A DNA stretch of 64,000 nucleotides, taken from NCBI RefSeq assembly GCF_902729405.1, contig NZ_LR746496.1:4216001-4280000 (forward strand), given 5' to 3'. The translations under genes and the position numbers were made by a program. Origin of the DNA: Acididesulfobacillus acetoxydans. Lineage in GTDB: Bacteria; Bacillota; Desulfitobacteriia; Desulfitobacteriales; Desulfitobacteriaceae. Shown piece by piece: positions 1 through 64,000 of this stretch (positions are counted from its first letter, which is position 1; each line of letters opens with the position of its first letter). The notes beneath the pieces were generated by a model, which searched no databases, had not been told where the DNA came from, and was given only the letters and a program-made list of their open reading frames with translations.

Positions 1-210
1 AGACGCTTCCTGTGTCTGCCCGGACTCTTCCGCTGTTTGCTCAGACGCTTCCTGTGTCTGCCCGGACTCTTCCGCTGTTTGCTCAGACGCTTCCTGTGTC
101 TGCCCGGACTCTTCCGCTGTTTGCTCAGACGCTTCCTGTGTCTGCCCGGATTCTTCCGCCGTTTACTCAGACCCTTTGTATGTCTGCCCGGACTCTTCCG
201 CTGTTTACTC
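1..210. repeat. 42-bp tandem repeat, five copies, open at the left edge
   Basis: Five head-to-tail 42-bp units (starts at 1, 43, 85, 127 and 169) plus part of a sixth. The first three are identical; the fourth and fifth differ at a few positions. The + strand can be read as a 14-residue repeat (ARTLPLFAQTLPVS) and the minus strand as an acidic one (EQTAEESGQTQEAS). The minus frame is closed by TAA where GTTTGCTC has become GTTTACTC in the rightmost units. The array may continue left of the window. There are no spacers, so it is not CRISPR. Confidence 0.95.
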
Positions 211-397
211 AGACGCTGGGCTGTGAGCTATGATAATGGGCCACAAATTCTTCCACCGGATACGTAATTCCTTTGCCGCGGTATTCCACCGATACCCGCT
301 GCTCCTTCGGGTTATGGCCGATAAATTTCATTCCCAGCTGCCTGGCCATCTTGGCCAATTCGATCCTTGCCCCTCGACCTAAGTCCTTAAACATCAT
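209..397 (-). CDS. hypothetical small protein, 62 aa
   Basis: A short basic open frame starting ATG ATG, with an AAGGGG ribosome binding site about 10 bases upstream. It contains a positively charged first half (KDLGRGARIELAKMARQLG) and a KEQRVSVEYRGKGITYPVEEF segment that looks like a small beta-rich fold. The stop codon TGA lies inside the last partial copy of the 42-bp repeat, so the repeat array directly follows, and slightly trims or extends, its C-terminus. I do not recognise the family. Codon choice and the binding site argue for a real gene, but function is unknown. Confidence 0.5.
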   Translation of the reverse strand: MMFKDLGRGARIELAKMARQLGMKFIGHNPKEQRVSVEYRGKGITYPVEEFVAHYHSSQPSV

Positions 398-519
398 CCT
401 TACGCACGCCCCTTTTGAATTTATTGACCGGAGTGTGGTTCAACGCCTGTTTAGCTTATCATAGCGGAAGGACGGCGAAGTCGCAACTTTCTTTTTTCGC
501 CGGAGTCGGGGGAAATTTC

Positions 520-906
520 CTACTGGGCTTTGCCGAACCAACCAAGAATCGCAATCCCGCCCAAAATCAAAATGATGCCCAGAATCTTGGGCAAGGTTAG
601 GCTTTCATGCAGAAAGAGCCAGCCGAAAAAGACAGCCAGCACGTAACCCAAAGCGACCATCGGGTAGGCATAACTGAGCTCCCAGCGTGAAATGACCGTC
701 AGCCAAAGAACGGAGCTGACGCCGAAGCAGACGAACCCGGCAAAAATAGCCGGAGTAAAGATTACCCGGAGCAGCTGTCCCCAGATCCCTCCGGCCGAAA
801 CTTTACCGTAGCGGAGCATGCCGACCCTAAACAGAAATTGACCGACGGCTCCCAGCAAAATGGAAAAAAGGGCCACGCCAAAAGCCTTCGTCTCCGCCAA
901 GTTCAT
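520..906 (-). CDS. EamA/SMR-type small membrane transporter, 128 aa
   Basis: A four-helix membrane protein of the drug/metabolite transporter superfamily in single-domain form (compare EmrE, ArnE/ArnF). Helices lie at about residues 7-28, 43-66, 72-95 and 102-123; the segment WELSYAYPMVALGYVLAVFFGWLF and the last helix ILGIILILGGIAILGW are typical of EamA/SMR proteins. I chose ATG 906 because GAGGGAG stands about 10 bases upstream; the frame runs further back to 1125 but that part is low-quality sequence. Such proteins usually act as homo- or heterodimers in the cytoplasmic membrane; no partner is encoded nearby. Substrate unknown. Confidence 0.8.
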   Translation of the reverse strand: MNLAETKAFGVALFSILLGAVGQFLFRVGMLRYGKVSAGGIWGQLLRVIFTPAIFAGFVCFGVSSVLWLTVISRWELSYAYPMVALGYVLAVFFGWLFLHESLTLPKILGIILILGGIAILGWFGKAQ

Positions 907-1131
907 GAAACATCCACTCCCTCGAACGCTCGCGTTCGAACACACGCGTTCAAAGAAATAGTGTTCCGCCAACCGGCCGAAATCATACGCTGAAGACGCC
1001 AAAATCCTCTCCCAAACTCGAAGACGCCGTCTGCCCGGCCCGACGCCGGCGCCGCCATAAGCTGCTCTTGGATGGCCTTTGCGGCCCACCCATGGGTAAG
1101 CGACATGAGCGGGAGCATTGGACAACGGCGG

Positions 1132-1677
1132 CTACGATTTCTGATGATTCCTTGGGCTGAAGGCAAAGTAACCGAAGATCATGGCGGCGACAATGATGAT
1201 CGCGGGGTGAACGTGAAGATAGAGCAGAATGGCGGCCGCGGCGGCTATTCCCCAAGTGGCTTTGCGCGGAAAAGACTTCTTTCCCATACTGACGGCTGTC
1301 TGAGCAATGAGGATGACCACCACCGGGCGGACGGCTTTGAGCATCGCCCTTAGGACCGTCGAATGAGCGTAGAGCATGATAAAATGACTGAGGACCACGA
1401 CCACGATGAGGGTTGGGGCCACTGTACCCAAAAGCCCCATCAGGGCGCCCGGCAACCCGGCCACTCTGTACCCGATCATGGCCGCCATCTTGGTGGCGAT
1501 CGGCGCAGGCAAGGCATTGCCAACTGCCAAGGCATCCGCAAACTCCTCATCCGTCAGCCAGTGATAGCGCTTGACCACCTCATTCTGCATGAGGGGAATC
1601 GTGGCCGGCCCCCCGCCGAAACCGAGGTTGGACGACCTGGTAAAGGCAATAAAGACATTCCAAATATCCCGGAGCAT
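1132..1677 (-). CDS. chromate transporter, short-chain CHR protein (second of pair)
   Basis: A one-domain CHR-family membrane protein (181 aa), the size of half a classical ChrA. The conserved N-terminal patch SSNLGFGGGPATIPLM, the EFADALAVGNALPAPIATK segment and about five or six hydrophobic helices mark the family. Members export chromate or related oxyanions across the inner membrane, usually as a heterodimer of two short proteins. The ATG at 1677 is preferred because GAGGAG lies 9 bases upstream and the product then begins MLRDIWNVF, aligned with MLHNLWNLF of the neighbour at 2364. It is the downstream gene of the pair, 159 bases after the first, with a dispersed two-hairpin repeat between. 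The true anion is not known. Confidence 0.88.
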   Translation of the reverse strand: MLRDIWNVFIAFTRSSNLGFGGGPATIPLMQNEVVKRYHWLTDEEFADALAVGNALPAPIATKMAAMIGYRVAGLPGALMGLLGTVAPTLIVVVVLSHFIMLYAHSTVLRAMLKAVRPVVVILIAQTAVSMGKKSFPRKATWGIAAAAAILLYLHVHPAIIIVAAMIFGYFAFSPRNHQKS

Positions 1678-1752
1678 CGTCTTCAACTCCTCAACGTCCA
1701 TTCTGTCGCCGGAGCGGATTCGCTCTTGCGGCCGCGGGCACCCATTTTATTG

Positions 1753-1782
1753 ATGTTCAGCTTAAGCTAAACGACTTCACTT
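1753..1782 (+). repeat. copy of two-hairpin dispersed repeat (3' half only)
   Basis: Contains the stem GTTCAGCTTAAGCTAAAC followed by GACTTCACTT, a slightly degenerate form of the 3' half of the repeat also found at 6452, 11855, 14551 and 39748. It sits between the two chromate transporter genes. Confidence 0.7.
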
Positions 1783-1836
1783 GTTCCGTCCCAAGCCCCC
1801 ATTACTGCCGGTGGGAGCGGGAAGATTCTTTGGAAT

Positions 1837-2364
1837 TCACCGGAAGACAAGCAAACCCAGAACCAGAGATGAAACGATCAGCACTGCCGGGTGCACCTTG
1901 GTATAGTACAGAATAATAACTGCCGCCAGAGCAATCGCCCAGGTGACCCAACCCGAAAATGAGGTCATGGCCATTTGCAGTGAGGTCTTGGCAATCAACA
2001 CCACAACCACGGGACGTACCCCTTGGAGCATGGCGCGAAGTTTCGGAGAATTGGCGTACTTCATAAGAACACCGCCCAGGAGAATGACGATGAGCGCCGT
2101 GGGGCCGATGGAAGCGAGGACCCCCACCAAAGCCCCGGGCCAACCGGCGATCTGGTAACCGACGTAGCCGGGAATCTTGGTCCCCACGGGCCCCGGCAGG
2201 GCGTTGGCGGCCGCCACCGCGTCCGCAAACTGGGCATTGGTCAGCCAGTGAAAGCGATTTACGACCTCGACCTGCATGAGCGGAATAAAGACAGCTCCGC
2301 CGCCGAAACCAAAGTTACTGGCCCGGAAAAAACCTACAAATAGGTTCCAAAGGTTATGCAGCAT
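1837..2364 (-). CDS. chromate transporter, short-chain CHR protein (first of pair)
   Basis: A 175-residue CHR-family membrane protein, a close paralogue of the product at 1132-1677. It has the same N-terminal signature (SNFGFGGGAVFIPLM), the same helix-2 segment (QFADAVAAANALPGPVGTK) and the same RPVVVVLIAKT helix. The start has a strong GGAGGGG site 5 bases upstream. In most short-chain pairs one protein resembles the N half and the other the C half of long ChrA; here both carry FGGG rather than one FGGP-type N half, so the pair looks like a duplication. Likely membrane anion exporter; the name chromate transporter is from family only. Confidence 0.88.
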   Translation of the reverse strand: MLHNLWNLFVGFFRASNFGFGGGAVFIPLMQVEVVNRFHWLTNAQFADAVAAANALPGPVGTKIPGYVGYQIAGWPGALVGVLASIGPTALIVILLGGVLMKYANSPKLRAMLQGVRPVVVVLIAKTSLQMAMTSFSGWVTWAIALAAVIILYYTKVHPAVLIVSSLVLGLLVFR

Positions 2365-2499
2365 CTTGCCCCTCCGACTCGGTTTTTGAACCTTAACGGT
2401 ATGTCCGGCTGCGGTTCCCCGGTGTGGGAGGCGCAGCGGTTCGTTTTTCTGTCCCTGGCCCGATTATACCACAGGAGCAGACGCTTGGGCATATTGCAA

Positions 2500-2524
2500 A
2501 TAAATACGGGGGCCGAAGCCCCCG
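2500..2524 (-). terminator. intrinsic terminator of the spore protein gene
   Basis: A 7-bp GC stem (CGGGGGC / GCCCCCG) with a four-base loop at 2507-2524, followed on the minus strand by TATTTATTTG. It lies 47 bases after the stop codon of the spore protein gene. Confidence 0.8.
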
Positions 2525-2570
2525 CATGTTCGCTGTTCTGAAATCCTGTCGGTTATGTTCGTCCTCCGAA

Positions 2571-2777
2571 TCAGATCCGCTGCCCGGAGCTGAGATTCTG
2601 CTCCGCATACTGGATCATGCGTTTGGTCATTTCGCCGCCCACACGCCCATTTTCACGCGACGTACGGTCTCCGCCGAGCTGGACACCCATGCCGTTGGCG
2701 ATTTCCCATTTGAATTGATCCAAAGCTTGGCCCGCACCCTGAACAGCCGGTGTGTTTGTGTTACGTTCTCCTGCCAT
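2571..2777 (-). CDS. alpha/beta-type small acid-soluble spore protein
   Basis: A 68-residue SASP that coats DNA in the dormant spore core, switches it to an A-like form and protects it from UV and chemicals. The family hallmarks are complete: NTNTPAVQGAGQALDQFK, the GPR protease cleavage region WEIANGMGV (cut before I), the GGDRTSRENGRVGGEMTKRM DNA-binding block and the AEQNL tail. The length is typical. A perfect AAGGAGG site stands 7 bases before ATG, and a strong terminator follows at 2500-2524, so it is a monocistronic gene, presumably transcribed by sigma G in the forespore. It shows the host forms endospores. Confidence 0.96.
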   Translation of the reverse strand: MAGERNTNTPAVQGAGQALDQFKWEIANGMGVQLGGDRTSRENGRVGGEMTKRMIQYAEQNLSSGQRI

Positions 2778-2907
2778 GTTGATTCCTCCTTACTGTTTTT
2801 CGGAAGCCATTCTTATCTTGCACCGTTTTCAGGAATTTACTCAGGGATCGCCGACCGCTTACAACTTTTTTCAGTGAACAACTCATGACCCCATGGCAGC
2901 CATAGGA

Positions 2908-2928
2908 CCAAAAAGCTGAGCCGCGTGC
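2908..2928 (-). repeat. dispersed 21-bp element, copy 1
   Basis: The sequence CCAAAAAGCTGAGCCGCGTGC matches, with a few changes, the two arms that flank the VTT-family gene at 23943-23963 and 24655-24675. Confidence 0.55.
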
Positions 2929-3035
2929 CCCTGGCTTTAGCCATAGGAAAATTCAGATACGAGGATTTCTTGAAGAAAGCAGGCGTCAGACAGGTACAGA
3001 AATCTCTGGTTGCCGCGGCTGCTCCAAGCATAAGT

Positions 3036-3051
3036 GGTGACCTTGATCACA
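3036..3051. promoter_or_regulatory. CRP/FNR-family-like site upstream of asrA
   Basis: GGTGA-N6-TCACA, one mismatch from the CRP-type consensus TGTGA-N6-TCACA. It is about 90 bases before the asrA start. A consensus copy of the same motif occurs at 15392-15407. A CRP/FNR-type activator for an anaerobic respiratory reductase would be expected, but the protein is not encoded here. Confidence 0.5.
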
Positions 3052-3066
3052 CTTGGCTTAGTCGTT

Positions 3067-3094
3067 CTTGTGCTAGTATTAACTTGAACACAAG
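3067..3094. promoter_or_regulatory. inverted repeat overlapping the likely asr promoter
   Basis: CTTGTG and CACAAG form a 6-bp inverted repeat with a 16-base spacer. A possible -35 (TTGGCT, 3053) and -10 (TATTAA, 3077) overlap it, so it may be an operator. The promoter call is weak. Confidence 0.35.
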
Positions 3095-3138
3095 ATTAGT
3101 TAACGAGAAGACACACGATAGGAAAGGTGGAGAACCGT

Positions 3139-4470
3139 GTGGGTTACTTAATGGAGACTGCGGCTCTCGATGAGCTGCTGCATTTGCTAAAGCCACAGTA
3201 CCGGATTTACGGTCCGGTAAAACTTCCCGGAAAAGGGCGTTTTTCCGATACCGATCTCGTCAGCTACGCCGAAATCCAGCGCAGCCGAGACATTGTCTTC
3301 GATGAGAGATCCTTTTTTTCTCCCAAGGAAATCCTCTTTCCCGTGAACCAAACTTTGTTCTATTTCACGGAAAGTCAATGCCGGGAACCGGAAACCGATG
3401 AACGCGGACTCCTGGTGTTCTTGCGTGCCTGCGATCTGGAAGCGGTGAAGCGTCTGGATCAGGCGCTCTTGCAGACTGGGCCCTATCCTGACTCCTACTA
3501 TCAGGAAATGAGGGCCAAAACCAAATTTGCCCTCCTGGAATGCCGGGAAGAATTCGAGGGTTGTTTTTGCGCTTCCATGGGCACCAACGAAAGCCGCGAT
3601 TACGCTTTCTCCATCCGGCCCGAGCACGGTGCTTATCTGTGCGACGTCCGGGAAGATTTGGCAGGACTGTTTAGCCGCCTGGGGAAACCCCGGGACCATG
3701 AGCCGGCTTTCGTTTGGGAACACAAAAACCCGGTCAGGCTGCCCGTACACCCGGAAGCTTTCTCGGATCACCCGCTTTGGCAGGAGTACTCTGAACGCTG
3801 CATCGCCTGCGGACGCTGCAACGTCGTCTGTCCGACCTGCAGCTGTTTTAGCCTGCAGGACATCTTCTACGACGATAACCCGAAAGTCGGCGAGAGAAGG
3901 CGGGTCTGGGCAAGCTGTCAGATTGACGGCTTCGCCGATCTGGCGGGAGGGCACTCTTACCGCCGGGATAAAGGAGAACGCATGCGCTACAAAGTGCTGC
4001 ACAAGATCCATCATTTTAAAGAGCATTTTGGCGTCAATTTGTGTGTCGGCTGCGGGCGCTGCGACTACGCCTGTCCGGAGTATATTTCGTTTTCCCGTTG
4101 CGTGAACAAACTCGCTGAGCTGGAAGACGCGACCGAGGCGGAGGCGGATGCAAACCGCCTATCCGAACCGGCTCAGGAAGTCTTCGCTTCGAACACCCCC
4201 GCTCAGCGTATCCCCGCCCCGCATAGCGTCACTCCGAGTGACCCCGCTCCCAGTATGCTCCTTCCGAATATCCCCGCTCCGAGTGAACTCGCCATCGACA
4301 ACTTTGCTGCCGATAACTTGGCTCCCGATAACTTCGCTGTCGATAACTTCGCTCCCGATGACCCTGTCCGCGTTCCTCCGGAAGGCAGCGGTCTCCGCGC
4401 CTCCCGGGGGATTCCCCGCAAATCAGACCTTATCCTGACCCCAGCGGAGGTGGAAAGAGATGGCAAATAA
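3139..4470 (+). CDS. asrA: anaerobic sulfite reductase subunit A (4Fe-4S electron-transfer subunit)
   Basis: First gene of asrABC, which reduces sulfite to sulfide in the cytoplasm. AsrA relays electrons through two 4Fe-4S clusters: the motifs CIACGRCNVVCPTC (about residue 225) and CVGCGRCDYACP (about 310) are intact, as are FARACDLEA-like and SMGTN family patches in the N half. GTG 3139 is preferred over GTG 3127 because AAGGTGGAG lies 6 bases before it. The product (443 aa) is roughly 100 residues longer than enteric AsrA: after residue 328 comes a Pro/Ala/Asp-rich tail with DNFA-type repeats (4195-4365) of low complexity. The tail is probably disordered; its function is unknown. It overlaps asrB by 11 bases, which suggests coupled translation. 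Confidence 0.93.
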   Translation: MGYLMETAALDELLHLLKPQYRIYGPVKLPGKGRFSDTDLVSYAEIQRSRDIVFDERSFFSPKEILFPVNQTLFYFTESQCREPETDERGLLVFLRACDLEAVKRLDQALLQTGPYPDSYYQEMRAKTKFALLECREEFEGCFCASMGTNESRDYAFSIRPEHGAYLCDVREDLAGLFSRLGKPRDHEPAFVWEHKNPVRLPVHPEAFSDHPLWQEYSERCIACGRCNVVCPTCSCFSLQDIFYDDNPKVGERRRVWASCQIDGFADLAGGHSYRRDKGERMRYKVLHKIHHFKEHFGVNLCVGCGRCDYACPEYISFSRCVNKLAELEDATEAEADANRLSEPAQEVFASNTPAQRIPAPHSVTPSDPAPSMLLPNIPAPSELAIDNFAADNLAPDNFAVDNFAPDDPVRVPPEGSGLRASRGIPRKSDLILTPAEVERDGK

Positions 4471-5356
4471 TCCTTACCTGCCCTTCCGGGCTCCGATCTT
4501 AAGCAAGACCAGGCAAACCGCTGCGGATTGGACTTACCGTTTAGGCTGCTCCCTCCACCCGGCCCCGGGACAATTCGTGGAAGTCTCCCTTCCGGGTGTG
4601 GGAGAATGCCCCATTTCCATCAGCGATTTTACGTCAGACTCCGTAGAGCTCACTATCCGTCGGGTGGGAAAGGTAACGGACAGCCTGAGCCGTCAGGAAG
4701 AGACCGATTATCTTTACCTGCGCGGGCCGTATGGTCACGGCTTTCCCTTGGAACAATTTGCAGGCCGGCATCTCATCATTGCGGCCGGCGGCACCGGTTT
4801 GGCGCCGGTGAAGAGTGTGATTCGCCATTTCGCCGAGAAGCCGGGAGCCCTGGCGGAACTGACCGTCTTGGCTGGTTTCAAGAGTCCCGAGGACATTTTA
4901 TTCCGCCCGGAACTGGAGAACTGGGGCCGGAGTTTCAACGTCCAAGTCACGGTCGATCAGGTTCCCTGCGCCTCTGACCCAAACCCTGCCGGCACCGAAG
5001 AGTACCCCCAGGGGAACGGGGAGTACCCCGGCGGCCAAGCGCACCTCACCGGACTGAATCCGGCGGGCCGACCTTGGCCGGGACACGTCGGCCTTATCAC
5101 CGCCCTCATCCCCGACCTGACTATCCCTTCCCCGGCGAATGCCGTGGCCATCGTCGTCGGCCCGCCGGCCATGATGAAGTTCACCTGTGCGGAACTCCTG
5201 CGACGCGGACTTAAAGAAGAGCAAGTCTGGGTCTCCCTCGAGCGCAGAATGTCCTGCGGCCTGGGCAAATGCGGCCACTGCCGCGTCGGCAGCACCCATG
5301 TCTGTCTGGACGGGCCGGTCTTCAATTACGCCAAGGCGAGAAAATTAGTCGACTGA
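4460..5356 (+). CDS. asrB: anaerobic sulfite reductase subunit B (FAD/NAD(P)H oxidoreductase)
   Basis: Flavin subunit that takes electrons from NAD(P)H and passes them to AsrA/AsrC. It has the ferredoxin-NADP reductase layout: beta-barrel FAD domain (residues 1-95, with QFVEVSLPG and YLRGPYGHGFP), NAD-binding domain (AAGGTGLAPVKS at about 112) and a C-terminal 2Fe-2S binding motif, CGLGKCGHCRVG...C. A GGAGGTGG site precedes ATG 4460. About 40 extra residues (roughly 173-212, rich in P, G and E) are inserted in the NAD domain compared with typical family members; they resemble the low-complexity tail of AsrA. The gene overlaps asrA and is followed after 30 bases by asrC. Confidence 0.93.
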   Translation: MANNPYLPFRAPILSKTRQTAADWTYRLGCSLHPAPGQFVEVSLPGVGECPISISDFTSDSVELTIRRVGKVTDSLSRQEETDYLYLRGPYGHGFPLEQFAGRHLIIAAGGTGLAPVKSVIRHFAEKPGALAELTVLAGFKSPEDILFRPELENWGRSFNVQVTVDQVPCASDPNPAGTEEYPQGNGEYPGGQAHLTGLNPAGRPWPGHVGLITALIPDLTIPSPANAVAIVVGPPAMMKFTCAELLRRGLKEEQVWVSLERRMSCGLGKCGHCRVGSTHVCLDGPVFNYAKARKLVD

Positions 5357-5386
5357 ACTATTCTAACACCTGAGGAGGCTTGTAGA

Positions 5387-6394
5387 ATGTCATTGAATAC
5401 TAAAAAGCTGGCTAAGAACGCCTGGCGTGTTACCAAGGACCGCCATCTGACGTGCTTAAGAATCCGGGTGCCCGGAGGGCATTTTCCGGCTAAATTCTTC
5501 CCCATCCTTCAGGAGATCGCCGACCGTTTCGGGAACGGGAGCGTTCACCTGACCACCCGCCAAGGATTTGAAATCCCGGGGATAGCGCTCGAAGCGACGG
5601 CCGAGGTCAACTCCCTCATCGCCCCCTTGATCCGGGAACTCGAAGTCGATCAGGGAGTGGAAGTCCCCGCACCCGAAGAAGGGTATCCGGCCGCCGGCAC
5701 TCGCAATGTCGTCGCCTGCATCGGAAACCGGGTCTGCCCCCAGGCCGTCTTCGACACCACCCGTTTGGCTTACGATATCGAAAAGACGATTTATCCCAAT
5801 AACCCCCACGTCAAGATCGCCGTGACCGGCTGTGCCAACGACTGCGTCAAGGTACACCTGCATGATATCGGGATCATCGGCCAGGTCGAGCCCATCTATG
5901 ATCCCTCGCGCTGCATCGGCTGCCGGGCCTGTGTCAAAAACTGCCGGCAAGTTTCCACCGGAGCCCTTCGCTTCCACAATTTCAAAGTGCAACGCGACTC
6001 CGATCGTTGTCTGGGCTGCGGAGAGTGTGTCCTCAAATGTCCGACGGGGGCTTGGGGCCGCGGAGATCAATACTTCCGCGTCGTGATCATGGGCCGAACC
6101 GGCAAGAAAAACCCCCGCCTGGCCGCACCTTTTCTGGAGTGGGCTGACCGGGAAACCGTGCTTAAAATCTGCCGGAATCTCTATGACTATATCGATCGTC
6201 ATATCGACCGTACCCTGGCCAAAGAACATGTGGGTTATATCGTCGATCGCACCGGCTACCCGGTTTTTCGCGATGAGGTTCTCAAGGACGTGGTGCTGTC
6301 CCCCCGGGCCAAAGTGGCAAAGTTCCTTAATCCCAGCGGCTATCTCTACGACCACGGCGTCCTCTGCTCACAACCCTATCCTTCCGACGGCTGA
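5387..6394 (+). CDS. asrC: anaerobic sulfite reductase subunit C (siroheme catalytic subunit)
   Basis: Catalytic subunit of the sulfite reductase. It belongs to the siroheme/4Fe-4S nitrite-sulfite reductase superfamily: ferredoxin-like N-terminal domain with HLTTRQGFEIPG, then the cluster-siroheme cysteines in CIGNRVCPQ and TGCANDC, and a 2x4Fe-4S ferredoxin insert (CIGCRACVKNC and CLGCGECVLKCP, residues about 184-226). Length (335 aa) matches AsrC. An AGGAGG site stands 8 bases before ATG. With asrAB it gives a complete NAD(P)H-dependent six-electron sulfite reductase; it may be assimilatory or serve redox disposal. No dsrAB is seen in the window. Confidence 0.94.
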   Translation: MSLNTKKLAKNAWRVTKDRHLTCLRIRVPGGHFPAKFFPILQEIADRFGNGSVHLTTRQGFEIPGIALEATAEVNSLIAPLIRELEVDQGVEVPAPEEGYPAAGTRNVVACIGNRVCPQAVFDTTRLAYDIEKTIYPNNPHVKIAVTGCANDCVKVHLHDIGIIGQVEPIYDPSRCIGCRACVKNCRQVSTGALRFHNFKVQRDSDRCLGCGECVLKCPTGAWGRGDQYFRVVIMGRTGKKNPRLAAPFLEWADRETVLKICRNLYDYIDRHIDRTLAKEHVGYIVDRTGYPVFRDEVLKDVVLSPRAKVAKFLNPSGYLYDHGVLCSQPYPSDG

Positions 6395-6783
6395 GTTTGT
6401 CGATTTATCCAATCGGGTAGGAGGCTGATCATTAAAAAGCTTGCGGTTCGGTGATAGTGTCCACAGGATACTATCGTGGCGTTCGGCTTAAGCTGAACGA
6501 GTTCACTCATGAACGGCTCGGGTTGTACGAATTCACTTGAGCAGCGCCCTGGCGATGATCGTTCTCTGAGATTACCCGATTCTCCCAAAGTAAATTCTCC
6601 AAGTTTTGCTTTCTTCCTTCTCCGAGTCCGGCTCCGGCCAAAGAATTTTCGTACTCTTGTCCAATAGCCAAATCCCTTGCTTTCTGCTACTCTCTTCTGT
6701 AAACGGGATTTAATCCCCACCTCAAGAGAATCAAGGCCGAACTGGGTCGCAGCCGGGCAGAATAAGTGCGAGGAGGATTTTTC
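6395..6783. other. intergenic region after asrC
   Basis: No gene seen. It holds one copy of the dispersed two-hairpin repeat (6452-6508), a second degenerate half (GTACGAATTCACTT near 6520) and, at the right end, the GAGGAGG site of the ABC ATPase gene. No clear promoter for that gene was identified. Confidence 0.6.
6452..6508 (+). repeat. two-hairpin dispersed repeat, full copy
   Basis: Stem 1 is GATAGTGTCC/GGATACTATC with loop ACA; stem 2 is GTTCGGCTTAAGCTGAAC; the tail is GAGTTCACT. It lies 58 bases after asrC and might also act as its terminator, but there is no T-run after stem 1. Confidence 0.8.
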
Positions 6784-7884
6784 ATGGCAGGATTAGTATT
6801 CAAAGGGGTCACAAAAAAGTATGACCAAAATGAGGTCGTGCACGATTTTAACTTGGAAATCAAGGACAAAGAATTTATGGTCTTTGTCGGTCCGTCCGGA
6901 TGCGGCAAAACCACTACTTTGCGTATGATTGCCGGCCTGGAGGAAATAACTAGCGGAGAGCTCTTTATCGGCGAGCGTCTGGTCAATGATGTTCCGCCCA
7001 AGAACCGCGATATCGCCATGGTCTTTCAGAGTTACGCTCTCTACCCTCACATGACGGTTTACGGCAATATGGCCTTTGGGCTTAAACTGCGCAAGACGCC
7101 CAAAGCCGAAATTGACCGTCGCGTACGGGAAGCCGCCCGCATCCTCGATATCGAACATCTCTTGGACCGCAAGCCTAAAGCCCTGTCCGGCGGGCAACGG
7201 CAAAGGGTGGCCCTGGGACGGGCCATAGTGCGGGAGCCTCAGGTCTTTCTGATGGACGAACCTTTGTCTAATCTGGACGCTAAACTTAGGGTGCAGATGC
7301 GGGCCGAAATTTCCAAACTGCGCCACCGCCTTCAAACCACCGTGGTCTACGTCACTCACGACCAGACCGAAGCCATGACCATGGGGGACCGGATTGTCGT
7401 CATGAAAGACGGTTTCATCCAACAGGTTGACTCTCCCATGAACCTGTACAATCACCCTAAGAACATTTTCGTGGCAGGTTTTATTGGCTCGCCTTCTATG
7501 AATTTCCTCAAGGTCAACGTCACCCTGGAGGACGGAATTCCCTATTTAAATCACGCCGAATTTCATCTGCCGGTCGGAGAGGCGCACCGTCAGACGCTTG
7601 CCCCGTTGAGCGGGAAAGAAGTTATGCTGGGCATCCGGCCGGAATTTATTAACGATGACGCCGCTTTCATGGCCGCCCATCCGGATTGGACTCTCGAGGC
7701 TAAGGTAGAAGTGGTCGAACCTATGGGGGCCGAGAATTACGTCTACTTATCTGTGGCCGACGAAAACGTGGTCGCCCGCTTTGAGGCTGCAAGCCAAGCT
7801 AAGTCCCTGCAGAACCACCGCCTAGCCTTTGACATGAATGCCATTCACTATTTTGACATCGAGACTCAGGCAGCCCTACTTTGA
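6784..7884 (+). CDS. sugar ABC transporter ATP-binding protein (MsmX/UgpC type)
   Basis: ATPase of a CUT1 carbohydrate importer, a cytoplasmic dimer that drives the permeases. The order is complete: Walker A GPSGCGKTT (about 37), Q-loop, signature LSGGQRQR (about 134), Walker B VFLMDEP, switch His in THDQTEA, then the C-terminal OB-fold regulatory domain (about 240-366). I chose ATG 6784 because GAGGAGG lies 8 bases upstream; an upstream in-frame GTG has no site. In Bacillota one MsmX-type ATPase often serves several importers; the two CUT1 systems in this window (18440-22168 and 56686-59833) lack their own ATPase, so it may energise both. Confidence 0.92.
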   Translation: MAGLVFKGVTKKYDQNEVVHDFNLEIKDKEFMVFVGPSGCGKTTTLRMIAGLEEITSGELFIGERLVNDVPPKNRDIAMVFQSYALYPHMTVYGNMAFGLKLRKTPKAEIDRRVREAARILDIEHLLDRKPKALSGGQRQRVALGRAIVREPQVFLMDEPLSNLDAKLRVQMRAEISKLRHRLQTTVVYVTHDQTEAMTMGDRIVVMKDGFIQQVDSPMNLYNHPKNIFVAGFIGSPSMNFLKVNVTLEDGIPYLNHAEFHLPVGEAHRQTLAPLSGKEVMLGIRPEFINDDAAFMAAHPDWTLEAKVEVVEPMGAENYVYLSVADENVVARFEAASQAKSLQNHRLAFDMNAIHYFDIETQAALL

Positions 7885-7912
7885 ACAACCTTTCATGACT
7901 TAAGCAGCGAAA

Positions 7913-7963
7913 GGAGGAGGACGATACCCTTTCCCGAAGAGGCGTATCGCCTGACGCTTCATG
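7913..7963 (+). promoter_or_regulatory. ribosome binding site split from its start codon by a hairpin
   Basis: GGAGGAGG (7913-7920) is 40 bases from the only usable ATG (7961) of the next gene; an in-frame TGA at 7952 bars an earlier start. Between them CGATACCC and GG-C-GTATCG (7922-7949) can form an 8-bp stem with one bulge. Folding would bring the site within about 10 bases of the ATG. Confidence 0.45.
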
Positions 7964-8815
7964 GCAAAACCAGAATTCGCCACATCCGGAAATTTTCTAG
8001 CTGAGCGGCAGGCCGACTTGTCCGGGCCGGAAGCTCACCTCTCGAACCCCGGAACCGGCCCCTCCGGACATCTTGCCGGAAGCTCTTCCACCTGGGAGTC
8101 CGTTTTGCAGCGCGCTTTTCTGGAACATTGGGATGAGACGGCTTTCACTGCGCACACGCGGGCTCTCGACCTTCCCAACCTCTCCCCGGGTGCTCGGGTT
8201 CTGGTTCGTTGTCAGACTTGGCAGCCCGACATTTCTCTGATTCTCCGGAACTTCCTGCCCCAGACGCAAGTATTTTGGGTTAATGGCCAAGAGATATTCC
8301 TTCACGCGACCCCGGAAGACGGCGTGGGTGCGACCCGAAAAAACCTCTTGCCTTGGGCCGAATCCCTCATCAGCCAGATTCATTCCATGTTGGCCGACGA
8401 ACTGGGCGTTTTGTCCTATGTATATGTAGACACGCCCCGGACCCAGGGACTCTGGAGCGGTTATTTATCTTTAGGACGGCTCGCCGCCCTGCACAGACGG
8501 TTCTTTCCCGGTGAAGCCGGACTGGCCCTGTGGCAAGCGGGGTTTGCTCAATTGTTTGACAGCCTGGCACCCGAACGCATGGAACACTACCCCCAAAATG
8601 TTTTAGGCGATAAACTCTCGCCCGAATTACGAGAGACTCTGCAAACATACTTCCGCACAGGGCTGAGTTTGACGGAAAGCGCGCGCCTTCTCTATATCCA
8701 CCGCAACACACTTATCTACAGACTGGACCGCATCACCGAGCTGACGGGCTACAACCCCAGGGAGTTCAAGCAAGCGATCACGCTTTTCCTGGCACTTTGG
8801 CTGCAAGGCACGTAA
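7961..8815 (+). CDS. PucR/CdaR-type transcriptional regulator
   Basis: A 284-residue protein whose last 60 residues form the PucR-type helix-turn-helix (TLQTYFRTGLSLTESARLL, then IHRNTLIYRLDRI and FKQAITLFLAL). The first 50 residues are low complexity (G, P, S rich). The middle region has no domain I recognise and may be the ligand-sensing part, related to GGDEF-like or CdaR central domains. It follows the sugar ABC ATPase by 76 bases in the same direction, which suggests control of sugar import. Translation may depend on the hairpin in front of its start. Effector and targets are not known. Confidence 0.82.
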   Translation: MAKPEFATSGNFLAERQADLSGPEAHLSNPGTGPSGHLAGSSSTWESVLQRAFLEHWDETAFTAHTRALDLPNLSPGARVLVRCQTWQPDISLILRNFLPQTQVFWVNGQEIFLHATPEDGVGATRKNLLPWAESLISQIHSMLADELGVLSYVYVDTPRTQGLWSGYLSLGRLAALHRRFFPGEAGLALWQAGFAQLFDSLAPERMEHYPQNVLGDKLSPELRETLQTYFRTGLSLTESARLLYIHRNTLIYRLDRITELTGYNPREFKQAITLFLALWLQGT

Positions 8816-8952
8816 TCTCACATAATCAGAAAAGCTTGCTTTTTTGAATGATTTTAAGTACAATCCCATCAAGGGGAATTGGCTTTGGCCAAATGTACTT
8901 CTTCCTCAGTGTTTTGGTTTTGCGAAGATGAGTGGGAAAGGAGCCTCGTTCA

Positions 8953-9326
8953 TGCAAACAGATGAGAACGTGACCTGCGGCAGGTGTATCTATTGCGGCG
9001 CGACCGAAAATGTTCATGCTTTCTGTAAGACCCAACACAGTGACGGCGAGGATAAGAAAGTCTGCTATTGTGTCTGCCCAGATTGTGTCGGGCATATTGA
9101 AAAGAATCTGGAACCGGACGTTCCTTGTGAGACCTGTGAAATCTGCGGGAAAGAAACCGAAGTGTTCGCTTTCTGTTCCTACGCTCCGACGGAAGAGGGG
9201 GCCCCCGAGAAAGTCTGCTACTGTGTCTGTCCGGACTGTGTGGAAAAGCTCCAGGACAAAGTCTTTGATTATTATGAGGAAGCCCTGAATCAAGGGTACA
9301 ACCCTGTTAAACCGGAAAAGAAATAA
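8953..9326 (+). CDS. cysteine-rich protein with two tandem CxxC/CYCVCPDC modules, 124 aa
   Basis: I do not recognise a named family. The protein is an internal duplication of about 45 residues. Module 1 (residues 7-55) runs CGRCIYCG...HAFC...VCYCVCPDC, and module 2 (57-110) runs CETCEICG...FAFC...VCYCVCPDC. Each has eight or more cysteines spaced as for zinc or iron-sulfur binding. Both end in an acidic helix (HIEKNLE, KLQDKVFDYYEEAL). ATG 8953 is chosen because AAAGGAG stands 9 bases before it, whereas the frame opens earlier without a site. It stands alone between the PucR-type regulator and a terminator-like hairpin. It may be a metal-binding or redox adaptor. Confidence 0.75.
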
Positions 9327-9348
9327 GGACGGAACCGAGGATTTGCGC

Positions 9349-9380
9349 AAAGGCCCACGGTGTTGTCACCATGGGCCTTT
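9349..9380 (+). terminator. stem-loop after the cysteine-rich gene
   Basis: AAAGGCCCACGGTG pairs with CACCATGGGCCTTT around a TTGT loop. The stem is strong but there is only a short T stretch (CCTTT), so termination is likely but not certain. Confidence 0.55.
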
Positions 9381-9578
9381 AGCGACGCGTTTGATCTGCC
9401 GTTCAATTCGCGAACTTCATCGGGCTCGTTCCCGGCGCTGCCTTGAGCACATCCATATAATTGAACGAGTTATTATTGTCCACGGCCGGCATCTGAATAT
9501 CAGGTTGACTGTTAATGCCGGCTGGAACATGACCGCTGCGAAGGCTCAGTAAGAGGAAGACAAGGAGGGAAAATGATC

Positions 9579-9953
9579 ATGACTGCCGCTGAGTTTCAGG
9601 AACTGATACTGCAGAAGTTTTCTACTCTCGAACAAAACATGGCCACCAAACAAGATCTATCGACTCTTGAACAAAACATGGCCACTAAACAAGATCTATC
9701 GACTCTCGAACAAAAGCTGACTCAAGTTCATGAATCACAAGTGCGTATGGAACATGAACTGACCGAAAAGATTACTGCCCTTTTTGACGCCCGGGAAGTC
9801 CAGAAAGGCATCAACGACCGCTTATTCTCCACTTTGGAGCGTATGGAGGCCAAGATTGACGCATTGCCGCCGAAGGCGCAGAGCCAGGGAGCATTGTCTT
9901 CGCGCCGAAGGCGTCGTTGTCCGATGGCAATGATAATGACGGCCAAAGGGTGA
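9579..9953 (+). CDS. small coiled-coil protein with 13-residue repeats
   Basis: A 124-residue protein, mostly predicted helix with heptad pattern. Residues about 14-45 hold two exact 13-residue repeats (STLEQNMATKQDL) and the start of a third; at DNA level this is a 39-bp tandem repeat at 9617-9705. The C-terminal 25 residues (from QSQGALSSRRRRR on) are basic, low complexity, and may be non-native sequence run on to a chance stop. AAGGAGGG lies 10 bases before ATG 9579, too close to the ATG at 9573. Similar short coiled-coil proteins are common beside phage and stress genes in Clostridia, but no function is assigned. Confidence 0.6.
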   Translation: MTAAEFQELILQKFSTLEQNMATKQDLSTLEQNMATKQDLSTLEQKLTQVHESQVRMEHELTEKITALFDAREVQKGINDRLFSTLERMEAKIDALPPKAQSQGALSSRRRRRCPMAMIMTAKG

Positions 9954-9970
9954 GTCTACCCGGCCCCTAA

Positions 9971-11263
9971 CTAAACCGCCTCGTCCTCCCCCGGATTACC
10001 CTCCCCTATTACCTTAGCGGCTTCCGCCGGCGGCAGCTGTTCTACACCTCTGAGTTTGCGCTCAATCGTGCGGGACTTGCGGGCCGCCGTTTCAATGCTA
10101 TTGCTGGCTTCCTGCAGCTTCTTGTGGGTCTTGTCCAACAGATCGCCAAATTTGCCGAACTCCGTTTTTACCGCCCCCAATAAGACCCAGACTTCGGAAG
10201 AGCGTTTCTCGATCGCCAAGGTACGGAAACCCATCTGCAGACTGTTGAGAAGGGCCAGGAGGGTCGTCGGGCCGGTGATGACCACCCGAAAATCTTTCTG
10301 CAAAGCGTCGCAGAGCCCCGGTCTGCGCAGGACTTCCGCGTACAGCCCCTCTGTCGGCAGAAACATAATCCCGAAATCCGTGGTGTTGGGCGGGTCTAAG
10401 TACTTGTCGCGGATGTCTTTCGCTTCCGCTTTGATACGGTTCTCCAGGGCCTTGCCGGACATTTCCGCTTTCATGGGGTCACCCTCGTCGAGGGCGTCCA
10501 GCAGCCTCTGATAGTCTTCTACCGGAAACTTGGCGTCGATGGGCAGCCAAATGCCCGCGGCCTCCGCCGCGTCGTGCCCGGGAAGTTTTATGGCAAATTC
10601 GACCCGCTCGCTGCTTCCCTTTTTCGTGGAAACGTTCGTCTCATACTGCTCTCGGGCCAAGACCTGTTCTAAGAGACTCGCCAACTGGATCTCGCCGAAA
10701 TTACCTCTGGCTTTGACGTTAGTCAATACCCTCTTCAGGTCCCCGACGCCGTTGGCCAGGGTCTGCATTTCGCCGAGACCTTTGTGCACCTGCTCCAGCC
10801 TTTCGCTGACCAGCTTAAAGGATTCACCCAAGCGCTGCTCCAGAGTGGCGTGGAGTTTTTCATCCACCGTGGTCCTCATTTCCTCCAGCTTCTTCGCATT
10901 ATCATCCCTCAGGAGCCCGAGCTGCTGTTCCACGGTCTCCCGCATCTTGTCCAGCCTTTGCTCATTCGACTGAGTCAATTGGTTCAATTGACGCGCAAAG
11001 ATCTCCTGTTGCGTCTGCTGCAGATTCATGACTTCCGTCATGCGGGTCAAGAGGGAATCGTTAAACCCTTTGAGGTTGTTCCCTAATTCCATCCGGTTTT
11101 GAGACATTTCCTCCCTAACCGCCTGTTCGTTGCGAATCACACTGTTTTCGAGATTTGTCAGTTTCATCCCGAGCTGCTGGCCCGCGTCTTTGCCCCGGCG
11201 GGTCAGAATAATCCACTGGGATATCAGAACTGCTGCCACAAGCAGCAATATGGCAACTTGCAT
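9971..11263 (-). CDS. rmuC: DNA recombination protein RmuC
   Basis: A 430-residue RmuC. An N-terminal membrane helix (residues 2-20, VAILLLVAAVLISQWIIL) is followed by a long coiled coil (about 30-190) and the PD-(D/E)XK-like nuclease core (about 200-370) with VKARGNFGEIQLASLLE, LPIDAKFPVEDYQRL and the GIMFLPTEGLYAEVLRR block that mark the family. It is thought to limit rearrangements at inverted repeats. The start is ATG 11263, 7 bases after AAGGAGAT; the frame extends 27 codons further without support. Transcribed alone leftward. Confidence 0.92.
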   Translation of the reverse strand: MQVAILLLVAAVLISQWIILTRRGKDAGQQLGMKLTNLENSVIRNEQAVREEMSQNRMELGNNLKGFNDSLLTRMTEVMNLQQTQQEIFARQLNQLTQSNEQRLDKMRETVEQQLGLLRDDNAKKLEEMRTTVDEKLHATLEQRLGESFKLVSERLEQVHKGLGEMQTLANGVGDLKRVLTNVKARGNFGEIQLASLLEQVLAREQYETNVSTKKGSSERVEFAIKLPGHDAAEAAGIWLPIDAKFPVEDYQRLLDALDEGDPMKAEMSGKALENRIKAEAKDIRDKYLDPPNTTDFGIMFLPTEGLYAEVLRRPGLCDALQKDFRVVITGPTTLLALLNSLQMGFRTLAIEKRSSEVWVLLGAVKTEFGKFGDLLDKTHKKLQEASNSIETAARKSRTIERKLRGVEQLPPAEAAKVIGEGNPGEDEAV

Positions 11264-11386
11264 GGTTCGATCTCCTTCCCGGTTATTATTTGGGGTGCAG
11301 GACAATCTAAACAGAAGGACTTCCGGCCGTGCTGAAGAAAGCAAAAAGTCGCAGCTTCATGATAAGCCTGCAGCGGTTCCGTAACG

Positions 11387-11602
11387 TTAGACAATACCCT
11401 CAACAACCTCGATTCCGTTCAAAGCCATGAAATAGAGGGCCATGGTGTGAGTGAGATCACCGTGATGCAGATCACTGTCAAATGTGTCCACGGCCTTGAG
11501 GGGAACCACGATCCGGCTCGTAATGTCCGGCCTGTTGAAATAGGCCTTTAAGGTCAGGCAGAATTGCATAAGGCAGATATCCGTGCAATCCCTTTTAATC
11601 TT
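11387..11602 (-). pseudogene. isochorismatase-family (nicotinamidase-like) C-terminal fragment
   Basis: Reading leftward from about 11602 the frame gives CTDICLMQFCLTLKAYFN, the catalytic-cysteine region of nicotinamidase-type cysteine hydrolases, then IVVPLKAVDTFDSDLHHGD and ALYFMALNGIEVVEGI to the stop at 11387. Only the last third of the enzyme is present; a TAA blocks the frame just upstream and there is no start or binding site, so it is a truncated remnant. It lies 27 bases after the NrtR-like fragment, so an internal deletion probably joined the two. Confidence 0.75.
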
Positions 11603-11629
11603 TAATTATTTTCTTGTTTTCATTGCGGG

Positions 11630-11747
11630 TTATAACGAAAAAGCGATGATTTCATAAACCTGTTGAAGTTCTGTCAAGGTGAAGCGTTCGGGCAGTTCGG
11701 GCATGAGGCTGAAGGGGATATCCGTGTATTCGATTTCATCCAAATCG
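11630..11747 (-). pseudogene. NUDIX/NrtR-like fragment
   Basis: Leftward frame with LDEIEYTDIPFSLMPELPE, RFTLTELQQVYEIIAFSL and stop TAA at 11630. The RFTLTELQ-VYE block is typical of NUDIX proteins of the NrtR group, which control NAD synthesis genes. Both ends are gone: on the right it is cut at 11747 by the hairpin element at 11751, and on the left it stops before the usual winged-helix half. Its neighbour is a nicotinamidase fragment, so an NAD salvage locus seems to have decayed here. Confidence 0.65.
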
Positions 11748-11750
11748 TAA

Positions 11751-11923
11751 GACTCCCACTTCTACAAGTGGGAGTGGGTCCCACGCACCCTGCTTCGGTG
11801 GGGGTAGACTCCATCCTTCGGCACAAAAGCATAATTTCACGCTCTGTGCCTACGGCGATAGTCTCCACCGGAGACTATCGCCACCGAAGACTCGATGTTC
11901 AGCTTTAGCTGAACGAGTTCACT
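11751..11923 (+). mobile_element. PATE/MITE-like element with IS200/IS605-type ends
   Basis: Starts with the stem CTCCCACTT/AAGTGGGAG (11752-11775), typical of IS605-family ends, and finishes with a full two-hairpin repeat: stem CGATAGTCTCC/GGAGACTATCG, stem GTTCAGCTTTAGCTGAAC and tail GAGTTCACT (11855-11923). There is no transposase between them. It interrupts the NrtR-like fragment. The IS605 link is an inference from hairpins and the TTCAC tail. Confidence 0.6.
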
Positions 11924-11959
11924 CCTCAGTCTTTCCAAGCCGGCATAGATGACACTAAA

Positions 11960-12976
11960 CTAGTAAATGCCTGCAATGTCGTCGATGGGAATAATTAGGC
12001 TTCCTTCAGCACTTTGGACACAAATACTCTGAAATCGTCCTGAATTTTTCGGCGCCAAATGCAGTGTACCTTTCACTGTTTTCTCTTCTTCATTCAGAAA
12101 GTACTTCACCAAACAGACCCTTTGTGATTTTATATACTGGCTGAATGGTCTGTCATAACTGCCGACCATTTGCAGAGAACTGAGGAATTTTCTTTCCTCT
12201 CCTTTGAATTCGATTTCCTTTGCTTCCGGTTGGCTGTCTATAAGTTCTCGTGCAAAATCGGATAACTGCAGGTAAATAAGGTCTGACACCCGTCCCAAAG
12301 TCTGCTGAAATATGGTATTTTCGGTGAGCAATTTCAACCCAAGGGTCAGCGCATAGATTTCGGCTGAATTTAGAGCCAGGAACACAGGGTGAATCGGTGA
12401 TTCATAGGTGTTGACTTTCCTCTTCAACTCACCGCTTATCTGAATCTTTGTCCCCATGAATTCAAAACCTTTCCGAAGAGTTTTTAAGTCTTCGCTCAGC
12501 AAACGTTCGCTAATATCGAACTTTGCCGCAATTTCCTCCCGGGTTTTGCTCCCTGAATGAAGGTATTTCAGGATTTCCAAAAGCCTGATGCTTCTGTCCT
12601 CCTGTTTGAATTTGTCGACGAAAGAAACATCGCATTCCAGATCATATTTCCGGTTGAGATGGTCGATTAAGAAGCCCAGTTTAGCCGCTTGTTTTACCTT
12701 CGCTCCCGGGTGAGAACGTATGCCGTTTTCAATCTCCGCGGTAAACTCACCCTGATTTGCCCTAATCTCCCGGAGACTGGTATCTAATATGTTCAGCCGC
12801 TTCTCTTCGCTTCCGTCTTCCGTCCCCCCGTAGTAGTTTTGAAACCAAGCGGCCATATTGTTGGCTTCACTCTCAAGCTCCCTGCGGTTCCTGCCAAACC
12901 TGTCTCTCCCGGCACCTTTCAAAAAAGCGTCACTTATGAGCTCTTTCAGCGTTATTTCTGCACCATTAACCGGCAA
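11960..12976 (-). CDS. HTH-type transcriptional regulator, WYL/DeoR-like
   Basis: A 338-residue protein. Residues about 130-185 form a winged helix (LLEILKYLHSGSKTREEIAAKFDISERLLSEDLKTL). The C-terminal third has a beta-rich region (FSQYIKSQRVCLVKYF, GTLHLAPKNSG, LIIPIDDIAGIY) that resembles a WYL-type sensing domain. The N-terminal 110 residues are unassigned. TTG 12976 is preferred since AGGAGG stands 10 bases before it. It is transcribed away from the phosphatase gene at 13117 with about 140 bases between, an arrangement seen with regulators that control the neighbouring operon. Ligand unknown. Confidence 0.65.
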   Translation of the reverse strand: MPVNGAEITLKELISDAFLKGAGRDRFGRNRRELESEANNMAAWFQNYYGGTEDGSEEKRLNILDTSLREIRANQGEFTAEIENGIRSHPGAKVKQAAKLGFLIDHLNRKYDLECDVSFVDKFKQEDRSIRLLEILKYLHSGSKTREEIAAKFDISERLLSEDLKTLRKGFEFMGTKIQISGELKRKVNTYESPIHPVFLALNSAEIYALTLGLKLLTENTIFQQTLGRVSDLIYLQLSDFARELIDSQPEAKEIEFKGEERKFLSSLQMVGSYDRPFSQYIKSQRVCLVKYFLNEEEKTVKGTLHLAPKNSGRFQSICVQSAEGSLIIPIDDIAGIY

Positions 12977-13116
12977 AACACGTCGTCCTCCTAACAAATC
13001 CGCTCCGATCCGGGCGGTTCAAACATGAAGCTCAGCTTCATTCTACTTCATCCCCAAAGACTTTACCATAAGAATATACAAAGCAGCTTTCAATAAAGGA
13101 AATGGAGTTGGATGAA

Positions 13117-13791
13117 ATGAAGACTTTCGTTATCGGAGACACACATGGATGCTTTGGCGAATTCGAAGACTTGATGACCAAACTCGGACCCAACCTCAAG
13201 AGCGACAAGCTGATCATGCTGGGCGACTATATCGACAGAGGTCCGCAGAGTTGGGAAATGCTGCAGGAAATAATCCACTTGCATGAGACGTACGGAGAAT
13301 CCCACGTCATTCTGCTGCGCGGTAACCATGAGCAAATGGCCATCGACTTTCTTCTCAGTCAAGAAAACAGTTTCCTTTTCAACGGAGGCAACGAGACCCT
13401 CACGAGCCTTAAACGCCACAACGGCAGTTTGGAACATTACCTGGATTTCTTCACAAATATGGCTTTGTACCATGAGGATGAGGATTTTATCTATGTTCAC
13501 GGGGGGATTGAGCCCGGTGTCAGCATGCCGAACCAGAAACAGGAGGTGATGCTGTGGATTCGGGATGAATTTTACGGCTATCCAAACACCACAGGGAAAA
13601 CGGTCATCTTCGGCCATACCCCTACCCTTTTTATCAATAATGGGCATACGCCCATCAGAATGCACAACAATTATGCCCTTGACACTGGGTGCGTCTACGG
13701 CGGCTGCCTCAGTGCGCTCGAAATTGACCAAGGCCAAATTTCACACGTCTATCAGATTGAGAGTAAAAGGGCCAGCTTAAGGATAGCTTGA
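13117..13791 (+). CDS. metallophosphoesterase, serine/threonine phosphatase-like (PPP/ApaH type)
   Basis: A 224-residue calcineurin-fold enzyme with two-metal site motifs GDTHG (residue 7), GDYIDRG (about 36), GNHE (about 70), and later VHGG and FGHTP. This is the set of bacterial PrpA/ApaH-like phosphatases, which act on phosphoproteins or dinucleoside polyphosphates. ATG 13117 gives the usual N-terminus MKTFVIGDTHG and has GGAG 9 bases upstream. It is followed after 15 bases by an unknown gene, so the two form an operon facing a WYL-like regulator. Local base composition is more AT-rich than the surroundings. Confidence 0.88.
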   Translation: MKTFVIGDTHGCFGEFEDLMTKLGPNLKSDKLIMLGDYIDRGPQSWEMLQEIIHLHETYGESHVILLRGNHEQMAIDFLLSQENSFLFNGGNETLTSLKRHNGSLEHYLDFFTNMALYHEDEDFIYVHGGIEPGVSMPNQKQEVMLWIRDEFYGYPNTTGKTVIFGHTPTLFINNGHTPIRMHNNYALDTGCVYGGCLSALEIDQGQISHVYQIESKRASLRIA

Positions 13792-13806
13792 AAGGAGAGA
13801 ACGCTT

Positions 13807-14481
13807 ATGTGCAACGAATTAGCGTTAAAAGACAATTACCCAACGCAATATAATCTTTTCGGAATTTATGTGGATTGGCAGATTGATAACAATTTAATCC
13901 AAGGGCTTGGTGTAGACCCGCATGGAATTACGAGTTTCAGCGACTTTATGGAAAAGAGTCGCTGGCAGATTGTAACCGTTGCCTTTGCCGGGCGGGAAAT
14001 GCTCTCCCTTAACCTAACCCTTCCGAAGTTTAGACTCTTGGAAATGCTAAAAATCAAGATACAAAAAGTGAACAAAAATAACTTGACCGTTCGGGATGCT
14101 ACGAGACTCATGGACAAGTATAAGCAGAAGTTGAGTTTACCGATATTTGATATCGTCGAGTACTATATGTCGAATATTCCTTGGAATCTTACCGATCGTT
14201 CTGTGATAAATCATCACCCCAACGTCCTCATGATCGATGAGAGCTTTTTCAATAAGCGGATTATTGTCAAGGTCATGACCAAAGACGGATATGAAAGAAT
14301 CACCAGCGCTAACGACATTTTAGACGGCAAGACCGATGAAAATGAGTGCCTTATCGATCCTACACACTATAGTGATGAAACCTCCTACGAAATGGAAAGA
14401 TACTGGTCTGATAAACTCGGAATTCCTGTGTTAGGAGAGGATGAGGAAATTGACTTCACCTATAAATATTCAAATTCCTGA
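13807..14481 (+). CDS. hypothetical protein, 224 aa, in operon with the phosphatase
   Basis: I do not recognise this family. It is soluble, with no membrane segment or signal peptide. The N-terminal part (YNLFGIYVDWQID) and the middle (LRLLEMLKIKIQKV-like helices, then IFDIVEYYMSNIPWNL) look like a mixed alpha/beta fold; the C-terminus is acidic. AAAGGAGAG stands 8 bases before ATG, and it begins 15 bases after the phosphatase stop, so the two are surely cotranscribed. The AT-rich codon use differs from the sulfite reductase and corrinoid genes, which suggests it arrived with the phosphatase and regulator as one cassette. Confidence 0.7.
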   Translation: MCNELALKDNYPTQYNLFGIYVDWQIDNNLIQGLGVDPHGITSFSDFMEKSRWQIVTVAFAGREMLSLNLTLPKFRLLEMLKIKIQKVNKNNLTVRDATRLMDKYKQKLSLPIFDIVEYYMSNIPWNLTDRSVINHHPNVLMIDESFFNKRIIVKVMTKDGYERITSANDILDGKTDENECLIDPTHYSDETSYEMERYWSDKLGIPVLGEDEEIDFTYKYSNS

Positions 14482-14550
14482 ACTTTCTTTTTCCACCTTA
14501 CGTGTAATCGTGTCGTGATTAAAAACACTGATAATTGTCGGCAAAAATTA

Positions 14551-14613
14551 CCTCCCACTGCGGGAGGCAAAAAAGACACATAATCCTATTCATCTTTAGT
14601 TAAACGAGTTCAC
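14551..14613 (+). repeat. degenerate two-hairpin repeat
   Basis: Hairpin CCTCCCA/GGGAGG, then about 20 bases later the degenerate stem CTTTAGTTAAAC and GAGTTCACTT. It matches the 3' end of the copies at 11855 and 39748. Confidence 0.55.
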
Positions 14614-14693
14614 TTCCGCCAATTCTAATAGCGATCTTCGGAAGGGGCACAGTGCATAAATATACAGGGCGCTTTTCCGATAACCCAGAGAAT

Positions 14694-15080
14694 ATGTAGC
14701 GAAGCCAACCTATAAGCCGAGTTCTGTTCCCCCTTGCGGAGGTGATGATCATCTATCTGGGACCCTTGTTACCAACGGCCTCAAGCGACCTTACCCGGGA
14801 ACGAAGCGGGCCGCTTCAGTGTTCCCCTATTCGGTCTTGCTCTGGGTGGGGTTTACAGGGCCAGCCGGTCACCCGGCTGCCGGTGAGCTCTTACCTCGCC
14901 TTTCCATCCTTACCTGACACGCAGATTCCTGTGTGCCGGGCGGTATATCTCTGTTGCACTTTCCTCGGGGTCACCCCCACTGGGCGTTACCCAGCACCCT
15001 GCCCTATAGAGCTCGGACTTTCCTCAGAGACGGCCTTTCGGCCCCTGTCTCCGCGACCATCCGGTTGACTTCGCTCCACT
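14694..15080 (-). ncRNA. rnpB: RNase P RNA (class A)
   Basis: Catalytic RNA of RNase P, which trims tRNA 5' leaders. On the minus strand the P1 stem is formed by GAGCGAAGTCAACC (near 15079) and GGTTGGCTTCGCT (near 14700). In between are the universal GAGGAAAGTCCG block (about 15022-15030), a second GAGGAAAGTGCAACAGAGA block (about 14950-14970), TAACGCCC/GGGGTGACC loop pieces, and near the 3' end ACAGAACTCGGCTTATAGG. All conserved core segments are in order, so it looks intact. The ends are placed by the P1 pairing and may be off by a few bases. Confidence 0.95.
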
Positions 15081-15129
15081 ATCTTACTCGATAAACCTCG
15101 GTTGGTCAAATGTAATCTTTAGAAAAATT

Positions 15130-15330
15130 TCAAGCCAACCATTCCCGTTTAATCCGCCTTCTGGACGGCATCGGCGGGAGCTGTACCTGTGAAGTGCGCT
15201 GCCCCATCTCCTCCATTTCATCGTCAATATCCATGAGGGCGACCAACAGTTTTGTCCGCTCACCATCTTCAGCATTCAGGCGGCTTATGATCTCCTCGCG
15301 TTGGCGGCGCAAGATTTCCGTACGTTCCAT
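15130..15330 (-). CDS. small coiled-coil protein, 66 aa, paralogue of 39852-40091
   Basis: A charged helical protein: MERTEILRRQREEIISRL, then LLVALMDIDDEMEEMG and a basic end RRRIKREWLA. The core LV-LMD-(I/V)-(D/E)-DE-EE is shared with the 79-residue product at 39852, so the two form a small family. AAGGAGG lies 8 bases before ATG 15330. A perfect CRP/FNR-type site (15392-15407) is about 65 bases upstream, so it is probably controlled by a CRP/FNR-family regulator. It lies just upstream of rnpB on the same strand. Function unknown. Confidence 0.7.
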   Translation of the reverse strand: MERTEILRRQREEIISRLNAEDGERTKLLVALMDIDDEMEEMGQRTSQVQLPPMPSRRRIKREWLA

Positions 15331-15391
15331 GCTCAAATTCCTCCTTTTCTCACTTCTATCAATTATTCTGACACATAAGTCCCTCTTTATC

Positions 15392-15407
15392 TGTGACAGA
15401 AGTCACA
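15392..15407. promoter_or_regulatory. consensus CRP/FNR-family site TGTGA-N6-TCACA
   Basis: TGTGACAGAAGTCACA within a longer palindrome (TCTGTGAC / GTCACAGA). It lies about 62 bases upstream of the start of the small coiled-coil gene at 15330. A one-mismatch copy is found before asrA at 3036. Confidence 0.65.
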
Positions 15408-15585
15408 GACAGAGTGTGCCTTTTATTCTTTAATATCTCTGACCTCTTAGGAGTCATTCTTAGCTTACCTTATCCGACTATTTTTGTCAAGTATGATTCG
15501 CAACTATTTTACTCAAGTTGTACCCAATCTTAATTATCAGGCGTGAACTACCCATACCGCTGGGCATGGTCACCCATGACAAGCA

Positions 15586-16752
15586 CTATTCGTTCCAGGG
15601 GCAGCCGTTGGCCGCGCTGATCATGATTTCGACGTCCCCAAAAGCGCGATCCTTTTTCAGATAATCAGCCAGGCTTTTGAGCATGGGCGCTTCGCTTAAA
15701 AAATGCCCGATGTCCCCTATGGCCAGACCGCCTTGCAAAGCGTCCAAAACCCGGTGGTGGTCAATATCTCCGGCTATGAACAGGTCGGCCCCTTTGGCCA
15801 GGGCTTTAGGTACAAACCCGCCTCCGCTGCCGTTGACGATAGCTACCTTCCTCACCTTTTGCGCGGGGCTCCCGGCCCAGCGCAGCCCATACGGAGAATA
15901 AGGTCTGGCCGTCAAGCCGGAATCCGCCGCGCTGAGCACTGCCCGCAAACGCTGCCAAACCTGTTCCAGGGTCTTTGCTTGCGGCAAATACCCCACCACT
16001 CCGTAGCCATGGACCGAGCCGCGATTGCGCAAAGGAATAAGGTCGTAAGCGGGCTCCTCATAAGGGTGAGCCTTTTTCAAAGCCTTTACCGCCCGAGCCA
16101 GCAAACGTTCTGGCAGAATGCTTTCGAGCTTGACTTCGGCTGCCCGCGTGAGTTCCCCTATTTTGCCGACGGCGGGATTCGAACCGGGCAAAGGTCTGAA
16201 CATACCTTCTCCCGAGCTGCGGAAAAAGCTCTCGGAGTAAAGAACACTGTGCTCCCCCCCTGTGATCCCTTGCCCAATCCCCGCGCTCACCAAAGCCGAG
16301 CGCACTTTTTCCTCAGCCTCCTCGGGTACGAAGACCGCCAGTTTAACCAGCGCCTCCTCTCCCGTCGGAGACAGAATTTCTGTTTCTTGGAGACTCAAAC
16401 TCCGGGCCAGAGCCCAAGCGGACGAAAGGTCCGATTGGTCTAGGTTTGTGTGAGCCGCAAAGTAAGCAATCCCGTTTTGAATTAGTTTGAGGGGTATTTC
16501 CGCTGCGGAGTTATCGGCACGTAGGTTTTTGAGCGGCCGGAACATGATCGGGTGATGGGCCAAGATCATTTGCGCTCCGTAGTTAACCGCTTCCTCCACA
16601 ACCTCCACCGTAGGGTCTAGTGTCAGCAGGAGACGTTCAATCTGCCGCGCACCATCCCCCACCAGAAGTCCGACATTGTCCCACTCTTCCGCCCAACTTT
16701 TCGGAGCCACTCTTTCCACTGTTTCCGCAATGTAGTTAATACTGACCGCCAC
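15586..16752 (-). CDS. Nif3-like dinuclear metal centre protein (YqfO family)
   Basis: A 388-residue member of the Nif3/GTP cyclohydrolase I type 2 family in the longer form found in Bacillota, with a PII-like insert (about 130-240) between the two halves of the Nif3 fold. Metal-ligand motifs are visible: AHHPIMF (about 64), HTNLDQSD (about 97), and GDIDHHRVL and GHFLSEAP near the C-terminus. GTG 16752 is preceded by AAGGAAGGAG. In Bacillus and relatives it lies beside trmK, as here. The enzymatic role is unsettled. It is probably cotranscribed with trmK, although 131 bases separate them. Confidence 0.92.
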   Translation of the reverse strand: MAVSINYIAETVERVAPKSWAEEWDNVGLLVGDGARQIERLLLTLDPTVEVVEEAVNYGAQMILAHHPIMFRPLKNLRADNSAAEIPLKLIQNGIAYFAAHTNLDQSDLSSAWALARSLSLQETEILSPTGEEALVKLAVFVPEEAEEKVRSALVSAGIGQGITGGEHSVLYSESFFRSSGEGMFRPLPGSNPAVGKIGELTRAAEVKLESILPERLLARAVKALKKAHPYEEPAYDLIPLRNRGSVHGYGVVGYLPQAKTLEQVWQRLRAVLSAADSGLTARPYSPYGLRWAGSPAQKVRKVAIVNGSGGGFVPKALAKGADLFIAGDIDHHRVLDALQGGLAIGDIGHFLSEAPMLKSLADYLKKDRAFGDVEIMISAANGCPWNE

Positions 16753-16883
16753 TAATTCTCCTTCCTTTCTTCAGAAACACCCCTGAACTTTCTGAACCCC
16801 TTGGTTAAAGCCTGGTTAAAGCCGGCTTAAGCCGGGGGTAATGCGCCCGGCGTTTGATCAATATTCAGCGGGCCAACCATACG

Positions 16884-17828
16884 TCATGAGTCCCAGGCAT
16901 GACCAGTCATCCCACTCAAAGCAACCGACATACCCTCGCAGGCTAACTTCTGCACAAGAGTGACCGTAACCCGCTCGGAAGCGCCTGGCGATTTGGCTTT
17001 TTTCATCTGTTGCAGACGCCGGTCTAACTCCCGGATTCTCTCTGCCAGCAGACGCCTGAGAAGAGAATTGGGCTGGGCCACAATGACTGGGCCCAGCTGC
17101 CAGACCAGCGTGCGGACCGAGCTTGCGAAAATCTCGCCGACTTCGCCCGCAGGCTCCGCCGCATTCAGGCCCCTCAGTGCCTCCGCGCCGATCTCCTTCA
17201 AACGCCCGACCCATCCCTCGGCTATTTCGTCCACGTCCCGAAAAGAGAGAAAGCCCGGACGCTGTCCCGCAGCCATTTGCCACATCCGGTCCCTGCGCCT
17301 TCCTTCCGTCTCCGGCTCCGGCGGCTGCCGGCTCGGTTCCCTGGTCATGGCCATAACGACATAGATTTTACCCTCTTCTTCTACCAGCACTTCGTCCTGT
17401 AACAGCCACCCTGCGGTCAGCAGGCTCCTGCGCACCTGGCTTTCCGCGCCCTGCGGCTGCAGAATCAATGCGGATATCCCAGCCAAAATCTCCGGCCGGC
17501 GGCTGAGAATGCTCGTCATCGTACTCCCTCCCATGCCGGCCAAAACCAAAGTGTCGACTTCTCCGGGGACCAGCGGGCTTAGCCCATCCCCGAAGCGAAC
17601 GGAGATCTTTTCAATCAAACCGCGGCCCCGTACGGTGGCCAAGGCTGATTCATACGGTCCGCGATGAACATCGACGGCTACTGCCGACTGGATTCGACCT
17701 TCTTCGCATAGGGTCACCGGCAAGTAGGCATGATCTGTCCCAATATCCCCCAGTTTTGCTCCCCGGGGGACACGAGCCGCGACTGCGGCCAAACGTGGTC
17801 CCAAAAGTGCCACCGTCACATCCCTCAC
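16884..17828 (-). CDS. trmK: tRNA (adenine(22)-N1)-methyltransferase TrmK
   Basis: SAM-dependent enzyme that methylates N1 of A22 in tRNA. The N-terminal Rossmann part has GDIGTDHAYLPV (motif I, about 27), AVDVHRGPYESA, a DTLVLAGMGG motif IV and LILQPQGAE; a C-terminal helical region (about 230-300) with a coiled coil follows. It is about 80 residues longer than B. subtilis TrmK, mostly from a variable linker near 165-200 (PSRQPPEPETEGRRRDR). Start is GTG 17828 or, with a better-spaced GGAG, GTG at 17819. It precedes the Nif3-like gene, the order known from Bacillota. Confidence 0.9.
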   Translation of the reverse strand: MRDVTVALLGPRLAAVAARVPRGAKLGDIGTDHAYLPVTLCEEGRIQSAVAVDVHRGPYESALATVRGRGLIEKISVRFGDGLSPLVPGEVDTLVLAGMGGSTMTSILSRRPEILAGISALILQPQGAESQVRRSLLTAGWLLQDEVLVEEEGKIYVVMAMTREPSRQPPEPETEGRRRDRMWQMAAGQRPGFLSFRDVDEIAEGWVGRLKEIGAEALRGLNAAEPAGEVGEIFASSVRTLVWQLGPVIVAQPNSLLRRLLAERIRELDRRLQQMKKAKSPGASERVTVTLVQKLACEGMSVALSGMTGHAWDS

Positions 17829-18439
17829 TCCGATATTTTGCCAACCGCTTGCCGGCTCAGCCCGAGTCTAGGCAAATTTTGAAGATACGGAAACCCCAAG
17901 CTTGAGACTTTTTTCGGGCACGGAGTCGGTGTCTCAAACGTCTCCCTAAAAATGTCTTCTTAAAAGGTCTATCCTACGTATTATATATACATCCTTCCAT
18001 TTTGTCCATCTTAAACCAGAGACCTTTCCATGTGCATCTCGATGACCCGCATTGGGTTCAGTCATCATCCCCTCATTTCGTACGAACTAATTTTGCCGGC
18101 AACTGTATTCTATATCCTGACGTGGCGTTAGGATCAAGTGCATTTTCCCGAAAGCAAAAATTTTTTCGGGCTGACCTAGATCCGCCTCGGTTCCATCTCT
18201 TGACGTTTTTAGGCTTTGGAGCTATGCTAGAATGTTCAATGTGTGTGTAACTTTGTGATTGAGCCGGGCTCGACAGAACGCGGCAAAGTTGCACCGGTGC
18301 CAGGGGGTTTTACCTCCAGTTTACATTCTTTTTACTTGTATTTGAGATGGACGTGCTATTATTGTAACCGGTCGAAAAGCTATCATAAACCGGAAGAATG
18401 TCACAAATAATAAGAATGTCGAATTTAGGGAGTGAGTGT
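17829..18439. other. divergent intergenic region before the sugar ABC operon
   Basis: No gene seen in 611 bases. Near 18249-18289 AACTTTG and CAAAGTT could pair across a GC-rich loop. A possible promoter (TTGTAT at 18336, TATTAT at 18357, 15-base spacer) faces the permease gene. A repeated ACCGG/CCGG pair follows the -10. None of these is firm. Confidence 0.4.
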
Positions 18440-19321
18440 ATGACACATAGGCGCACCCAGACCGAGGCACTCCACGCGTATTTGTATCTGTCACCATCCG
18501 CGTTGATCTTCTTGGCCTTTACTTTGCTGCCAGCCTTCTACGTTCTCTACATTGGTCTATTCAACTGGAACTTTCTCAATACCTCCATGTCCAAATTCAT
18601 AGGCTTCAGCAATTATGCCGCCTTGCTGAAATCTCACGATTTCTGGCACAGCCTGATCGCTACCTTTTACTTTGTCCTCGGTTCCGTACCCACAGGGATT
18701 TTCGCGGCTTTGTTCATTGCCCTCCTGCTCATGCGTCCCTTCCGCGGACTCGGGCTGGTTCGGCTCATGTTTTTCGCTCCCTATGTAACTCCGGTCGTCT
18801 CCACCTCCATCGTTTGGCTTTGGCTTTTTAACCCTCAGTTTGGGCTCTTCAACGAAATCCTGCATTTTCTGCAGCTGCCGCAAATCGGCTGGGTGCAATC
18901 CGCGAGATGGGCCATGCCCTCTGTGATCCTCTATACCTTGTGGCACACTATGGGTTTCAATATTATCATTTTTATGGCCGGGCTCACAACCATACCCTCC
19001 GAGCTGGGAGAAGCTGCCCGGATTGACGGGGCCTCCGCCTGGCAGGAGTTCTGGCACGTGACCTGGCCTTTACTGGCCCCGACCACTCTCTTTGTGACTG
19101 TCATCAATACCATCGGCGCCCTCCAGGCCTTTACCCAGTTTTTTACTTTAACCAACGGCGGCCCGGCAGGCTCCACCACGACCGCCAGCTTTCTGCTTTT
19201 TCAGCAGGCTTTTGTGTTTTATCATACCGGCTACGCGGCTGCCCTGGCCGTGTTCATCTTTATCATCATTGCCGCTCTCACCCTGGTTCAGATGCGTGTT
19301 TCCCGCTCGGAAGCATACTAG
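18440..19321 (+). CDS. sugar ABC transporter permease (MalF/UgpA type)
   Basis: One of two membrane subunits of a CUT1 carbohydrate importer. About six helices (first near residues 14-36) and the EAA loop that docks to the ATPase, ELGEAARIDGASAWQEFWHVTWPLLAP (about 190-215), are present. ATG 18440 has AGGGAG 8 bases upstream; an in-frame ATG 42 bases earlier lacks one. The order permease, binding protein, permease, MBL hydrolase at 18440-23551 suggests one transcription unit, although the gaps of 324 and 378 bases are unusually long. The sugar cannot be read from the sequence. Confidence 0.92.
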   Translation: MTHRRTQTEALHAYLYLSPSALIFLAFTLLPAFYVLYIGLFNWNFLNTSMSKFIGFSNYAALLKSHDFWHSLIATFYFVLGSVPTGIFAALFIALLLMRPFRGLGLVRLMFFAPYVTPVVSTSIVWLWLFNPQFGLFNEILHFLQLPQIGWVQSARWAMPSVILYTLWHTMGFNIIIFMAGLTTIPSELGEAARIDGASAWQEFWHVTWPLLAPTTLFVTVINTIGALQAFTQFFTLTNGGPAGSTTTASFLLFQQAFVFYHTGYAAALAVFIFIIIAALTLVQMRVSRSEAY

Positions 19322-19645
19322 TCTCATACGTATACGTATCCTAATCCCAGGCACATTCTAGCCTCAAAAGCATTTTGACTCAGAAGTGTTCTCTGGGACT
19401 TGCCTCGACCGTTGCGCAAAGGATCACTTTTTTGCAAGAACACAGTGGGCTGCGAAAACGCACTGCTGCCGGAAGTGTAGCGATTTCTGAAACGTGCCGA
19501 TACGGCGGTTGGCCCGGCTGGAAGGAAGTGATGCCCAAGTAAAGAAGGTGATGTTTCCCGGCAAAATACTTCTTAGGCCAGAAAGATTTCTTCTCAATTT
19601 AAAAACAACGAAAGTTAAAAACAACGAAAGCAGGAGGTCCTTTAA
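19322..19645. other. intergenic gap inside the sugar ABC locus
   Basis: No gene seen. The right end has a direct repeat AACAACGAAAG (around 19600-19625) and the GCAGGAGG site of the binding protein gene. An internal promoter is possible but not identified. Confidence 0.4.
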
Positions 19646-20962
19646 GTGAAAGTCAATCGGAAAGTCAAAACCCTCAGTGCCTTCGCCGCCGCTGCCTTGG
19701 CGCTGTCCCTGGCGGGTTGCGGTACCGCACAAAACCCCAACACGGCTTCAAATACCGGGGGACCGGTCACCATCTCGTTTGCGGAAACGATGGTATCCGG
19801 CACCCAAAAAGGTGCGCTCGATCACTTAATCAGCGAATTCGAAAGTCAACATTCCAATATTAAAATTACTCTCATGCCCGAGCCCAATTACGGAGTCCTG
19901 CAACAAAAAGAGGTCGCGGCTGTGGCCGCCAAAAATCCGCCCACCATCGGTCAGGTTTATGAAGATTGGGCGGCGGATTTTGCTAAATCGGGAGCAATTA
20001 TTCCACTTGATTCCTATATCCAGGGCAAAGACGGCTTCAGCCAACAAGAGATTGCGGACTTCGTTCCGACCATCTGGAAGGATCAACAACTGCCGGACGG
20101 CAAGACCTGGATGCTGCCTTTTAACAAGAGCGATTTTGTCATGTACTATAACGCCGACAAGATAAAGCAGCTCAATAAAACCGCGCCCCAAACTTGGCAG
20201 GATTTCGCGAGCGTGGCCAAAGCGGCAGCCTCAAGCGCTAACAACACTTGGGGGCTGACCATCGATCCCGGAACCCCCACCGCACCGGCCAACGGGACGT
20301 ACCTTTGGATTTCTATGCTGCGTTCCAATGGCGGCCACCTTTATGCCAACGGCAAAATCGCCTTCAATTCAGCCCAAGGCGTACAAACCATGAGGTTCTT
20401 CAAGGATCTCTACTCGGCGGGCGCACTCAAATTGGGAAGCAATTACCCCGGCGAAACCGCTTTGGGAGCGCAGCGTTCCGTTTTTGACATGAGTACCGTG
20501 GCTTCCTATCCCTACGTAGTTCATGCCGTCAATAAAAAGTTTGACTTAAAAGTCGCCGCCATGCCCTCCGGCTCCGCCGGCCAAGGCAACATCATGCAGG
20601 GAACGAATATCGCCATCTTTTCCCAGACCAGCACGGCCCAGAAACAAGCCGCCTGGCAGTTTATCAAATTCTTGACAGAACCGCAGCAAACAGCTTATTG
20701 GGCCCAACAGACCGGCTACCTGCCGATCCGTACCTCCGCACTTCCCCTGATGAAGGCTTACCTGGACAGCCATCCCTACCAGAAAATCGCCGCCGATTCC
20801 TTGCAATACGCCAAGGCCCAACCCCCGGTTCCGGGTATGCAGCAGGCGGTCGGGTATATCGGCGATGCCATCACCCGGGTGCTGACGCAAAATGTTTCAG
20901 CTCAGCAGGCCTTGGATCAGGCGGCAAGCAAAGCCCAACAGGCCTTGGCAAGTGCCCAATAG
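19646..20962 (+). CDS. extracellular sugar-binding lipoprotein (UgpB/MalE type)
   Basis: Substrate receptor of the CUT1 importer, tethered to the outer face of the membrane. The N-terminus is a lipoprotein signal ([20 protein letters not shown], cleavage before Cys at about 26). The mature part has the solute-binding family 1 layout, with [49 protein letters not shown] and [11 protein letters not shown]. The GTG start follows AGGAGG by about 10 bases. It lies between the two permeases. The UgpB-like look would fit glycerol-3-phosphate or an oligosaccharide; the ligand is not assigned. Confidence 0.92.
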
Positions 20963-21340
20963 CCTTCATAAGGTTAGCCTTCATACGCTTGGATGCTCCA
21001 TGGAACTTAATGGACTTGGGCTCACTCCCGGCACAATTCTGAGAATCCCAACGAACTTTCGGCAGATAAGCAAGATTTAAGTGCGGAGGACAGGAATTAC
21101 ACCCGTCGGAGAACGGACTGAACCTGCCGGAAAACGGACTGCACCTGCCGGAAAACGGACTGCACCTGCCGGAAAACGGACTGCACCTGCCGGAAAACGG
21201 ACTGCACCTGCCGGAAAACGGACTGCACCTGCCGGAAAACGGACTGCACCTGCCGGAAAACTGAAGTATTCCGTTCCGCCAAAAAGGGGATAGGCACCGT
21301 CAAGATGGAGATGCCTGTCCCCACCCTGAGGAGGTTTACG
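20963..21340. other. intergenic gap with a tandem repeat array
   Basis: No gene seen. It contains the 21-bp repeat array at 21115-21261 and, at the right end, the GAGGAGG site of the second permease. Confidence 0.6.
21115..21261. repeat. 21-bp tandem repeat, seven copies
   Basis: Seven contiguous units starting GGACTG at 21115, 21136, 21157, 21178, 21199, 21220 and 21241; the last six are nearly identical. The period is a multiple of three, so both strands stay open (PAGKRTA on +, FRQVQSV on minus), but there is no ribosome binding site for either. It separates the binding protein and permease genes. Confidence 0.95.
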
Positions 21341-22168
21341 ATGAGGCGCCACCCCTGGCTTAATATCATGCGCATCTTTTTGGTAGTGGTCTTAGCGCTG
21401 CTTTTCGTATTTCCGTTTTACTGGGTCATTGTCACTTCTTTAAACACCTCTGGCCAGGCTTTACAGTACCCCCCAGTCTTGCTTCCCCACGGGCAATTCG
21501 GCAACTATGTCCGGGCCTGGAGCGGTGCCCCTTGGTTGCGATATTTCAGCAATACCGTATTTATCGCCACGGTCACCACTTTATTGGTCCTCGTGACTTC
21601 TCTCCTGGCGGGCTTTGCCTTCGGCACGATGCGCTTTCCGGGCAAATCTCTCCTCTTTATGGCTTTTCTGGCCCTCATGATGATTCCTCAAACGGTGCTC
21701 TTGATTCCCGACTACATCCTCTTACAGGATATCCATTGGCTTAACACCTATTGGGCCCAGATCGTTCCCTGGGGCGCCTCCGTCTTCGGGATTTTCATGT
21801 TGCGACAGTTTTTTCTCACCCTGCCGTCTGACTACTGGGAAGCGGCCCAGTTGGACGGAGCCGGCCGCCTCTATTTTCTCTGGAAGATCGCCGTCCCTGC
21901 CGCCCGGCCGTCTTTGATTACGATCGGGCTCTACACTTTTCTCGGTTCCTGGAACAGTTTCCTCTGGCCTTTCATCATGACCAACTCAGCCTCCGTCCAG
22001 CCGGTTGAAGTGGGACTCTCTAACTTTTTGGGCACCAACGGAACCGACTGGACAGGGTTGTCGGCGGCGGTAGTCTACACCACTCTGCCGGTGCTCGTGC
22101 TCTTTCTCATTGCCCAGAAACAATTCATGAAAGGCATGTATTCGGGAGCGGGCGGAATCAAAGGCTAG
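21341..22168 (+). CDS. sugar ABC transporter permease (MalG/UgpE type)
   Basis: Second membrane subunit of the CUT1 importer. It has six helices, beginning with NIMRIFLVVVLALLFVFPFYW, and the EAA loop SDYWEAAQLDGAGRLYFLWKIAVPAARP (about 160-187). The length (275 aa) is usual. I chose ATG 21341 since GAGGAGG lies 6 bases before it; earlier in-frame starts run into the repeat array. It should pair with the permease at 18440 and need an ATPase from elsewhere, possibly the one at 6784. Confidence 0.93.
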   Translation: MRRHPWLNIMRIFLVVVLALLFVFPFYWVIVTSLNTSGQALQYPPVLLPHGQFGNYVRAWSGAPWLRYFSNTVFIATVTTLLVLVTSLLAGFAFGTMRFPGKSLLFMAFLALMMIPQTVLLIPDYILLQDIHWLNTYWAQIVPWGASVFGIFMLRQFFLTLPSDYWEAAQLDGAGRLYFLWKIAVPAARPSLITIGLYTFLGSWNSFLWPFIMTNSASVQPVEVGLSNFLGTNGTDWTGLSAAVVYTTLPVLVLFLIAQKQFMKGMYSGAGGIKG

Positions 22169-22246
22169 GTTATAAGGGGGTTAAACACTTACTCGATGAC
22201 AAATGGGCGGTAAACTTAACTTTCACTTAGCGAAAGGATTGGGGCT

Positions 22247-23551
22247 ATGACCGACAAGACTTCTTTCAGTCTGCACGGTGGCGTTAATGTCATCGGCGGA
22301 ACCAAGTTGCACCTGACCTCGGGCGACGATGAACTCATCTTCGACTTCGGCGCCACCTATGAACCGGGCAAGGGGAGATTCGACCCAGTCCTAACGGTCC
22401 GTCCGGGACTTGAAGCGGAAGATTACCGCGCCGCCGGCGTAATTCCGGATTTGCCCTATCTTTACAGCGCCTCGCTCGCTCAACACATCGCGGTTTTCAT
22501 CAGCCATTTTCACCTGGATCATGTCGGGATGCTCTCTTGTCTGGACCCCGCCGTACCACTCTATATCAGTCAACCCAGCTTTGATCTTCTGCGGCAGTTG
22601 GAAGTCGTCGGTGAAGGGATCGGAGGGCATCGGAATCTCAGGGTCTTTCCCTACGGCGAATGGATAGATTTCGGGCGGCTGAAAATCCTGCCCTTGCCGG
22701 TCGAGCATGACATCCCCGGTGCCAGCGGGTTTTACGTAAAGACGCCGGACGGAACTCTCGCTTACACCGGAGACTTCCGCGGACACGGCCTGCACCCGGA
22801 CGTCACCACGGCTTTTTTTACCAGATTGGGTAAGATGGGCACTAACATTTTGGTAAGCGAGGGAACACGGGCCGGTGAGGCCCCCCGTCCAGATGCTTAC
22901 AGCGAAAACGAGCTCAGCGGAGCAATTGAAGCGGCGGTCCGCCCCGGCAAGGCCGCATTTTTTACGCTTTATAACCGCAACATTGAGCGCATCGCCACTT
23001 TTGCTCGCGCTGCCCGGTCTTTGGGCCGGCGGTTAGTCTTAACCCCCGCCACTCACCACTTGTTCCGAACCCTCTCCCCCGGGGAATACAACCTATCGCA
23101 GCCGGCGGTCTTCGTGACCCAGGAATTTCGCGTCCGGGGACTCCCTCCCTGGATCGCCGGGCTGGATGCGCCCCGGCTGACCGTATCGGACATCGCCTCG
23201 GAGCCGGCGCATTTTCTGACCGAATTGCCGTATGCCAATCTCAATGAACTAGTCGATTTGCGACCGGAACGCGGCTCTTCTTTCATCCACTCGGATGGCA
23301 CTCCCCTGGGGGAATTCGACCCAGCCTTTCGTAACCTGAAGCAATGGCTCCGGGACTTCAACCTGGATTTGTTTTTTGCCCGCAGCAGCGGCCACGCTTC
23401 TCCCGAGTATTTGAAGAAATGCGTTGACCTGGCCGATCCGGATATTTTGTATCCCGTCCATACGACGAACATAACAGCCATGCCCGCTCCCCCGCACGGA
23501 ATCCTGGCCGTCCCCCAGCTCTACCACACGTATTACATCCCGGCGCCGTAG
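22247..23551 (+). CDS. MBL-fold metallohydrolase, RNase J-like
   Basis: A 434-residue beta-lactamase-fold hydrolase. The zinc-binding motif HFHLDH (about 86-91), a histidine in PVEHDIPGASG, and YTGDFRGHG (about 172) form the two-metal site; a C-terminal RMMBL-like part with SSGHASPEYLKKCV and YPVHT completes the fold used by RNase J and related enzymes. It is shorter than true RNase J and lacks that protein's C-terminal domain, so the substrate may be a small molecule or RNA. It follows the sugar permease by 78 bases with AAAGGATTGGGG before ATG, so it may belong to the transport operon. Confidence 0.82.
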   Translation: MTDKTSFSLHGGVNVIGGTKLHLTSGDDELIFDFGATYEPGKGRFDPVLTVRPGLEAEDYRAAGVIPDLPYLYSASLAQHIAVFISHFHLDHVGMLSCLDPAVPLYISQPSFDLLRQLEVVGEGIGGHRNLRVFPYGEWIDFGRLKILPLPVEHDIPGASGFYVKTPDGTLAYTGDFRGHGLHPDVTTAFFTRLGKMGTNILVSEGTRAGEAPRPDAYSENELSGAIEAAVRPGKAAFFTLYNRNIERIATFARAARSLGRRLVLTPATHHLFRTLSPGEYNLSQPAVFVTQEFRVRGLPPWIAGLDAPRLTVSDIASEPAHFLTELPYANLNELVDLRPERGSSFIHSDGTPLGEFDPAFRNLKQWLRDFNLDLFFARSSGHASPEYLKKCVDLADPDILYPVHTTNITAMPAPPHGILAVPQLYHTYYIPAP

Positions 23552-23988
23552 CTAGCAGTACGGATAGAGTTCTGCCGACACATCCTTAACGGGTCCCCTC
23601 GCCTCGGACTGCACTCCGTTGAACGGACCGGCATGCTCACCCGCTGACATTGGTCCGTGTTCTTCAGAACCGCTCGTCGGCCCAAGAGCGCAGGAAAGTA
23701 CAGAGATAGCCGCGGGACTTTAACGTTTCCCTGCTCGGTAAACGATAAAGTTGGACAGGGATGCGTTGGATCTGTTATCATTGCTGGGAGGGGTGAAGTG
23801 ACGGCAACGCAGACTTCAGCTTCAGGCAGCCGCGAGGATGCGAGGTACCTTCGCGGAATGACCTGGGGGACGGGGACATCCTTCTGCCCCCGAAGGCGTT
23901 GGATTCCTCAACAGCCAAACTTCTCCATGGTCACTGTCAGGAGCAAGCGGCTAAGCTTTTTAGCCAAATTTCTTGAGGGAGTTGGGAT
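23552..23988. other. intergenic region after the MBL gene
   Basis: No gene seen. Two strong stems occur: GGGGGACGGGG...CCCCC near 23868-23892 and GCGAGGTACCTTCGC near 23840. The 21-bp dispersed element (23943-23963) lies just before the next gene. Confidence 0.45.
23943..23963 (+). repeat. dispersed 21-bp element, left arm at the VTT gene
   Basis: GCAAGCGGCTAAGCTTTTTAG is an inverted copy (19 of 21 positions) of 24655-24675. The two arms flank one gene as terminal repeats would. Confidence 0.65.
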
Positions 23989-24654
23989 ATGAACCAAGAA
24001 GCACTGAGTAAAACCTTGTCCAGGTTGGATCAATTGGAAAACCAATTGTCGGTACCCCTTTTGGCCATCGGGATATTGCTCATCGCCGCCTTTCTCTATC
24101 TTGACAGATGTCAAGCCGTCTCGGATATCATCCGTTCTACGGGTTGGCTGGGGGTGGTGACGGCGGTTACCCTCATAACCGTGCTGAGTATGACGCCGAT
24201 TCCTACGGAAAGCTTAACGATCATGTGCTTTAAATCCTATGGCATCGGCTGGGGTATTTTTTATTCCTGGCTGGGTTCTACTCTAAGTGCCCTCTTAATC
24301 TTTGCCTTAATCCGCGGTATAGGGGAGCCCCTGTTCTTGAAAGCCAACTCTCATCAAAAGTTCCGACAGGTGGATGCGTGGGTCAGCCGCAAGGGAACCG
24401 CGGGCTTGCTGATCGCTCGCTTGCTGCCTCTTCCGGCTTTTCTGGTAAACTATATTACGGCGCTTCTGCCCGCCGTTCGTTTTTGGGACTACCTTTGGAC
24501 GGCTGCCGTAACGATTATTCCTTCATATTTGATGACGGCTATGGTTTTCGCGGGAGTGGCTACAAAGTTCAGGATTTGGCTCTGGGCGGGTATTCTGGGG
24601 ATGATTCTTATATGGCTTTCCAGCTACTTGTTACACCGTTTACAAGCGGTGTGA
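23989..24654 (+). CDS. VTT-domain (DedA/TVP38-type) membrane protein
   Basis: A 221-residue polytopic membrane protein of the SNARE-associated/VTT superfamily. Features are a cytoplasmic coil at the start (ALSKTLSRLDQLENQL), helices from about 23, 46, 80, 135, 160 and 190, the PIPTESLTI re-entrant region and the RLLPLPAFLVNYITALL motif, matching the usual F/G-R-x-P-x3-N pattern. Family members act as lipid scramblases or undecaprenyl-phosphate carriers. There is only a modest AGGGAG site before ATG 23989. The gene is bracketed within 25 bases on each side by a 21-bp inverted repeat, so it may have moved as a unit. Confidence 0.85.
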   Translation: MNQEALSKTLSRLDQLENQLSVPLLAIGILLIAAFLYLDRCQAVSDIIRSTGWLGVVTAVTLITVLSMTPIPTESLTIMCFKSYGIGWGIFYSWLGSTLSALLIFALIRGIGEPLFLKANSHQKFRQVDAWVSRKGTAGLLIARLLPLPAFLVNYITALLPAVRFWDYLWTAAVTIIPSYLMTAMVFAGVATKFRIWLWAGILGMILIWLSSYLLHRLQAV

Positions 24655-24675
24655 CCAAAAAGCTTAGCCGCCTGC
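24655..24675 (-). repeat. dispersed 21-bp element, right arm at the VTT gene
   Basis: CCAAAAAGCTTAGCCGCCTGC starts at the base after the VTT gene stop codon and is the inverted partner of 23943-23963. Confidence 0.65.
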
Positions 24676-24827
24676 TTCTTTAAAGAGAGCGTTCAATGCC
24701 GTCTCCCGTAAGCCTATGGCAAATAGCTTCCACTCCCCTGTTCGGCAGAAAGACAGATAATTCAGAGCTTGACAGAACCGTTCGGTACATTTATGATTAG
24801 AGAACAGAGCACCCGGAAATTGAATAA

Positions 24828-24928
24828 ATCTCTTATCAAGAGTGGCGGAGGGACTGGCCCAATGAAGCCCGGCAACCAGCTTTGAGCATGGTGCCAAATC
24901 CTGTAGGATCTATTCCTAACAGATGAGA
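24828..24928 (+). promoter_or_regulatory. S-box (SAM-I) riboswitch
   Basis: P1 is formed by CTCTTATC and GATGAGAG. The conserved core is present: AAGAGTGGCGGAGGGACTGG, CCCAATGAAGCCCGGCAACC, then GGTGCCAAATCCTG. It binds S-adenosylmethionine and, when bound, favours the terminator right after it (24934-24968). Orientation is toward the 79-residue gene at 25027; no methionine or cysteine gene follows within the visible region. Confidence 0.93.
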
Positions 24929-24933
24929 GCAGT

Positions 24934-24968
24934 AAAACATCTCTTCCGTTGGGAGAGATGTTTATTAT
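24934..24968 (+). terminator. riboswitch-controlled intrinsic terminator
   Basis: AAACATCTCTTCC pairs with GGGAGAGATGTTT, followed by ATTATT. It lies 6 bases after the S-box P1 stem, so it is the expression platform. Confidence 0.85.
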
Positions 24969-25026
24969 TGCCTCGAAAAAAGCCAAGATCAATATTTTTG
25001 GTACTTTGCTTGAGAGAGGTGTTTCC

Positions 25027-25266
25027 ATGGACGACATCATCTGGTTTCCCGTAACCGACCAGGGAAAAAAACGTTTTGAACACATCTGTGCCATAACCGG
25101 ACAAAGCAGGGAAGAGTGGTTTAAGTGGGCTTTAAGAGAATCGGAACGCAAAGCCACATCGGAACGCAAAACCACAACGGCTGTCCAAAAGATCTTCCCC
25201 GCAGACGGACTGCCCGACATGATGCTAAATAAGGCCACCGCTCCCCGGCCGGTTCGCAAACTCTAA
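25027..25266 (+). CDS. hypothetical protein, 79 aa, under S-box control
   Basis: I do not recognise this protein. It begins MDDIIWFPVTDQGKKRFEH, which looks like a short amphipathic alpha/beta unit, followed by a helix (SREEWFKWALRESERK) and a basic, probably flexible C-terminus with a repeat (ATSERK-TTT). There is no signal peptide or membrane segment. ATG 25027 is chosen because AGAGAGGTG lies 7 bases before it and the frame upstream overlaps the riboswitch terminator. It is the only gene between the S-box and the next, opposite gene at 25366, so it should respond to SAM level. A role in methionine or SAM homeostasis is an inference from that alone. Confidence 0.65.
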   Translation: MDDIIWFPVTDQGKKRFEHICAITGQSREEWFKWALRESERKATSERKTTTAVQKIFPADGLPDMMLNKATAPRPVRKL

Positions 25267-25365
25267 TTCACGGCTGACCGGTAACGATTGAAATTATACC
25301 CGGTGTCCGGCGAGGAATCCAGACAAGGATCAGGGTTGGCTTCCTCTAAATGCAGGCAACCGTCT

Positions 25366-26097
25366 CTACTCAGCTTTTTTACAGTAGTGGACTCCAAGCA
25401 CTAAGACAAGGCCAAAATACAGAACTAAAATCAGCGGGTGCATGGTCCTATTCCATATGTTTTCACCCCTGCTGCGCAAACCCAGGCTCGTCTGGGTCAG
25501 TGGCAGAAGCCAAATGAGATTCTTTAAAAGAAAGGGCATTTTGGCCAAAGGGAAAAATGTCCCACACAAGAAAGCCATGGGGGTAATGATAAAATTGGAG
25601 AATTTAGCCATATCGGCGTGAGACTTGATTAATATACCTACGGTAAAGCCTATGGCTGAAAACGTTAGGCAGTTCAAAACCATCATTAAAACGAAATAGG
25701 GATGAATATCGATTTTCGTCCTGAAAACCAATGCTAAAAGAATGATAAGCCAACCTGAATAGAGCCCCCTGAACGCCCCGGCGACAACTTTTCCGATCGC
25801 GTAGACCCACATATTGAGAGGCGCGACCATAAATTCTTCAAACGTCTTTTCATATAGTCGCGATATGTTAATAGAATTGCCTATAGCGCTGAAACTTGCC
25901 GTCATCGTCGTTAAACCCACGATTCCTGGAATGATAAAGTTAATATAATCCCCGCCCCCTCCGTGCATGCCCCCGCCCAGACCCCAGCCGAAAGCAATCA
26001 GATAGAGAACCGGAGAGATCATGGAACCCAGGGTAATGCTCCAAAACTTCCGTTTAAAGTAGACATACTCCTGCCACATAATCGCGGCCAATCCCAT
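25366..26097 (-). CDS. ABC-2 type transporter permease
   Basis: Membrane half of an ABC exporter (DrrB/NodJ type). It has six helices, an N-terminal amphipathic stretch WQEYVYFKRKFWSI, then LGSMISPVLYLIAFGWGLG, and the family loop NLMWVYAIGKVVAG-type and FLCGTFFPLAKMP motif near residue 180. ATG 26097 sits one base after the stop of the ATPase gene; TTG 26109 would give a 4-codon overlap instead. With its partner it could export a drug, lipid or polymer. It lies at the far end of the leftward corrinoid locus, 60 bases downstream of the BchD-like gene, and may be cotranscribed with it. Confidence 0.9.
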   Translation of the reverse strand: MGLAAIMWQEYVYFKRKFWSITLGSMISPVLYLIAFGWGLGGGMHGGGGDYINFIIPGIVGLTTMTASFSAIGNSINISRLYEKTFEEFMVAPLNMWVYAIGKVVAGAFRGLYSGWLIILLALVFRTKIDIHPYFVLMMVLNCLTFSAIGFTVGILIKSHADMAKFSNFIITPMAFLCGTFFPLAKMPFLLKNLIWLLPLTQTSLGLRSRGENIWNRTMHPLILVLYFGLVLVLGVHYCKKAE

Positions 26098-26098
26098 C

Positions 26099-26938
26099 TC
26101 ATTCCCCAACCCTTCTGTTCGTCAGCTGCAAAAAAACATCTTCCAGATTGGAAGAACGAATCTTAACACTCCCCGCCAGTTTGGCTGCCAAGGCCAGGGC
26201 CTCTTCTCTTGTTTCAAAAAGAACGCCCTTGGTTTCCCCTCTCTCAAAATATTCGACCACGACTTTCCCCACCTTTTTGATTAACCTGGCCGGAGTGTCC
26301 AATTCGACCAATCTTCCTCCGTTCATCAGCCCCACCCTCTGACATAAGATTTCCGCTTCTTCGATGTAGTGAGTGGTTAGCAGTACGGTCAGCCCACCCT
26401 GGCTCAAATTCCTCAATAAGTCCCACATCTTTCTCCTCACTGCGGGGTCAAGACCTACCGTCGGTTCGTCCAGCAGTAGCAGTTCGGGCTGATGCATAAG
26501 GGCCCTGGCGATCATCAGTTTCCGTTTCATACCTCCGGAAAAAGTCCTGGCCAGGTCGTGGGCCCGCTCCACAAGCCCCGTAAATTCCAGAAGTTCGTCG
26601 ATTCTCTCTCTTCTCGACTTTTTCGGCATATGGTAAAGACGCCCATGAAGCTCTAGATTTTCCCAGGCCGTCATTTCACTTTCTAAATTGTTGTGCTGGG
26701 GAACGACCCCTATTTTACGCTTGACCTCGGTGAGGTTTCTGTTCACTGTCTGGCCGGCGACCGCGATTTGCCCTGAAGTTAAAGGAGTCAGGGTGCTGAT
26801 CATTCTTATGGTAGTCGTCTTCCCTGCCCCATTGGGACCCAACAGGCCAAAGAACTCTCCCTTATTTACGACGAGATCCAGATGGTCCACGGCTGTAATT
26901 TGTCCGTATTGTTTCGTCAGATCTTGGATAACTAACAA
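26099..26938 (-). CDS. ABC transporter ATP-binding protein (DrrA/CcmA type)
   Basis: ATPase half of the exporter. It carries Walker A GPNGAGKTT (about 35), Q-loop VPQHNN, signature FSGGMKRKL (about 134), Walker B LLLLDEPTVGLDP and the switch HYIEEAE; a C-terminal domain of about 70 residues (VEYFERGETKGVLFETREEA) is typical of DrrA-type proteins. The start is TTG, 5 bases after GGAGGAGAG. It precedes the ABC-2 permease with essentially no gap. Confidence 0.93.
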   Translation of the reverse strand: MLVIQDLTKQYGQITAVDHLDLVVNKGEFFGLLGPNGAGKTTTIRMISTLTPLTSGQIAVAGQTVNRNLTEVKRKIGVVPQHNNLESEMTAWENLELHGRLYHMPKKSRRERIDELLEFTGLVERAHDLARTFSGGMKRKLMIARALMHQPELLLLDEPTVGLDPAVRRKMWDLLRNLSQGGLTVLLTTHYIEEAEILCQRVGLMNGGRLVELDTPARLIKKVGKVVVEYFERGETKGVLFETREEALALAAKLAGSVKIRSSNLEDVFLQLTNRRVGE

Positions 26939-27001
26939 TTCTTCTCTCCTCCCGGCTCCGGCTTCAGTTTCAGTTTCATGATCGGTAGGGTGTCTCGTTA
27001 T

Positions 27002-28972
27002 TCACTGATATGGCATATTCTTCACAATCCGCACAATCTTTTCATCCGATATTTCTTGCAGACTGTAGTAAGCAGAGCCCATGGTATGCGCCACGGCCTG
27101 CGCGATCCCTAACTTGACAAAATTACTTTCTGTATCAATGACCACACTGTAAAATCCTTCCGTTCTGATCTTTCCGGCAATCTTAAGCGCATCCGCCACC
27201 GCGTCCCCGTTGCCTGTTCTTGTGCTGTTTGCCCTGCCATCTGTCACCAAAAACAAGACCGGTTCCAATTCCTTTTCCTTTTTCCCCATCAATTTCAGCA
27301 GGGAAAACGCCTTCGAAAGTCCTTCTGCCAGTGGTGTCTTTCCCCCCGTCGGCAACTGCCGCAGACATTTTTGGGCTAGGTCCACACTGCGAGTAACCGG
27401 CAGGAGCACCTCCGCCCTTTGCCGCCGAAAAGCGATCAAACCCACTTGATCCCGTTTTTGATAGGCGTCCCGCAACACAGCAAAAATAGCCCCTTTGACG
27501 GCCCGCATGCGGTCGTAGGACCCCATGGACCCGCTGGCATCCACCACAAACAAAAATGTATTGCCACTCCGTTGTTCGCGGACCTTTTGCCGCAGATCTT
27601 CCTGCTGAATCGTCAGGCGGCATTTTCCCTTTTTCCGTAGTTTCTGATAAGGGGCCGCCGCCCGCAAGGTGGCATCAAGGGCTAAATCGGTCACCGGTCC
27701 GCAGGGGAAGGCAGCGCGAACATACCTTCCCCGTCTCTGCGTGCTGCGCGTCCGGTTGCGCTTACCGCTGCCCCGCCTGACTTGCCGATTCGGCGCCAAC
27801 GTTAGGCTCAGGTTCAAGAACGGAAACGTTATGTCAATATCCGCCGTCTTATCCTTGACGTCGCCGTTATACCCGGATTCTTGGCACTGTGGTCCAACCG
27901 GCTCCTTTTGCCGCCGGTTAGCCTCTCCCTCCCGGTCTTCTTTCGGCTCCACTGCACCCGCAGGTTCCACTCTGTCCGCTTCTGGTTCCGCTGTGTTCGA
28001 AAACTTCCCTCTAGCCTGCCTTTCTTCTTCCCGCTCTTTCTCCCCGCTTTCCTTCCTATTCTCCTCTTGTTCTTGCTGCTGTTCACTGAAGCGTCCAGGC
28101 CGTTCGAACGGTCCTTGTTCTTCCCGGCCCATCCGGTGAGGTAAGACAAACAGAGCTGCCTCTTCCAGATCCGTGGGCAGTAGGAACTCTCGTCCCGCCA
28201 AAGCCGCCAGGGCTTTCCCCGCCTCCAGCAGAAACAGCTCGGCCCGGTGCCCGGCACAATGCGCCTGGAGGGACAATTGGGCCGCCAGAGACATCATGCC
28301 TTGCGTTATTTCGATATTGTCAATGATCTTTCCGGCTCGGCTGACCTGCTGCCGGATATTTTCGTTCATTTCCCGGTACTGCTGCCGGAAAAGCTCCGGT
28401 TCCCGCTCGAACGCCAGGACTCGCCGCACTATCTCAACCCTGGCCGCCACCGTTGTTTCCCCGCCGGCAGCCGCATACAAACCAAACCGATCCAGAACCG
28501 CCGGCGGCAGCGTTCCTTCCTCCGGATTCATCGTTCCAATTGTGATGTACCTGGCCACCCGGCGCTCGGAAATTCCCTCCCTCTCCACGATACTAACTCC
28601 CTGCGCTGCCGTGGCTAAAATGGCATTCAAGAACTCGCGGCGCAACAAATTAATATCATCGACATAAAGGATGTTCCCATGGGCTTTGGCCAGTATCCCC
28701 GGGGAAAATCGCTTTGTTCCCTGCGCGAGCGCATAGGTCAGATCCAAACTGCCGAACAACATGTCTTCCGTCACACTCAGGGGCAGCTCCGCCATTTTGC
28801 CCGTGGCAACGACCTCCGCCAGGCCGCGAACCATGGTCGATTTTCCCGTCCCTTTGGCACCGGAAACCAAAACACCGGCAACCTTCGGATTAACCGACGC
28901 GATCAACAAGGCCCTTTTGACCTGCTCTTGCCCGACCATGGCCGCAAACGGAAAGAGATTCCGCTTTGACAT
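27002..28972 (-). CDS. magnesium-chelatase-like AAA+/VWA protein (BchD/CobT-like)
   Basis: A 656-residue protein with an AAA+ half and a VWA half, as in chelatase D subunits. Residues 1-285: Walker A SGAKGTGKS (about 38), Walker B NILYVDDINLL, sensor TMNPEEG. Residues about 290-420: an acidic then basic, low-complexity linker. Residues about 460-656: VWA domain with a complete MIDAS (DASGSMG, T in KTPLAEG, D in TDGRAN). With the AAA partner at 28997 it forms the motor of a metal chelatase; beside cobN the natural partner is CobN. GGGAGGGAG lies before ATG. The start follows the I-type gene by 24 bases. Confidence 0.88.
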   Translation of the reverse strand: MSKRNLFPFAAMVGQEQVKRALLIASVNPKVAGVLVSGAKGTGKSTMVRGLAEVVATGKMAELPLSVTEDMLFGSLDLTYALAQGTKRFSPGILAKAHGNILYVDDINLLRREFLNAILATAAQGVSIVEREGISERRVARYITIGTMNPEEGTLPPAVLDRFGLYAAAGGETTVAARVEIVRRVLAFEREPELFRQQYREMNENIRQQVSRAGKIIDNIEITQGMMSLAAQLSLQAHCAGHRAELFLLEAGKALAALAGREFLLPTDLEEAALFVLPHRMGREEQGPFERPGRFSEQQQEQEENRKESGEKEREEERQARGKFSNTAEPEADRVEPAGAVEPKEDREGEANRRQKEPVGPQCQESGYNGDVKDKTADIDITFPFLNLSLTLAPNRQVRRGSGKRNRTRSTQRRGRYVRAAFPCGPVTDLALDATLRAAAPYQKLRKKGKCRLTIQQEDLRQKVREQRSGNTFLFVVDASGSMGSYDRMRAVKGAIFAVLRDAYQKRDQVGLIAFRRQRAEVLLPVTRSVDLAQKCLRQLPTGGKTPLAEGLSKAFSLLKLMGKKEKELEPVLFLVTDGRANSTRTGNGDAVADALKIAGKIRTEGFYSVVIDTESNFVKLGIAQAVAHTMGSAYYSLQEISDEKIVRIVKNMPYQ

Positions 28973-28996
28973 TTCTCTCCCTCCCGCCGATTCCTG

Positions 28997-30025
28997 TTAG
29001 CCTTTGGCAAACAACGCCTCAATCTTTTCCCAATCGAGCACCCCTTCTTCGAAGGGTCGACGCCGCATCCGGTGCGGCAGGGCCAGCCTAAGCGCCTTTT
29101 TTAGATCCTCGGGCTCTGCCTTGTCCCGGCCGGCCAGAGCAGCCAGTGTCAAAGCTGTTTTGATCACTGTAATGTCTGCCCGGTGGCCATCCACTTCCAG
29201 CTCAAGCGCGATGGTCGCTACCCGGATCAGCAGTTCGTCGTCAATTTCAACCTGCGGCAGCAAACGCCGGGCCTGAACGATCCTTTGCCCCAACGCTTCT
29301 TGTTCCGCTTGGTAGATCTCCAAAAAGCTTACGGGATCCTGCTCATAGGCGAGCCGCCGCTTGATCACTTCCACCCGCAGTTCCGGCAGGTGCTCACCGG
29401 CCACGGTCACCGATAAACCAAAGCGGTCCAGCAACTGGGGCCGGATGTCCCCTTCTTCAGGATTCATGGTGCCCACCAGGACAAAACGGGCCGGATGGGA
29501 ATACGATATCCCTTCCCGCTCCACGGTATTGACTCCCATGGCCGCCGCGTCCAGCAAAACATCCACAACATGGTCGTCCAACAAATTGACTTCATCGACA
29601 TAGAGGATGTTGCGATTGGCCTGGGCCAAGATACCCGGCTCGAATTGCTTTTTCCCGTCTTGAATAGCCTGCTCCAGGTCCAGCGTCCCGACGACCCGGT
29701 CTTCCGTAGCATTGACGGGCAATTCAACCACCCGCATTTTCATCGAACGGGAAGCCAACATTTGTTCACCCTCGGCTCTGGCCTGACAGTTTGCGCACAT
29801 TCCCCGCGGTTCCCGCGGGTCGCAGTGGAACGGGCAGTCCTCGACCACCTCCAGGGCCGGCAGCAAGTCGGCCAGAGCCCGCACGGCCGTTGATTTGGCC
29901 GTGCCTTTTTCCCCTTTGATCAGGACGCCCCCCAGAGCCGGGTTGATGGCGTTTAATATCAGCGCCAGCTTCATATCATCTTGACCGACGATCGCTGTGA
30001 AGGGGTAGACAGACGGGTCTTTCAA
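28997..30025 (-). CDS. magnesium-chelatase-like AAA+ ATPase (BchI/ChlI type)
   Basis: A 342-residue AAA+ ATPase of the chelatase I group. It has Walker [10 protein letters not shown] (about 36), an insert with a four-cysteine motif (CPFHC ... CANCQA, about 60-82) that could bind metal, Walker [15 protein letters not shown], and TMNPEEG sensor. It should form hexamers that power metal insertion together with the VWA protein at 27002 and CobN. TTG 30025 is the likely start: GGGAGGTG lies 9 bases upstream and the TTGA overlaps the stop of cbiZ. An upstream ATG would overlap cbiZ by 100 bases. Confidence 0.88.
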
Positions 30026-31188
30026 ACGGTTACACCTCCCCGGTTTACTGACAAATAGTCCACAATCCGAACAAACAATTTTGTCCATGCCTGAATGAAG
30101 TCTGTAAGATTCACCGGACATTCGGGAGGATTAGGTTCACCAATCTGCGGCGCTGGGACACCAAACCTGCCGGCAGCCAGTGCCAATAAGTCATTGCCAG
30201 CCTGCGTAACTTCTGCGTCCGACAGGAGTTCCCAGAGAAATTGGTCCAGTAAATGAACATATAACGAAGTATAAGTCACCCAACAATCATCTCTGTCGCT
30301 CTCAGACAAATACTCTAAAAACTGCGCTTTGATTAGCTTGGACCCTTGTTCACTCTTCTCCGCCCTAAGTTCTTTTTCCGCCCTATATTCCTGCCATAGG
30401 GTTTCTTCCCGGACGCCAAAGCGTTTAAGACGTCGTAAGGCGCTGTGCTGTTGCCTTGGCGACAGACCGGTCTGTCGCCTGAGTGCCTCCTGGACCGCTT
30501 GCTTGACCGCACGTCCAATCAATTCTCCTAGCTTGGAGTGTTTGCCTGCACTCTCTAAATACAAAGGTGAAGCCGGATTGGCAATCAGAATGGCCTGATC
30601 AGTCCCTGATCCGGTTGCAAGTCCGTTTGAATAATTGCTGCCTGCCATCAGTTCCTGCAAGGCCGCCGTTTTGGCTTCCGTACAAGTCACCAGGGCTCTG
30701 GCCAAGGTTCCGGGCGGCATATCGGCATCCATGACCAGAATGATATTAATCGTCCCCGGTTTAAGGAGTGTCCTTTTCTCTATGGGTTGAAAATAGCTCG
30801 CAGGATCACCCACCCGTCCCCCATTGACCTCTACACCCCCGGTCACCAACGCGGTCACCGTCAAGTTTTCATAGGTTTCCTCTCGGATCGCCACATTTTC
30901 CATCGCCGCGGCCGTCCCCATCCCGGTGCTCAGGTCGGGATTGAGTCCCGCCTCTTGCGCAACTGAGCGCAGATGCTGCTCGTAAGTGGAAGCACGCGGG
31001 GTAACGGCCAGGCCGGCCTCTGTGGCCTCTGTGCTGATATTATGATTAAAGACCGCACTCAGATCTTCACGGTAACCGCCGTTTAGCACGGACGTACTGA
31101 GGACTTTACGCGCTTGTTCGAAGACCACAACAATACTTTTGTCATACCGGTACACGACGTCCCCGGTTGATAACGTACAAATTCGCAC
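30022..31188 (-). CDS. cbiZ: adenosylcobinamide amidohydrolase CbiZ, with C-terminal extension
   Basis: Removes the aminopropanol side chain from adenosylcobinamide (or pseudocobalamin) to give adenosylcobyric acid, opening the route to a new lower ligand. Family segments are clear: [50 protein letters not shown] and [31 protein letters not shown], all within the first 240 residues. The remaining 150 residues, starting near [11 protein letters not shown], are a helical extension of unknown role, longer than archaeal CbiZ. The start is GTG after GGAGAGAG. It lies between the radical SAM gene and the chelatase ATPase. Confidence 0.88.
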
Positions 31189-31289
31189 TTTCTCTCTCCT
31201 CTCCAGGCTGGCTTATCCCAGATTGAACACTCCCCACCCTAAGTTCACTCCGTACTCCACACGACCGATTGCGCTCCCGAACCCAACCT

Positions 31290-32357
31290 TCATGTGATTG
31301 CACTCGCCTCGGTCCGTTGCTCCAGATACCACTTGATAAACACTCGTTTCAGCGTACATTCGCCGGCATAAGCCTCCCCGCTTCGAGCGGCACCGTACCA
31401 GCGGGCAAAACAGCCCCCGCCGCACAAGGAAAAACTAGAACATTCCAGGCAAAACCCCATACTCTTTTGCATCAACGTAACAACAGCCTCTTGTCTGCTT
31501 TCCTCAATCCCCGCCGCCACATCGCCCAACCGAAATTTCTCCTCACCGATCAGAGAAGAACAAGCATAGATATTGCCTTGAGCATCTACGAAGGCTGCTT
31601 CGCCTTTCAAGGCCGGGCAGTGGGCAAAACCCCGCTCCGTTCTGCGGGCCAGAGTTTTCACCCGTTCCAGTTGCGCAATCGACAGGGTTGTACCGCTACG
31701 CCGGCCCAGTCTCTCGGCAGTCCGCAGGGCTTGCTCTAAGCCTCTTTCGATGGACTCCGGTGCCGGCGGCTGCAACAGACTTCCCCTCCCTTGACCACGC
31801 ACTAAATCAAACCCGAGACGCCTTACATTTCCCAGGTAATACGCCATTTCTACAATACCCGCCAATTGGCTGACATTTGCCTCGGATATCACACAGGTTA
31901 GGCCGATTTTCACTCCTTGCCGAGCCAGTTGTTCGATACCGCCCAGGATCAGTCGGCTGGTCCCCTCGCCGCTGGACAGGCGGCGCGTCCGGTCATTAAT
32001 CCCCGGCCTGCCATCCAAGCTGACACCGATGCCGACCTGGGCTGCGCGCAAAAAAGCAATCTTTTGTGAGCTTAGCAAGGAGGCATTGGTCTGTACCTGG
32101 ATGAGAGCGGGAATTCTCTTTCGCCGCACATATTGAATCGTATCCCTCATAACCGCAAAGGACAGGAGCGGCTCGCCGCCACTAAACTGCAAGACGAAGG
32201 GCTCCCCGCTGTCTGCCGCCCGATTGACGGCTGCGATGGCGGTCGCGAGACTCATGCTTTCTTGCGCATGGGCCTGAGCATAACAATAACTGCAGGCAAA
32301 ATTGCACTGTCCCGTCAGGCTCAGCACCAGCATTTTCAACGGCTTAGGACGGCGCAT
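31290..32357 (-). CDS. radical SAM/SPASM-type protein in the cobN locus
   Basis: A 355-residue radical SAM enzyme. The 4Fe-4S motif CNFACSYC is near residue 20; FSGGEPLLS (SAM binding) near 58; the barrel continues to about 210. The C-terminal third holds a cysteine cluster typical of SPASM or twitch domains (HCPAL, CSSLIG, CLECSSFSLCGGGCFA, C), enough for one or two auxiliary clusters. Such proteins often modify peptides or act in maturation. No precursor peptide gene was found nearby. It overlaps the end of cobN by 14 bases (ATG 32357), so it is translated with it, but a role in corrinoid processing is only inferred from context. Confidence 0.85.
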   Translation of the reverse strand: MRRPKPLKMLVLSLTGQCNFACSYCYAQAHAQESMSLATAIAAVNRAADSGEPFVLQFSGGEPLLSFAVMRDTIQYVRRKRIPALIQVQTNASLLSSQKIAFLRAAQVGIGVSLDGRPGINDRTRRLSSGEGTSRLILGGIEQLARQGVKIGLTCVISEANVSQLAGIVEMAYYLGNVRRLGFDLVRGQGRGSLLQPPAPESIERGLEQALRTAERLGRRSGTTLSIAQLERVKTLARRTERGFAHCPALKGEAAFVDAQGNIYACSSLIGEEKFRLGDVAAGIEESRQEAVVTLMQKSMGFCLECSSFSLCGGGCFARWYGAARSGEAYAGECTLKRVFIKWYLEQRTEASAIT

Positions 32358-35300
32358 CACTCTCTTCTTCCAACTCCCCTTCAATCCCAAGATAAAGTTC
32401 TCTCAGTTCCTCTCTGGTTTGTTCATCCGTTTGCCATAAACCGCGCTGGGCGGCTTCCAGCAGAGTCTCCGCAATCCTTTGCAAGGCCCAGGGGTTTACT
32501 TCCTTCATCCATTCCTGCATCTTTTCATCCAGGGCATACTTTTCCGCATACTTTTGGTACATCCAATCTTCCATAACCGAACTGGTTGCATCCCATTGAT
32601 AACTGTGTGCCACATAATTAGCTAAATCAGCCGCTCCTTTATACCCATGTTCTTTCATTCCCTCAATAAATTTAGGATTGATGGCTTCGCCCCGGAATAG
32701 ACGCTTCATTTCCTCCTGCAGGCTGCGCAGCACGACTTTGTTCCGGTCTGAGCTGTCACCGCAGTACGAACGAGGCACCTCTCCTTTAAGGCTGCGAACA
32801 GCGGCAATCATCCCACCGTGATAGGCATTGTAATCATCCGAACTCAGCATGTGGACTTCACGGTTATCCTCATTTTTGATGGTCACATCCAAGCCGGCCA
32901 GGCGGCGGCTGAACAGTTCCGGCACGAAGACCCCTTTAGCTTGGGCACCATAGGCATATCCGCCCCAGCGCACATAAACTTTGCCCAGATCCGCGATCGT
33001 CTCCCAGTTCTTTGCTTCCAACACAGCCCCGATACCCGCGCCATACGTCCCGGGCGGATCGCTGAAGATACGGTAGGAAGCCTGCTCCCAAGCCGCCAGG
33101 TTATCCATTCCCTGCTTTTCTAGCTCTTCTGCCTCTTGCCTGATATGCTTTCTGACATAATTAATTTCCGGGCCTTCGTCCAAATGGGCTACCTGCTTCA
33201 CGGCCTTATCCATCCAGGTAAAGACCATCGGCAGACTGTCCCGGAAAAATCCGCTAATACGGGCGGTCACATCAAGGCGCGGGCGCTTCAGCTCTTCTAT
33301 GGGGATTGCCTCCAAATCAACCACCCTTTGGCTTCCCCTCTGCCAGACCGGACGCACTCCCAACAGGCAGAGAAACTCGGCCAGGCACTGACCATGGCTG
33401 CGCAGGTTATCCGTAGCAAAGAGCACGATGCCGATGTTTTCCGGATAACGTCCTTCTTCGGCAATATAACGGGCAATCAATTCGTCAGACAGGGTTTTGC
33501 CCATTTCCCAGGCGGCAGGCGTGGGCAAAGTACGGGGATCCACGCCATAGAAATTCCGTCCTGTCGGCAGAATATCCGCCATCCCACTGGTGACAGCCCC
33601 GGCCGGACCGGGTTCAACATATGACCCTTCCAACGCTGCCAAGAGATTCGTGATTTCTTGTCTGGTTTTTTGCAAGCTGGGTACGATCGTGTGACAAATA
33701 TAGCGAGCTATACTCAACAGCTGTTCGCGTAAAGTTGACGACATATGGGCGGTCCAGGGCAATTCAAAGACAGCTTCCGCTTGGTCCAGCGCGAAATCAC
33801 GCTCAGACAGCAGAAGAATAACCTCACGGCTGCGCTCGCGAATTTCATCAATCAGCGCACCATAAGTTCTGCTGCCGTCAGACAGCATCTGGCCGCTTCC
33901 CTCCAGCAATTCGTAATAGTCAAAGCCGTACATCGTCGTCAACGTCTGGGTCAACGAGGGGATGTCCCCATTATCCGGGCGGGTCAGGGCCAATAAGTAT
34001 TCGATCAGGCTCTCGTCTTGTGGCGGACATCCGAGTACATGCAGCCCCACCCGGATCTGCATGTTTTTAATGTCCGTAAGATAGACATGCAGGCGTTGTA
34101 CATATTCTGAAAACGGTTGTTCCGGGTCTGCGGGCACCTCGTCCTCTAAATTGGCCGCTGCCGCCTTCTCCCGGATTAGCGTCATGATAGTCTCCAGGCT
34201 GCCGGGCTGGTTCTGTTGAAAATAACTGTATTCGTCTAAAAGATTTTCCAGTTCAGCCAGTTCATCATACGTTCCCGCTTGGCTCATCGGCGGCGACAGG
34301 TAGCTGATCAAACAGGCGGCAGCACGCCGTTTGGCCTGAATCCCTTCGCCTACAACAGTAAGCCAATAAGGATAGATATTGGGCAAATCGCCAAGAGCCA
34401 AATCTGGATAGCATTGGCGCGAGAGCGCCGCTCCTTTGCCGGGCAGCCATTCCAGAGAACCATGAGTGCCGACGTGAATGACCGCGTCCGCTTGCCAGAT
34501 ATCCCTCAGCCAGTGATAATAAGCCAAATAATGATGGGTCGGCACAGAATCCGGCGAATGATAGATTTTGGCCGGATCTTCACCAAAACCGCGTGGCGGT
34601 TGGACAGTCATAAAGACATTCCCGTTAAGCATCCCCGGAACCAGAAGGTTCCCGTCGTAATGGAACACCTCTCCCGGAGGTGTGCCCCAGTCACGCCTTA
34701 ATTGCTCCTGGGTTTCCTCCGCCAAAGCCGCAAAAAATTTCCGGTATTGCTCTGCACTCAGTTTTCCGTCGGCCTCTTTGATCTGCTTGTCTGTAATATA
34801 GCGACGATCATTGGTCGCGTGCGCCACCAGTTCATTCATAAAGGACCGACTGTCGGCCGGAATATGGTCCACCCGGTAGCCCCGCTCCAGCATCTCCGCC
34901 AGCAAGAGACGGATACTCTCGGGTGAATCGAGCCCCAAGGCACTGCCGATATTCGAATTGGTCGGCGGGTAATTGTGAAAGATGATGCCGATCTTTTTTT
35001 CCCCATTGGCCTTGTACCGTAGTCTCGCCCACTTCTCGGCTTTGCGCACCAGCCGCTGAATGCGCTCCGGAATAGGTAAATACTCCGCGCTGCCGTCTGG
35101 CAGGTGTTCCCGCCCCGCGACCGGCAGGGCATGGATGATGCCGTCAAATTCCGGCATCGTCACGCTGACAGCAATCTCCGTGGCGCTCAGGCCTTCCCGG
35201 CTCTTCTGCCATTCTCCCCGTGAACCGAACAGGGTATAGGCCTGCAAGACCGGCACATTTAAGCGCTCCAAGGCTTTTAGTTCAAGGGCCCTGGTTGTCG

Positions 35301-36069
35301 TCAGAGAAAATTTCAAGGTGTTGATTAGTACGTCAATGGCCGGTACCCCCTCTGCGTAAAAATAGGCAGAGAGGGCCTCGCTCAAGCCGGGGATCCGCAA
35401 TTCCGGGTTGGGGACTCCCGGGCTGAACACCGCCACCGCATTCATCCCTTGCCGTTCGATTTCCTCCACCAGTGCGCTTTGGTAAGCCAAATCCCCCCAG
35501 ACCCATTCGTCACGGTAGAAGAGAATTCCCACCGTCGGCCGGTCCGTACGGCAAAACAGGCGGCGGTATTGCGCGCCGTCAGCAAAGGATTTGTCTGCGT
35601 GAGGGTGGAAAATGCCGTTCCACAGCAGGGGTTGGGGCGGACGATAATCGTCTCCCTCCCGGCCATAAGTCCTATTCAACCACAGCCAAAGGTTACGGTA
35701 ATTGTCCCTTCCACCGTAGGCCAAATATTCCTGTAGGGTTTTGCGTTCCCGCGCTGAAATTCCGCGTTCCCGAACCTCAGCATCCGGTTCGGTGATGAGC
35801 ATGGTATACCGCATTTTGCCGGTCCGCATAAACTCGGCGGCTCTTTTGAGAAAAGGCGTATCCAAACCGCTCCCCATCCAGTTGAAGATGACGAACGCGC
35901 TGGTCAAAAAAGCCGCTTCCCATTCTCCGCCCCAGGTAAGAGAGTCGCTCAGAAACACCACTCGTCCCGGGGGCACTCTGCCCTCTCGTTCCAGACTTCG
36001 GCGCACGCGTTCCAGCATAGCATACTGCCGTTCCATATTGGTGAGAAAAATGATCCCTCCCATTGTCAT
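32344..36069 (-). CDS. cobN: cobaltochelatase subunit CobN-like
   Basis: A 1241-residue CobN/magnesium-chelatase-H family protein, the large subunit that holds the tetrapyrrole during metal insertion. Signature blocks are present: KKIGIIFHNYPPTNSNIGSALGLD (about 360), ADAVIHVGTHGSLEWLPGKG (about 528), SDEL-type and GYKGAADLANYV near the C-terminus. Length matches CobN. The start is ATG 36069 or the better-spaced ATG two codons later, after GTAGGAGAGG. It follows the vitamin B12 ABC ATPase by 20 bases. Whether it inserts cobalt in a cobalt-free corrinoid or another metal cannot be read from sequence; the btu/cbiZ context favours corrinoids. Confidence 0.92.
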   Translation of the reverse strand: MTMGGIIFLTNMERQYAMLERVRRSLEREGRVPPGRVVFLSDSLTWGGEWEAAFLTSAFVIFNWMGSGLDTPFLKRAAEFMRTGKMRYTMLITEPDAEVRERGISARERKTLQEYLAYGGRDNYRNLWLWLNRTYGREGDDYRPPQPLLWNGIFHPHADKSFADGAQYRRLFCRTDRPTVGILFYRDEWVWGDLAYQSALVEEIERQGMNAVAVFSPGVPNPELRIPGLSEALSAYFYAEGVPAIDVLINTLKFSLTTTRALELKALERLNVPVLQAYTLFGSRGEWQKSREGLSATEIAVSVTMPEFDGIIHALPVAGREHLPDGSAEYLPIPERIQRLVRKAEKWARLRYKANGEKKIGIIFHNYPPTNSNIGSALGLDSPESIRLLLAEMLERGYRVDHIPADSRSFMNELVAHATNDRRYITDKQIKEADGKLSAEQYRKFFAALAEETQEQLRRDWGTPPGEVFHYDGNLLVPGMLNGNVFMTVQPPRGFGEDPAKIYHSPDSVPTHHYLAYYHWLRDIWQADAVIHVGTHGSLEWLPGKGAALSRQCYPDLALGDLPNIYPYWLTVVGEGIQAKRRAAACLISYLSPPMSQAGTYDELAELENLLDEYSYFQQNQPGSLETIMTLIREKAAAANLEDEVPADPEQPFSEYVQRLHVYLTDIKNMQIRVGLHVLGCPPQDESLIEYLLALTRPDNGDIPSLTQTLTTMYGFDYYELLEGSGQMLSDGSRTYGALIDEIRERSREVILLLSERDFALDQAEAVFELPWTAHMSSTLREQLLSIARYICHTIVPSLQKTRQEITNLLAALEGSYVEPGPAGAVTSGMADILPTGRNFYGVDPRTLPTPAAWEMGKTLSDELIARYIAEEGRYPENIGIVLFATDNLRSHGQCLAEFLCLLGVRPVWQRGSQRVVDLEAIPIEELKRPRLDVTARISGFFRDSLPMVFTWMDKAVKQVAHLDEGPEINYVRKHIRQEAEELEKQGMDNLAAWEQASYRIFSDPPGTYGAGIGAVLEAKNWETIADLGKVYVRWGGYAYGAQAKGVFVPELFSRRLAGLDVTIKNEDNREVHMLSSDDYNAYHGGMIAAVRSLKGEVPRSYCGDSSDRNKVVLRSLQEEMKRLFRGEAINPKFIEGMKEHGYKGAADLANYVAHSYQWDATSSVMEDWMYQKYAEKYALDEKMQEWMKEVNPWALQRIAETLLEAAQRGLWQTDEQTREELRELYLGIEGELEEESDAPS

Positions 36070-36089
36070 CCTCTCCTACCCGTTCGATC

Positions 36090-37337
36090 TTAACCCATAG
36101 CGGCGGCAGCGGAAGTTGCAGCCTTTTTGCTCTGGCGCCGTCCCTCTTCTCTTTTCAGGTTCGACAGCAGCACACCCGTTGTCGGACAGAAAACCCACTG
36201 GTCTTGATCTTCGCCAAATAAGAAGCGGGCTTCCCTGGGATGGCGCAGGCTGTAGATCGTCCGACCTTGGGCTAAGATTTGCTTGACAAGATCCAGGTTG
36301 CGCCGGTTCTGTGTGCCCAACGGAAAGCCGGCATCCAGGATATACGCCGCTTGGGCGCCGGCAAAAACGGCTCTGTTGAGCGCGGATTTGCTGATCTCCT
36401 CAAAAGGCTTCTCACTGATGACGGTTGCGCCCAGCGCCCGGCCCACATGGTAATCGATATCGTTCTCGGAAATAACTCCGGTACTGAGGCTGAAACCCTG
36501 TTTGTTGAGCAGCCGGTAAACCAAGGCGCCGCTGCCGCCCCCGGCCAAGACAAAAACTCCGGCTCCCCCACCGTTTCTCAGTTCAATACCACCGAGACAA
36601 TTGCTGAAATTAGCACAATCAATATCGTAGAGTTCGGCAACCCTTTCATCGCTTAAAATTTCTTCCGGCGCTCCGGAAGCCAGTATTTTCCCATCTTTGA
36701 CCAGAATGACGAGTTCGCAGCTTTTAAGCGCCATATCCACTTCATGCAAAGAAAGGATGACGGTGATCCCTTTTTCCTGTGTGAGCCGGCGCAAAATAGC
36801 CATCACCTCCAGGCGATGTTTCAGGTCAAGATGGGAAGTCGGTTCATCCAAGATCAGCACTTCCGGCTCCTGCACCAAGGCCCGGGCCATGAGCACTTTT
36901 TGCTTCTCGCCGTCACTCAGTTCATTGAAGTATCTGTCGGCCAGCCTGCCCGCATCGACCAGGCCCAAAGCTTCCCGGGTCTTCTCCCTGTCTTTCCCGG
37001 TCAGGCGGCCGAAAAAATCCGTATAGGGATACCGACCCATCGCGACCAGATCGAAGACCTTAATCAAACCGGGAGAGAGGCGCTCGGTCAGAACCACAGC
37101 CATCGTCTTGGCTAACTCTCGCGGCTCAATCGCGTTAAGATGCTCGCCTTTCAGATAGACGCAGCCTCCCAGCGGCCTCAGCAGCCCGGACAGAGTGCGA
37201 ATGATCGTGGATTTGCCGGAGCCGTTGGGTCCGAGGAGACAGATAAACTGGCCCTTTAAAGCTTCCAAATTGATGTCGCCGACGACCGTTCGGCCGCCAT
37301 AGCCCACAGCTAATTCCTGGGTTTGAATAACACTCAT
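36090..37337 (-). CDS. btuD: cobalamin/iron-siderophore ABC ATPase with extra C-terminal domain
   Basis: ATPase of a BtuFCD-type importer. The first 255 residues carry Walker A GPNGSGKST, signature LSDGEKQKV (about 140), Walker B VLILDEPTSHLD and the switch His. A further 160 residues follow (from about 255: NGGGAGVFVLAGGGSGALVYRLL ... YILDAGFPLGTQNRRN ... ARFLFGEDQDQW), an extra domain with a glycine-rich nucleotide-binding-like start. This is much longer than E. coli BtuD (249 aa). The start has AAAAGGAGG and overlaps btuC by 4 bases. The domain may tie transport to corrinoid handling; that is inference. Confidence 0.88.
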   Translation of the reverse strand: MSVIQTQELAVGYGGRTVVGDINLEALKGQFICLLGPNGSGKSTIIRTLSGLLRPLGGCVYLKGEHLNAIEPRELAKTMAVVLTERLSPGLIKVFDLVAMGRYPYTDFFGRLTGKDREKTREALGLVDAGRLADRYFNELSDGEKQKVLMARALVQEPEVLILDEPTSHLDLKHRLEVMAILRRLTQEKGITVILSLHEVDMALKSCELVILVKDGKILASGAPEEILSDERVAELYDIDCANFSNCLGGIELRNGGGAGVFVLAGGGSGALVYRLLNKQGFSLSTGVISENDIDYHVGRALGATVISEKPFEEISKSALNRAVFAGAQAAYILDAGFPLGTQNRRNLDLVKQILAQGRTIYSLRHPREARFLFGEDQDQWVFCPTTGVLLSNLKREEGRRQSKKAATSAAAAMG

Positions 37338-38386
37338 AGGCTCGTCCTCCTTTTCATGAGCAGACTGATGACGATAGGTGCCCCCAGCAAAGAGGTGATG
37401 GCACTGATAGGCAGTTCTATCGGAGAAAAGCTGATCCGGGCCAACAGATCACATAAGGCAGTGACCGTCGCCCCCAGGAGAATTGAGGCCGGAATAAGGA
37501 TCTTATTGTCCGAAGTACCTAAGATCAACCGCGCCAGATGCGGGCTGGCCAGACCGATGAAAGCCACGGGCCCGGCAAAAGCCGTCACCAAAGCGGTCAG
37601 GGCGCTGGAAATCAGGACCGTGCTAATCCGTAATTTCTTGATATTGACCCCCATACTTTGAGCATAATCCTCTCCCAACAACAGGGCATTGAGCGGTTTG
37701 CTGAGAAGGTAGGCCGCAGCCAGCAAAACCCCGCCCGCCGGCGCCAAGATTTCCACTTCACCCCAGTCGAAACCGGAAAAGCTGCCCAAAGTCCAGAGGA
37801 TAAAATTATGCAGATTTTCCTTTTCGGCAAAAGTCATGAGGATGTTGACGACGGCACTGCAGAGGTAACCGATCATTAAACCGATCACCAGCAAAGTCAC
37901 CGCACTTTTGACCCGCTGGGCAATCGCCATGACCAGGGCTACGACTGCTAAGGCACCGATCAGGGCGGCCAGTGTGACCAAGAAGGGTGAGACAGACCCC
38001 ATCCCCAGGCTGAATCCTGTCAGCATCAGAAGGGCGACGACCAGGGTGGCGCCGGAAGAAACTCCCAACACATAAGGGTCCACAATAGGATTGCGAAAGA
38101 AGATCTGCAAGAGCAGTCCGCTGACCGCCAGGGCCGCTCCCCCGAAAACAGCCGCCAAAGCCCGCGGCAAACGGATGTCCAAGATCACCGTTTTGTCCAC
38201 AGCATGATTTCCCTGGCCGAATAAGACCTGACACAGGTCCTTTAAAGGGATTGAAACCGAGCCGAGCGTGATGCTCAAAACCAGAGAGATAACCAGCAAA
38301 AGTCCAAACAGACTGAGCAAATAGGAAGGGTTACGCCTCATCTTACGTGAAAAACCGGACAAACCCCTTTGAACCACTTTTGCCAC
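37334..38386 (-). CDS. btuC: cobalamin ABC transporter permease (FecCD/BtuC family)
   Basis: A 350-residue membrane protein of the BtuC/FhuB/FecCD family with about ten helices. It carries LCQVLFG and RLPRALAAVFGGAALAVSGLLLQIFFRNP near the N-terminus and GLASPHLARLILG (about 285), the loop that meets the ATPase. The GTG start lacks a good ribosome binding site; the later ATG 48 bases in is an alternative. It lies between btuF and btuD, with a 4-base overlap to the latter, and is under the cobalamin riboswitch 2 kb upstream. Confidence 0.92.
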   Translation of the reverse strand: MAKVVQRGLSGFSRKMRRNPSYLLSLFGLLLVISLVLSITLGSVSIPLKDLCQVLFGQGNHAVDKTVILDIRLPRALAAVFGGAALAVSGLLLQIFFRNPIVDPYVLGVSSGATLVVALLMLTGFSLGMGSVSPFLVTLAALIGALAVVALVMAIAQRVKSAVTLLVIGLMIGYLCSAVVNILMTFAEKENLHNFILWTLGSFSGFDWGEVEILAPAGGVLLAAAYLLSKPLNALLLGEDYAQSMGVNIKKLRISTVLISSALTALVTAFAGPVAFIGLASPHLARLILGTSDNKILIPASILLGATVTALCDLLARISFSPIELPISAITSLLGAPIVISLLMKRRTSL

Positions 38387-38520
38387 CGTTCTTATACGTT
38401 CACTTGCATCAGTGGACGATTCACCTTTCTGTTGCGGTTAGAGTAGACTCCGCTTTGAGCGCAATTGTTCGCGGTAGTCCGTGTTCGGGAATGAGTCAGT
38501 CTCTGGGATTGTAGCAGCCT

Positions 38521-39651
38521 CTAGGATTGTGGCAGCTTCATAAACTCTTTCAACTGCCTGCCAGGAAAGAGATGGGGATGAAAGATCTCCGCCAAATCCC
38601 CAATCACCTCGGCCGTCTTATCCAGTGACTGGAAATACCAGGGTTGATAACACCACACTTTTCCCTGTCTGAGTGTGGGAAAACCCGCCAGAACCGGGGA
38701 CTGCTTGCTGATGTCAGCGATGGATGTCACTCCATAATCCGGCATTGTGTCGGAAATGTAGACATTGGCTTCTTTACCCTTGGCGTAATACTCTTCCAGC
38801 GTGATGGGCACACTGCCTGTCCCTTTGAGGTTTTTAAAGAGATAATCACCCCCGGCCAGCGCGATCATTTTGGCGGCATAAGAATCTCCCCCCGGCACAT
38901 AGGCCTTGCCTTGATAGATCATCCCCCATAAGACTTTGGGTTTGTCTTTGTCCCCGGCCACTTTCTCCTTAATCGCGGAGACTTTTTGCACCGCCTGAGC
39001 AAAAAACTGATCCGCTTGTTGTCCCTTCCCGTAAAAAGCAGCGATAAACTTGATCCACTCCAATCTGCCCAAGGGATCGCTTTCCAGCCAACTGTTGTCA
39101 ACGGCCACCGGGATCTTAAGTTCCTCCAATTTCTTTAAGGTCTGGACATCTCCCGATGTCCCGGTGCTCATAAAGACCAGGTCCGGTTTCAAAGCGACGA
39201 TTTTGCCGTAAGCCAACGGTCCCATCCCGGCACCGCCACCCACCATTTGAATTTTGCCGCTCGCCATTCCCTCTTTAACCGGATTGATATACCAGTGCTT
39301 TTTGTCCACCGTGACTCCGATAATGCTGCCCAATTCGCCCAAAGGCCTCAGGAAAGCGGCCTCCGTCGTGGAAACTGCCACGACGCGTTTGACCGGGGTG
39401 TAAATTGTGGGCAGATTTTTGTAGGCACTGGGTGCTTGTTGGCCCCGCGGCACCAAAAGCAAGGTCCGTCCCTCACCGTCCGTTACCTCTTGGCAGCCGC
39501 CGGCGACATTCTCGATCTTAAACCCTTTGGCATATTCGAGCCTAACGGCGCCTGTTTCCGCCACCTTTTGTGCTGTAGCACAGCCTGCGAGCAAAAGCAG
39601 AGACAGTAATATGGTCATGACGGAAAAGAGTTTCCTCTGAGATTTGGACAT
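38521..39651 (-). CDS. btuF: corrinoid-binding lipoprotein (BtuF/FepB type)
   Basis: Substrate-binding lipoprotein of the importer. It has a lipoprotein signal (VMTILLSLLLLAGC, Cys at about 24) and the periplasmic-binding-protein fold of the BtuF/TroA kind: RVVAVSTTEAAFLRPLGELGSIIGV, KPDLVFMSTGTSGD and the FPTLRQGKVWCYQPWYF block near residue 335. ATG 39651 follows GAGAGGAG by 11 bases; an in-frame ATG at 39705 has none. It is the first transport gene of the leftward unit. The ligand could be cobalamin, cobinamide or another corrinoid. Confidence 0.88.
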   Translation of the reverse strand: MSKSQRKLFSVMTILLSLLLLAGCATAQKVAETGAVRLEYAKGFKIENVAGGCQEVTDGEGRTLLLVPRGQQAPSAYKNLPTIYTPVKRVVAVSTTEAAFLRPLGELGSIIGVTVDKKHWYINPVKEGMASGKIQMVGGGAGMGPLAYGKIVALKPDLVFMSTGTSGDVQTLKKLEELKIPVAVDNSWLESDPLGRLEWIKFIAAFYGKGQQADQFFAQAVQKVSAIKEKVAGDKDKPKVLWGMIYQGKAYVPGGDSYAAKMIALAGGDYLFKNLKGTGSVPITLEEYYAKGKEANVYISDTMPDYGVTSIADISKQSPVLAGFPTLRQGKVWCYQPWYFQSLDKTAEVIGDLAEIFHPHLFPGRQLKEFMKLPQS

Positions 39652-39747
39652 AAACGTTAAAACTCCTCTCAAAAATTGATACTTTAAGAAAGATATTCCA
39701 TCCATTGCACTTCAGCGCGATAGCATTCGTTAAAGGCTAAGTGCTTT

Positions 39748-39815
39748 CGACGAAAGTGTCCACTGGACACTTTTGCCGAAGTCTCAATGTTCAGCTTAAG
39801 CTGAACGAGTTCACT
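39748..39815 (+). repeat. two-hairpin dispersed repeat, full copy
   Basis: Stem 1 is AAGTGTCC/GGACACTT (loop ACT), stem 2 is GTTCAGCTTAAGCTGAAC, tail GAGTTCACTT. It lies between the small coiled-coil gene and btuF, inside the presumed operon. A stem on the coding transcript here could change mRNA processing or partial termination. Confidence 0.8.
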
Positions 39816-39851
39816 TGGCCATTTCACTTTGCAATTTTAAAAAGGCCGCAT

Positions 39852-40091
39852 CTAATTGGACTGAGCCCTTCTGCGTCTGGAATTCCCCGCAGAAGTCAAT
39901 TTTCCCGCTATAGTACATTGGCTTTGCCTACAGGCCAATTCTTCAAGCTCGTCTTCGACATCCATCAACCGCACCAGCCAATGAATTCGCTGCTCCTTGT
40001 CCACTTTGTATTTACCCAGGATTTCTCCCCGCACCTCAAGCAACGCTTGTCTGCGCTCTGCCATCTCTCGTTTCTTGTCTAAGGATTTCAC
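39852..40091 (-). CDS. small coiled-coil protein, 79 aa, first gene after the cobalamin riboswitch
   Basis: A charged helical protein (KSLDKKREMAERRQALLEVRGE ... LVRLMDVEDELEELA) with a basic C-terminus. The core LV-LMD-(V/I)-(E/D)-DE-EE matches the 66-residue protein at 15130. The GTG start has AAGGAGGAGG 9 bases upstream. It is the first frame after the riboswitch terminator and therefore under cobalamin control. I do not know a function; a regulator or chaperone-like partner for corrinoid uptake would be conjecture. Confidence 0.7.
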   Translation of the reverse strand: MKSLDKKREMAERRQALLEVRGEILGKYKVDKEQRIHWLVRLMDVEDELEELACRQSQCTIAGKLTSAGNSRRRRAQSN

Positions 40092-40121
40092 CCGTTATGC
40101 CTCCTCCTTTACGAAAGAACC

Positions 40122-40158
40122 CCAAAAAACCCTTTACAGAATACCTGTAAAGGGTTTT
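40122..40158 (-). terminator. intrinsic terminator of the cobalamin riboswitch
   Basis: On the minus strand CCCTTTACAG and CTGTAAAGGG pair around GTATT, followed by TTTTTT. It lies between the aptamer and the start at 40091, so it is the expression platform. Confidence 0.9.
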
Positions 40159-40179
40159 GCCTTGCCCGCCTAGCCGGAT

Positions 40180-40412
40180 CGTTGGTCACCCGGCGAAAGC
40201 AACACCTCCCCTATCTTCCGTAGGTATCTGTGCTGTTCCGGAGCGAGCAGGTCTCCTGGCTTAAGTTCATCGCTGCCTTACGTCTTCCCGGTTTTACCCA
40301 GTGACACTATGTAAGGCCGCTCACTATCACAGTGGCGGGACCGCGTCAGATTTTAACTGACTTCCCTTTTTCAATACTTTCCCCTTGAGAAAGTATACTC
40401 GCGCCGCATCTA
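40180..40412 (-). promoter_or_regulatory. cobalamin riboswitch
   Basis: The conserved aptamer parts occur in order on the minus strand: GGGAAGTC, CCCGCCACTGTGA (40340s), CCGGGAAGACGTAAGGC, and the B12 box AGCCAGGAGACCTGC (40247-40261). The long P13-type arm and a terminator follow. It should shut off the btuFCD-cobN unit when cobalamin is plentiful. Confidence 0.93.
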
Positions 40413-40456
40413 TTGAGTTTTCGTACTTTTAGGTTAACACAGTGGCACAGGGCTTG

Positions 40457-40750
40457 TCAATCCTCACCTTGTGTTCCTGTGTTCCCGAAGTGTTTGTCAC
40501 ATGATCGAAACATTGTCAGAGCTTCAAGAAGGGCCGCCCGAGAACCAACATTGTGAGCATCGTCTCTCATGCGATCATGCGGTCCTAACAGGCGGCAATA
40601 CATAATGAAGAGAAGGTATATTATTAGATTCTGCCAAGTGAATCTAATAACCAAAGTAAGAAAGTATTGAGCACTGAGAATCGCCACTGTAAACCCTCGG
40701 TATGTCCCGTTGGGGTCTAAACAGAAAAACAAAAGCCCATGAAAATTCAT
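40457..40750 (-). CDS. hypothetical membrane protein, 97 aa
   Basis: Unrecognised. It has one or two hydrophobic stretches (GFTVAILSAQYFLTLVI and LIIYLLFIMYC) followed by a polar tail. Its ATG overlaps the stop (ATGA) of the tiny frame at 40747, which in turn overlaps the cbiM stop, so the three would be coupled. The position after cbiM is where cbiN or cbiQ would be expected, and the hydrophobic half could be a broken CbiQ start, but the match is too weak to claim. It ends just upstream of the cobalamin riboswitch on the same strand. Confidence 0.4.
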   Translation of the reverse strand: MNFHGLLFFCLDPNGTYRGFTVAILSAQYFLTLVIRFTWQNLIIYLLFIMYCRLLGPHDRMRDDAHNVGSRAALLEALTMFRSCDKHFGNTGTQGED

Positions 40751-40833
40751 TCCGCATCCTGACGCCGTAAGACCTCCATGGCCTCTTCCTTCTGCTTGAT
40801 TCTATTCGCTTTTTTGCCGGATATCCGGCTCAT
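40747..40833 (-). CDS. possible 28-residue peptide coupled to cbiM
   Basis: A short basic frame (MSRISGKKANRIKQKEEAME...) whose ATG overlaps the TGA of cbiM and whose TGA overlaps the ATG of the next frame. The two ATGA junctions are suggestive; the peptide has no known relatives to me. It may instead be part of a decayed gene. Confidence 0.3.
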   Translation of the reverse strand: MSRISGKKANRIKQKEEAMEVLRRQDAE

Positions 40834-41867
40834 CTGTTTGCACTTACTTCTCCGTGCCCGGATTTACGGACAAAATGTTGAACAATAAAAGCAATCAGCC
40901 CGATTAAAAGTAAACCCACAAAGGCGGACAAAAGATAACCCAAGGCTTGCTGCCAGAACGTATGGTCATATCCGGCAATACCATAGCCTTTGAGCAAAGC
41001 GTGTTTCCAGAAATCACCGAATTTTTGCATCCCGGCGGGCACAAATCCTAATTTTTCCTTTAAATCTTTTCCACCCCATTCGCCCCAGGCAGTTCCCGAA
41101 GCCAAAAGCCCCAAGGGAGTGAACACGGCAATAACCAATAAGCCAATAACATACTTCCTCAGCCGCAACGCCGGGCTTGTGCTTTCGCGGTTATTTCTCA
41201 ATTCCAACATAGCCGGGTTAGAACGTTGCAGATAGGCAAGAACCATGGTGGTAACCACAGCCTCCACCGGCCCGGCTATCGTCGTATGCGCAAAAAGCAT
41301 GGCCGGTACAGCCACATTCAAGCCATAAGGGCTGTAGAGCGGAGTCCCGTTGGCGGTATGGAAAAGAAGCGGCTGCAAGCCAAATTCTGTTCCGGCACAA
41401 ACAGCCGCGACACACAAGCCGATGTAGCCGCCGATGGCAGCACCCACTAAACGGCGTTTTGACGAAATCACGCTCTTACCGGCAATTAAACGGTAAATGG
41501 CGTAACTCAGGAACGGCAGCACAATGGCCATGTTGAAGATGTTTGCCCCTAAGGCCAAAATACCCCCATCCCCGAAAAAGATCGCCTGTATCACTAAGGC
41601 AATAGATACACCAATAGCCGCTGTCCATGGACCAAACAAAATAGCCAGCAACGAGCCGCCCACCGCATGTGCTGTCGTCCCATCGGGAATAGGAACATTG
41701 AACATCATCAGCGTAAAACAAAAGGCCGCACCCACAGACAGTAGAGGAATGTTCTTAACACTCAGTGTTTTAGAAGTCTTCTTAGCCGCAATGCCCAAGA
41801 CAGAGGCGCTCACAATCCCCATCAGCGCATCGGTTTGCGGACTTAAGTATCCGTCCGGAATATGCAT
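40830..41867 (-). CDS. cbiM: cobalt/nickel transporter membrane component CbiM with fused C-terminal domain
   Basis: Substrate-binding (S) component of an ECF-type cobalt or nickel importer. It starts MHIPDGYLSP, the metal-binding N-terminus of CbiM/NikM (His2 needed), then has seven or so helices with FNVPIPDGTTAHAVGG and GDGGILALGANIFNMA. Residues about 245-345 form a second part with two helices, LRKYVIGLLVIAVFTPLGLLASGTAWGEW and ALGYLLSAFVGLLLIG, like the PDGLE/CbiN domain fused in NikMN-type proteins. GAGGGAGGG precedes ATG. No CbiQ or CbiO is found here, so the energising module must come from elsewhere or the system works alone. Confidence 0.9.
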   Translation of the reverse strand: MHIPDGYLSPQTDALMGIVSASVLGIAAKKTSKTLSVKNIPLLSVGAAFCFTLMMFNVPIPDGTTAHAVGGSLLAILFGPWTAAIGVSIALVIQAIFFGDGGILALGANIFNMAIVLPFLSYAIYRLIAGKSVISSKRRLVGAAIGGYIGLCVAAVCAGTEFGLQPLLFHTANGTPLYSPYGLNVAVPAMLFAHTTIAGPVEAVVTTMVLAYLQRSNPAMLELRNNRESTSPALRLRKYVIGLLVIAVFTPLGLLASGTAWGEWGGKDLKEKLGFVPAGMQKFGDFWKHALLKGYGIAGYDHTFWQQALGYLLSAFVGLLLIGLIAFIVQHFVRKSGHGEVSANR

Positions 41868-41974
41868 GGACTGGTCCCTCCCTCATTAATTAGCCAATTT
41901 TGTTAATACCGATTTGTTCATGCCGATTTATGTCTTTACTGGAAATTACACATGCCTTACCCTCCTCTCCTAAA

Positions 41975-42027
41975 AAAGAAAAGACCATAGAGAGACCCGT
42001 AATTAAGTCGGACCTCCATGGCCTTTT
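41975..42027 (-). terminator. intrinsic terminator in the cbiM leader
   Basis: On the minus strand AAAGGCCATGGAGGTCCG pairs imperfectly with CGGGTCTCTCTATGGTCTTT, followed by TCTTTTTT. It stands about 110 bases before cbiM, after a structured region, so it looks like an attenuator. Confidence 0.75.
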
Positions 42028-42165
42028 TTAAATCTTTAATTTTGGAAACAAACTGACTTTGAGGCTGGCACAACCGCTGTGCTAATCGAGAATGCCGATC
42101 GCGTTTTCTTCAGGTGCCTCACCCGTTAATTAGGTATTCGACACAGTCACCAGAATACCTTCTTG
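42028..42165 (-). promoter_or_regulatory. structured cbiM leader, possible metal or corrinoid riboswitch of unassigned class
   Basis: On the minus strand a 7-bp stem GGTATTC/GAATACC (42133-42159) is followed by a junction closed by GAGGC/GCCTC (42116-42120 with 42061-42065) that holds two small hairpins, ATCG/CGAT and GCACA/TGTGC. The piece GGGTGAGGCACCTG recalls the start of the M-box, but the rest of that motif is missing. No cobalamin box is present. Confidence 0.5.
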
Positions 42166-42349
42166 ATCCTGAACATATTTTTATTTTATTTTTAGGCAAT
42201 GAGTCTGAAGAATCCGTTACACCTTACTTGGCACTTATTTTTACGGTTTTCCGTGAATTAGTTTAATACCGTAAAAATTGTCAAAGACTGTTATGCTATG
42301 GGGGTAAAGGCCTCATCCATCCCCCATTCCAATAAAGGAGTATTCGTCC

Positions 42350-42869
42350 ATGCCTAATCTAGACATTCCGGAAAATATCATTTCCGCCCTAGCCTCCAGC
42401 CGACAAGCTTACGAGGAGGGGATAGTCCATTATCGCGCGCAAACGGTCCAAAGACGGCTCAATAATGTCCTGTGACTGTCATTGCCTTTCTTATGGCGAT
42501 CACACAGGAGCCTGCAGACACATTGTGGCCGTTTTTAAAAACCGCCCAGAATCAGCTCGCTTCTCAAGCCTCCGCCCCGGCCCTGCAGAACCGGATGGTT
42601 ACCGAACTCCTCGCCTCCTTGTCCGATCCGCGCGCGGACATCCCCCGGGAGACGCTGGAAGTGGAAGTGGATCTGCACATTCTTCCCAGATCCACAGGAA
42701 CCGCGCACTTACAGTTGGGGCTGGGCTTGCAGCGCTATACCTCGTTAAAGATTTTAGATTCCTCACCTGTGTTCATAAAGGGAAGACCCTCGAACTCGGC
42801 AGGAGCTTTACTTCGACCCTGTCCGGCACACCTTGGCGCCTGAGAATCAGAAGATTAACGGAGGCCTAA
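42350..42869 (+). pseudogene. SWIM zinc finger/SNF2-helicase N-terminal remnant
   Basis: Starts properly with AAAGGAG and ATG 42350, then loses frame at least three times. Frame 1 gives PENIISALASSRQAYEEGIV; frame 2 from 42465 gives CDCHCLSYGDHTGACRHIVAVF, a SWIM motif (CxC...CxH); frame 3 gives LEVEVDLHILPR and LGLGLQRYTSLKI; frame 2 returns with ALYLVKDFRFLTCVHKGKTLELG, the SNF2-associated pattern. The helicase itself is absent, so it is both frameshifted and truncated. Confidence 0.8.
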
Positions 42870-42943
42870 ACCCACGAAAAACTGTCAAGCGGAGTTCCTC
42901 TAAATGAGTTTTGCTTCGCAGATATGCCGAATGCGATGAAGCC

Positions 42944-43876
42944 TTAAATCCTTTGCTTTATTCTGAATTCTGAATTCATAAGAAGCTCCCGCAGCCGGCG
43001 GGCGGCCGCGTAGCAGTCTTCCGCCCCAAGGATAGCAGACACTACTGCAACCCCGTCAATCCCGGCGGACATGACCTGACTCACGTTCATTTCCTTGATC
43101 CCTCCGATCCCAACGACCGGTATGGTGACCGATTTCTTGATCCGCTCTAACGCGACTTTATTTGGATCGTTGATATAGGCCACAAATTCACTGTCTGCCA
43201 GTCCATTCTCAACCCATTTTTGTGCGATGGTCTCTACGGAATCATGGAGTTTTTCACCGTTATGGGAACAGTTGTCCATACTAACAAAAGCTAGAGGAAA
43301 TGCACCGTTCAGGTATCTGGCATAGGCCAGAGAGGCAATCTTAGCCATGATGTGCCGGGGCTGCTCAGGCCCGGTCAGCATATCCTGCCGTATATCTTCG
43401 AGATATGCCCCGGACATTTTCTTAAGACTGTAACCTTTTTCCGTGATAGTAAAACTGGCCGTTTGCAGGGACGGCTTAGTAAAAATCTCCCTCAGCCTTT
43501 TCCAATCACCCGGACGCGACATATCCCCTTCAAGCGCTTCACCTACACTGCCAATTACCTTTTTTACCAGCGTCCCGTCAGGGTTCATGACGACCAACAG
43601 GCTAAGGTTGTCATAAGGGACATAGATTCGATCAATTATCTCCAGATCATATGCTTCCACAGCTATAATGCCTGTATCAGCTTTGCCCTTATTTAGGAGT
43701 GTTTGTTGCAAAGCGGCAACGAACCCGCGAAAGATATTCCCGGCCCCAAAATGTACCCAAGTAGGATTTTCTCCGGTTCTAGCAATCATGTCGTTATAAG
43801 AAAATCCCGGCAGGTCAATTCCTGCTTCTACCCATGGTTCGACGTTCTTTAAGCTTTCTTGGCTCAAATTCAGCAT
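42944..43876 (-). pseudogene. chimera of UxuB/mannitol dehydrogenase N-part and ThiE C-terminus
   Basis: An open 310-residue frame with GGAGG before ATG 43876. Residues 1-240 match the NAD-binding half of mannonate oxidoreductase/mannitol dehydrogenase (WVHFGAGNIFRGF, ITEKGYS, MDNCSHNG, EFVAYINDPNKV). At residue 241 (about 43153) the sequence switches to the last 60 residues of thiamine phosphate synthase (KKSVTIPVVGIGGI, GIDGVAVVSAIL, ARRLRELL). The dehydrogenase catalytic Lys-Asn-His part, which follows this point in complete enzymes, is absent, and so is most of ThiE, so neither activity is expected. It is the last gene of the hexuronate operon; a deletion fused two genes in frame. Confidence 0.8.
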
Positions 43877-43931
43877 CTCTCTATTAATCCTCCGTGAAAT
43901 GTGGGTTCCTGGCAATTATGATCCAAGGAGC

Positions 43932-45032
43932 CTATCTTTGCACCCTGGCACTGCCACCCTTCATCAGACTCTCCACTTCCTTGAGGCTGGCCATCGAGGT
44001 ATCCCCGGGTGTGGTCATGGCTAGGGCGCCGTGCGCGGCCCCATAATTGACCGCTTTATCCGGATCCCCGGTCGTTATGAGACCATAAATAAGACCGGAG
44101 GCAAAACTGTCACCGCCGCCCACGCGGTCGAAGATTTCCAGACCACCATAAGCATTGGCTTTGTAGATCTTGCCGCCTGCCCAGCACATCGCGCTCCAGT
44201 CATTGACCGTTGCCGTTTTAACGGTCCGCAGAGTGGTGGCAACAACCTTGAAGTTCGGATAAGCTCTCACTACCTGGTCGATCATCTTCTTGTAACCGTC
44301 GAGATTCAGTTCTTTCAGGTTGGCGTCATTTCCTTCGACTTCAAAGCCCAGGGAAGCGGTAAAGTCTTCCTCATTGCCGACCATTACATCGACATACTTG
44401 GCCAATTCCTTGTTGACCTCTTGGGCTCTTGGCTGGCCGCCGATGCTCTTCCAGAGAGACGGGCGGTAGTTGAGGTCATAGGAGACAATCGTACCGTACT
44501 TCTTGGCCGTTTGCACAGCTTCCAGAACAACATCCGGCGTGGTATCCGACAAAGCAGCGAAGATGCCGCCGGTGTGAAACCACCTTGAGCCGAGTTTGCC
44601 AAAAATATAGTCCCAATCGATATCTCCCTTTTTGAGTTGGGAGGCCGCGGTATTCCCCCGGTCGGAAACGCCCAGGGCGCCGCGGACGCCGAACCCTCTT
44701 TCCGTAAAGTTCATCCCGTTGCGAACCACACGCCCGATTCCATCGTAAGGAATCCACTGGATCAGAGACGAATCAACGCCTCCCTGCAAAATGAAATCCT
44801 CCACCAGCCGGCCAATTTCATTATCGGCCAAGGCGGTGACCACACCGACGTTCATGCCAAAACATTTTCTTAAGCCCCGGGATACGTTATACTCTCCGCC
44901 ACCTTCCCAGACCTTGAACTCCCGGGCATTTTTGATCCGACCGTTTCCGGGATCGAAGCGCAGCATGACTTCTCCGAGAGAGATGCAATCGTAGCGGCAG
45001 CTCTCTTTGGGCTTGACATCGATTATGGACAT
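43932..45032 (-). CDS. kdgK: 2-dehydro-3-deoxygluconokinase (KDG kinase)
   Basis: PfkB-family sugar kinase that makes KDPG from 2-keto-3-deoxygluconate. Visible are SLGEVMLRFDPG near the start, GGGEYNVSRGL (sugar pocket), SYDLNYRPSLW, VGNEEDF and the catalytic FDRVGGGDSFASGLIYGL near residue 300, where Asp is the base. The length (366 aa) fits the larger KdgK group found in uronate operons. ATG 45032 follows AAAGGAAAG. It follows eda with a 296-base gap and is adjacent to other hexuronate genes. Confidence 0.9.
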   Translation of the reverse strand: MSIIDVKPKESCRYDCISLGEVMLRFDPGNGRIKNAREFKVWEGGGEYNVSRGLRKCFGMNVGVVTALADNEIGRLVEDFILQGGVDSSLIQWIPYDGIGRVVRNGMNFTERGFGVRGALGVSDRGNTAASQLKKGDIDWDYIFGKLGSRWFHTGGIFAALSDTTPDVVLEAVQTAKKYGTIVSYDLNYRPSLWKSIGGQPRAQEVNKELAKYVDVMVGNEEDFTASLGFEVEGNDANLKELNLDGYKKMIDQVVRAYPNFKVVATTLRTVKTATVNDWSAMCWAGGKIYKANAYGGLEIFDRVGGGDSFASGLIYGLITTGDPDKAVNYGAAHGALAMTTPGDTSMASLKEVESLMKGGSARVQR

Positions 45033-45041
45033 TGCAATCAC

Positions 45042-45328
45042 TTTCCTTTCACTTTCGTTATCTCAAGTCCTCATTACCCCCGGGATACAGCGGCCAATCA
45101 CCAAGGCGCCGGCACTACTCCGTCAGCTCCGCGGCTAAAGCACCAAACCTCAGGGTCTTTCTGCAAGTGAACCGTAACGCTTCCTCCACTTAACGCGCCT
45201 ATGCCTAATGGTTCGCTTACCGCTGTATCCCTTGGGCTATCTTGACTACAGCTTTTCTCATGCAAATACGAGAATAAGAGTATAGAAGCAGTCCCACCTA
45301 TCAGATGTATCGAGTGCAGCAAAGTCTT
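45042..45328. other. gap between eda and kdgK
   Basis: About 290 bases without a gene I can support. A 74-codon leftward frame here has no ribosome binding site and no recognisable motif. It may be debris. Confidence 0.4.
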
Positions 45329-45976
45329 CTATTTCGCTCTGGCGGCCTTGATCTTCTCGATGAATTGTTTGGCGATGGTGGTGATGGATTCGTAGTCGCC
45401 TTTCTTGGCGCCCGCGGTCAGGCTGCCGCCGACGCCTACGGCGACGGCACCGGCCTTGATCCATTCTTCGACGTTATCGAGGCTGACCCCGCCGGTCGGC
45501 ATCATGGCCGCTTGCGGGATAGGTCCTTTGATCGCTTTGATGATCTTCGGTCCGAACACTTCCCCCGGGAAGATCTTGACGATGTCCGCACCGGCTTCCA
45601 TGCACTCTACAGCTTCTTTCACTGTCATCGCACCCGGCATGCAAGGCACTTGGTAACGGTTGCAGAGCTTGACGGTTTCCACGCTGAGGCTCGGGCTGAC
45701 GATGTATTCCGCACCGGCGAGAATGGCCGTTCTGGCGGTTTCCGGATCGAGCACGGTCCCGGCGCCGATGATGATTGGACCGTTTTTGTATTTTGCCGCC
45801 AATTCTTTAATGAGATCGGCGGCTCCGGGTACGGTGAAGGTGATTTCAATCGCCACGACTCCGCCGGCGATACAGGCTTCCGTGATTTTGAACGCCTGCT
45901 CCGTGCTTTCCGCCCGGACAACGGCCACCAGCCCGCCTTCTTTAATTCTGGAAACGATTTCTTCCTTGGTTGCCAT
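45329..45976 (-). CDS. eda: 2-dehydro-3-deoxyphosphogluconate aldolase (KDPG aldolase)
   Basis: Cleaves KDPG to pyruvate and glyceraldehyde-3-phosphate, the last step of the pathway in this operon. It is a class I TIM-barrel aldolase of 215 residues: LVAVVRAES, AIEITFTVPGA, GAGTVLDPE, VSPSLSVE, VKIFPGE (Schiff-base Lys) and PTGGVSLDNVEEWIKAGA are all in place. ATG 45976 follows AAAGGATG. It lies 22 bases after the mannonate dehydratase gene. Confidence 0.94.
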   Translation of the reverse strand: MATKEEIVSRIKEGGLVAVVRAESTEQAFKITEACIAGGVVAIEITFTVPGAADLIKELAAKYKNGPIIIGAGTVLDPETARTAILAGAEYIVSPSLSVETVKLCNRYQVPCMPGAMTVKEAVECMEAGADIVKIFPGEVFGPKIIKAIKGPIPQAAMMPTGGVSLDNVEEWIKAGAVAVGVGGSLTAGAKKGDYESITTIAKQFIEKIKAARAK

Positions 45977-45998
45977 GAGAATCATCCTTTCTTATCCA

Positions 45999-47057
45999 CT
46001 ATCTTGATTCCAAGGTATCCCAAACACCCCATAAGTACATGATACCAAGCGCCCTGTCGTAGAGGCCGTAGCCAGGCCGGCACTTTTTATTCCAGATGTG
46101 CCGTCCGTGGTCAGGACGGACATAGCCCGTGAACCCGCCTTCATAATAGGCTTTGACGATCGCGACGATGTCCAGGGAACCGTCCCCGGTCCGGTGGGAG
46201 GTCTCGACAAAATCGCCGTTGTCAAACCTTCGAACGTTTCGAATGTGAGCAAAAGCGATCCGGTCGACGAATTCCCTGACCATGGCGGGCACGTCATTCT
46301 CCGCATTCGCCCCAAGAGAACCGCTGCAGAGTGTCAGTGCGTTATAAGGACTGTCGACCAGCTTCAAGAACCGTCTCAGATTGGCTTGACCCGTAAGAAT
46401 CCGGGGCAGACCGAAGACCGGCCAGGGCGGATCGTCAGGGTGAATGGCCATCTTTATGTCATTCGCCTCCGCCACAGGAATGATCTGTTCCAGAAAATAC
46501 TTGAGGTTCTGCCACAAGTCTTCTTCCGTCACATTCCTATAGGCTTCGAAAAGCTCGTTCAAGCGGCTAAGGCGCTCCGGCTCCCAGCCGGGCATGGTCA
46601 GGTCGGGATTGGAGGCGATCTCGCTCACCAATTCCATCGGATCCATGTCCTTGATTTTAGCATTTTCATAGAAGAGAGCCGTTGATCCGTCATCCAGCCT
46701 CCTGGCCATGTCCGTCCTCGTCCAATCGAAAATCGGCATGAAATTGTAACAGATCACTTTGACTCCGACTTGGGCCAGCTTGGCAATCGTCTTTTTATAG
46801 TTTTCGATGTAACGATCCCGCGTCTTAAGCCCCAGTTTAATGTCCTCGTGCACGTTGACGCTTTCGACGACGTCCAGGCTGAATCCGTACTGATCCGCCC
46901 GCTTCTTGACCGCCAGGATTTTTTCCATAGGCCAGTCTTCTCCGGCCGGCACATCGTGCAGCGCCCAGACGATGCCTGAAACACCCGGGATCTGCCGGAT
47001 CTGCTCCAGTGTCACCGTATCATTCCCTTCGCCATACCAGCGAAAAACCATTTTCAT
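45999..47057 (-). CDS. uxuA: mannonate dehydratase
   Basis: Dehydrates D-mannonate to 2-keto-3-deoxygluconate. This 352-residue TIM-barrel protein of the xylose-isomerase-like superfamily starts MVFRWYGEGNDTVTLEQIRQIPGV and has YNFMPIFDWTRTD, KMAIHPDDPPW, ITLCSGSLG-like, FAHIRNVRR and YVRPDHGRHIW, all characteristic UxuA blocks including metal ligands. ATG is preceded by GGGGGAATC, a moderate site. It is placed between uxaA and eda. Its usual partner, mannonate oxidoreductase UxuB, is present only as the broken chimera at 42944. Confidence 0.94.
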   Translation of the reverse strand: MKMVFRWYGEGNDTVTLEQIRQIPGVSGIVWALHDVPAGEDWPMEKILAVKKRADQYGFSLDVVESVNVHEDIKLGLKTRDRYIENYKKTIAKLAQVGVKVICYNFMPIFDWTRTDMARRLDDGSTALFYENAKIKDMDPMELVSEIASNPDLTMPGWEPERLSRLNELFEAYRNVTEEDLWQNLKYFLEQIIPVAEANDIKMAIHPDDPPWPVFGLPRILTGQANLRRFLKLVDSPYNALTLCSGSLGANAENDVPAMVREFVDRIAFAHIRNVRRFDNGDFVETSHRTGDGSLDIVAIVKAYYEGGFTGYVRPDHGRHIWNKKCRPGYGLYDRALGIMYLWGVWDTLESR

Positions 47058-47097
47058 AGCCTGATTCCCCCAGATTCTCTTCCCGCCAAACCCGTGT

Positions 47098-48597
47098 CTA
47101 AAGGGTCACGCCATTTTTGAAGATGGCAATATCCCGGAAACCCAGGTTCTCGGCTTTCGTCGCTTCTCCGGAAGCGACGCGCAGGACATACTTCCAGAAA
47201 TCATCCGCCAGGTCTTCCATGCTTGTTCCGTTCAAAAGGACCCCGGCGTCAAAATCGATCCAATGGCTCTTCCTCTGGTAGAGGCCGCTATTCGTCGAAA
47301 CTTTCACGGTAGGGACGCAGGTCCCCAGCGGGGTGCCCCGACCGGTCGTGAAGAGGACCATCTGGCAACCGGCTGCCGCCAGAGCCGTCGCCGCCACCAT
47401 GTCGTTCCCGGGAGCGGCCAGCAGATTGAGTCCCCGGCACATGACCCGTCCGGCGTAATCCAGCACATCGACAACTTCCGACGTTCCGCCTTTCTGCGTG
47501 CAACCAAGGGACTTGTCCTCCAGCGTCGTAATGCCGCCCTTCTTGTTCCCGGGAGAAGGATTCTCATAGATGGGCTGTTTGTAGGAAGCATAATAATCTT
47601 TAAAGTCGTTAACCAGGCGAACCGTTTTGGCAAAGACTTCTTCATTCACGGCCCGGTTCATCAAGAGCGTTTCCGCTCCAAACATCTCCGGAACCTCGGT
47701 CAGGACAGTCGCCCCTCCCGCCGCAGTCAGGCGGTCGGAAAACGCCCCGACAAGCGGATTGGCGGTGATTCCGGAAAAGCCGTCCGACCCTCCGCACTTG
47801 AGGCCGATCGTCAACTCGGAAACCGGGCACTTCTCCCGTTGGAAGCGCTCGGCGTAGTCCGCGAGTTTCCGGACGATTTCAACACCGGCCGCAAGCTCAT
47901 CCTCTACTTCCTGCGCGACGAGAAACTTGACCCGCTCTTCGTTATAGTCCCCGAGAACTTTCTTGATCTCGCCGACATTGCTGTTCTCACAGCCCAAACC
48001 GAGGACGAGGACTCCCGCGGCATTCGGGTGCTGAATGAGGTCAGCCAGGATCTGCTGCGTTCGCAGTTGATCCTCTCCCATCTGGGAACAACCGTAAGGA
48101 TGCTTAAATTCAAAGACTCCGTCCAGTCCGAGACGGTCTTTCAGCGCTTCTCTTGCTTCCCGGGCGATCAATTCAGCCACCCGGTTGACGCAGCTGACGG
48201 TCGGCACAATCCAGATCTCGTTCCGAATCCCCACTCTGCCGTCCTCTCTGCGGTAGCCCCAGAACGTGTCCTTCGAGCGTTCAGAAGGCGTTTGCGCATT
48301 GCGTTCCTGGTAACCAGGCGCATATTGGTAACTCAGAGTCCCGGCAAGATTTGTGTGCGTGTTGTGGGTGTGCACCCATTCTCCGCCTCTGATGGCCTTT
48401 GTCGCCTGGCCGATGGGGAAACCGTATTTTACGACGTTTGCCCTCTCAGCGATATCAGAGACTGCAACTTTGTGTCCCCCCGGCACATCCTCCAGCAGAG
48501 TAATCTCCATGCTGCCTAGACGAACTGTTTCTCCTTTTTTCAGGTCCCTGAGCGCCACTGCAACATTATCCGCGTCATTCAGTCTGAGCAGTTCCAT
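47098..48597 (-). CDS. uxaA: altronate dehydratase
   Basis: Dehydrates D-altronate to 2-keto-3-deoxygluconate. The 499-residue protein has the N-terminal SAF domain (first 100 residues, GGEWVHTHNTHTNLAG) and the C-terminal UxaA/GarD domain with KHPYGCSQMGEDQLRT, LGLGCENSNVG, LKCGGSDGFSGITANP and LFTTGRGTPLGTCVPT. The ATG at 48597 is chosen by GGTGGGAG 7 bases upstream. It follows uxaB by 24 bases. Iron-dependent enzyme in the cytoplasm; part of the galacturonate branch. Confidence 0.94.
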   Translation of the reverse strand: MELLRLNDADNVAVALRDLKKGETVRLGSMEITLLEDVPGGHKVAVSDIAERANVVKYGFPIGQATKAIRGGEWVHTHNTHTNLAGTLSYQYAPGYQERNAQTPSERSKDTFWGYRREDGRVGIRNEIWIVPTVSCVNRVAELIAREAREALKDRLGLDGVFEFKHPYGCSQMGEDQLRTQQILADLIQHPNAAGVLVLGLGCENSNVGEIKKVLGDYNEERVKFLVAQEVEDELAAGVEIVRKLADYAERFQREKCPVSELTIGLKCGGSDGFSGITANPLVGAFSDRLTAAGGATVLTEVPEMFGAETLLMNRAVNEEVFAKTVRLVNDFKDYYASYKQPIYENPSPGNKKGGITTLEDKSLGCTQKGGTSEVVDVLDYAGRVMCRGLNLLAAPGNDMVAATALAAAGCQMVLFTTGRGTPLGTCVPTVKVSTNSGLYQRKSHWIDFDAGVLLNGTSMEDLADDFWKYVLRVASGEATKAENLGFRDIAIFKNGVTL

Positions 48598-48621
48598 GGT
48601 TTCACTCCCACCCAATTCGTA

Positions 48622-50148
48622 TTATTTGAGCATCGTGCGTTGAATAGCCTTCTCCACACCCTGGTTGACAATGGCGTGCAGGTCAGCCGCCACCGCTTCG
48701 GCAAATCCGCTCACTTCCGTTAAGTCCTGACCCCAGAACTCGACTTTGGCCAAAACGGTGCGCACCAGCTTGAGCACGGATTCCTGGCTCAGATCGCATT
48801 CCGACCAGACGGATTCGAGAAATTTGAGAACTTCCGGGTCATCCCGCATCTCAAACTGGCTCTCACCCCGCACGCACTTCATGCTCGTTCCCTCGACCTT
48901 ACCGCGGTAGAGCGCGAGGAGAGAAGCCAGGGAAAAGCTGATCTTCAAGGGAATCCGCCCGGTCTTCTCCTTGTAGCCGAGAAGGGATGGAAGAACGCGG
49001 GTCTTGAATTTGGAAATGGAGTTGAGAAGAATGCTCAGGAGGTAGTGCTTAATGTAAGGATTGCGGAACCTTTCCAAAACAGAGGCGGCATATTCCTTCT
49101 GCGTTTTCTGTTCAATCCCGGTAGATGGCATGATTTCTTCCGCAATGATTTGTTCGAGATACGGTCCCAACACCGGATGTTCCACTATTTCTTTGACCGT
49201 GTCCAGACCGTAGAGGAAAGCGACAGGAACACAAGAGGTATGGCTTCCGTTCAGGAAGCGCACTTTCAGGGTCCGGTACGGCGTCATATCGTCTGTCCAT
49301 ACGACATTGAGACCCGCCTGCGCAAATGGCAGTCTCTTTCGCAGTTCCTGCGGACCTTCAACGACCCAGAGATGGAACAGCTCACCGGTGTCGAGCATCT
49401 GATCCTCATAACCCAAACGCTCTGTCAGTGCCGCCACTTCGTCTCTGGGGTAACCCGGAACGACCCGATCCACCAGCGTGTTGACAAACGTATTGTGCTC
49501 TTTGAGCCAGGTCGAGAACTCCGCCGGCAGCTTCCACTCTTCGGCCAGGCGCAGGACGATCTTCTTCAGGTTATCCCCGTTCCGGTCGATCAGCTCGCAG
49601 GGAATGATCACCATGCCCTTGGCCGAGTCTCCTTGGAAATGCTGAAAACGGTGATAGAGGTAAACCGCGAGCTTGCCCGGGAACGAAGCCGGCGGACAAT
49701 CTGTCGGGCGGTCCGCTGGGTTATAGGCGATGCCGGCCTCAGTGGTATTGGAGACGACATATTCAATATCCGGGTTTTCCGCACATTTTAGGTATTCCTG
49801 CCAATCGGCGAAAATGTCGATCCCGCGGCTAATCGAACCGATGACCGTCTCGTCGCTCACGGGCTGCCCGTCACGGATTCCGCGCAACAGCAAGGTATAC
49901 AGGCCGTCCTGTTGGTTCAGCCTCTCCACCATGCCCTCGTTTAAAGGCTGGACAACAACCACTTTGCCGTTAAAGAGACCCTTGCGGTCCATGGCATCGA
50001 ACATCCAATCGACAAAGGCACGCAGAAAGTTGCCTTCACCGAACTGGATCACTCTCTCCGGTAAGTTCGCCGGGTATTCCGGAACTTTGAGACCCTCAGG
50101 AAAGGGGAAACCTCCCTCTAATAAAGCTCTTGTTAATCTCTGAGTCAT
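48622..50148 (-). CDS. uxaB: tagaturonate reductase
   Basis: NADH-dependent reduction of D-tagaturonate to D-altronate. The 508-residue polyol dehydrogenase has the N-terminal Rossmann half (RVIQFGEGNFLRAFVDWMFD, VVVVQPLN, YVVSNTTEAGI) and the helical C-terminal half with VRFLNGSHTS (catalytic K-N-H set; the Lys of LKVRFLNGSH). ATG 50148 follows GGAGGTAGAG. It lies 25 bases before uxaA and is intact, in contrast to the related uxuB-derived chimera. Uronate isomerase (UxaC) is not in the window. Confidence 0.94.
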   Translation of the reverse strand: MTQRLTRALLEGGFPFPEGLKVPEYPANLPERVIQFGEGNFLRAFVDWMFDAMDRKGLFNGKVVVVQPLNEGMVERLNQQDGLYTLLLRGIRDGQPVSDETVIGSISRGIDIFADWQEYLKCAENPDIEYVVSNTTEAGIAYNPADRPTDCPPASFPGKLAVYLYHRFQHFQGDSAKGMVIIPCELIDRNGDNLKKIVLRLAEEWKLPAEFSTWLKEHNTFVNTLVDRVVPGYPRDEVAALTERLGYEDQMLDTGELFHLWVVEGPQELRKRLPFAQAGLNVVWTDDMTPYRTLKVRFLNGSHTSCVPVAFLYGLDTVKEIVEHPVLGPYLEQIIAEEIMPSTGIEQKTQKEYAASVLERFRNPYIKHYLLSILLNSISKFKTRVLPSLLGYKEKTGRIPLKISFSLASLLALYRGKVEGTSMKCVRGESQFEMRDDPEVLKFLESVWSECDLSQESVLKLVRTVLAKVEFWGQDLTEVSGFAEAVAADLHAIVNQGVEKAIQRTMLK

Positions 50149-50209
50149 TTTCTCTACCTCCGTCATCCCTATCCCAGGGAGTTTTCCGCTTGCCCTGTCA
50201 ACGGGCGTC

Positions 50210-51013
50210 CTATTTTACTAAGGCGTGCAGTCCTTTGTATTGGGGATCGTCATGAGGCTGCATCTTCCGCCCTTTGCTGCCGGCTAAGAACCACAGATAG
50301 TAGACCTGTACCGACGGGGGCGCTACGACCGGGTGATACCCTTTGGGAATGAGCACGCTGTCCTGATCCCGAATCACAAAGGCTTCATCAAGTTCCCGGT
50401 CTTCGGTATAGAGGATCTGCACGCCGAATCCATTTTCCGGCTTGACCCGGAAATAGTAGATCTCCGTAAGTTCGGTTTCTACACCTGGGATGGACTGATC
50501 ATGCTTATGGGACGGAAAACTGGACCAGTTGCCGGGATCGCCATAGGTCTCGCCGAGGACGATCTTATCCACTTTCCCTTCCCCGTTGTCAACGATGATG
50601 TCGTGCACATCGCGCTTCCAGGATTGTCCGCCCCGGTGGTTAATGACAACTTCTTCCGGTTTCACGACGAACGGAGCAAGCTTTTTGTCCGCCTTGACCA
50701 GGCACAGAGCCGCTTCGAAATCAGCGCTCTTTCCTTCGACCCGGTAGGAACTGTCCCGCGGGATATATACCGTGGCGGCCGGCCCGGCAAACACATTCGC
50801 GCGTTTTCCCAGTGCGGCAAAGGCTTGACCGTCCACAGCGACATCCGCGCTGCCGCTTAAAATAACAAGGCCGATCTCATACTCTCCGGATTGGCTTTCA
50901 TAAACCTCTCCGCTGCCCAACCTGAGGGTGGAGAGCCCCATCAACCCCTGTTCAGCCGGGTCAATGACGTCACGTCTTCCTGTGTAGACTTGTCCTTTGT
51001 AAAATAACTGCAT
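50210..51013 (-). CDS. IolB/KduI-family isomerase (5-deoxyglucuronate isomerase-like)
   Basis: A 267-residue bicupin of the IolB family. Family landmarks are KRDVHDIIVDN, GETYGDPGNWSSFPSHKHD, ETELTEIYYFRV (metal ligand His/His/Glu set) and the VIRDQDSVLIPKGYHPVVA end. IolB turns 5-deoxyglucuronate into its keto form in inositol catabolism; in a hexuronate operon it could interconvert a uronate aldose and ketose, much as KduI does, thus replacing the missing UxaC. GGAGG lies before ATG. It precedes uxaB by 61 bases. A second IolB-like gene is at 53352. Confidence 0.85.
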   Translation of the reverse strand: MQLFYKGQVYTGRRDVIDPAEQGLMGLSTLRLGSGEVYESQSGEYEIGLVILSGSADVAVDGQAFAALGKRANVFAGPAATVYIPRDSSYRVEGKSADFEAALCLVKADKKLAPFVVKPEEVVINHRGGQSWKRDVHDIIVDNGEGKVDKIVLGETYGDPGNWSSFPSHKHDQSIPGVETELTEIYYFRVKPENGFGVQILYTEDRELDEAFVIRDQDSVLIPKGYHPVVAPPSVQVYYLWFLAGSKGRKMQPHDDPQYKGLHALVK

Positions 51014-51067
51014 GATTCAAACCTCCAATTCCTTGTTCATCTTGTCTGTTTTTATGTTCTCCCCTGC

Positions 51068-52132
51068 CTAGAGAGAAAATGCGACTGCCTTCTTTTCCCG
51101 GGCGCTCTGTTTTGCCACTTCGATCATGCGAATGGTATTGCGGGCCTCTTCAGGCTTCACAATCAGCGCCTCCCGACCGGTAATCGCGCCGTAGATGTTG
51201 CGGTAATAGGCGCAGTAATCTCCCGGGATCGTCTCCACCTGGCCGGTGAAGTGCAATCCGCCCACTTGCGTGTTGAGCTTGCCCCAGAGGTCTTTCCCTT
51301 CACAGCCCCAATCGGCGACTCCCAATGGGGAAATGCCGCCTTTGAGGGCCGCCTCTTGAGGATCGAGCCCATATTTGACGAAAGAGCCGTCCGTTCCATG
51401 GACGATGAAACGCGGTCCGATTTCCCGCACGAGCATGCTGGCCTTGAGCGTCACGGTCAGGTTCTCATATTCCATAAACATTTGGAGGCTGTCGTCGATG
51501 CGACTCCCTTCTCTCACCTTTCGAACATCCGCACTAATGCGCCGGGGAACACCAAAAAGAACCTGGGCCTGGTCGATAAGATGGGAACCTAAGTCATAGG
51601 CAATTCCTGACCCTTCAGCATCCTCTTCTTTCCAGGTGGACGGGCGCAGGTAGTTGATATACCGGTCATAGTGGGACTCAAACTCGACGATTTGTCCTAA
51701 CAGCCCTTCCCGGACGATCTGGCGAACCGTTTGGAAATCTCCGTCCCACCGCCGGTTCTGATAGACGCTGAGAAGCCTTTTTTCCTGGTAGGCGATATCG
51801 ATCAGACTCTGGGCTTCCGTACTCGTCACGGTAAAGGGCTTCTCGACGACAACATGCTTGCCCGCCTTAAGCGCTTTTTCGGCGAGCTCAAAGTGGGACG
51901 CATTCGGCGTCGTAATAACGACCAGATCAATCGTATTGTCTTCAAACAGCTTTTCCGGACTGTCGACAACCTCGACTTGAGGGTAGCGTTCTTTTGACTT
52001 CTGGCCATGCCGTTCCACGACTTTAGCCAGGGTCAGTCCCGGAACGCAGGATATGATCGGCGCGTGAAAAACCTGACCGGACATTCCGTAACCCACGACG
52101 CCAACCCGCACCTCTTCATTCTTTGAAACCAT
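51068..52132 (-). CDS. Gfo/Idh/MocA family oxidoreductase
   Basis: A 354-residue NAD(P)-dependent sugar or inositol dehydrogenase-like protein. The N-terminal Rossmann motif VGVVGYGMSGQVFHAP, the substrate-side motif HVVVEKPFTVT (catalytic Lys of EKP) and GSHLIDQAQVLFG (His) are present, followed by the C-terminal alpha/beta domain. AAGGAGG precedes ATG. It is the first gene of the hexuronate unit, 54 bases before the IolB-like gene. The substrate could be a uronate or inositol-type sugar; sequence alone does not say. Confidence 0.88.
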   Translation of the reverse strand: MVSKNEEVRVGVVGYGMSGQVFHAPIISCVPGLTLAKVVERHGQKSKERYPQVEVVDSPEKLFEDNTIDLVVITTPNASHFELAEKALKAGKHVVVEKPFTVTSTEAQSLIDIAYQEKRLLSVYQNRRWDGDFQTVRQIVREGLLGQIVEFESHYDRYINYLRPSTWKEEDAEGSGIAYDLGSHLIDQAQVLFGVPRRISADVRKVREGSRIDDSLQMFMEYENLTVTLKASMLVREIGPRFIVHGTDGSFVKYGLDPQEAALKGGISPLGVADWGCEGKDLWGKLNTQVGGLHFTGQVETIPGDYCAYYRNIYGAITGREALIVKPEEARNTIRMIEVAKQSAREKKAVAFSL

Positions 52133-52149
52133 CTTCGTTCCTCCTTAAA

Positions 52150-52481
52150 TCAGCGTTCCAGTATGACCGGACGGTGAAAACTCCGTCCGTCTATCTCGAC
52201 CTTTTCCGTCGGGAAAAGACCGGTTGCGGTCAAGATTTCCGGACCCTTCTCACCCACAAGCACAGTGTCCTCGGCTTTCGTCCCCTGCAAGGTGGGATTC
52301 CAATCCAAGGCCTGAGCGACGGCCAAAATTCGCCCCGTTTGCGCAGTTGCTTTGATTTCGCGGGATTGATATCCTGCCAGTCCGCCTTGATGATGATATT
52401 GCCATTCACCCTTATAACCGAGACGGGCATAGGCTTCCTGCCCCGCTCTGAAGACCTCGCCAAGACTGACCCCAGGACGAG

Positions 52482-52482
<1 letters not shown>
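52150..52482 (-). pseudogene. M24 family metallopeptidase C-terminal fragment fused to pfkA remains
   Basis: The last 110 codons of an open frame that begins in phosphofructokinase sequence. GVSLGEVFRAGQEAYARLG, GEWQYHHQGGLAGYQSREI, WNPTLQGTKAEDTVLV and GPEILTATG are the C-terminal part of Xaa-Pro-peptidase-like M24 proteins. The upstream metal-binding aspartates of the pita-bread fold are not present, so it cannot be an active peptidase. It ends 17 bases before the oxidoreductase gene. Confidence 0.75.
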
Positions 52483-53226
<744 letters not shown>

Positions 53227-53351
53227 CTAATGTCCACAGATGGAGTCTCATCAAGCCATAGGAGAAAAAGCTGGCCGACCTTTCATGTCAAATCCAGCTT
53301 TTCCATGGCAACATTGGTCGTACCCCAGATATACACCACCTCACTTGGCTC

Positions 53352-54371
53352 TTAGAGGCTTTTGAAATTTATTCCATACTCTCGGAGAATTAATTCGACA
53401 ATCTTTGTTTGAAATTCGTCAAGACCGTTCGCTGCCGAAAAATCGGAGAGTTTTACCCTGTCGAGAAGCAACGCTGCCTGGTTTGCCTCCTCGCTTCTCA
53501 GTTTGCTGGCAAATTCGCCAATTTTTTTCATGTGGGCAAAATCTGCGACGTCTCTCATCCCCAAATGCCCTTCTACCCCGGCAAGAGCCCAGCCGTAGAT
53601 ACAATCACTGACCGGTGACGCCACAACCGGGTGACAAACTCCAGGAATTGCAAATGCAGTTTTGTCCTGGCACAGATATGCTTTGTTAATCTCTTTGCCG
53701 TCAAACAGCATCTGAACTGTGAAATTCGGCATCTCCCGCCCTTTCATGCGGGAAACGTGATAATAGACTTCTTCATGTTCGGATTCTCCAGCCGCCACAT
53801 CGCCAACATCGTGTACATGCAAAGGAGTGCCGCTCCAAAGCCCTGGCGGGGAATAGGTCTCTCCCACAATTAGGTTAGTCGATATGCCAGGTTCAATCAT
53901 GGTAATAACATCCCTGCGCCACAGTAAGTCTCCACGACTCAAATTCGGAACCTGTCCCTGCGAAATAAAAACCGTCTTCATTTTTTGGGATGAAGGTGCT
54001 GTATAGTAGATAATCTCTCCATGCCCTGTGATCGTATAGCTACTTTCTTTAGGTACATAAAGAGCTGAGGCGTTACTCGCTCCAGGCGCCACGTTGAACG
54101 GACCGCCCTCACGTTCCAGGTGGAACTCTCCCTCCTCGGTCTTGACTACAAATGTACCTTCCATGGGAACAAACGCATATTCTTTTGCCCCTGTATTGTT
54201 CTGATAGATTTCGCCATTGAGTTTGTAGATACCAAGTCCTATTACTTGCAAAGGGGTCTGTTCATCAGCGGGATCGAAAATCACACCACTGCCTAACGGA
54301 TTAACATCGACGGCTGGGTTGATCTTGTCATTTTGAATCAGGGCTCCATACTTATCGACAGTTGATTTCAC
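53352..54371 (-). CDS. IolB/KduI-like cupin isomerase, 339 aa
   Basis: Second IolB-family bicupin in the window, about 70 residues longer than the one at 50210. Family blocks include LLWRRDVITMI, GETYSPPGLWSGTPLHVHD (metal His pair), SEHEEVYYHVSR (Glu) and AFAIPGVCHPVVASPV; an extra C-terminal helical segment (residues about 275-339) follows. The start is taken as GTG 54371, whose GTGA overlaps the stop of the cupin gene. It is the last gene of the transketolase/ABC operon. It probably isomerises an aldose-type acid or sugar delivered by the transporter; the real substrate is unknown. Confidence 0.8.
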   Translation of the reverse strand: MKSTVDKYGALIQNDKINPAVDVNPLGSGVIFDPADEQTPLQVIGLGIYKLNGEIYQNNTGAKEYAFVPMEGTFVVKTEEGEFHLEREGGPFNVAPGASNASALYVPKESSYTITGHGEIIYYTAPSSQKMKTVFISQGQVPNLSRGDLLWRRDVITMIEPGISTNLIVGETYSPPGLWSGTPLHVHDVGDVAAGESEHEEVYYHVSRMKGREMPNFTVQMLFDGKEINKAYLCQDKTAFAIPGVCHPVVASPVSDCIYGWALAGVEGHLGMRDVADFAHMKKIGEFASKLRSEEANQAALLLDRVKLSDFSAANGLDEFQTKIVELILREYGINFKSL

Positions 54372-54802
54372 GACGCACAAATCCCTCCTATTGCTTTATC
54401 TGTTATTGCTGCATGAATTTTCTTAATGAGTTCAGAACTTAAACCGAGGATTTCACTATTCTCTTCCGCAGTGTTTCTGTTTTCGACCAGTATTAATTTG
54501 CATTGCTCGTTTAAAATTGTAGTGTGCCAGACGCCTTTCGTAACGCAATACACTTTGTCTCTTTCCATCTTTGTCGCTTGTACTGTTAAATTCTCTGTTG
54601 CATCGGCAACCACCAAGACACATTCTCCTTCCAACAGGATAAAGACTTCATCGCTGAGCAAGTGTCTTTCCAGGGTTTCCAGTGTGCGTAAATCATTAGC
54701 CAGTTTATAGTTTTTTATCCCCACGAACCAGTCTCCACTCTCCACCACGCGCCGTACACCGGTTCCTTGATATTCAAAAATGTGTAAACCCTTCTGTTCC
54801 AT
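54368..54802 (-). CDS. small cupin-fold protein, 144 aa
   Basis: A single-domain beta protein that reads as a cupin: RHLLSDEVFILLEGECVLVVAD (motif 1 with D-E) and DKVYCVTKGVWHTTIL (motif 2 with H), then a short helical tail. AGGAG lies before ATG. It lies between transketolase subunit genes and the IolB-like gene, with a 4-base overlap to the latter. Likely a sugar isomerase or a sensor of the imported compound; I cannot name it. Confidence 0.7.
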   Translation of the reverse strand: MEQKGLHIFEYQGTGVRRVVESGDWFVGIKNYKLANDLRTLETLERHLLSDEVFILLEGECVLVVADATENLTVQATKMERDKVYCVTKGVWHTTILNEQCKLILVENRNTAEENSEILGLSSELIKKIHAAITDKAIGGICAS

Positions 54803-54852
54803 AAATCCCTTTCTCCTCGTGCCACATCTTTTGCAACAGTGTTTATCTACTT

Positions 54853-55791
54853 TTAAGTCAGCATGGCTTTTGCGGTTGCGACAATGTTAGCGGATGTCAG
54901 TCCATAAGCTTCCAGCAATTGATCAGGTGTCCCGGACTGACCAAATTTATCTTCAACCCCAATCCTCTTTACTGTGGCCAAACGACACTCACTTAAGACC
55001 TCGGCAACCGCCGAGCCCAAACCACCGATAACTGAGTGTTCCTCCACGGTGATCATCTTGTCTATCTTCTGAGCCAATTCAAGGAGCAGCTGTTTGTCAA
55101 TCGGCTTAATGGTATGAAAGTTGACCACCGTAGCTTCAATTCCCGAGGCCTGTAGCACCTCTGCAGCCTCCATAGCCTTAAACACCATCAAACCCGCTGC
55201 ACACAAACATATGTCCTTTCCCTCTCTCAAGACATTTGCCTTGCCTATAACGAACTCGCTGTCTTCCCCGATAAAGACCGGTGCCGGTGGACGAGCTATC
55301 CTCAAATACACGGGGCCGTCGTAAGCTGCAGCTGCCCGTACGGCTTTAGCTGTTTCCACAGCATCTGCAGGCACTACCACTGTCATGTTGGGAATGCTCC
55401 GCATTAGGGAGATGTCTTCGATGGCTTGGTGACTTCCACCATCTTCGCCAACAGTAACCCCAGCGTGCGTCACGCCAATTTTGACGTTGAGCTTCGGATA
55501 ACAAATTGTATTTCGCACCTGCTCAAAGGCTCGCCCGGAACCAAAAATGGCAAACGTGCTGGCAAAAGGCACGAAGCCAGCGAGGGACAGACCACTGGCT
55601 ACACCCATTAGATTTTGTTCGGCAATCCCCATATTAAAAAACCGCTCGGGAAATTTTTCTCCAAACAAATTTGTTGTCGTGGCATGCGCCAAGTCAGCAT
55701 CAAGCACAACAATACTGTGAGTCTCTTCACCAAGTGCCACCAGTGTTTCCCCGTAAGCAACGCGTGGAGCTTTTATTTCTTTAACATTCAT
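54853..55791 (-). CDS. transketolase, C-terminal subunit
   Basis: The C-terminal half of a split transketolase (312 aa): pyrimidine-binding domain with LDADLAHATTTNLF, RFFNMGIAEQNLMGVASGLSLAG (catalytic Glu), THAGVTVGEDGGSHQAIED and the C-terminal transketolase domain with TVEEHSVIGGLGSAVAE. ATG 55791 follows GGAGGGG and lies 1 base after the stop of the N-terminal subunit gene, so the subunits are translated together. Two-subunit transketolases are common in catabolic clusters of Clostridia. Confidence 0.93.
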   Translation of the reverse strand: MNVKEIKAPRVAYGETLVALGEETHSIVVLDADLAHATTTNLFGEKFPERFFNMGIAEQNLMGVASGLSLAGFVPFASTFAIFGSGRAFEQVRNTICYPKLNVKIGVTHAGVTVGEDGGSHQAIEDISLMRSIPNMTVVVPADAVETAKAVRAAAAYDGPVYLRIARPPAPVFIGEDSEFVIGKANVLREGKDICLCAAGLMVFKAMEAAEVLQASGIEATVVNFHTIKPIDKQLLLELAQKIDKMITVEEHSVIGGLGSAVAEVLSECRLATVKRIGVEDKFGQSGTPDQLLEAYGLTSANIVATAKAMLT

Positions 55792-55792
55792 G

Positions 55793-56611
55793 TTAAAACC
55801 CCTCCAGTTCGGATAGTGCCCTGGCAACTTCTTCGTCATTAGGTGCCTTGCCATGCCAGCCAACTTGATCTTTCATAAAGGAAACGCCCTGGCCCTTGTG
55901 AGTGTGAGCAATAATGCATTTAGGCCTGTCCTTTACAGTCGACTTAAAAGCTGCTTCTAATTGCTCGAGCGAGTGGCCATCCACTTCGAATACTTCAAAA
56001 CCAAATGATTCTAACTTGTTCCTTATATTGCCAAAGGACATTACTTCCTCATTTTTTCCGTCAATTTGCAACCCATTGTAATCCAACACCAGCGTCAGCT
56101 TGCTGAGTTTGTAATGAGCCGCAGCCATCGATGCCTCCCAAAACTGGCCTTCTTGAATCTCACCGTCCCCAACCAAGGTATACACTTGATAGCCCTTGCC
56201 ACTAAGCCTGCTGCCAAGAGCCAGCCCTACAGAAATGGATAACCCCTGCCCCAAAGAACCTGTCGATGCATCAATACCCGGAGTCTTTTTCATGTCCGGG
56301 TGTCCCTGTAAACGGGAGCCGAACTTGCGCAAAGTTAATAGTTCCTCCATCGGGAAAAAGCCCCTGTGGGCTAAGACAGAATAGAGCGCTGGCGCTGCGT
56401 GTCCTTTACTCAGTATGAAGCGGTCCCGCGCTTCCCCCTTTGGATTTTTTGGGTCTATATTCATAATCCTGAAATACAAAACGGACAGTATTTCCACACA
56501 GGATAAAGACCCTCCCGGATGACCTGATTTAGCGATGCCGATCATTTGGACAATGTCCCTCCTGATCGCTTGATTTAGTTTGACCAGATCTTCTTGTTCA
56601 ATTGGTTCCAT
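55793..56611 (-). CDS. transketolase, N-terminal subunit
   Basis: The thiamine-diphosphate-binding half (272 aa): SGHPGGSLSCVEILSVLYF, DRFILSKGHAAPALYSVLAHRG, TGSLGQGLSISVGLALGSRL, VYTLVGDGEIQEGQFWEA (GDG motif), NGLQIDG and HTHKGQGVSFM. AGGAG lies 8 bases before ATG. The enzyme moves two-carbon units between sugar phosphates. Beside ABC importer and isomerase genes, the pair is likely dedicated to one substrate rather than to the pentose phosphate path. Follows the permease gene by 74 bases. Confidence 0.93.
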   Translation of the reverse strand: MEPIEQEDLVKLNQAIRRDIVQMIGIAKSGHPGGSLSCVEILSVLYFRIMNIDPKNPKGEARDRFILSKGHAAPALYSVLAHRGFFPMEELLTLRKFGSRLQGHPDMKKTPGIDASTGSLGQGLSISVGLALGSRLSGKGYQVYTLVGDGEIQEGQFWEASMAAAHYKLSKLTLVLDYNGLQIDGKNEEVMSFGNIRNKLESFGFEVFEVDGHSLEQLEAAFKSTVKDRPKCIIAHTHKGQGVSFMKDQVGWHGKAPNDEEVARALSELEGF

Positions 56612-56685
56612 AATTACAGCTCCTTTTTGTTACAACACAATAATTTATTAAGGGGCTAAAAGAGGTGGCTTACCCTGTCCGACTG

Positions 56686-57522
56686 TCAACTTTTTACAGC
56701 GCCCGCTGTCAAACCGCTTATCAGTCTCTTTTGAATTAACATAAAGAAGATCACAATCGGGATGGCGGAAACCACACCTCCTGCGGTTAGCAGGTCCCAG
56801 CGTGTGATATAGTCACCGATAAATGTGTTTAAACCAACCGGCAGTGTACTGGCTCCGGTATTAGAGGCAAAAGTTAAGGCAAATAAAAACTCATTCCAGG
56901 AGAAAATGACGATGTAGGCTCCGGCTGCTACCAACCCGGGGACCAGTACCGGTAATAAAACGTACCAAATCACCTCAAATTCGCTACACCCGTCCACCTT
57001 GGCAGCTTCATCAACATCTTTGGGTATACCGTCAAAAAAGCCTTTCATCAACCAAGTAGTAAACGGGGTTACGAACGCCGTGTAAACAACAATCAAGCCG
57101 GACATCGTGTGGATCAGGCCTGTGCTTCGCATGATCGGGTACAGCGCCAGCACAAGCAAAATGGACGGAAAAAACTGTGAAGATATGAGCAGAGAAAGCA
57201 CAACCTTTTTCCCTTTAAAAGTGTGTCTGGATAGACTAAATCCCGCCGGAGTGGCTAATAACAAGGTAAACATGGCAGTAAATGCGGCCACCAATAAGCT
57301 GTGCTCCATAAATTCCAGGAAAGGCGTCGTGCTGATTAGTTCACGATAGGCCGCAAGCGTCCCGTGTTGGGGTAAATAGTGCATAGGACGGGCAAACAAC
57401 TCGGATGTCGGTTTGATCGAGGTCAAAAACATCCAAATATACGGACCTAAAGCAAATAGCAACCAACCAATTAATACTATCCACATTAACGGGCGTCCTA
57501 TCCTACTCTTTTTTTTGATCAT
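56686..57522 (-). CDS. sugar ABC transporter permease (MalG type)
   Basis: A 278-residue CUT1 permease with six helices, first WIVLIGWLLFALGPYIWMF-like, and the ATPase-docking EAA loop PKDVDEAAKVDGCSEFEVIWYVLLPVLVPG (about 178-207). Its ATG overlaps the stop of the MalF-type gene by 4 bases. It works with the MalF-type protein and the binding protein at 58514; the ATPase is not in the operon. Confidence 0.93.
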   Translation of the reverse strand: MIKKKSRIGRPLMWIVLIGWLLFALGPYIWMFLTSIKPTSELFARPMHYLPQHGTLAAYRELISTTPFLEFMEHSLLVAAFTAMFTLLLATPAGFSLSRHTFKGKKVVLSLLISSQFFPSILLVLALYPIMRSTGLIHTMSGLIVVYTAFVTPFTTWLMKGFFDGIPKDVDEAAKVDGCSEFEVIWYVLLPVLVPGLVAAGAYIVIFSWNEFLFALTFASNTGASTLPVGLNTFIGDYITRWDLLTAGGVVSAIPIVIFFMLIQKRLISGLTAGAVKS

Positions 57523-58445
57523 TTCTCCAATATCCCCTGCTTTGTCAGTATTTTAAGGTAAACCAAGACTACCCCTAAGAGTGCCAGTCCCTGCAAGACG
57601 GCCGTTGCCGTCGCCCCACCAAAATTTAGATCTGAGTAGGCCATATAGTAAGCATACGCCGGCACCGTAAGGGTTGCGTAACCGGGTCCGCCTTGCGTAA
57701 TGACCAAGATTAGATCCATGTAACTTGCAGTCCACACGATCCTTAAGAGAGTGGTAATGAGGACGGTAGGCAAGATAATAGGAAACTTAACCTGCCAGAA
57801 GGTGTTCCAGGCTGTTGCCCCATCTAAAAACGAGGCCTCAACCAAATCCTCGGGAATGGTTTGGAGAGCGGCCAAAATCATCACGGCAAAAAACGGTACG
57901 CCCTGCCAAATGTCAATCAGCATTAAAGCGGGCAAAGCCGTATGCGGCTGTGAAAACCAAGGCTGTGATAAGAAGGACAGTCCCATCCTAGTTAGTAAGT
58001 CGTTGACAACACCATGGTTAGCGTCGAGGATCCAGATCCACATCATAGCCGCCAGGACACTGGGAGTAGCCCAGGGAATCAATACCAATCCACGTACTAC
58101 ACCGCGTCCCCGAAACTTCTCATTTAATAACAAGGCACCAATCATACCGAGACCAAACTGAAAAAGGACGATGCCGAAAATCCAGATGAGTGAATTGAGA
58201 ACGGCAACATGGAAAACATGGTCTTCCAGTACGCTAACATAGTTGCTGAAGCCAACAAAGGTCATCTTAGGATTAAGAGGATTATCGTGAAAAAGGCTTG
58301 TGACCACAGCTCTCACTACCGGATACCCGATAATCGTGATGACAACCACGGCAGCGGGCAACAAATAGAAATACGGGTACCAGTATTTGTACAGTTTTCC
58401 TTTGCCGGATCTTCCCTTCGGGATAATTGGATTTGCAGTGTTCAA
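57519..58445 (-). CDS. sugar ABC transporter permease (MalF type)
   Basis: A 308-residue CUT1 permease. It has helices from about residue 22 (YFYLLPAAVVVITIIGYPVV) and an EAA loop, PEDLVEASFLDGATAWNTFWQVKFPIILP. I place the start at TTG 58445 with GGGGG 8 bases upstream. A longer reading from ATG 58505 would translate a GC-rich hairpin that sits directly after the binding protein gene, which is unlikely. Confidence 0.88.
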   Translation of the reverse strand: MNTANPIIPKGRSGKGKLYKYWYPYFYLLPAAVVVITIIGYPVVRAVVTSLFHDNPLNPKMTFVGFSNYVSVLEDHVFHVAVLNSLIWIFGIVLFQFGLGMIGALLLNEKFRGRGVVRGLVLIPWATPSVLAAMMWIWILDANHGVVNDLLTRMGLSFLSQPWFSQPHTALPALMLIDIWQGVPFFAVMILAALQTIPEDLVEASFLDGATAWNTFWQVKFPIILPTVLITTLLRIVWTASYMDLILVITQGGPGYATLTVPAYAYYMAYSDLNFGGATATAVLQGLALLGVVLVYLKILTKQGILEK

Positions 58446-58476
58446 GGAATTAACCCCCAAATTGAACTTTGACGAC

Positions 58477-58499
58477 GGGGGCGGCTGCGCGCCGTCCCC
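58477..58499 (-). promoter_or_regulatory. stem-loop between binding protein and permease genes
   Basis: GGGGCGGC/GCCGTCCCC type stem (9 paired positions around GCGCA). There is no T-run. Such hairpins after binding-protein genes commonly stabilise the upstream mRNA or halt part of transcription so that more binding protein than permease is made. Confidence 0.6.
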
Positions 58500-58513
58500 G
58501 CACATCTTAAACG

Positions 58514-59833
58514 TTATTTTTCCTTAAGAGTAGTGGCAATTTGATCGAGCATTTGTTTGCTGGACATCTGACCCAAGAGAGCTCGGTCAAAGGTTTGCTG
58601 CCAAACATGCCCTGCGACGTCACCCACTCCCTTGAGCGGCGGCCATACCTTAGCATAGCTCTCTTCTTGAATTGCCACTTTCCAACCCGGGTTATCTTGG
58701 AAATATGGCTCTTCTGCCACCGAGTTTAAAACAGGAAGTTGCGCATTGGTTGAGCGATCAAGAATATTCAAAGCTTCTGGGCTAGCTAACCATGATTCGA
58801 AAGTCCAGGCTGCTTGCTTAACTTTACTGGAACTAAAGATAACATTACCGGACATCGTGCCCATGGTCGCCGGATGACTCGGATCGGCCTGTGGAATCGG
58901 AATGACGCCCAACTTGTCCCCTAATTGTTTGGACAGAATTGCGTAACTTCCAATATGATGAGCCATCATCGCATACGTACCATTCTCAAAACCTGCGAGC
59001 AACTGCGCGTAAGAATCTGTTACCGCGCTCGGAGGAGCAACATGATCGTTCTTAAACAGATCAATGTACCACTGATTGACTTGCACGGCCTTATCGCTGT
59101 TAATGACTACATTGCCATTAGCATCGACCATCTGTGCTCCCCCGGCCAGCATAAACGCGTACCATTGATCCTGACCGCCTGAGCCACCACGCATAGCAAA
59201 CCCATACTGTTTATTCTGAGCATTGGTAAGTACTTGAGCATCTTTTTCGAATTCAGCGAAAGTTGTCGGAGGTTGCAGATTAGCCTTCGCAAATAAATCT
59301 TTGCGGTAATATAGATAAAAATCGATATAGGCTTGTGGCATCATATAAACTGCTGAATTCTCGTTAATTTTCCCGGTGTCCCACATAGCCGGAATCATGT
59401 CCGGTTGATATTTCCAATGTCTAATATAGGAATCAAGAGGTTCGAGAAGATTATTTGCTTCGAACTGACCTACCCACCAGTCCTTAAAGCGTGCGGCATC
59501 AGGAGCGTCACCCGAAGAAACTGCGTTAATTAGAGTTTGTTGATAATTATTAAAGGGGATCATCTTGCCGACTACATGAATATTCGGATGTTCGCTGTTA
59601 AATTTATCGATTAACTCCTGAGTTGTGTTATGAGAAGGATCATCCAGCCAATACCAATAGGTAATAGTTTGCACACTGCCGCCACTACTTTTTTGACTAC
59701 TATTGGCTGCCTGTTGCGCAGTTTGGCCACATCCTACAACGCTGCCAAGAAGGACTGCCGTCACCGCGAGCATCACCATGATTCTTGTTACTCTTGACTT
59801 ACGCCGAAAGCTATTAACTAGTCGCTGAATCAT
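58514..59833 (-). CDS. extracellular sugar-binding lipoprotein
   Basis: A 439-residue family 1 solute-binding protein. It has a lipoprotein signal (IMVMLAVTAVLLGSVVGC, Cys at about 35), then ITYWYWLDDPSHNTTQELIDKFN and WWVGQFEANNLLEPLDSYI, MMPQAYIDFYLYYRKDLF, and QAAWTFESWLASPEALNIL near the C-terminus. AGGAGG lies 7 bases before ATG. It is the first structural gene of the leftward sugar operon, 251 bases downstream of the regulator gene. Confidence 0.92.
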   Translation of the reverse strand: MIQRLVNSFRRKSRVTRIMVMLAVTAVLLGSVVGCGQTAQQAANSSQKSSGGSVQTITYWYWLDDPSHNTTQELIDKFNSEHPNIHVVGKMIPFNNYQQTLINAVSSGDAPDAARFKDWWVGQFEANNLLEPLDSYIRHWKYQPDMIPAMWDTGKINENSAVYMMPQAYIDFYLYYRKDLFAKANLQPPTTFAEFEKDAQVLTNAQNKQYGFAMRGGSGGQDQWYAFMLAGGAQMVDANGNVVINSDKAVQVNQWYIDLFKNDHVAPPSAVTDSYAQLLAGFENGTYAMMAHHIGSYAILSKQLGDKLGVIPIPQADPSHPATMGTMSGNVIFSSSKVKQAAWTFESWLASPEALNILDRSTNAQLPVLNSVAEEPYFQDNPGWKVAIQEESYAKVWPPLKGVGDVAGHVWQQTFDRALLGQMSSKQMLDQIATTLKEK

Positions 59834-59987
59834 GCTCTTACCTCCTAAGTCTAGTCATCATTAACCATGTGTTACAGCAATCTAAACGTTCCTGGTTTAG
59901 TGATTCTAGTTTTTACCCCCAATTCCAAATATTCTGAGCACCTGGTACAAAATCTTTTGAATACGTCCCCCCTCTCAGACTTTTCAC

Positions 59988-60002
59988 GCAAAATAGTATC
60001 CG
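59988..60002. promoter_or_regulatory. possible operator upstream of the binding protein gene
   Basis: GTATC-CGACC-GATAC is a 5-bp inverted repeat whose core (ATCCGACCGAT) resembles the palindrome at 60813-60830. If the GntR-type protein binds both, it would control its own gene and the transport operon. Weak evidence. Confidence 0.3.
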
Positions 60003-60084
60003 ACCGATACCCTCTTAGCCAGGATTACAAGGATACAGGTTTGGATAACCCCCAAGCCTCTGGATTCTCTAACGCACCCATCTT

Positions 60085-60777
60085 CTATTTTTTCTTCTTA
60101 GATTTTATATCTTCCAAAGCTTCGTGAAGGTGTGTTAACATCTCCGTTTTAGCCTGATCGGGATCTCGGGATTCTATGGCCTGATAAATATGTTGATGAG
60201 CTACGATCGCTTTGCAGGAACTTTCAGGAATATTGACAGTTTCCTCGTAGCCATGAGCAATTGATTCGTTGATTATTGGGACAATGCGCTGAATAATCGG
60301 ATTCCTCGAAGCTAAGGCAATTGAAACGTGAAAAAGTAAGTCCTCGTTGCTGTAGGCTTTCTTTTTCTTAAGATCATCACTCATTCGCTCAATAGACTCT
60401 TTGATTTTGATCAAGTCTTGCTTGGTAGCCCTTTCTGCCGCTAAAGCAACCACTCCAGGTTCGATAAGCATTCTCGTTTCAAACAGAAATTCAAGAAGAT
60501 TATCATGATCCATGAAATTCACCCCGAGCGGATCTTTTACTAGCCCTGGTTGATTGGTCACAAAAGTTCCTTTTCCTCTTGATACTTCAACAATATTGTT
60601 GGAAACGAGTATTTTAATTGCCTCCCGGATAGTTGTTCTACTCACTCCCATCTGAGCCGACAATTCCATCTCGTTTGGTAACTTTTCGTTTGGCTTCAGC
60701 TCGCGTTTAATAATAAGTTCCCTGATATTACCTGCCACTTCATTTGAGAGAAGATTTCGATCAGTCTTCGATTGCAA
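60085..60777 (-). CDS. GntR family (FadR/FCD subfamily) transcriptional regulator
   Basis: The N-terminal winged helix (NIRELIIKRELKPNEKLPNEMELSAQMGVSRTTIREAIKIL) and the FCD ligand domain (residues about 90-225, LFETRMLIEPGVVALAAERAT, DLLFHVSIALASRNPII, HQHIYQAIESRD) define the FadR group, which senses sugar acids, lactate or fatty acyl compounds through a metal-bound site (D, H, H, H). The TTG at 60777 is chosen for AGGGGG 8 bases upstream; TTG 60801 is an alternative. It precedes the transporter/transketolase operon in the same direction and most likely controls it. Confidence 0.88.
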   Translation of the reverse strand: MQSKTDRNLLSNEVAGNIRELIIKRELKPNEKLPNEMELSAQMGVSRTTIREAIKILVSNNIVEVSRGKGTFVTNQPGLVKDPLGVNFMDHDNLLEFLFETRMLIEPGVVALAAERATKQDLIKIKESIERMSDDLKKKKAYSNEDLLFHVSIALASRNPIIQRIVPIINESIAHGYEETVNIPESSCKAIVAHQHIYQAIESRDPDQAKTEMLTHLHEALEDIKSKKKK

Positions 60778-60812
60778 AACCCTATACCCCCTACGCCCCA
60801 AGCATACATCTT

Positions 60813-60830
60813 ACATCGGACGTCCGACGT
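60813..60830. promoter_or_regulatory. palindromic operator upstream of the GntR-type gene
   Basis: TCGGACGTCCGA (60816-60827) is a perfect 12-bp palindrome; it extends to 18 bp with one mismatch. It lies about 40 bases before the regulator start, between it and AT-rich promoter-like sequence, as expected for autoregulation by a FadR-group protein. Confidence 0.6.
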
Positions 60831-61451
60831 CTTATCTTATTTGACATGATAATACAATACTTAGCCAATTGCAATAGTTAATTTTATTTCAAGAACAGTA
60901 ACTATTCAGAGGTAGGCTGATGAAGTCAACTACAAACAGTGAGCAGGACGAGGACACGTCAAAGTCTCGCGTCTATTCTAGCACTTTCCGGCGCTCTTGG
61001 GCCGGCGGACGGCTCTGCAGTGCACGCTCACCTTGCACCAGGCCGGAGCTGCGTACTCGAAGGCTCCGCCAACGCGCCTAACCTCAGGGTATTAAGCAGT
61101 GGAATCCAAATTGCTGTTGCCCTGTCGGGCGCATTTGGCGTCAGTCTGCACCGCCTTCGGCGTTAGTCCGCATGTGGACTAACGGGACTGACGTCTGAGG
61201 GACGTTTTAACGCTGCACCTTCTGCGTGCGCGGACGGGTCCTTTGCCTGAAAGGTTCGCTAAGCACTTGCAGCGCTCGCCCGTTTGCATCTTCTGCGGTT
61301 TCACGCTTAACGTGCATTCAGGAGTCAGGAAGTTCTAATTGGGTTCTATTACGCGCTCGTTGAGCAGAAATCTATGACAACCTACTACGCCTGAAGGCGT
61401 GGTTCCGCAAGCCTATAGTGCTGGCAACCCCTAAAGGGGTTTTTACGGTTG
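60831..61451. other. non-coding region with hairpins before IS200 remains
   Basis: No gene can be supported. Stems seen: GTTAGTCC/GGACTAAC (61162-61183), CACG-CTTA-ACGTG near 61303, ACGCCT/AGGCGT (61387-61400) and AACCCC/GGGGTT near 61425. The last two probably form the right end of the IS200 element. The first resembles stem 1 of the two-hairpin dispersed repeat. Confidence 0.5.
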
Positions 61452-61853
61452 CTATTTTACGTTGTCTTCGATTCGATCCGCTTCAACCTGATTCTTGATG
61501 TACTTCTTGATCTCTTCCTCGTTCTTGCCCACTGTATTCACATAGTACCCTTTCGCCTAAAAATGTCGATTGCCTTTTTGCTTACACTCCGGGTGCCGAT
61601 CAAATATCATCAGTGCGCTTTTTTCCTTTAAGTACCCCAAAAACTCTGAGACACTGAGCTTAGGCGGGATTTTTACACACAGATGCACATGATCAACACT
61701 TACACTTCCTTCTACAATCGCCACATCTTTGTACTCGCATAGTTTTTTGATGATCTCTCGGACATCGGTCCTCAGTTCCCCGTACATCGTTTTTCGTCGG
61801 TATTTTGGAATGAATACTATGTGGTACGTGCAATCCCACTGGAGTGGTATCAT
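61452..61853 (-). pseudogene. tnpA: IS200/IS605-type TnpA with an internal amber codon
   Basis: Y1 (HUH) transposase of the IS200 group. YHIVFIPKYRRKTMYGEL, VSVDHVHLCVKIPPK (HUH histidines as HVH), FLGYLKEKSALMIF and GNRHF run up to a TAG at 61557-61559 where relatives have Trp. The same frame then continues with AKGYYVNTVG and EEEIKKYIKNQ, which holds the expected catalytic Tyr. The truncated product therefore lacks the nucleophile. No tnpB follows. Confidence 0.85.
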
Positions 61854-61916
61854 TTTAGTTGAGTCAGGAAACTCGTAAAACTGGAAAGAATATAAAAAGG
61901 AAAGAAGGAATTCTAG

Positions 61917-62434
61917 ATGCGAGTGTATAACAAAGAATTTAAAGAAGAGGCTGTCAAATTGGCCCATGAAGTAGGCCCCAAGGCCGCCTCAGAGAGTTAG
62001 GGATACCCCAGACCACACTGTACACTTGGAGAAGTAAAATCAATCAGCATGGAACTATCGCTTTTGTGGGAAGCGGACACAAGCGGCTAGACCCTAAAAC
62101 CGCTGAAATACGGGCGATGGAGAAGAAGATCAAAGATCTTGAGGTCGCCAATGACATTTTCAAAAGGGCCTTAGGTTTTTTCGCCGAGAGCCAAAAGAAG
62201 TAGCTGCGCGAAACCTGTTTCAATTTATCGGGAGACTGAAAACCAAAGACAACCTAGGTTATAGTATAAAAAACCTGTGTAAGGCTTTACAGGTGAGTGC
62301 AGCTGGGTATTACAAATGGTTGAACAGAGCATCCCGACCCTACAAATATGATGAGCTTTTGGCTAAAATCCGTCAGATTCGTGCAGACAACCCGGACTAT
62401 GGCGCCTATCGAATCTACTTGCATTTGCAGATCT
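61917..62434 (+). pseudogene. IS3-family transposase, orfA (frameshifted) and 5' part of orfB
   Basis: orfA starts at ATG 61917 (YNKEFKEEAVKLAHEVG), loses frame near 61997, and resumes with LGIPQTTLYTWRSKINQ, the helix-turn-helix, and a leucine-zipper part IRAMEKKIKDLEVANDIFKRAL to TAG 62201. orfB follows in the overlapping frame (FQFIGRLKTKDNLGYSIKNL, SAAGYYKWLNRASRP, IRADNPDYGAYRI) and is lost at about 62434. The catalytic DDE core is missing. The remaining 3' end of orfB is at 63640-63801. Confidence 0.85.
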
Positions 62435-62485
62435 TTCAGGGCTACACCGGAAGCTATTACCTTATTCCAAGCTTTGCAAAGTGCA

Positions 62486-63238
62486 TCATCGTAAGGGACT
62501 AAGGGGCCCCCCTTGGGGTACGCCTTCCGGACTTTCTTCAAATAGTCCGTCCACCATAATCCCTGCTCTGAGGAATTTATGGATTAGGGATATGACTCGT
62601 CCATCTTTGATGGTGTCTGAGAGGATTTGGATGAGTTTGCTTTGGTTGACCGTGTCAAAGTATTTCTCCAAGTCCATGTCCACGACGTAGACAAAGCCTT
62701 CTGTGATATGCCTTTGACCTGCTCTTAGCGCGTCGTGAGCGCTTCGTTGAGGTCGGAACCCATAGCTGTTGTCTGAGAATTGCCTTTCGAAGATTGGCGA
62801 AAGGACCTGGGTTATGGCCTGTTGGATCAGTCTGTCCACGACGGTAGGGATTCCCAGCTTTCTCATTTTCCCGTTCTCTTTGGGTATTTCTACCCTCCGT
62901 ACGGGTTTCGGACGGTATTTCCCGTCCCAGAGGGCTTGCAAAAGTTCATCCTTGTGTCCTTTCAGGTAGGGTAGAAGTTCGTCCACCTGCATACCGTCGA
63001 TTCCACCCGCGCCTTTGTTCCCCTTCACTCTGTAGTAGGCTCGATTAAGGTTCTCGGCGCTGAGAATTTCCTCTAGCAGTTTCTCTGTCTGCTCGTCTGT
63101 GTTGGTGTTGTCGGTTTTGGTCATCCTGGGTGGCACGCACACTTCTGCATACTCTCTCTGTTCCGCAGATGACCTTTGCAGATAGTCTTTAAAGCAAAGT
63201 TGTCTGTGTTTTAAATTACCACCTTCGGTAACTTTCAT
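62486..63238 (-). pseudogene. group II intron reverse transcriptase/maturase, truncated
   Basis: Intron-encoded protein of the LtrA type, 250 codons left of about 420-600. ATG 63238 has AAAGGAGGTG upstream. Visible RT blocks: NKGAGGIDGMQVDEL (RT0/1), RPKPVRRVEIPKENGKMRKLGIPTVVDRLIQQA (RT2), FSDNSYGFRPQRSAHDAL (RT3), YVVDMDLEKYFDTVNQ (RT3/4), EGVPQGGPLSPL (RT5). The frame then ends, so the YADD catalytic box, maturase (X) and endonuclease domains are missing and the protein is inactive. Confidence 0.9.
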
Positions 63239-63639
63239 TGACCCACACCTCCTTTGGTTCCGCCCTTCCGTCGGTGTCCGGGACACCTCTGTACTATGGC
63301 TTCTGCTGACTCCTCACGACAAATCTTGTTTCAACCGGGCTTCTTACTCCGTTTCCACCCGTCCGTGAGGCCTCCCACGGTAAGACGATTCACTTTCATT
63401 CCATGTCCCCGCAACATTTACGCTGACGTGTCCGTGTAGCTTTTGGGCTTCAACTTGTATGGCAGTCTTACCCCACATTTCGCGCCTAATATTGTTCGTG
63501 TTCCTCGGGCGGAACTTTGCCGCCGGCTTCCTTCAGATTCCATCTCGCAATGGACACCCTTGCCTTGAGCTAATGGTTGGTCGCTACATACCCCCATAAC
63601 GGACTTTCACCGTCAAGTTAATCGTCATGCGTGGCGCAC
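62500..63639 (-). mobile_element. truncated group II intron inserted antisense in IS3 orfB
   Basis: The intron begins at 63639 with GTGCGCC (5' end on the minus strand), then 400 bases of structured 5' RNA (domain I elements such as GTGAAAGTCCGTTATGGGGG and AAGCCGGCGGCAAAGTTCCG), then the reverse transcriptase frame. The 3' half, including domains V and VI, is gone. The 5' junction cuts IS3 orfB (63640 on). Confidence 0.85.
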
Positions 63640-63801
63640 CATGAATTTGGCAGTTACGCCGAAGCGTATGAGGTTATCGTTAACTATCTTGACTTCTATA
63701 ACAAACGCCGTTATCACGATAGCCTTTACGACCTGTCGCCTGAAGAATTCCAAGAGAAGCTCAGCAAAGGAGAAATCAAACGCTTTGTGGTGAAAGTTTA
63801 A
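63640..63801 (+). pseudogene. IS3-family orfB, 3' fragment
   Basis: In frame from 63641: HEFGSYAEAYEVIVNYLDFYN, KRRYHDSLYDLSPEEF and stop at 63801, the classical C-terminus of IS3 orfB (YNxxRxHxxLxxxSPxxF). It is the downstream exon of the group II intron insertion and the partner of the 5' fragment at 61917-62434. Confidence 0.85.
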
Positions 63802-64000
63802 GGGTGCCAATGTTGCAGCAGAGGGCAGCTTCCATCTGCGGATAAACCCTTGACAGCCGCTTGATTGCCCACAACGGCTGGAGGCCTTCAATGTCAAGGG
63901 CGGGCGTAAGCCCGGCAAAGCGGACCCTTTACATTGAGAGGCCGGAAGTTGTAAACTCGGCCAAGCGGTGTCAAGTGAGCTTATGCTAAGCTTTCTTGGA
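63802..64000. other. right edge, non-coding
   Basis: No gene seen. It contains an inverted pair CCTTGACA/TGTCAAGG (about 63848 and 63890) and GGGC-GGGCGTAAGCCC hairpin material. It may include the IS3 right end, which I could not place exactly. Confidence 0.4.

Follow-up and report, generated by a model that had tools for sequence, protein, structure and literature searches.

A conserved SAM-I riboswitch upstream of a small, ribbon-helix-helix-like protein in Acididesulfobacillus acetoxydans and its relatives

To our knowledge, S-box (SAM-I) riboswitches almost always precede methionine, cysteine or SAM genes. One S-box of Acididesulfobacillus acetoxydans leads into the gene of a 79-residue orphan protein, which raises the question of what SAM would control at this locus. 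The gene lies in a stretch of 64,000 nucleotides (contig NZ_LR746496.1, positions 4,216,001 to 4,280,000), referred to here as the window. A. acetoxydans is an acidophilic sulfate reducer with a genome of 4.52 Mbp and 53.65% GC (PMC8982180); the source genome is a single contig of 4.52 Mb. A first-pass annotation had proposed that the orphan, a lone riboswitch target of no known family, has an undescribed part in SAM homeostasis, perhaps as a regulator or adaptor.

The riboswitch and the gene behind it

The aptamer matched Rfam model RF00162 end to end (model positions 1-108 of 108; E = 1.1e-20 in the 64-kb window), and its score (Table 1) stands against a curated cut-off of 44.4 bits; a chance match is excluded. 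Folding predicted a terminator and an antiterminator that are mutually exclusive, in agreement with the complete aptamer and terminator described in the first-pass annotation. The terminator hairpin with its flanks was calculated at -18.9 kcal/mol, and the competing pairing of ~24916-24928 with ~24940-24952, folded as an isolated segment that lacked the terminator 3' arm, at -9.1 kcal/mol (ViennaRNA). Since the U tract UUUAUUAUU is interrupted, termination may be leaky. As read from sequence and predicted folds, the overall layout is the usual S-box OFF architecture, and the aptamer RNA would be expected, as a member of the SAM-I class, to bind SAM and stop transcription.

Table 1 Features of the riboswitch and gene (window coordinates)
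Feature	Position	Strand	Description
Sigma-A-type promoter	24769..24797	+	TTGACA-17-TATGAT; consensus match only, 11/12
SAM-I (S-box) riboswitch aptamer	24830..24929	+	Rfam RF00162, 91.9 bits, full length
Predicted antiterminator	24916..24952	+	Aptamer 3' part pairs with terminator 5' arm and loop
Intrinsic terminator	24936..24969	+	12-bp stem 24936-24962, then UUUAUUAUU
Ribosome-binding site	25012..25019	+	GAGAGAGG
79-aa protein ORF	25027..25266	+	Residues 1-43 RHH-like domain, 44-79 variable basic tail

As the first-pass annotation had noted, an opposite-strand gene follows directly: an ABC-2 permease gene (25366-26109, minus strand), convergent with the orphan and ending 100 nt past its ORF. 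The neighbours at the window locus include a VTT-domain gene and an ABC transporter. A longer reading frame from a TTG start at 24949 (105 aa) was rejected, as it begins within the terminator and has no counterpart in relatives.

The S-box also stands before the small protein in other genomes. The unit occurs in four species of two genera, namely the source species, a second species of its genus (the sister species), Desulfosporosinus acididurans and Desulfosporosinus sp. FKB, and was recovered from the four genomes by gene search and by aptamer search. The four orphan aptamers are 89-97% identical to one another; their identity to the other S-boxes compared, those of their own genomes included, is 61-83%. 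All four species have a terminator hairpin at the equivalent place, in which one stem pair differs by genus (C-G or U-A), a compensatory change, and a AGAGAGGTG-like ribosome-binding site before the gene. The sister species also has a promoter of equal spacing and score at an equal distance from the aptamer; a palindromic stretch of the promoter spacer (ACCGTTCGGT) was discarded because it is absent from that species. The four S-box-linked proteins form one group in a protein tree, which was built from 45 columns and has modest support. On this sequence conservation, a chance pairing of aptamer and gene is excluded, and the idea that SAM controls an uncharacterised protein is supported.

The source genome has four S-boxes, of which three precede metA, hom (homoserine dehydrogenase) and metY, as named from the translations, and the fourth precedes the orphan. 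Because the remaining S-boxes stand before these three genes, the class appears to sense SAM here as usual. In this survey no S-box was found near metK (3810391), which leaves room for a relay of the low-SAM signal. Across the taxonomic family, the genes behind the S-boxes examined read as metY, metA, hom, MetN-type ABC transporter genes, metH and a homocysteine-synthesis family (names from translations; the pattern search missed some sites), and a motif search of all fetched loci found members of the orphan family immediately after an S-box in only the four species. At one further locus (L167; G017:C6:267751), an S-box is followed by a primosomal priA-like gene, with a deformylase gene ~2.6 kb beyond it on the same strand. 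At two others (L146 and L148, in genomes G036 and G061), paralogues of the orphan that lack an S-box are divergent from S-box-controlled homocysteine-synthesis genes.

Other features were observed in the window. A cobalamin riboswitch (40229-40417, minus strand) is followed on the same strand by genes that resemble those of a periplasmic binding protein and of an iron/B12-type permease. RNase P RNA of class A lies at 14697-15072 (minus strand), and group II intron RNA domains lie near the right end of the window (63262-63554, minus strand). A 21-bp unit repeated in tandem 7.7 times (21100-21261; 96% match), open in several frames, lies between apparent sugar ABC transporter binding-protein and permease genes.

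The small protein, its family and its probable fold

No family in Pfam, NCBIfam, PHROGs or PADLOC was matched above cut-off, and a PDB sequence search gave no meaningful match. The description of the orphan as belonging to no known family thus held as far as these libraries go, but the protein is not a singleton, since S-box-less paralogues are present in many relatives. In these searches the protein family occurred only within the Desulfitobacteriaceae: matches were found in 32 of 83 genomes of the class, all within this taxonomic family, and in four genomes of a 398-genome sample of the phylum, again all within it. A tblastn search of plasmids with the small protein found no match. Most family members are paralogues of ~70 aa without an S-box, which fall into two large subfamilies and one in the genus of the window. 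One paralogue subfamily is followed, in many Desulfosporosinus, by a conserved ~108-aa protein (VSFxDLFTPxFM...; L063:1072-1398 and relatives) that has no Pfam match and that the source genome lacks. Examination of the paralogue neighbours assigned no function to the small protein.

Several lines of comparison point to a ribbon-helix-helix (RHH) fold. Weak library matches included NikA-like proteins (1e-4), RelB/DinJ, RepB/RepA, RHH_1 and Arc-like repressor, together with unrelated weak ones. The window protein had no Pfam match, and its best relative reached 22.2 bits to NikA-like against a cut-off of 27 bits. Because the curated RHH cut-offs were not reached, we call the protein RHH-like and do not place it in a named RHH family. 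Profile-profile alignment (hhalign) to proteins of the RHH_1 and NikA-like kinds taken from the same genomes covered 39-41 columns without gaps, with a score of 24-25 and a probability of 65-77%, and the maximum score of column-shuffled controls (n = 40) was 14-16. Against RHH_1 alone, a narrow set, the score was 16.4 and did not rise above the shuffles. An AlphaFold model of residues 1-48 (pLDDT 74) has an extended N-terminus and helices at 11-24 and 28-47. A Foldseek search with this model returned 29 matches, nearly all RHH proteins and every one with E above 1, including AtaR, TacA, CopASO, ParG, CopG, MazE-type, ParD and MatP. A second structural aligner gave Z up to 5.5, below 8 and rated middling by the tool, and the full-length model (pLDDT 58) gave no matches in the fold search. 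Taken together, the profile alignment, the weak library matches and the fold search make it likely that the first ~43 residues adopt an RHH fold (strand 4-9, helices 11-24 and 28-43).

In canonical RHH repressors, the side of the strand that faces the DNA is lined with polar or basic residues. In the profile alignment, these positions of the small protein hold I4, W6 and P8, the last invariant in the family, so that the side is hydrophobic with a proline and ordinary DNA binding is doubtful. The proposal of a regulator or adaptor therefore fits the RHH-like fold but not the strand residues of an ordinary RHH repressor. As for a type II antitoxin, no toxin gene is conserved beside the orphan across the four loci; only the sister species has VapBC-like genes nearby.

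We tentatively favour a SAM-I OFF switch of the ordinary type whose target is unusual: a regulator or adaptor of RHH type, produced at low SAM. We hold the regulatory role of the protein at slightly less than an even chance. When SAM is plentiful, the aptamer would close P1, the terminator would form and transcription would halt before the gene. When SAM (methionine) is scarce, the 3' side of the aptamer would pair with the 5' arm of the terminator, RNA polymerase would read through and the small protein would be made. We infer that the RNA responds to SAM in vivo and that the RHH unit works as a dimer. The protein would then act on DNA or on a partner, extending the low-SAM response to genes or proteins that have no S-box of their own, and may in this way have a role in SAM homeostasis. 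In the more specific form of a two-tier circuit, the riboswitch would sense SAM and the lineage-specific RHH protein, produced only at low SAM, would relay the signal through a strand face that differs from those of known RHH repressors, which is conceivable, if somewhat doubtful.

A different function for the SAM-regulated RHH-fold protein would be to bind a protein and not DNA, for example to tune peptide deformylase or a methionine enzyme. The hydrophobic strand face with its proline, in place of basic residues, is in line with this, as is the gene order in the two Desulfosporosinus, where a peptide deformylase gene follows the orphan ~60 nt downstream on the same strand. The orphan is thus not always the sole S-box target, and the description of it as a lone target applies to the window and the sister species but not to these two. 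However, the deformylase is absent beside the orphan in the genus of the window, in several other Desulfosporosinus its orthologues come after a gene for a small XRE-type regulator, and no partner is conserved, which leaves binding of a protein unlikely, although the strongest of the alternatives. As orthologues elsewhere are often behind the XRE regulator and away from S-box sites, the deformylase was rejected as the real target of the S-box and the link was treated as local; in the two Desulfosporosinus, the processing of N-terminal methionine may also come under SAM control. The deformylase genes after the S-box and small gene (L017:5270-5725 and L018:650-1105) are second copies.

Conservation of the unit and competing readings

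The start codon, ribosome-binding site and ORF are kept while the downstream context differs between species: the sister species has a dinB-like gene and VapBC-like genes as neighbours, and the two Desulfosporosinus a GNAT-like gene and the peptide deformylase (neighbour names without a family search were read from translations). The riboswitch and gene stay together as these neighbours change, which marks them as a functional unit. No target or partner gene is common to the four loci.

The first ~42 residues are conserved among the four proteins and the tails are not. Between the two congeneric species, pS was 0.66 and pN was 0.15 (pN/pS ~0.22, 42 codons); with pN far below pS, the N-terminal part of the frame is under purifying selection within the genus. 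D. acididurans and Desulfosporosinus sp. FKB differ by 8 amino-acid-changing and 0 silent substitutions in 42 codons, compared with 7 amino-acid-changing and 18 silent substitutions in the neighbouring deformylase of the same species pair, a relaxed pattern that points to weak constraint on the small protein in these two.

Such relaxed substitutions, together with the unconserved tails and absence from most relatives, are what one would see if the locus were a decaying relic, an S-box that has lost its methionine gene and precedes an unimportant small paralogue by chance. Against this, the aptamer and terminator are kept in four species with a compensatory stem change, the unit persists across differing contexts, and the within-genus pN/pS is low, so that we consider a relic improbable. 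The S-box might also work mainly through RNA, either as a trans-acting terminated leader, as SreA of Listeria reportedly does, or by antisense read-through to the convergent ABC genes, with the ORF incidental. Both modes are documented for SAM riboswitches, the antisense one in the ubiG operon of C. acetobutylicum (PMC9943018), and the convergent gene ends close to the orphan, but the ORF with its start signals outlasts changes of downstream context and pN is far below pS within the genus, which makes an RNA function the least probable of the readings.

Relation to known systems

The riboswitch resembles other members of RF00162 in its full aptamer, its terminator/antiterminator platform and its own promoter, and differs in having a target outside the usual set of methionine, cysteine and SAM genes. 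As a class, SAM riboswitches that precede genes of unknown function have been described (PMC3766115). Within the literature searched, no paper mentioned 'SAM riboswitch' together with 'ribbon-helix-helix' or described a SAM-I riboswitch that controls an RHH-like protein. The window S-box is interesting but not a new kind of switch, and the conserved unit suggests an undescribed link in methionine/SAM control. If a conserved S-box on a regulator-like protein is what it appears to be, a second layer could strengthen or redirect the SAM signal, and a small-protein family without a function would gain one.

The protein is predicted to share the order and spacing of strand-helix-helix with RHH proteins (Pfam RHH_1/CopG and NikA-like; AtaR, TacA, ParG), whereas it scores below the curated cut-offs, has a hydrophobic, proline-bearing strand face and lacks a conserved toxin beside it. 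Enterobacteria have a SAM-responsive RHH protein, the methionine repressor MetJ, which would be alike in fold and in SAM logic if the present reading is right. However, MetJ is longer and binds SAM itself, while here RNA would sense SAM. Riboswitches that control regulators through other ligands are already known. The cobalamin riboswitch of Listeria pocR and the c-di-GMP riboswitch of Vibrio tfoY likewise let a ligand-sensing RNA feed a regulator, although their ligands differ from SAM and pocR is controlled through an antisense RNA.

Follow-up and report, generated by a model that had tools for sequence, protein, structure and literature searches.

The analysed window is a stretch of 64,000 nucleotides from the genome of Acididesulfobacillus acetoxydans (here G000), which is assembled as one contig, C1, of 4,520,225 bases. 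It carries a chimeric open frame of 310 codons on the minus strand (42944-43876), with an ATG at 43876 preceded by GGAGG and a stop codon at 42944-42946. A possible TTG at 43915 would give a longer frame of 323 aa. By Pfam, homology and DNA alignment, residues 1-241 (43154-43876, minus strand) derive from the NAD-binding half of UxuB. Residues 242-300 (42977-43153, minus strand) correspond to the last quarter of the ThiE barrel, from IPVVGIGGI to VVSAIL. They are followed by a tail of 10 codons and the stop (42944-42976, minus strand) which is neither UxuB- nor ThiE-like. The ATG, the GGAGG and the 310 open codons bear out the original prediction of an in-frame UxuB/ThiE chimera with a good start and no internal stop.

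DNA comparison with five intact uxuB and three thiE genes placed the switch from UxuB to ThiE between residues 241 and 242 in the ATG frame, at about 43150, in agreement with the predicted change of family at residue 241; the exact join is uncertain by a few bases either way. Here the uxuB-like ...AAAGTC.CGTT meets the thiE-like TTAGA.... Read from alignments with the genes of relatives rather than with the true parents, the sequence shared at the join is at most about 3 nt. The other two frames after the join would stop at 0 and 30 codons. Since one third of joins stay in frame, the in-frame join alone is unremarkable.

A domain search on both halves gave a partial Mannitol_dh and a partial TMP-TENI match. 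In the numbering of the 323-aa frame, Pfam Mannitol_dh covers residues 54-248 (profile positions 4-147 of 199) and TMP-TENI covers residues 256-295 (profile positions 141-180 of 180 only), while TIGR00693 covers the chimera at model positions 143-197 of 197 only. One UxuB match has 69% identity (E 3.8e-120) and one ThiE match 67% (E 1.4e-18), and the homology of both parts is well above chance. In a search of solved structures, the first part matched a sorbitol dehydrogenase, two mannitol dehydrogenases and an oxidoreductase, and the stretch from residues 242-247 to 299 matched thiamine phosphate synthases and TenI. When compared to the UxuB family, the N-terminal half is 64-71% identical to five intact relatives in an alignment of residues 1-243, but the chimera lacks about 295 C-terminal residues, including Mannitol_dh_C. 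Pfam found no Mannitol_dh_C match in the chimera, while the domain is present in both intact relatives scanned, the UxuB-type paralogue of G000 described below and the UxuB of relative G009. The second half of UxuB is thus missing, as had been proposed. The ThiE part is 51-70% identical to all 25 ThiE-like places compared, which came from the loci found in the search of 61 genomes described below, and keeps the GGI and VVSAI motifs, but about three quarters of the barrel are absent.

The catalytic residues of the UxuB family lie in the C-terminal domain, and the C-terminal GGI and VSAI segments of ThiE have a role in phosphate binding. Given the good start and the ribosome-binding site, the chimera may be translated. 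The product, if made, would lack the catalytic domain of UxuB and retain most of the NAD-binding fold and a quarter of the ThiE barrel, so judging from its domains it should have no activity in either reaction. AlphaFold, run on a 24-row alignment, gave residues 1-240 block means of 78-98, whereas those of residues 246-310 were below 50. In this alignment relatives covered the N-terminal half only and the tail was represented by its own sequence, so that its low confidence counts as weak evidence. The chimera scores 37 bits against the NCBIfam fructuronate reductase model, which has a cut-off of 603. Annotation by the best domain match alone would assign it a false function.

The chimera lies at one end of a cluster of sugar acid genes, all on the minus strand. 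Next to it are a kdgK-like sugar kinase of the PfkB family (43932-45041), intact and named by context with no NCBIfam model over its cut-off, and the intact genes eda (KDPG/KHG aldolase, 45329-45985) and uxuA (mannonate dehydratase, 45999-47057). These are followed by an open uxaA-like gene of the altronate/galactarate dehydratase type (47098-48615), which scores 301 bits with the NCBIfam galactarate dehydratase model, below the cut-off of 730.85, and by an intact uxaB (tagaturonate reductase, 48622-50166). A second in-frame joined remnant was found at 52150-52641 (minus strand). In it, a C-terminal piece of phosphofructokinase (PFK) is joined to the 110 C-terminal residues of an M24-like protein, and over that stretch the M24-like part is 86% identical to its full-length counterpart in G001, the sister genome from the same genus. 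Further decayed PFK pieces reach up to 53192, with stops inside the phosphofructokinase. Both cluster ends thus carry in-frame hybrids, and the second one adds to the evidence for a cluster in decay.

The orthologous cluster of G001 has the order M24-gfo-kduI-uxaB-uxaA-(last 87 residues of uxuA)-eda-kdgK, and its gfo is reduced to 108 aa. We found no uxuB in this cluster, in a stretch reaching 3.2 kb past kdgK. Together with the chimera of the window, the truncated uxuA and the lack of a uxuB in G001 indicate that the glucuronate genes of this cluster are breaking down in both members of the genus.

A second set of these genes, with the order uxuB-kdgK-eda-uxuA, is located at about 3.56 Mb of C1; it has the same arrangement in G001 and stays open in both genus members. 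Its UxuB-type protein (538 aa, C1:3563110-3564720) is intact and carries both Mannitol_dh and Mannitol_dh_C. The best NCBIfam match of this paralogue is the fructuronate reductase model, with 112 bits against the cut-off of 603. Because even an intact paralogue scores so low, the cut-off is unsuited to this branch; judged by its gene context, the paralogue is likely a fructuronate reductase. The original prediction went further and proposed that the operon had lost fructuronate reduction and that uxuA was left without its partner. Neither claim is supported, since an intact uxuB-type gene with its own uxuA, eda and kdgK is present at 3.56 Mb. The gene content suggests that fructuronate reduction is probably retained at the genome level and that the 3.56-Mb uxuB-type gene is the likely partner of the window uxuA.

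The other parent is also represented by a whole copy. An intact ThiE forms the C-terminal domain of a ThiF-ThiE protein adjoining ThiC (L132:5557-7125, plus strand, one open frame), and this domain scores 208.6 bits with TIGR00693 (cut-off 145.1). Like the chimera, this protein is a fusion with a C-terminal ThiE domain, but its domains are complete and lie beside ThiC, unlike the partial ones of the chimera. ThiE domains also occur in frames of 367-488 aa in several relatives, in contrast to the chimera, which was found once. The search for a full thiE and uxuB elsewhere in the genome was therefore successful for both genes, and since whole copies of both parents are present, the predicted metabolism is probably unchanged.

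The chimera is not a close copy of either of these genes. Its UxuB half is 65% and its ThiE piece 38% identical to the genome's own copies, so neither half has an identical intact source in the assembly. This speaks against the joining of two real genes by an assembly error, as does the fact that the cluster has degenerated in a similar way in G001. The long repeat in the vicinity (see below) could have misled an assembly, but we consider such an error very unlikely.

We also looked for the same two-part architecture in other genomes and found that it is not widespread. Among 82 genomes of the class there were six matches at E 1e-20 in five genomes, and the window's own was the only one that spans both parts, which makes one genome in 82. 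A second search, at E 1e-5, covered 60 relatives and the genome of the window itself, 61 in all, and each of the other matches listed was confined to one part. In a collection of species genomes, where records very near the genome of the window may be absent, we inspected the best 80 of 585 confirmed loci. None of the 80 had a ThiE piece in an open frame of at least 150 aa, and the UxuB frame continued for at least 248 residues in 77 of them. Two of the remaining three run off the contig, and the third (L087) stops early. Loci such as L042, L043, L049 and L082, with matches apparently reaching residues 304-317, were considered as candidate fusions and ruled out because they have no ThiE piece on the match strand in an open frame of at least 150 aa. 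A literature search returned no paper on a fusion of fructuronate reductase and thiamine phosphate synthase. In the sets searched the chimera therefore differs from a conserved fusion protein family in being confined to a single genome.

The chimera shows no detectable decay. Both domains are truncated, with no stop codons and no conserved residues lost. Of the UxuB columns, 49 are nearly invariant, with a uniformity of at least 95% among the remaining rows, and the chimera departs from none of them; the same holds for all five intact family members, and three more distant rows have two changes each. The dN of the N-terminal half to the five intact relatives is 0.19-0.24, compared with 0.09-0.26 among those relatives, and its dS to the five intact genes is 1.4-2.9 or saturated. 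In a tree of 21 rows, the N-terminal half groups with the five family UxuBs with support of 92/97, below the star threshold. Its end branch of 0.27 is longer than the 0.09-0.21 of the five intact relatives, but not extreme. The lack of decay would be expected from either a recent join or a retained frame, and one sequence cannot separate the two.

A retained frame would be in line with a selected new protein in which an NAD-binding domain is combined with a phosphate-binding quarter barrel. The good start, the absence of stop codons and the motifs kept in both parts agree with this. However, the architecture occurs in one genome only, the catalytic domain is absent, the Rossmann match ends at profile position 147 of 199, and the modelled tail is of low predicted confidence. 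Of the explanations that we weighed, this one is the least credible, and we regard it as highly improbable.

The DNA beyond the ThiE end of the frame is composed partly of copies. The segment at 42318-42855 (plus strand) was copied from the 5' part of an SNF2-type helicase gene. It lacks 86 bases internally and is 91-94% identical to the intact gene, which is located at 2.93 Mb of C1, 1.3 Mb away. It overlaps a repeat of 2458 bp (40123-42580) which contains cbiM and a cobalamin riboswitch in addition to the first part of the helicase piece. This segment recurs in direct orientation at C1:4297829-4300284, 41.7 kb apart, with 99.55% identity. A third cbiM (92%) is present at C1:1041344. A helicase gene also stands beside the uxa cluster of G024 and G014, which would suggest an ancestral neighbour, but this reading is weakened because the window piece was copied from a gene 1.3 Mb away.

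The copied flank raises the possibility that the ThiE piece, of about 180 bp, is itself captured filler, one of several copied fragments that entered at a break where the end of uxuB was lost as well. The helicase piece with its distant source and the overlapping, almost identical 2.46-kb segment both argue for such an origin. On the other side, searches of the genome revealed no thiE of this type that could have served as donor, and the 121 bp that separate the helicase piece from the ThiE piece had no match in the window or in those parts of the same genome that were examined. We give the capture of filler a little under an even chance, which places it slightly ahead of a simple deletion.

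In a simple deletion, thiE would once have been located downstream of uxuB on the same strand, and a single event would have taken away the end of uxuB together with the DNA in between and the first part of thiE. The two pieces are on the same strand and in the right order, and the join is clean and in frame, with an overlap of about 3 nt or less such as an illegitimate deletion would leave. In addition, we found no second salvage-type thiE in G000 and no clear thiM (the only match to the ThiM of G028 is 28% identical, E 3.7e-4, and there is none in G001), as if a salvage operon had been removed. However, in none of the four relatives that have a UxuB-type gene (G001, G009, G014 and G024) was a ThiE match found near it, and the copied pieces in the neighbouring DNA imply more than one event.

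The location of the salvage-type thiE varies among the relatives, which favours a deletion. A thiD-thiM-thiE operon adjoins an rmuC homologue on the opposite strand in G014, G028 and G036; Pfam names cover the window rmuC and the G028 genes, while those of G014 and G036 are named by likeness. In G020, thiE and rmuC are 6 kb apart on opposite strands, and in G004, G007 and G012 they are widely separated or do not share a contig. The notion that thiE always stands beside rmuC is thus too strong, as it holds in four genomes (G014, G028, G036 and G020) and fails in three. Being beside rmuC in four genomes and not in G004, G007 and G012, thiE can evidently move. The window has its own rmuC at 9971-11344 (minus strand), 31.6 kb from the ThiE piece and on the same strand as the piece, and no thi gene was found near it. 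A reciprocal inversion was considered as well. We searched the window, and the surroundings of rmuC in particular, for thiD, thiM, the first part of thiE and the last part of uxuB. The search returned only the known ThiE and UxuB pieces and the distant uxaB match, plus two hits at E 0.5-0.8 which were taken as chance.

The chimera had been called a clear case of fusion by deletion. A deletion is possible, and we hold a simple one as a tentative alternative, but the case is not a clear one. With no thiE near uxuB in the four relatives and a copied flank, the insertion of filler or a multi-step rearrangement is at least as likely.

Taken as a whole, the frame is very probably a young chimera, itself probably without function, which arose through illegitimate joining within a redundant cluster of genes. 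It is most likely a harmless rearrangement scar in a spare gene copy, as both genes are present in full elsewhere in the genome. Relaxed selection on the spare glucuronate genes would have let a break in uxuB persist, and the broken end may have been joined to a piece of thiE with which it had no more than about 3 nt in common. This piece could be captured filler, or it could stem from a salvage-type thiE, since lost, that took part in a deletion or rearrangement. Chimeric pseudogenes formed by illegitimate recombination have a join at little or no homology, partial domains and redundant parents. The chimera agrees with them in all three and differs in that no decay was detected.

It is ordinary in kind. 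We value it as a clear example of spare pathway genes breaking and fusing, and as a moderately instructive record of a decaying redundant cluster. A bolder idea, which we find rather doubtful, is that the lineage has an active process by which fragments of genes are copied to remote sites and joined there on little homology, and that at the two ends of this one cluster it has yielded the open, translatable hybrids UxuB-ThiE and PFK-M24. If true, the cluster would document in nature how hybrid proteins arise and are tried out.

A few further remnants were observed. A frameshifted shard of the UxuB C-terminus (about residues 436-511) lies on the minus strand at C1:3066950-3067157 (L152, about 8956-9154), between a presumed dinB, identified by eye, and an MFS gene. 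Its orientation does not fit a simple inversion, and it is not assignable to the uxuB copy of the chimera. Within the window, 62486-63554 (minus strand) contains domains of a group II intron together with 266 aa of a reverse transcriptase. A short dispersed repeat occurs at 1753-1783, 11846-11923 and 39741-39817, and it is also present at other loci of the genome and in relatives.
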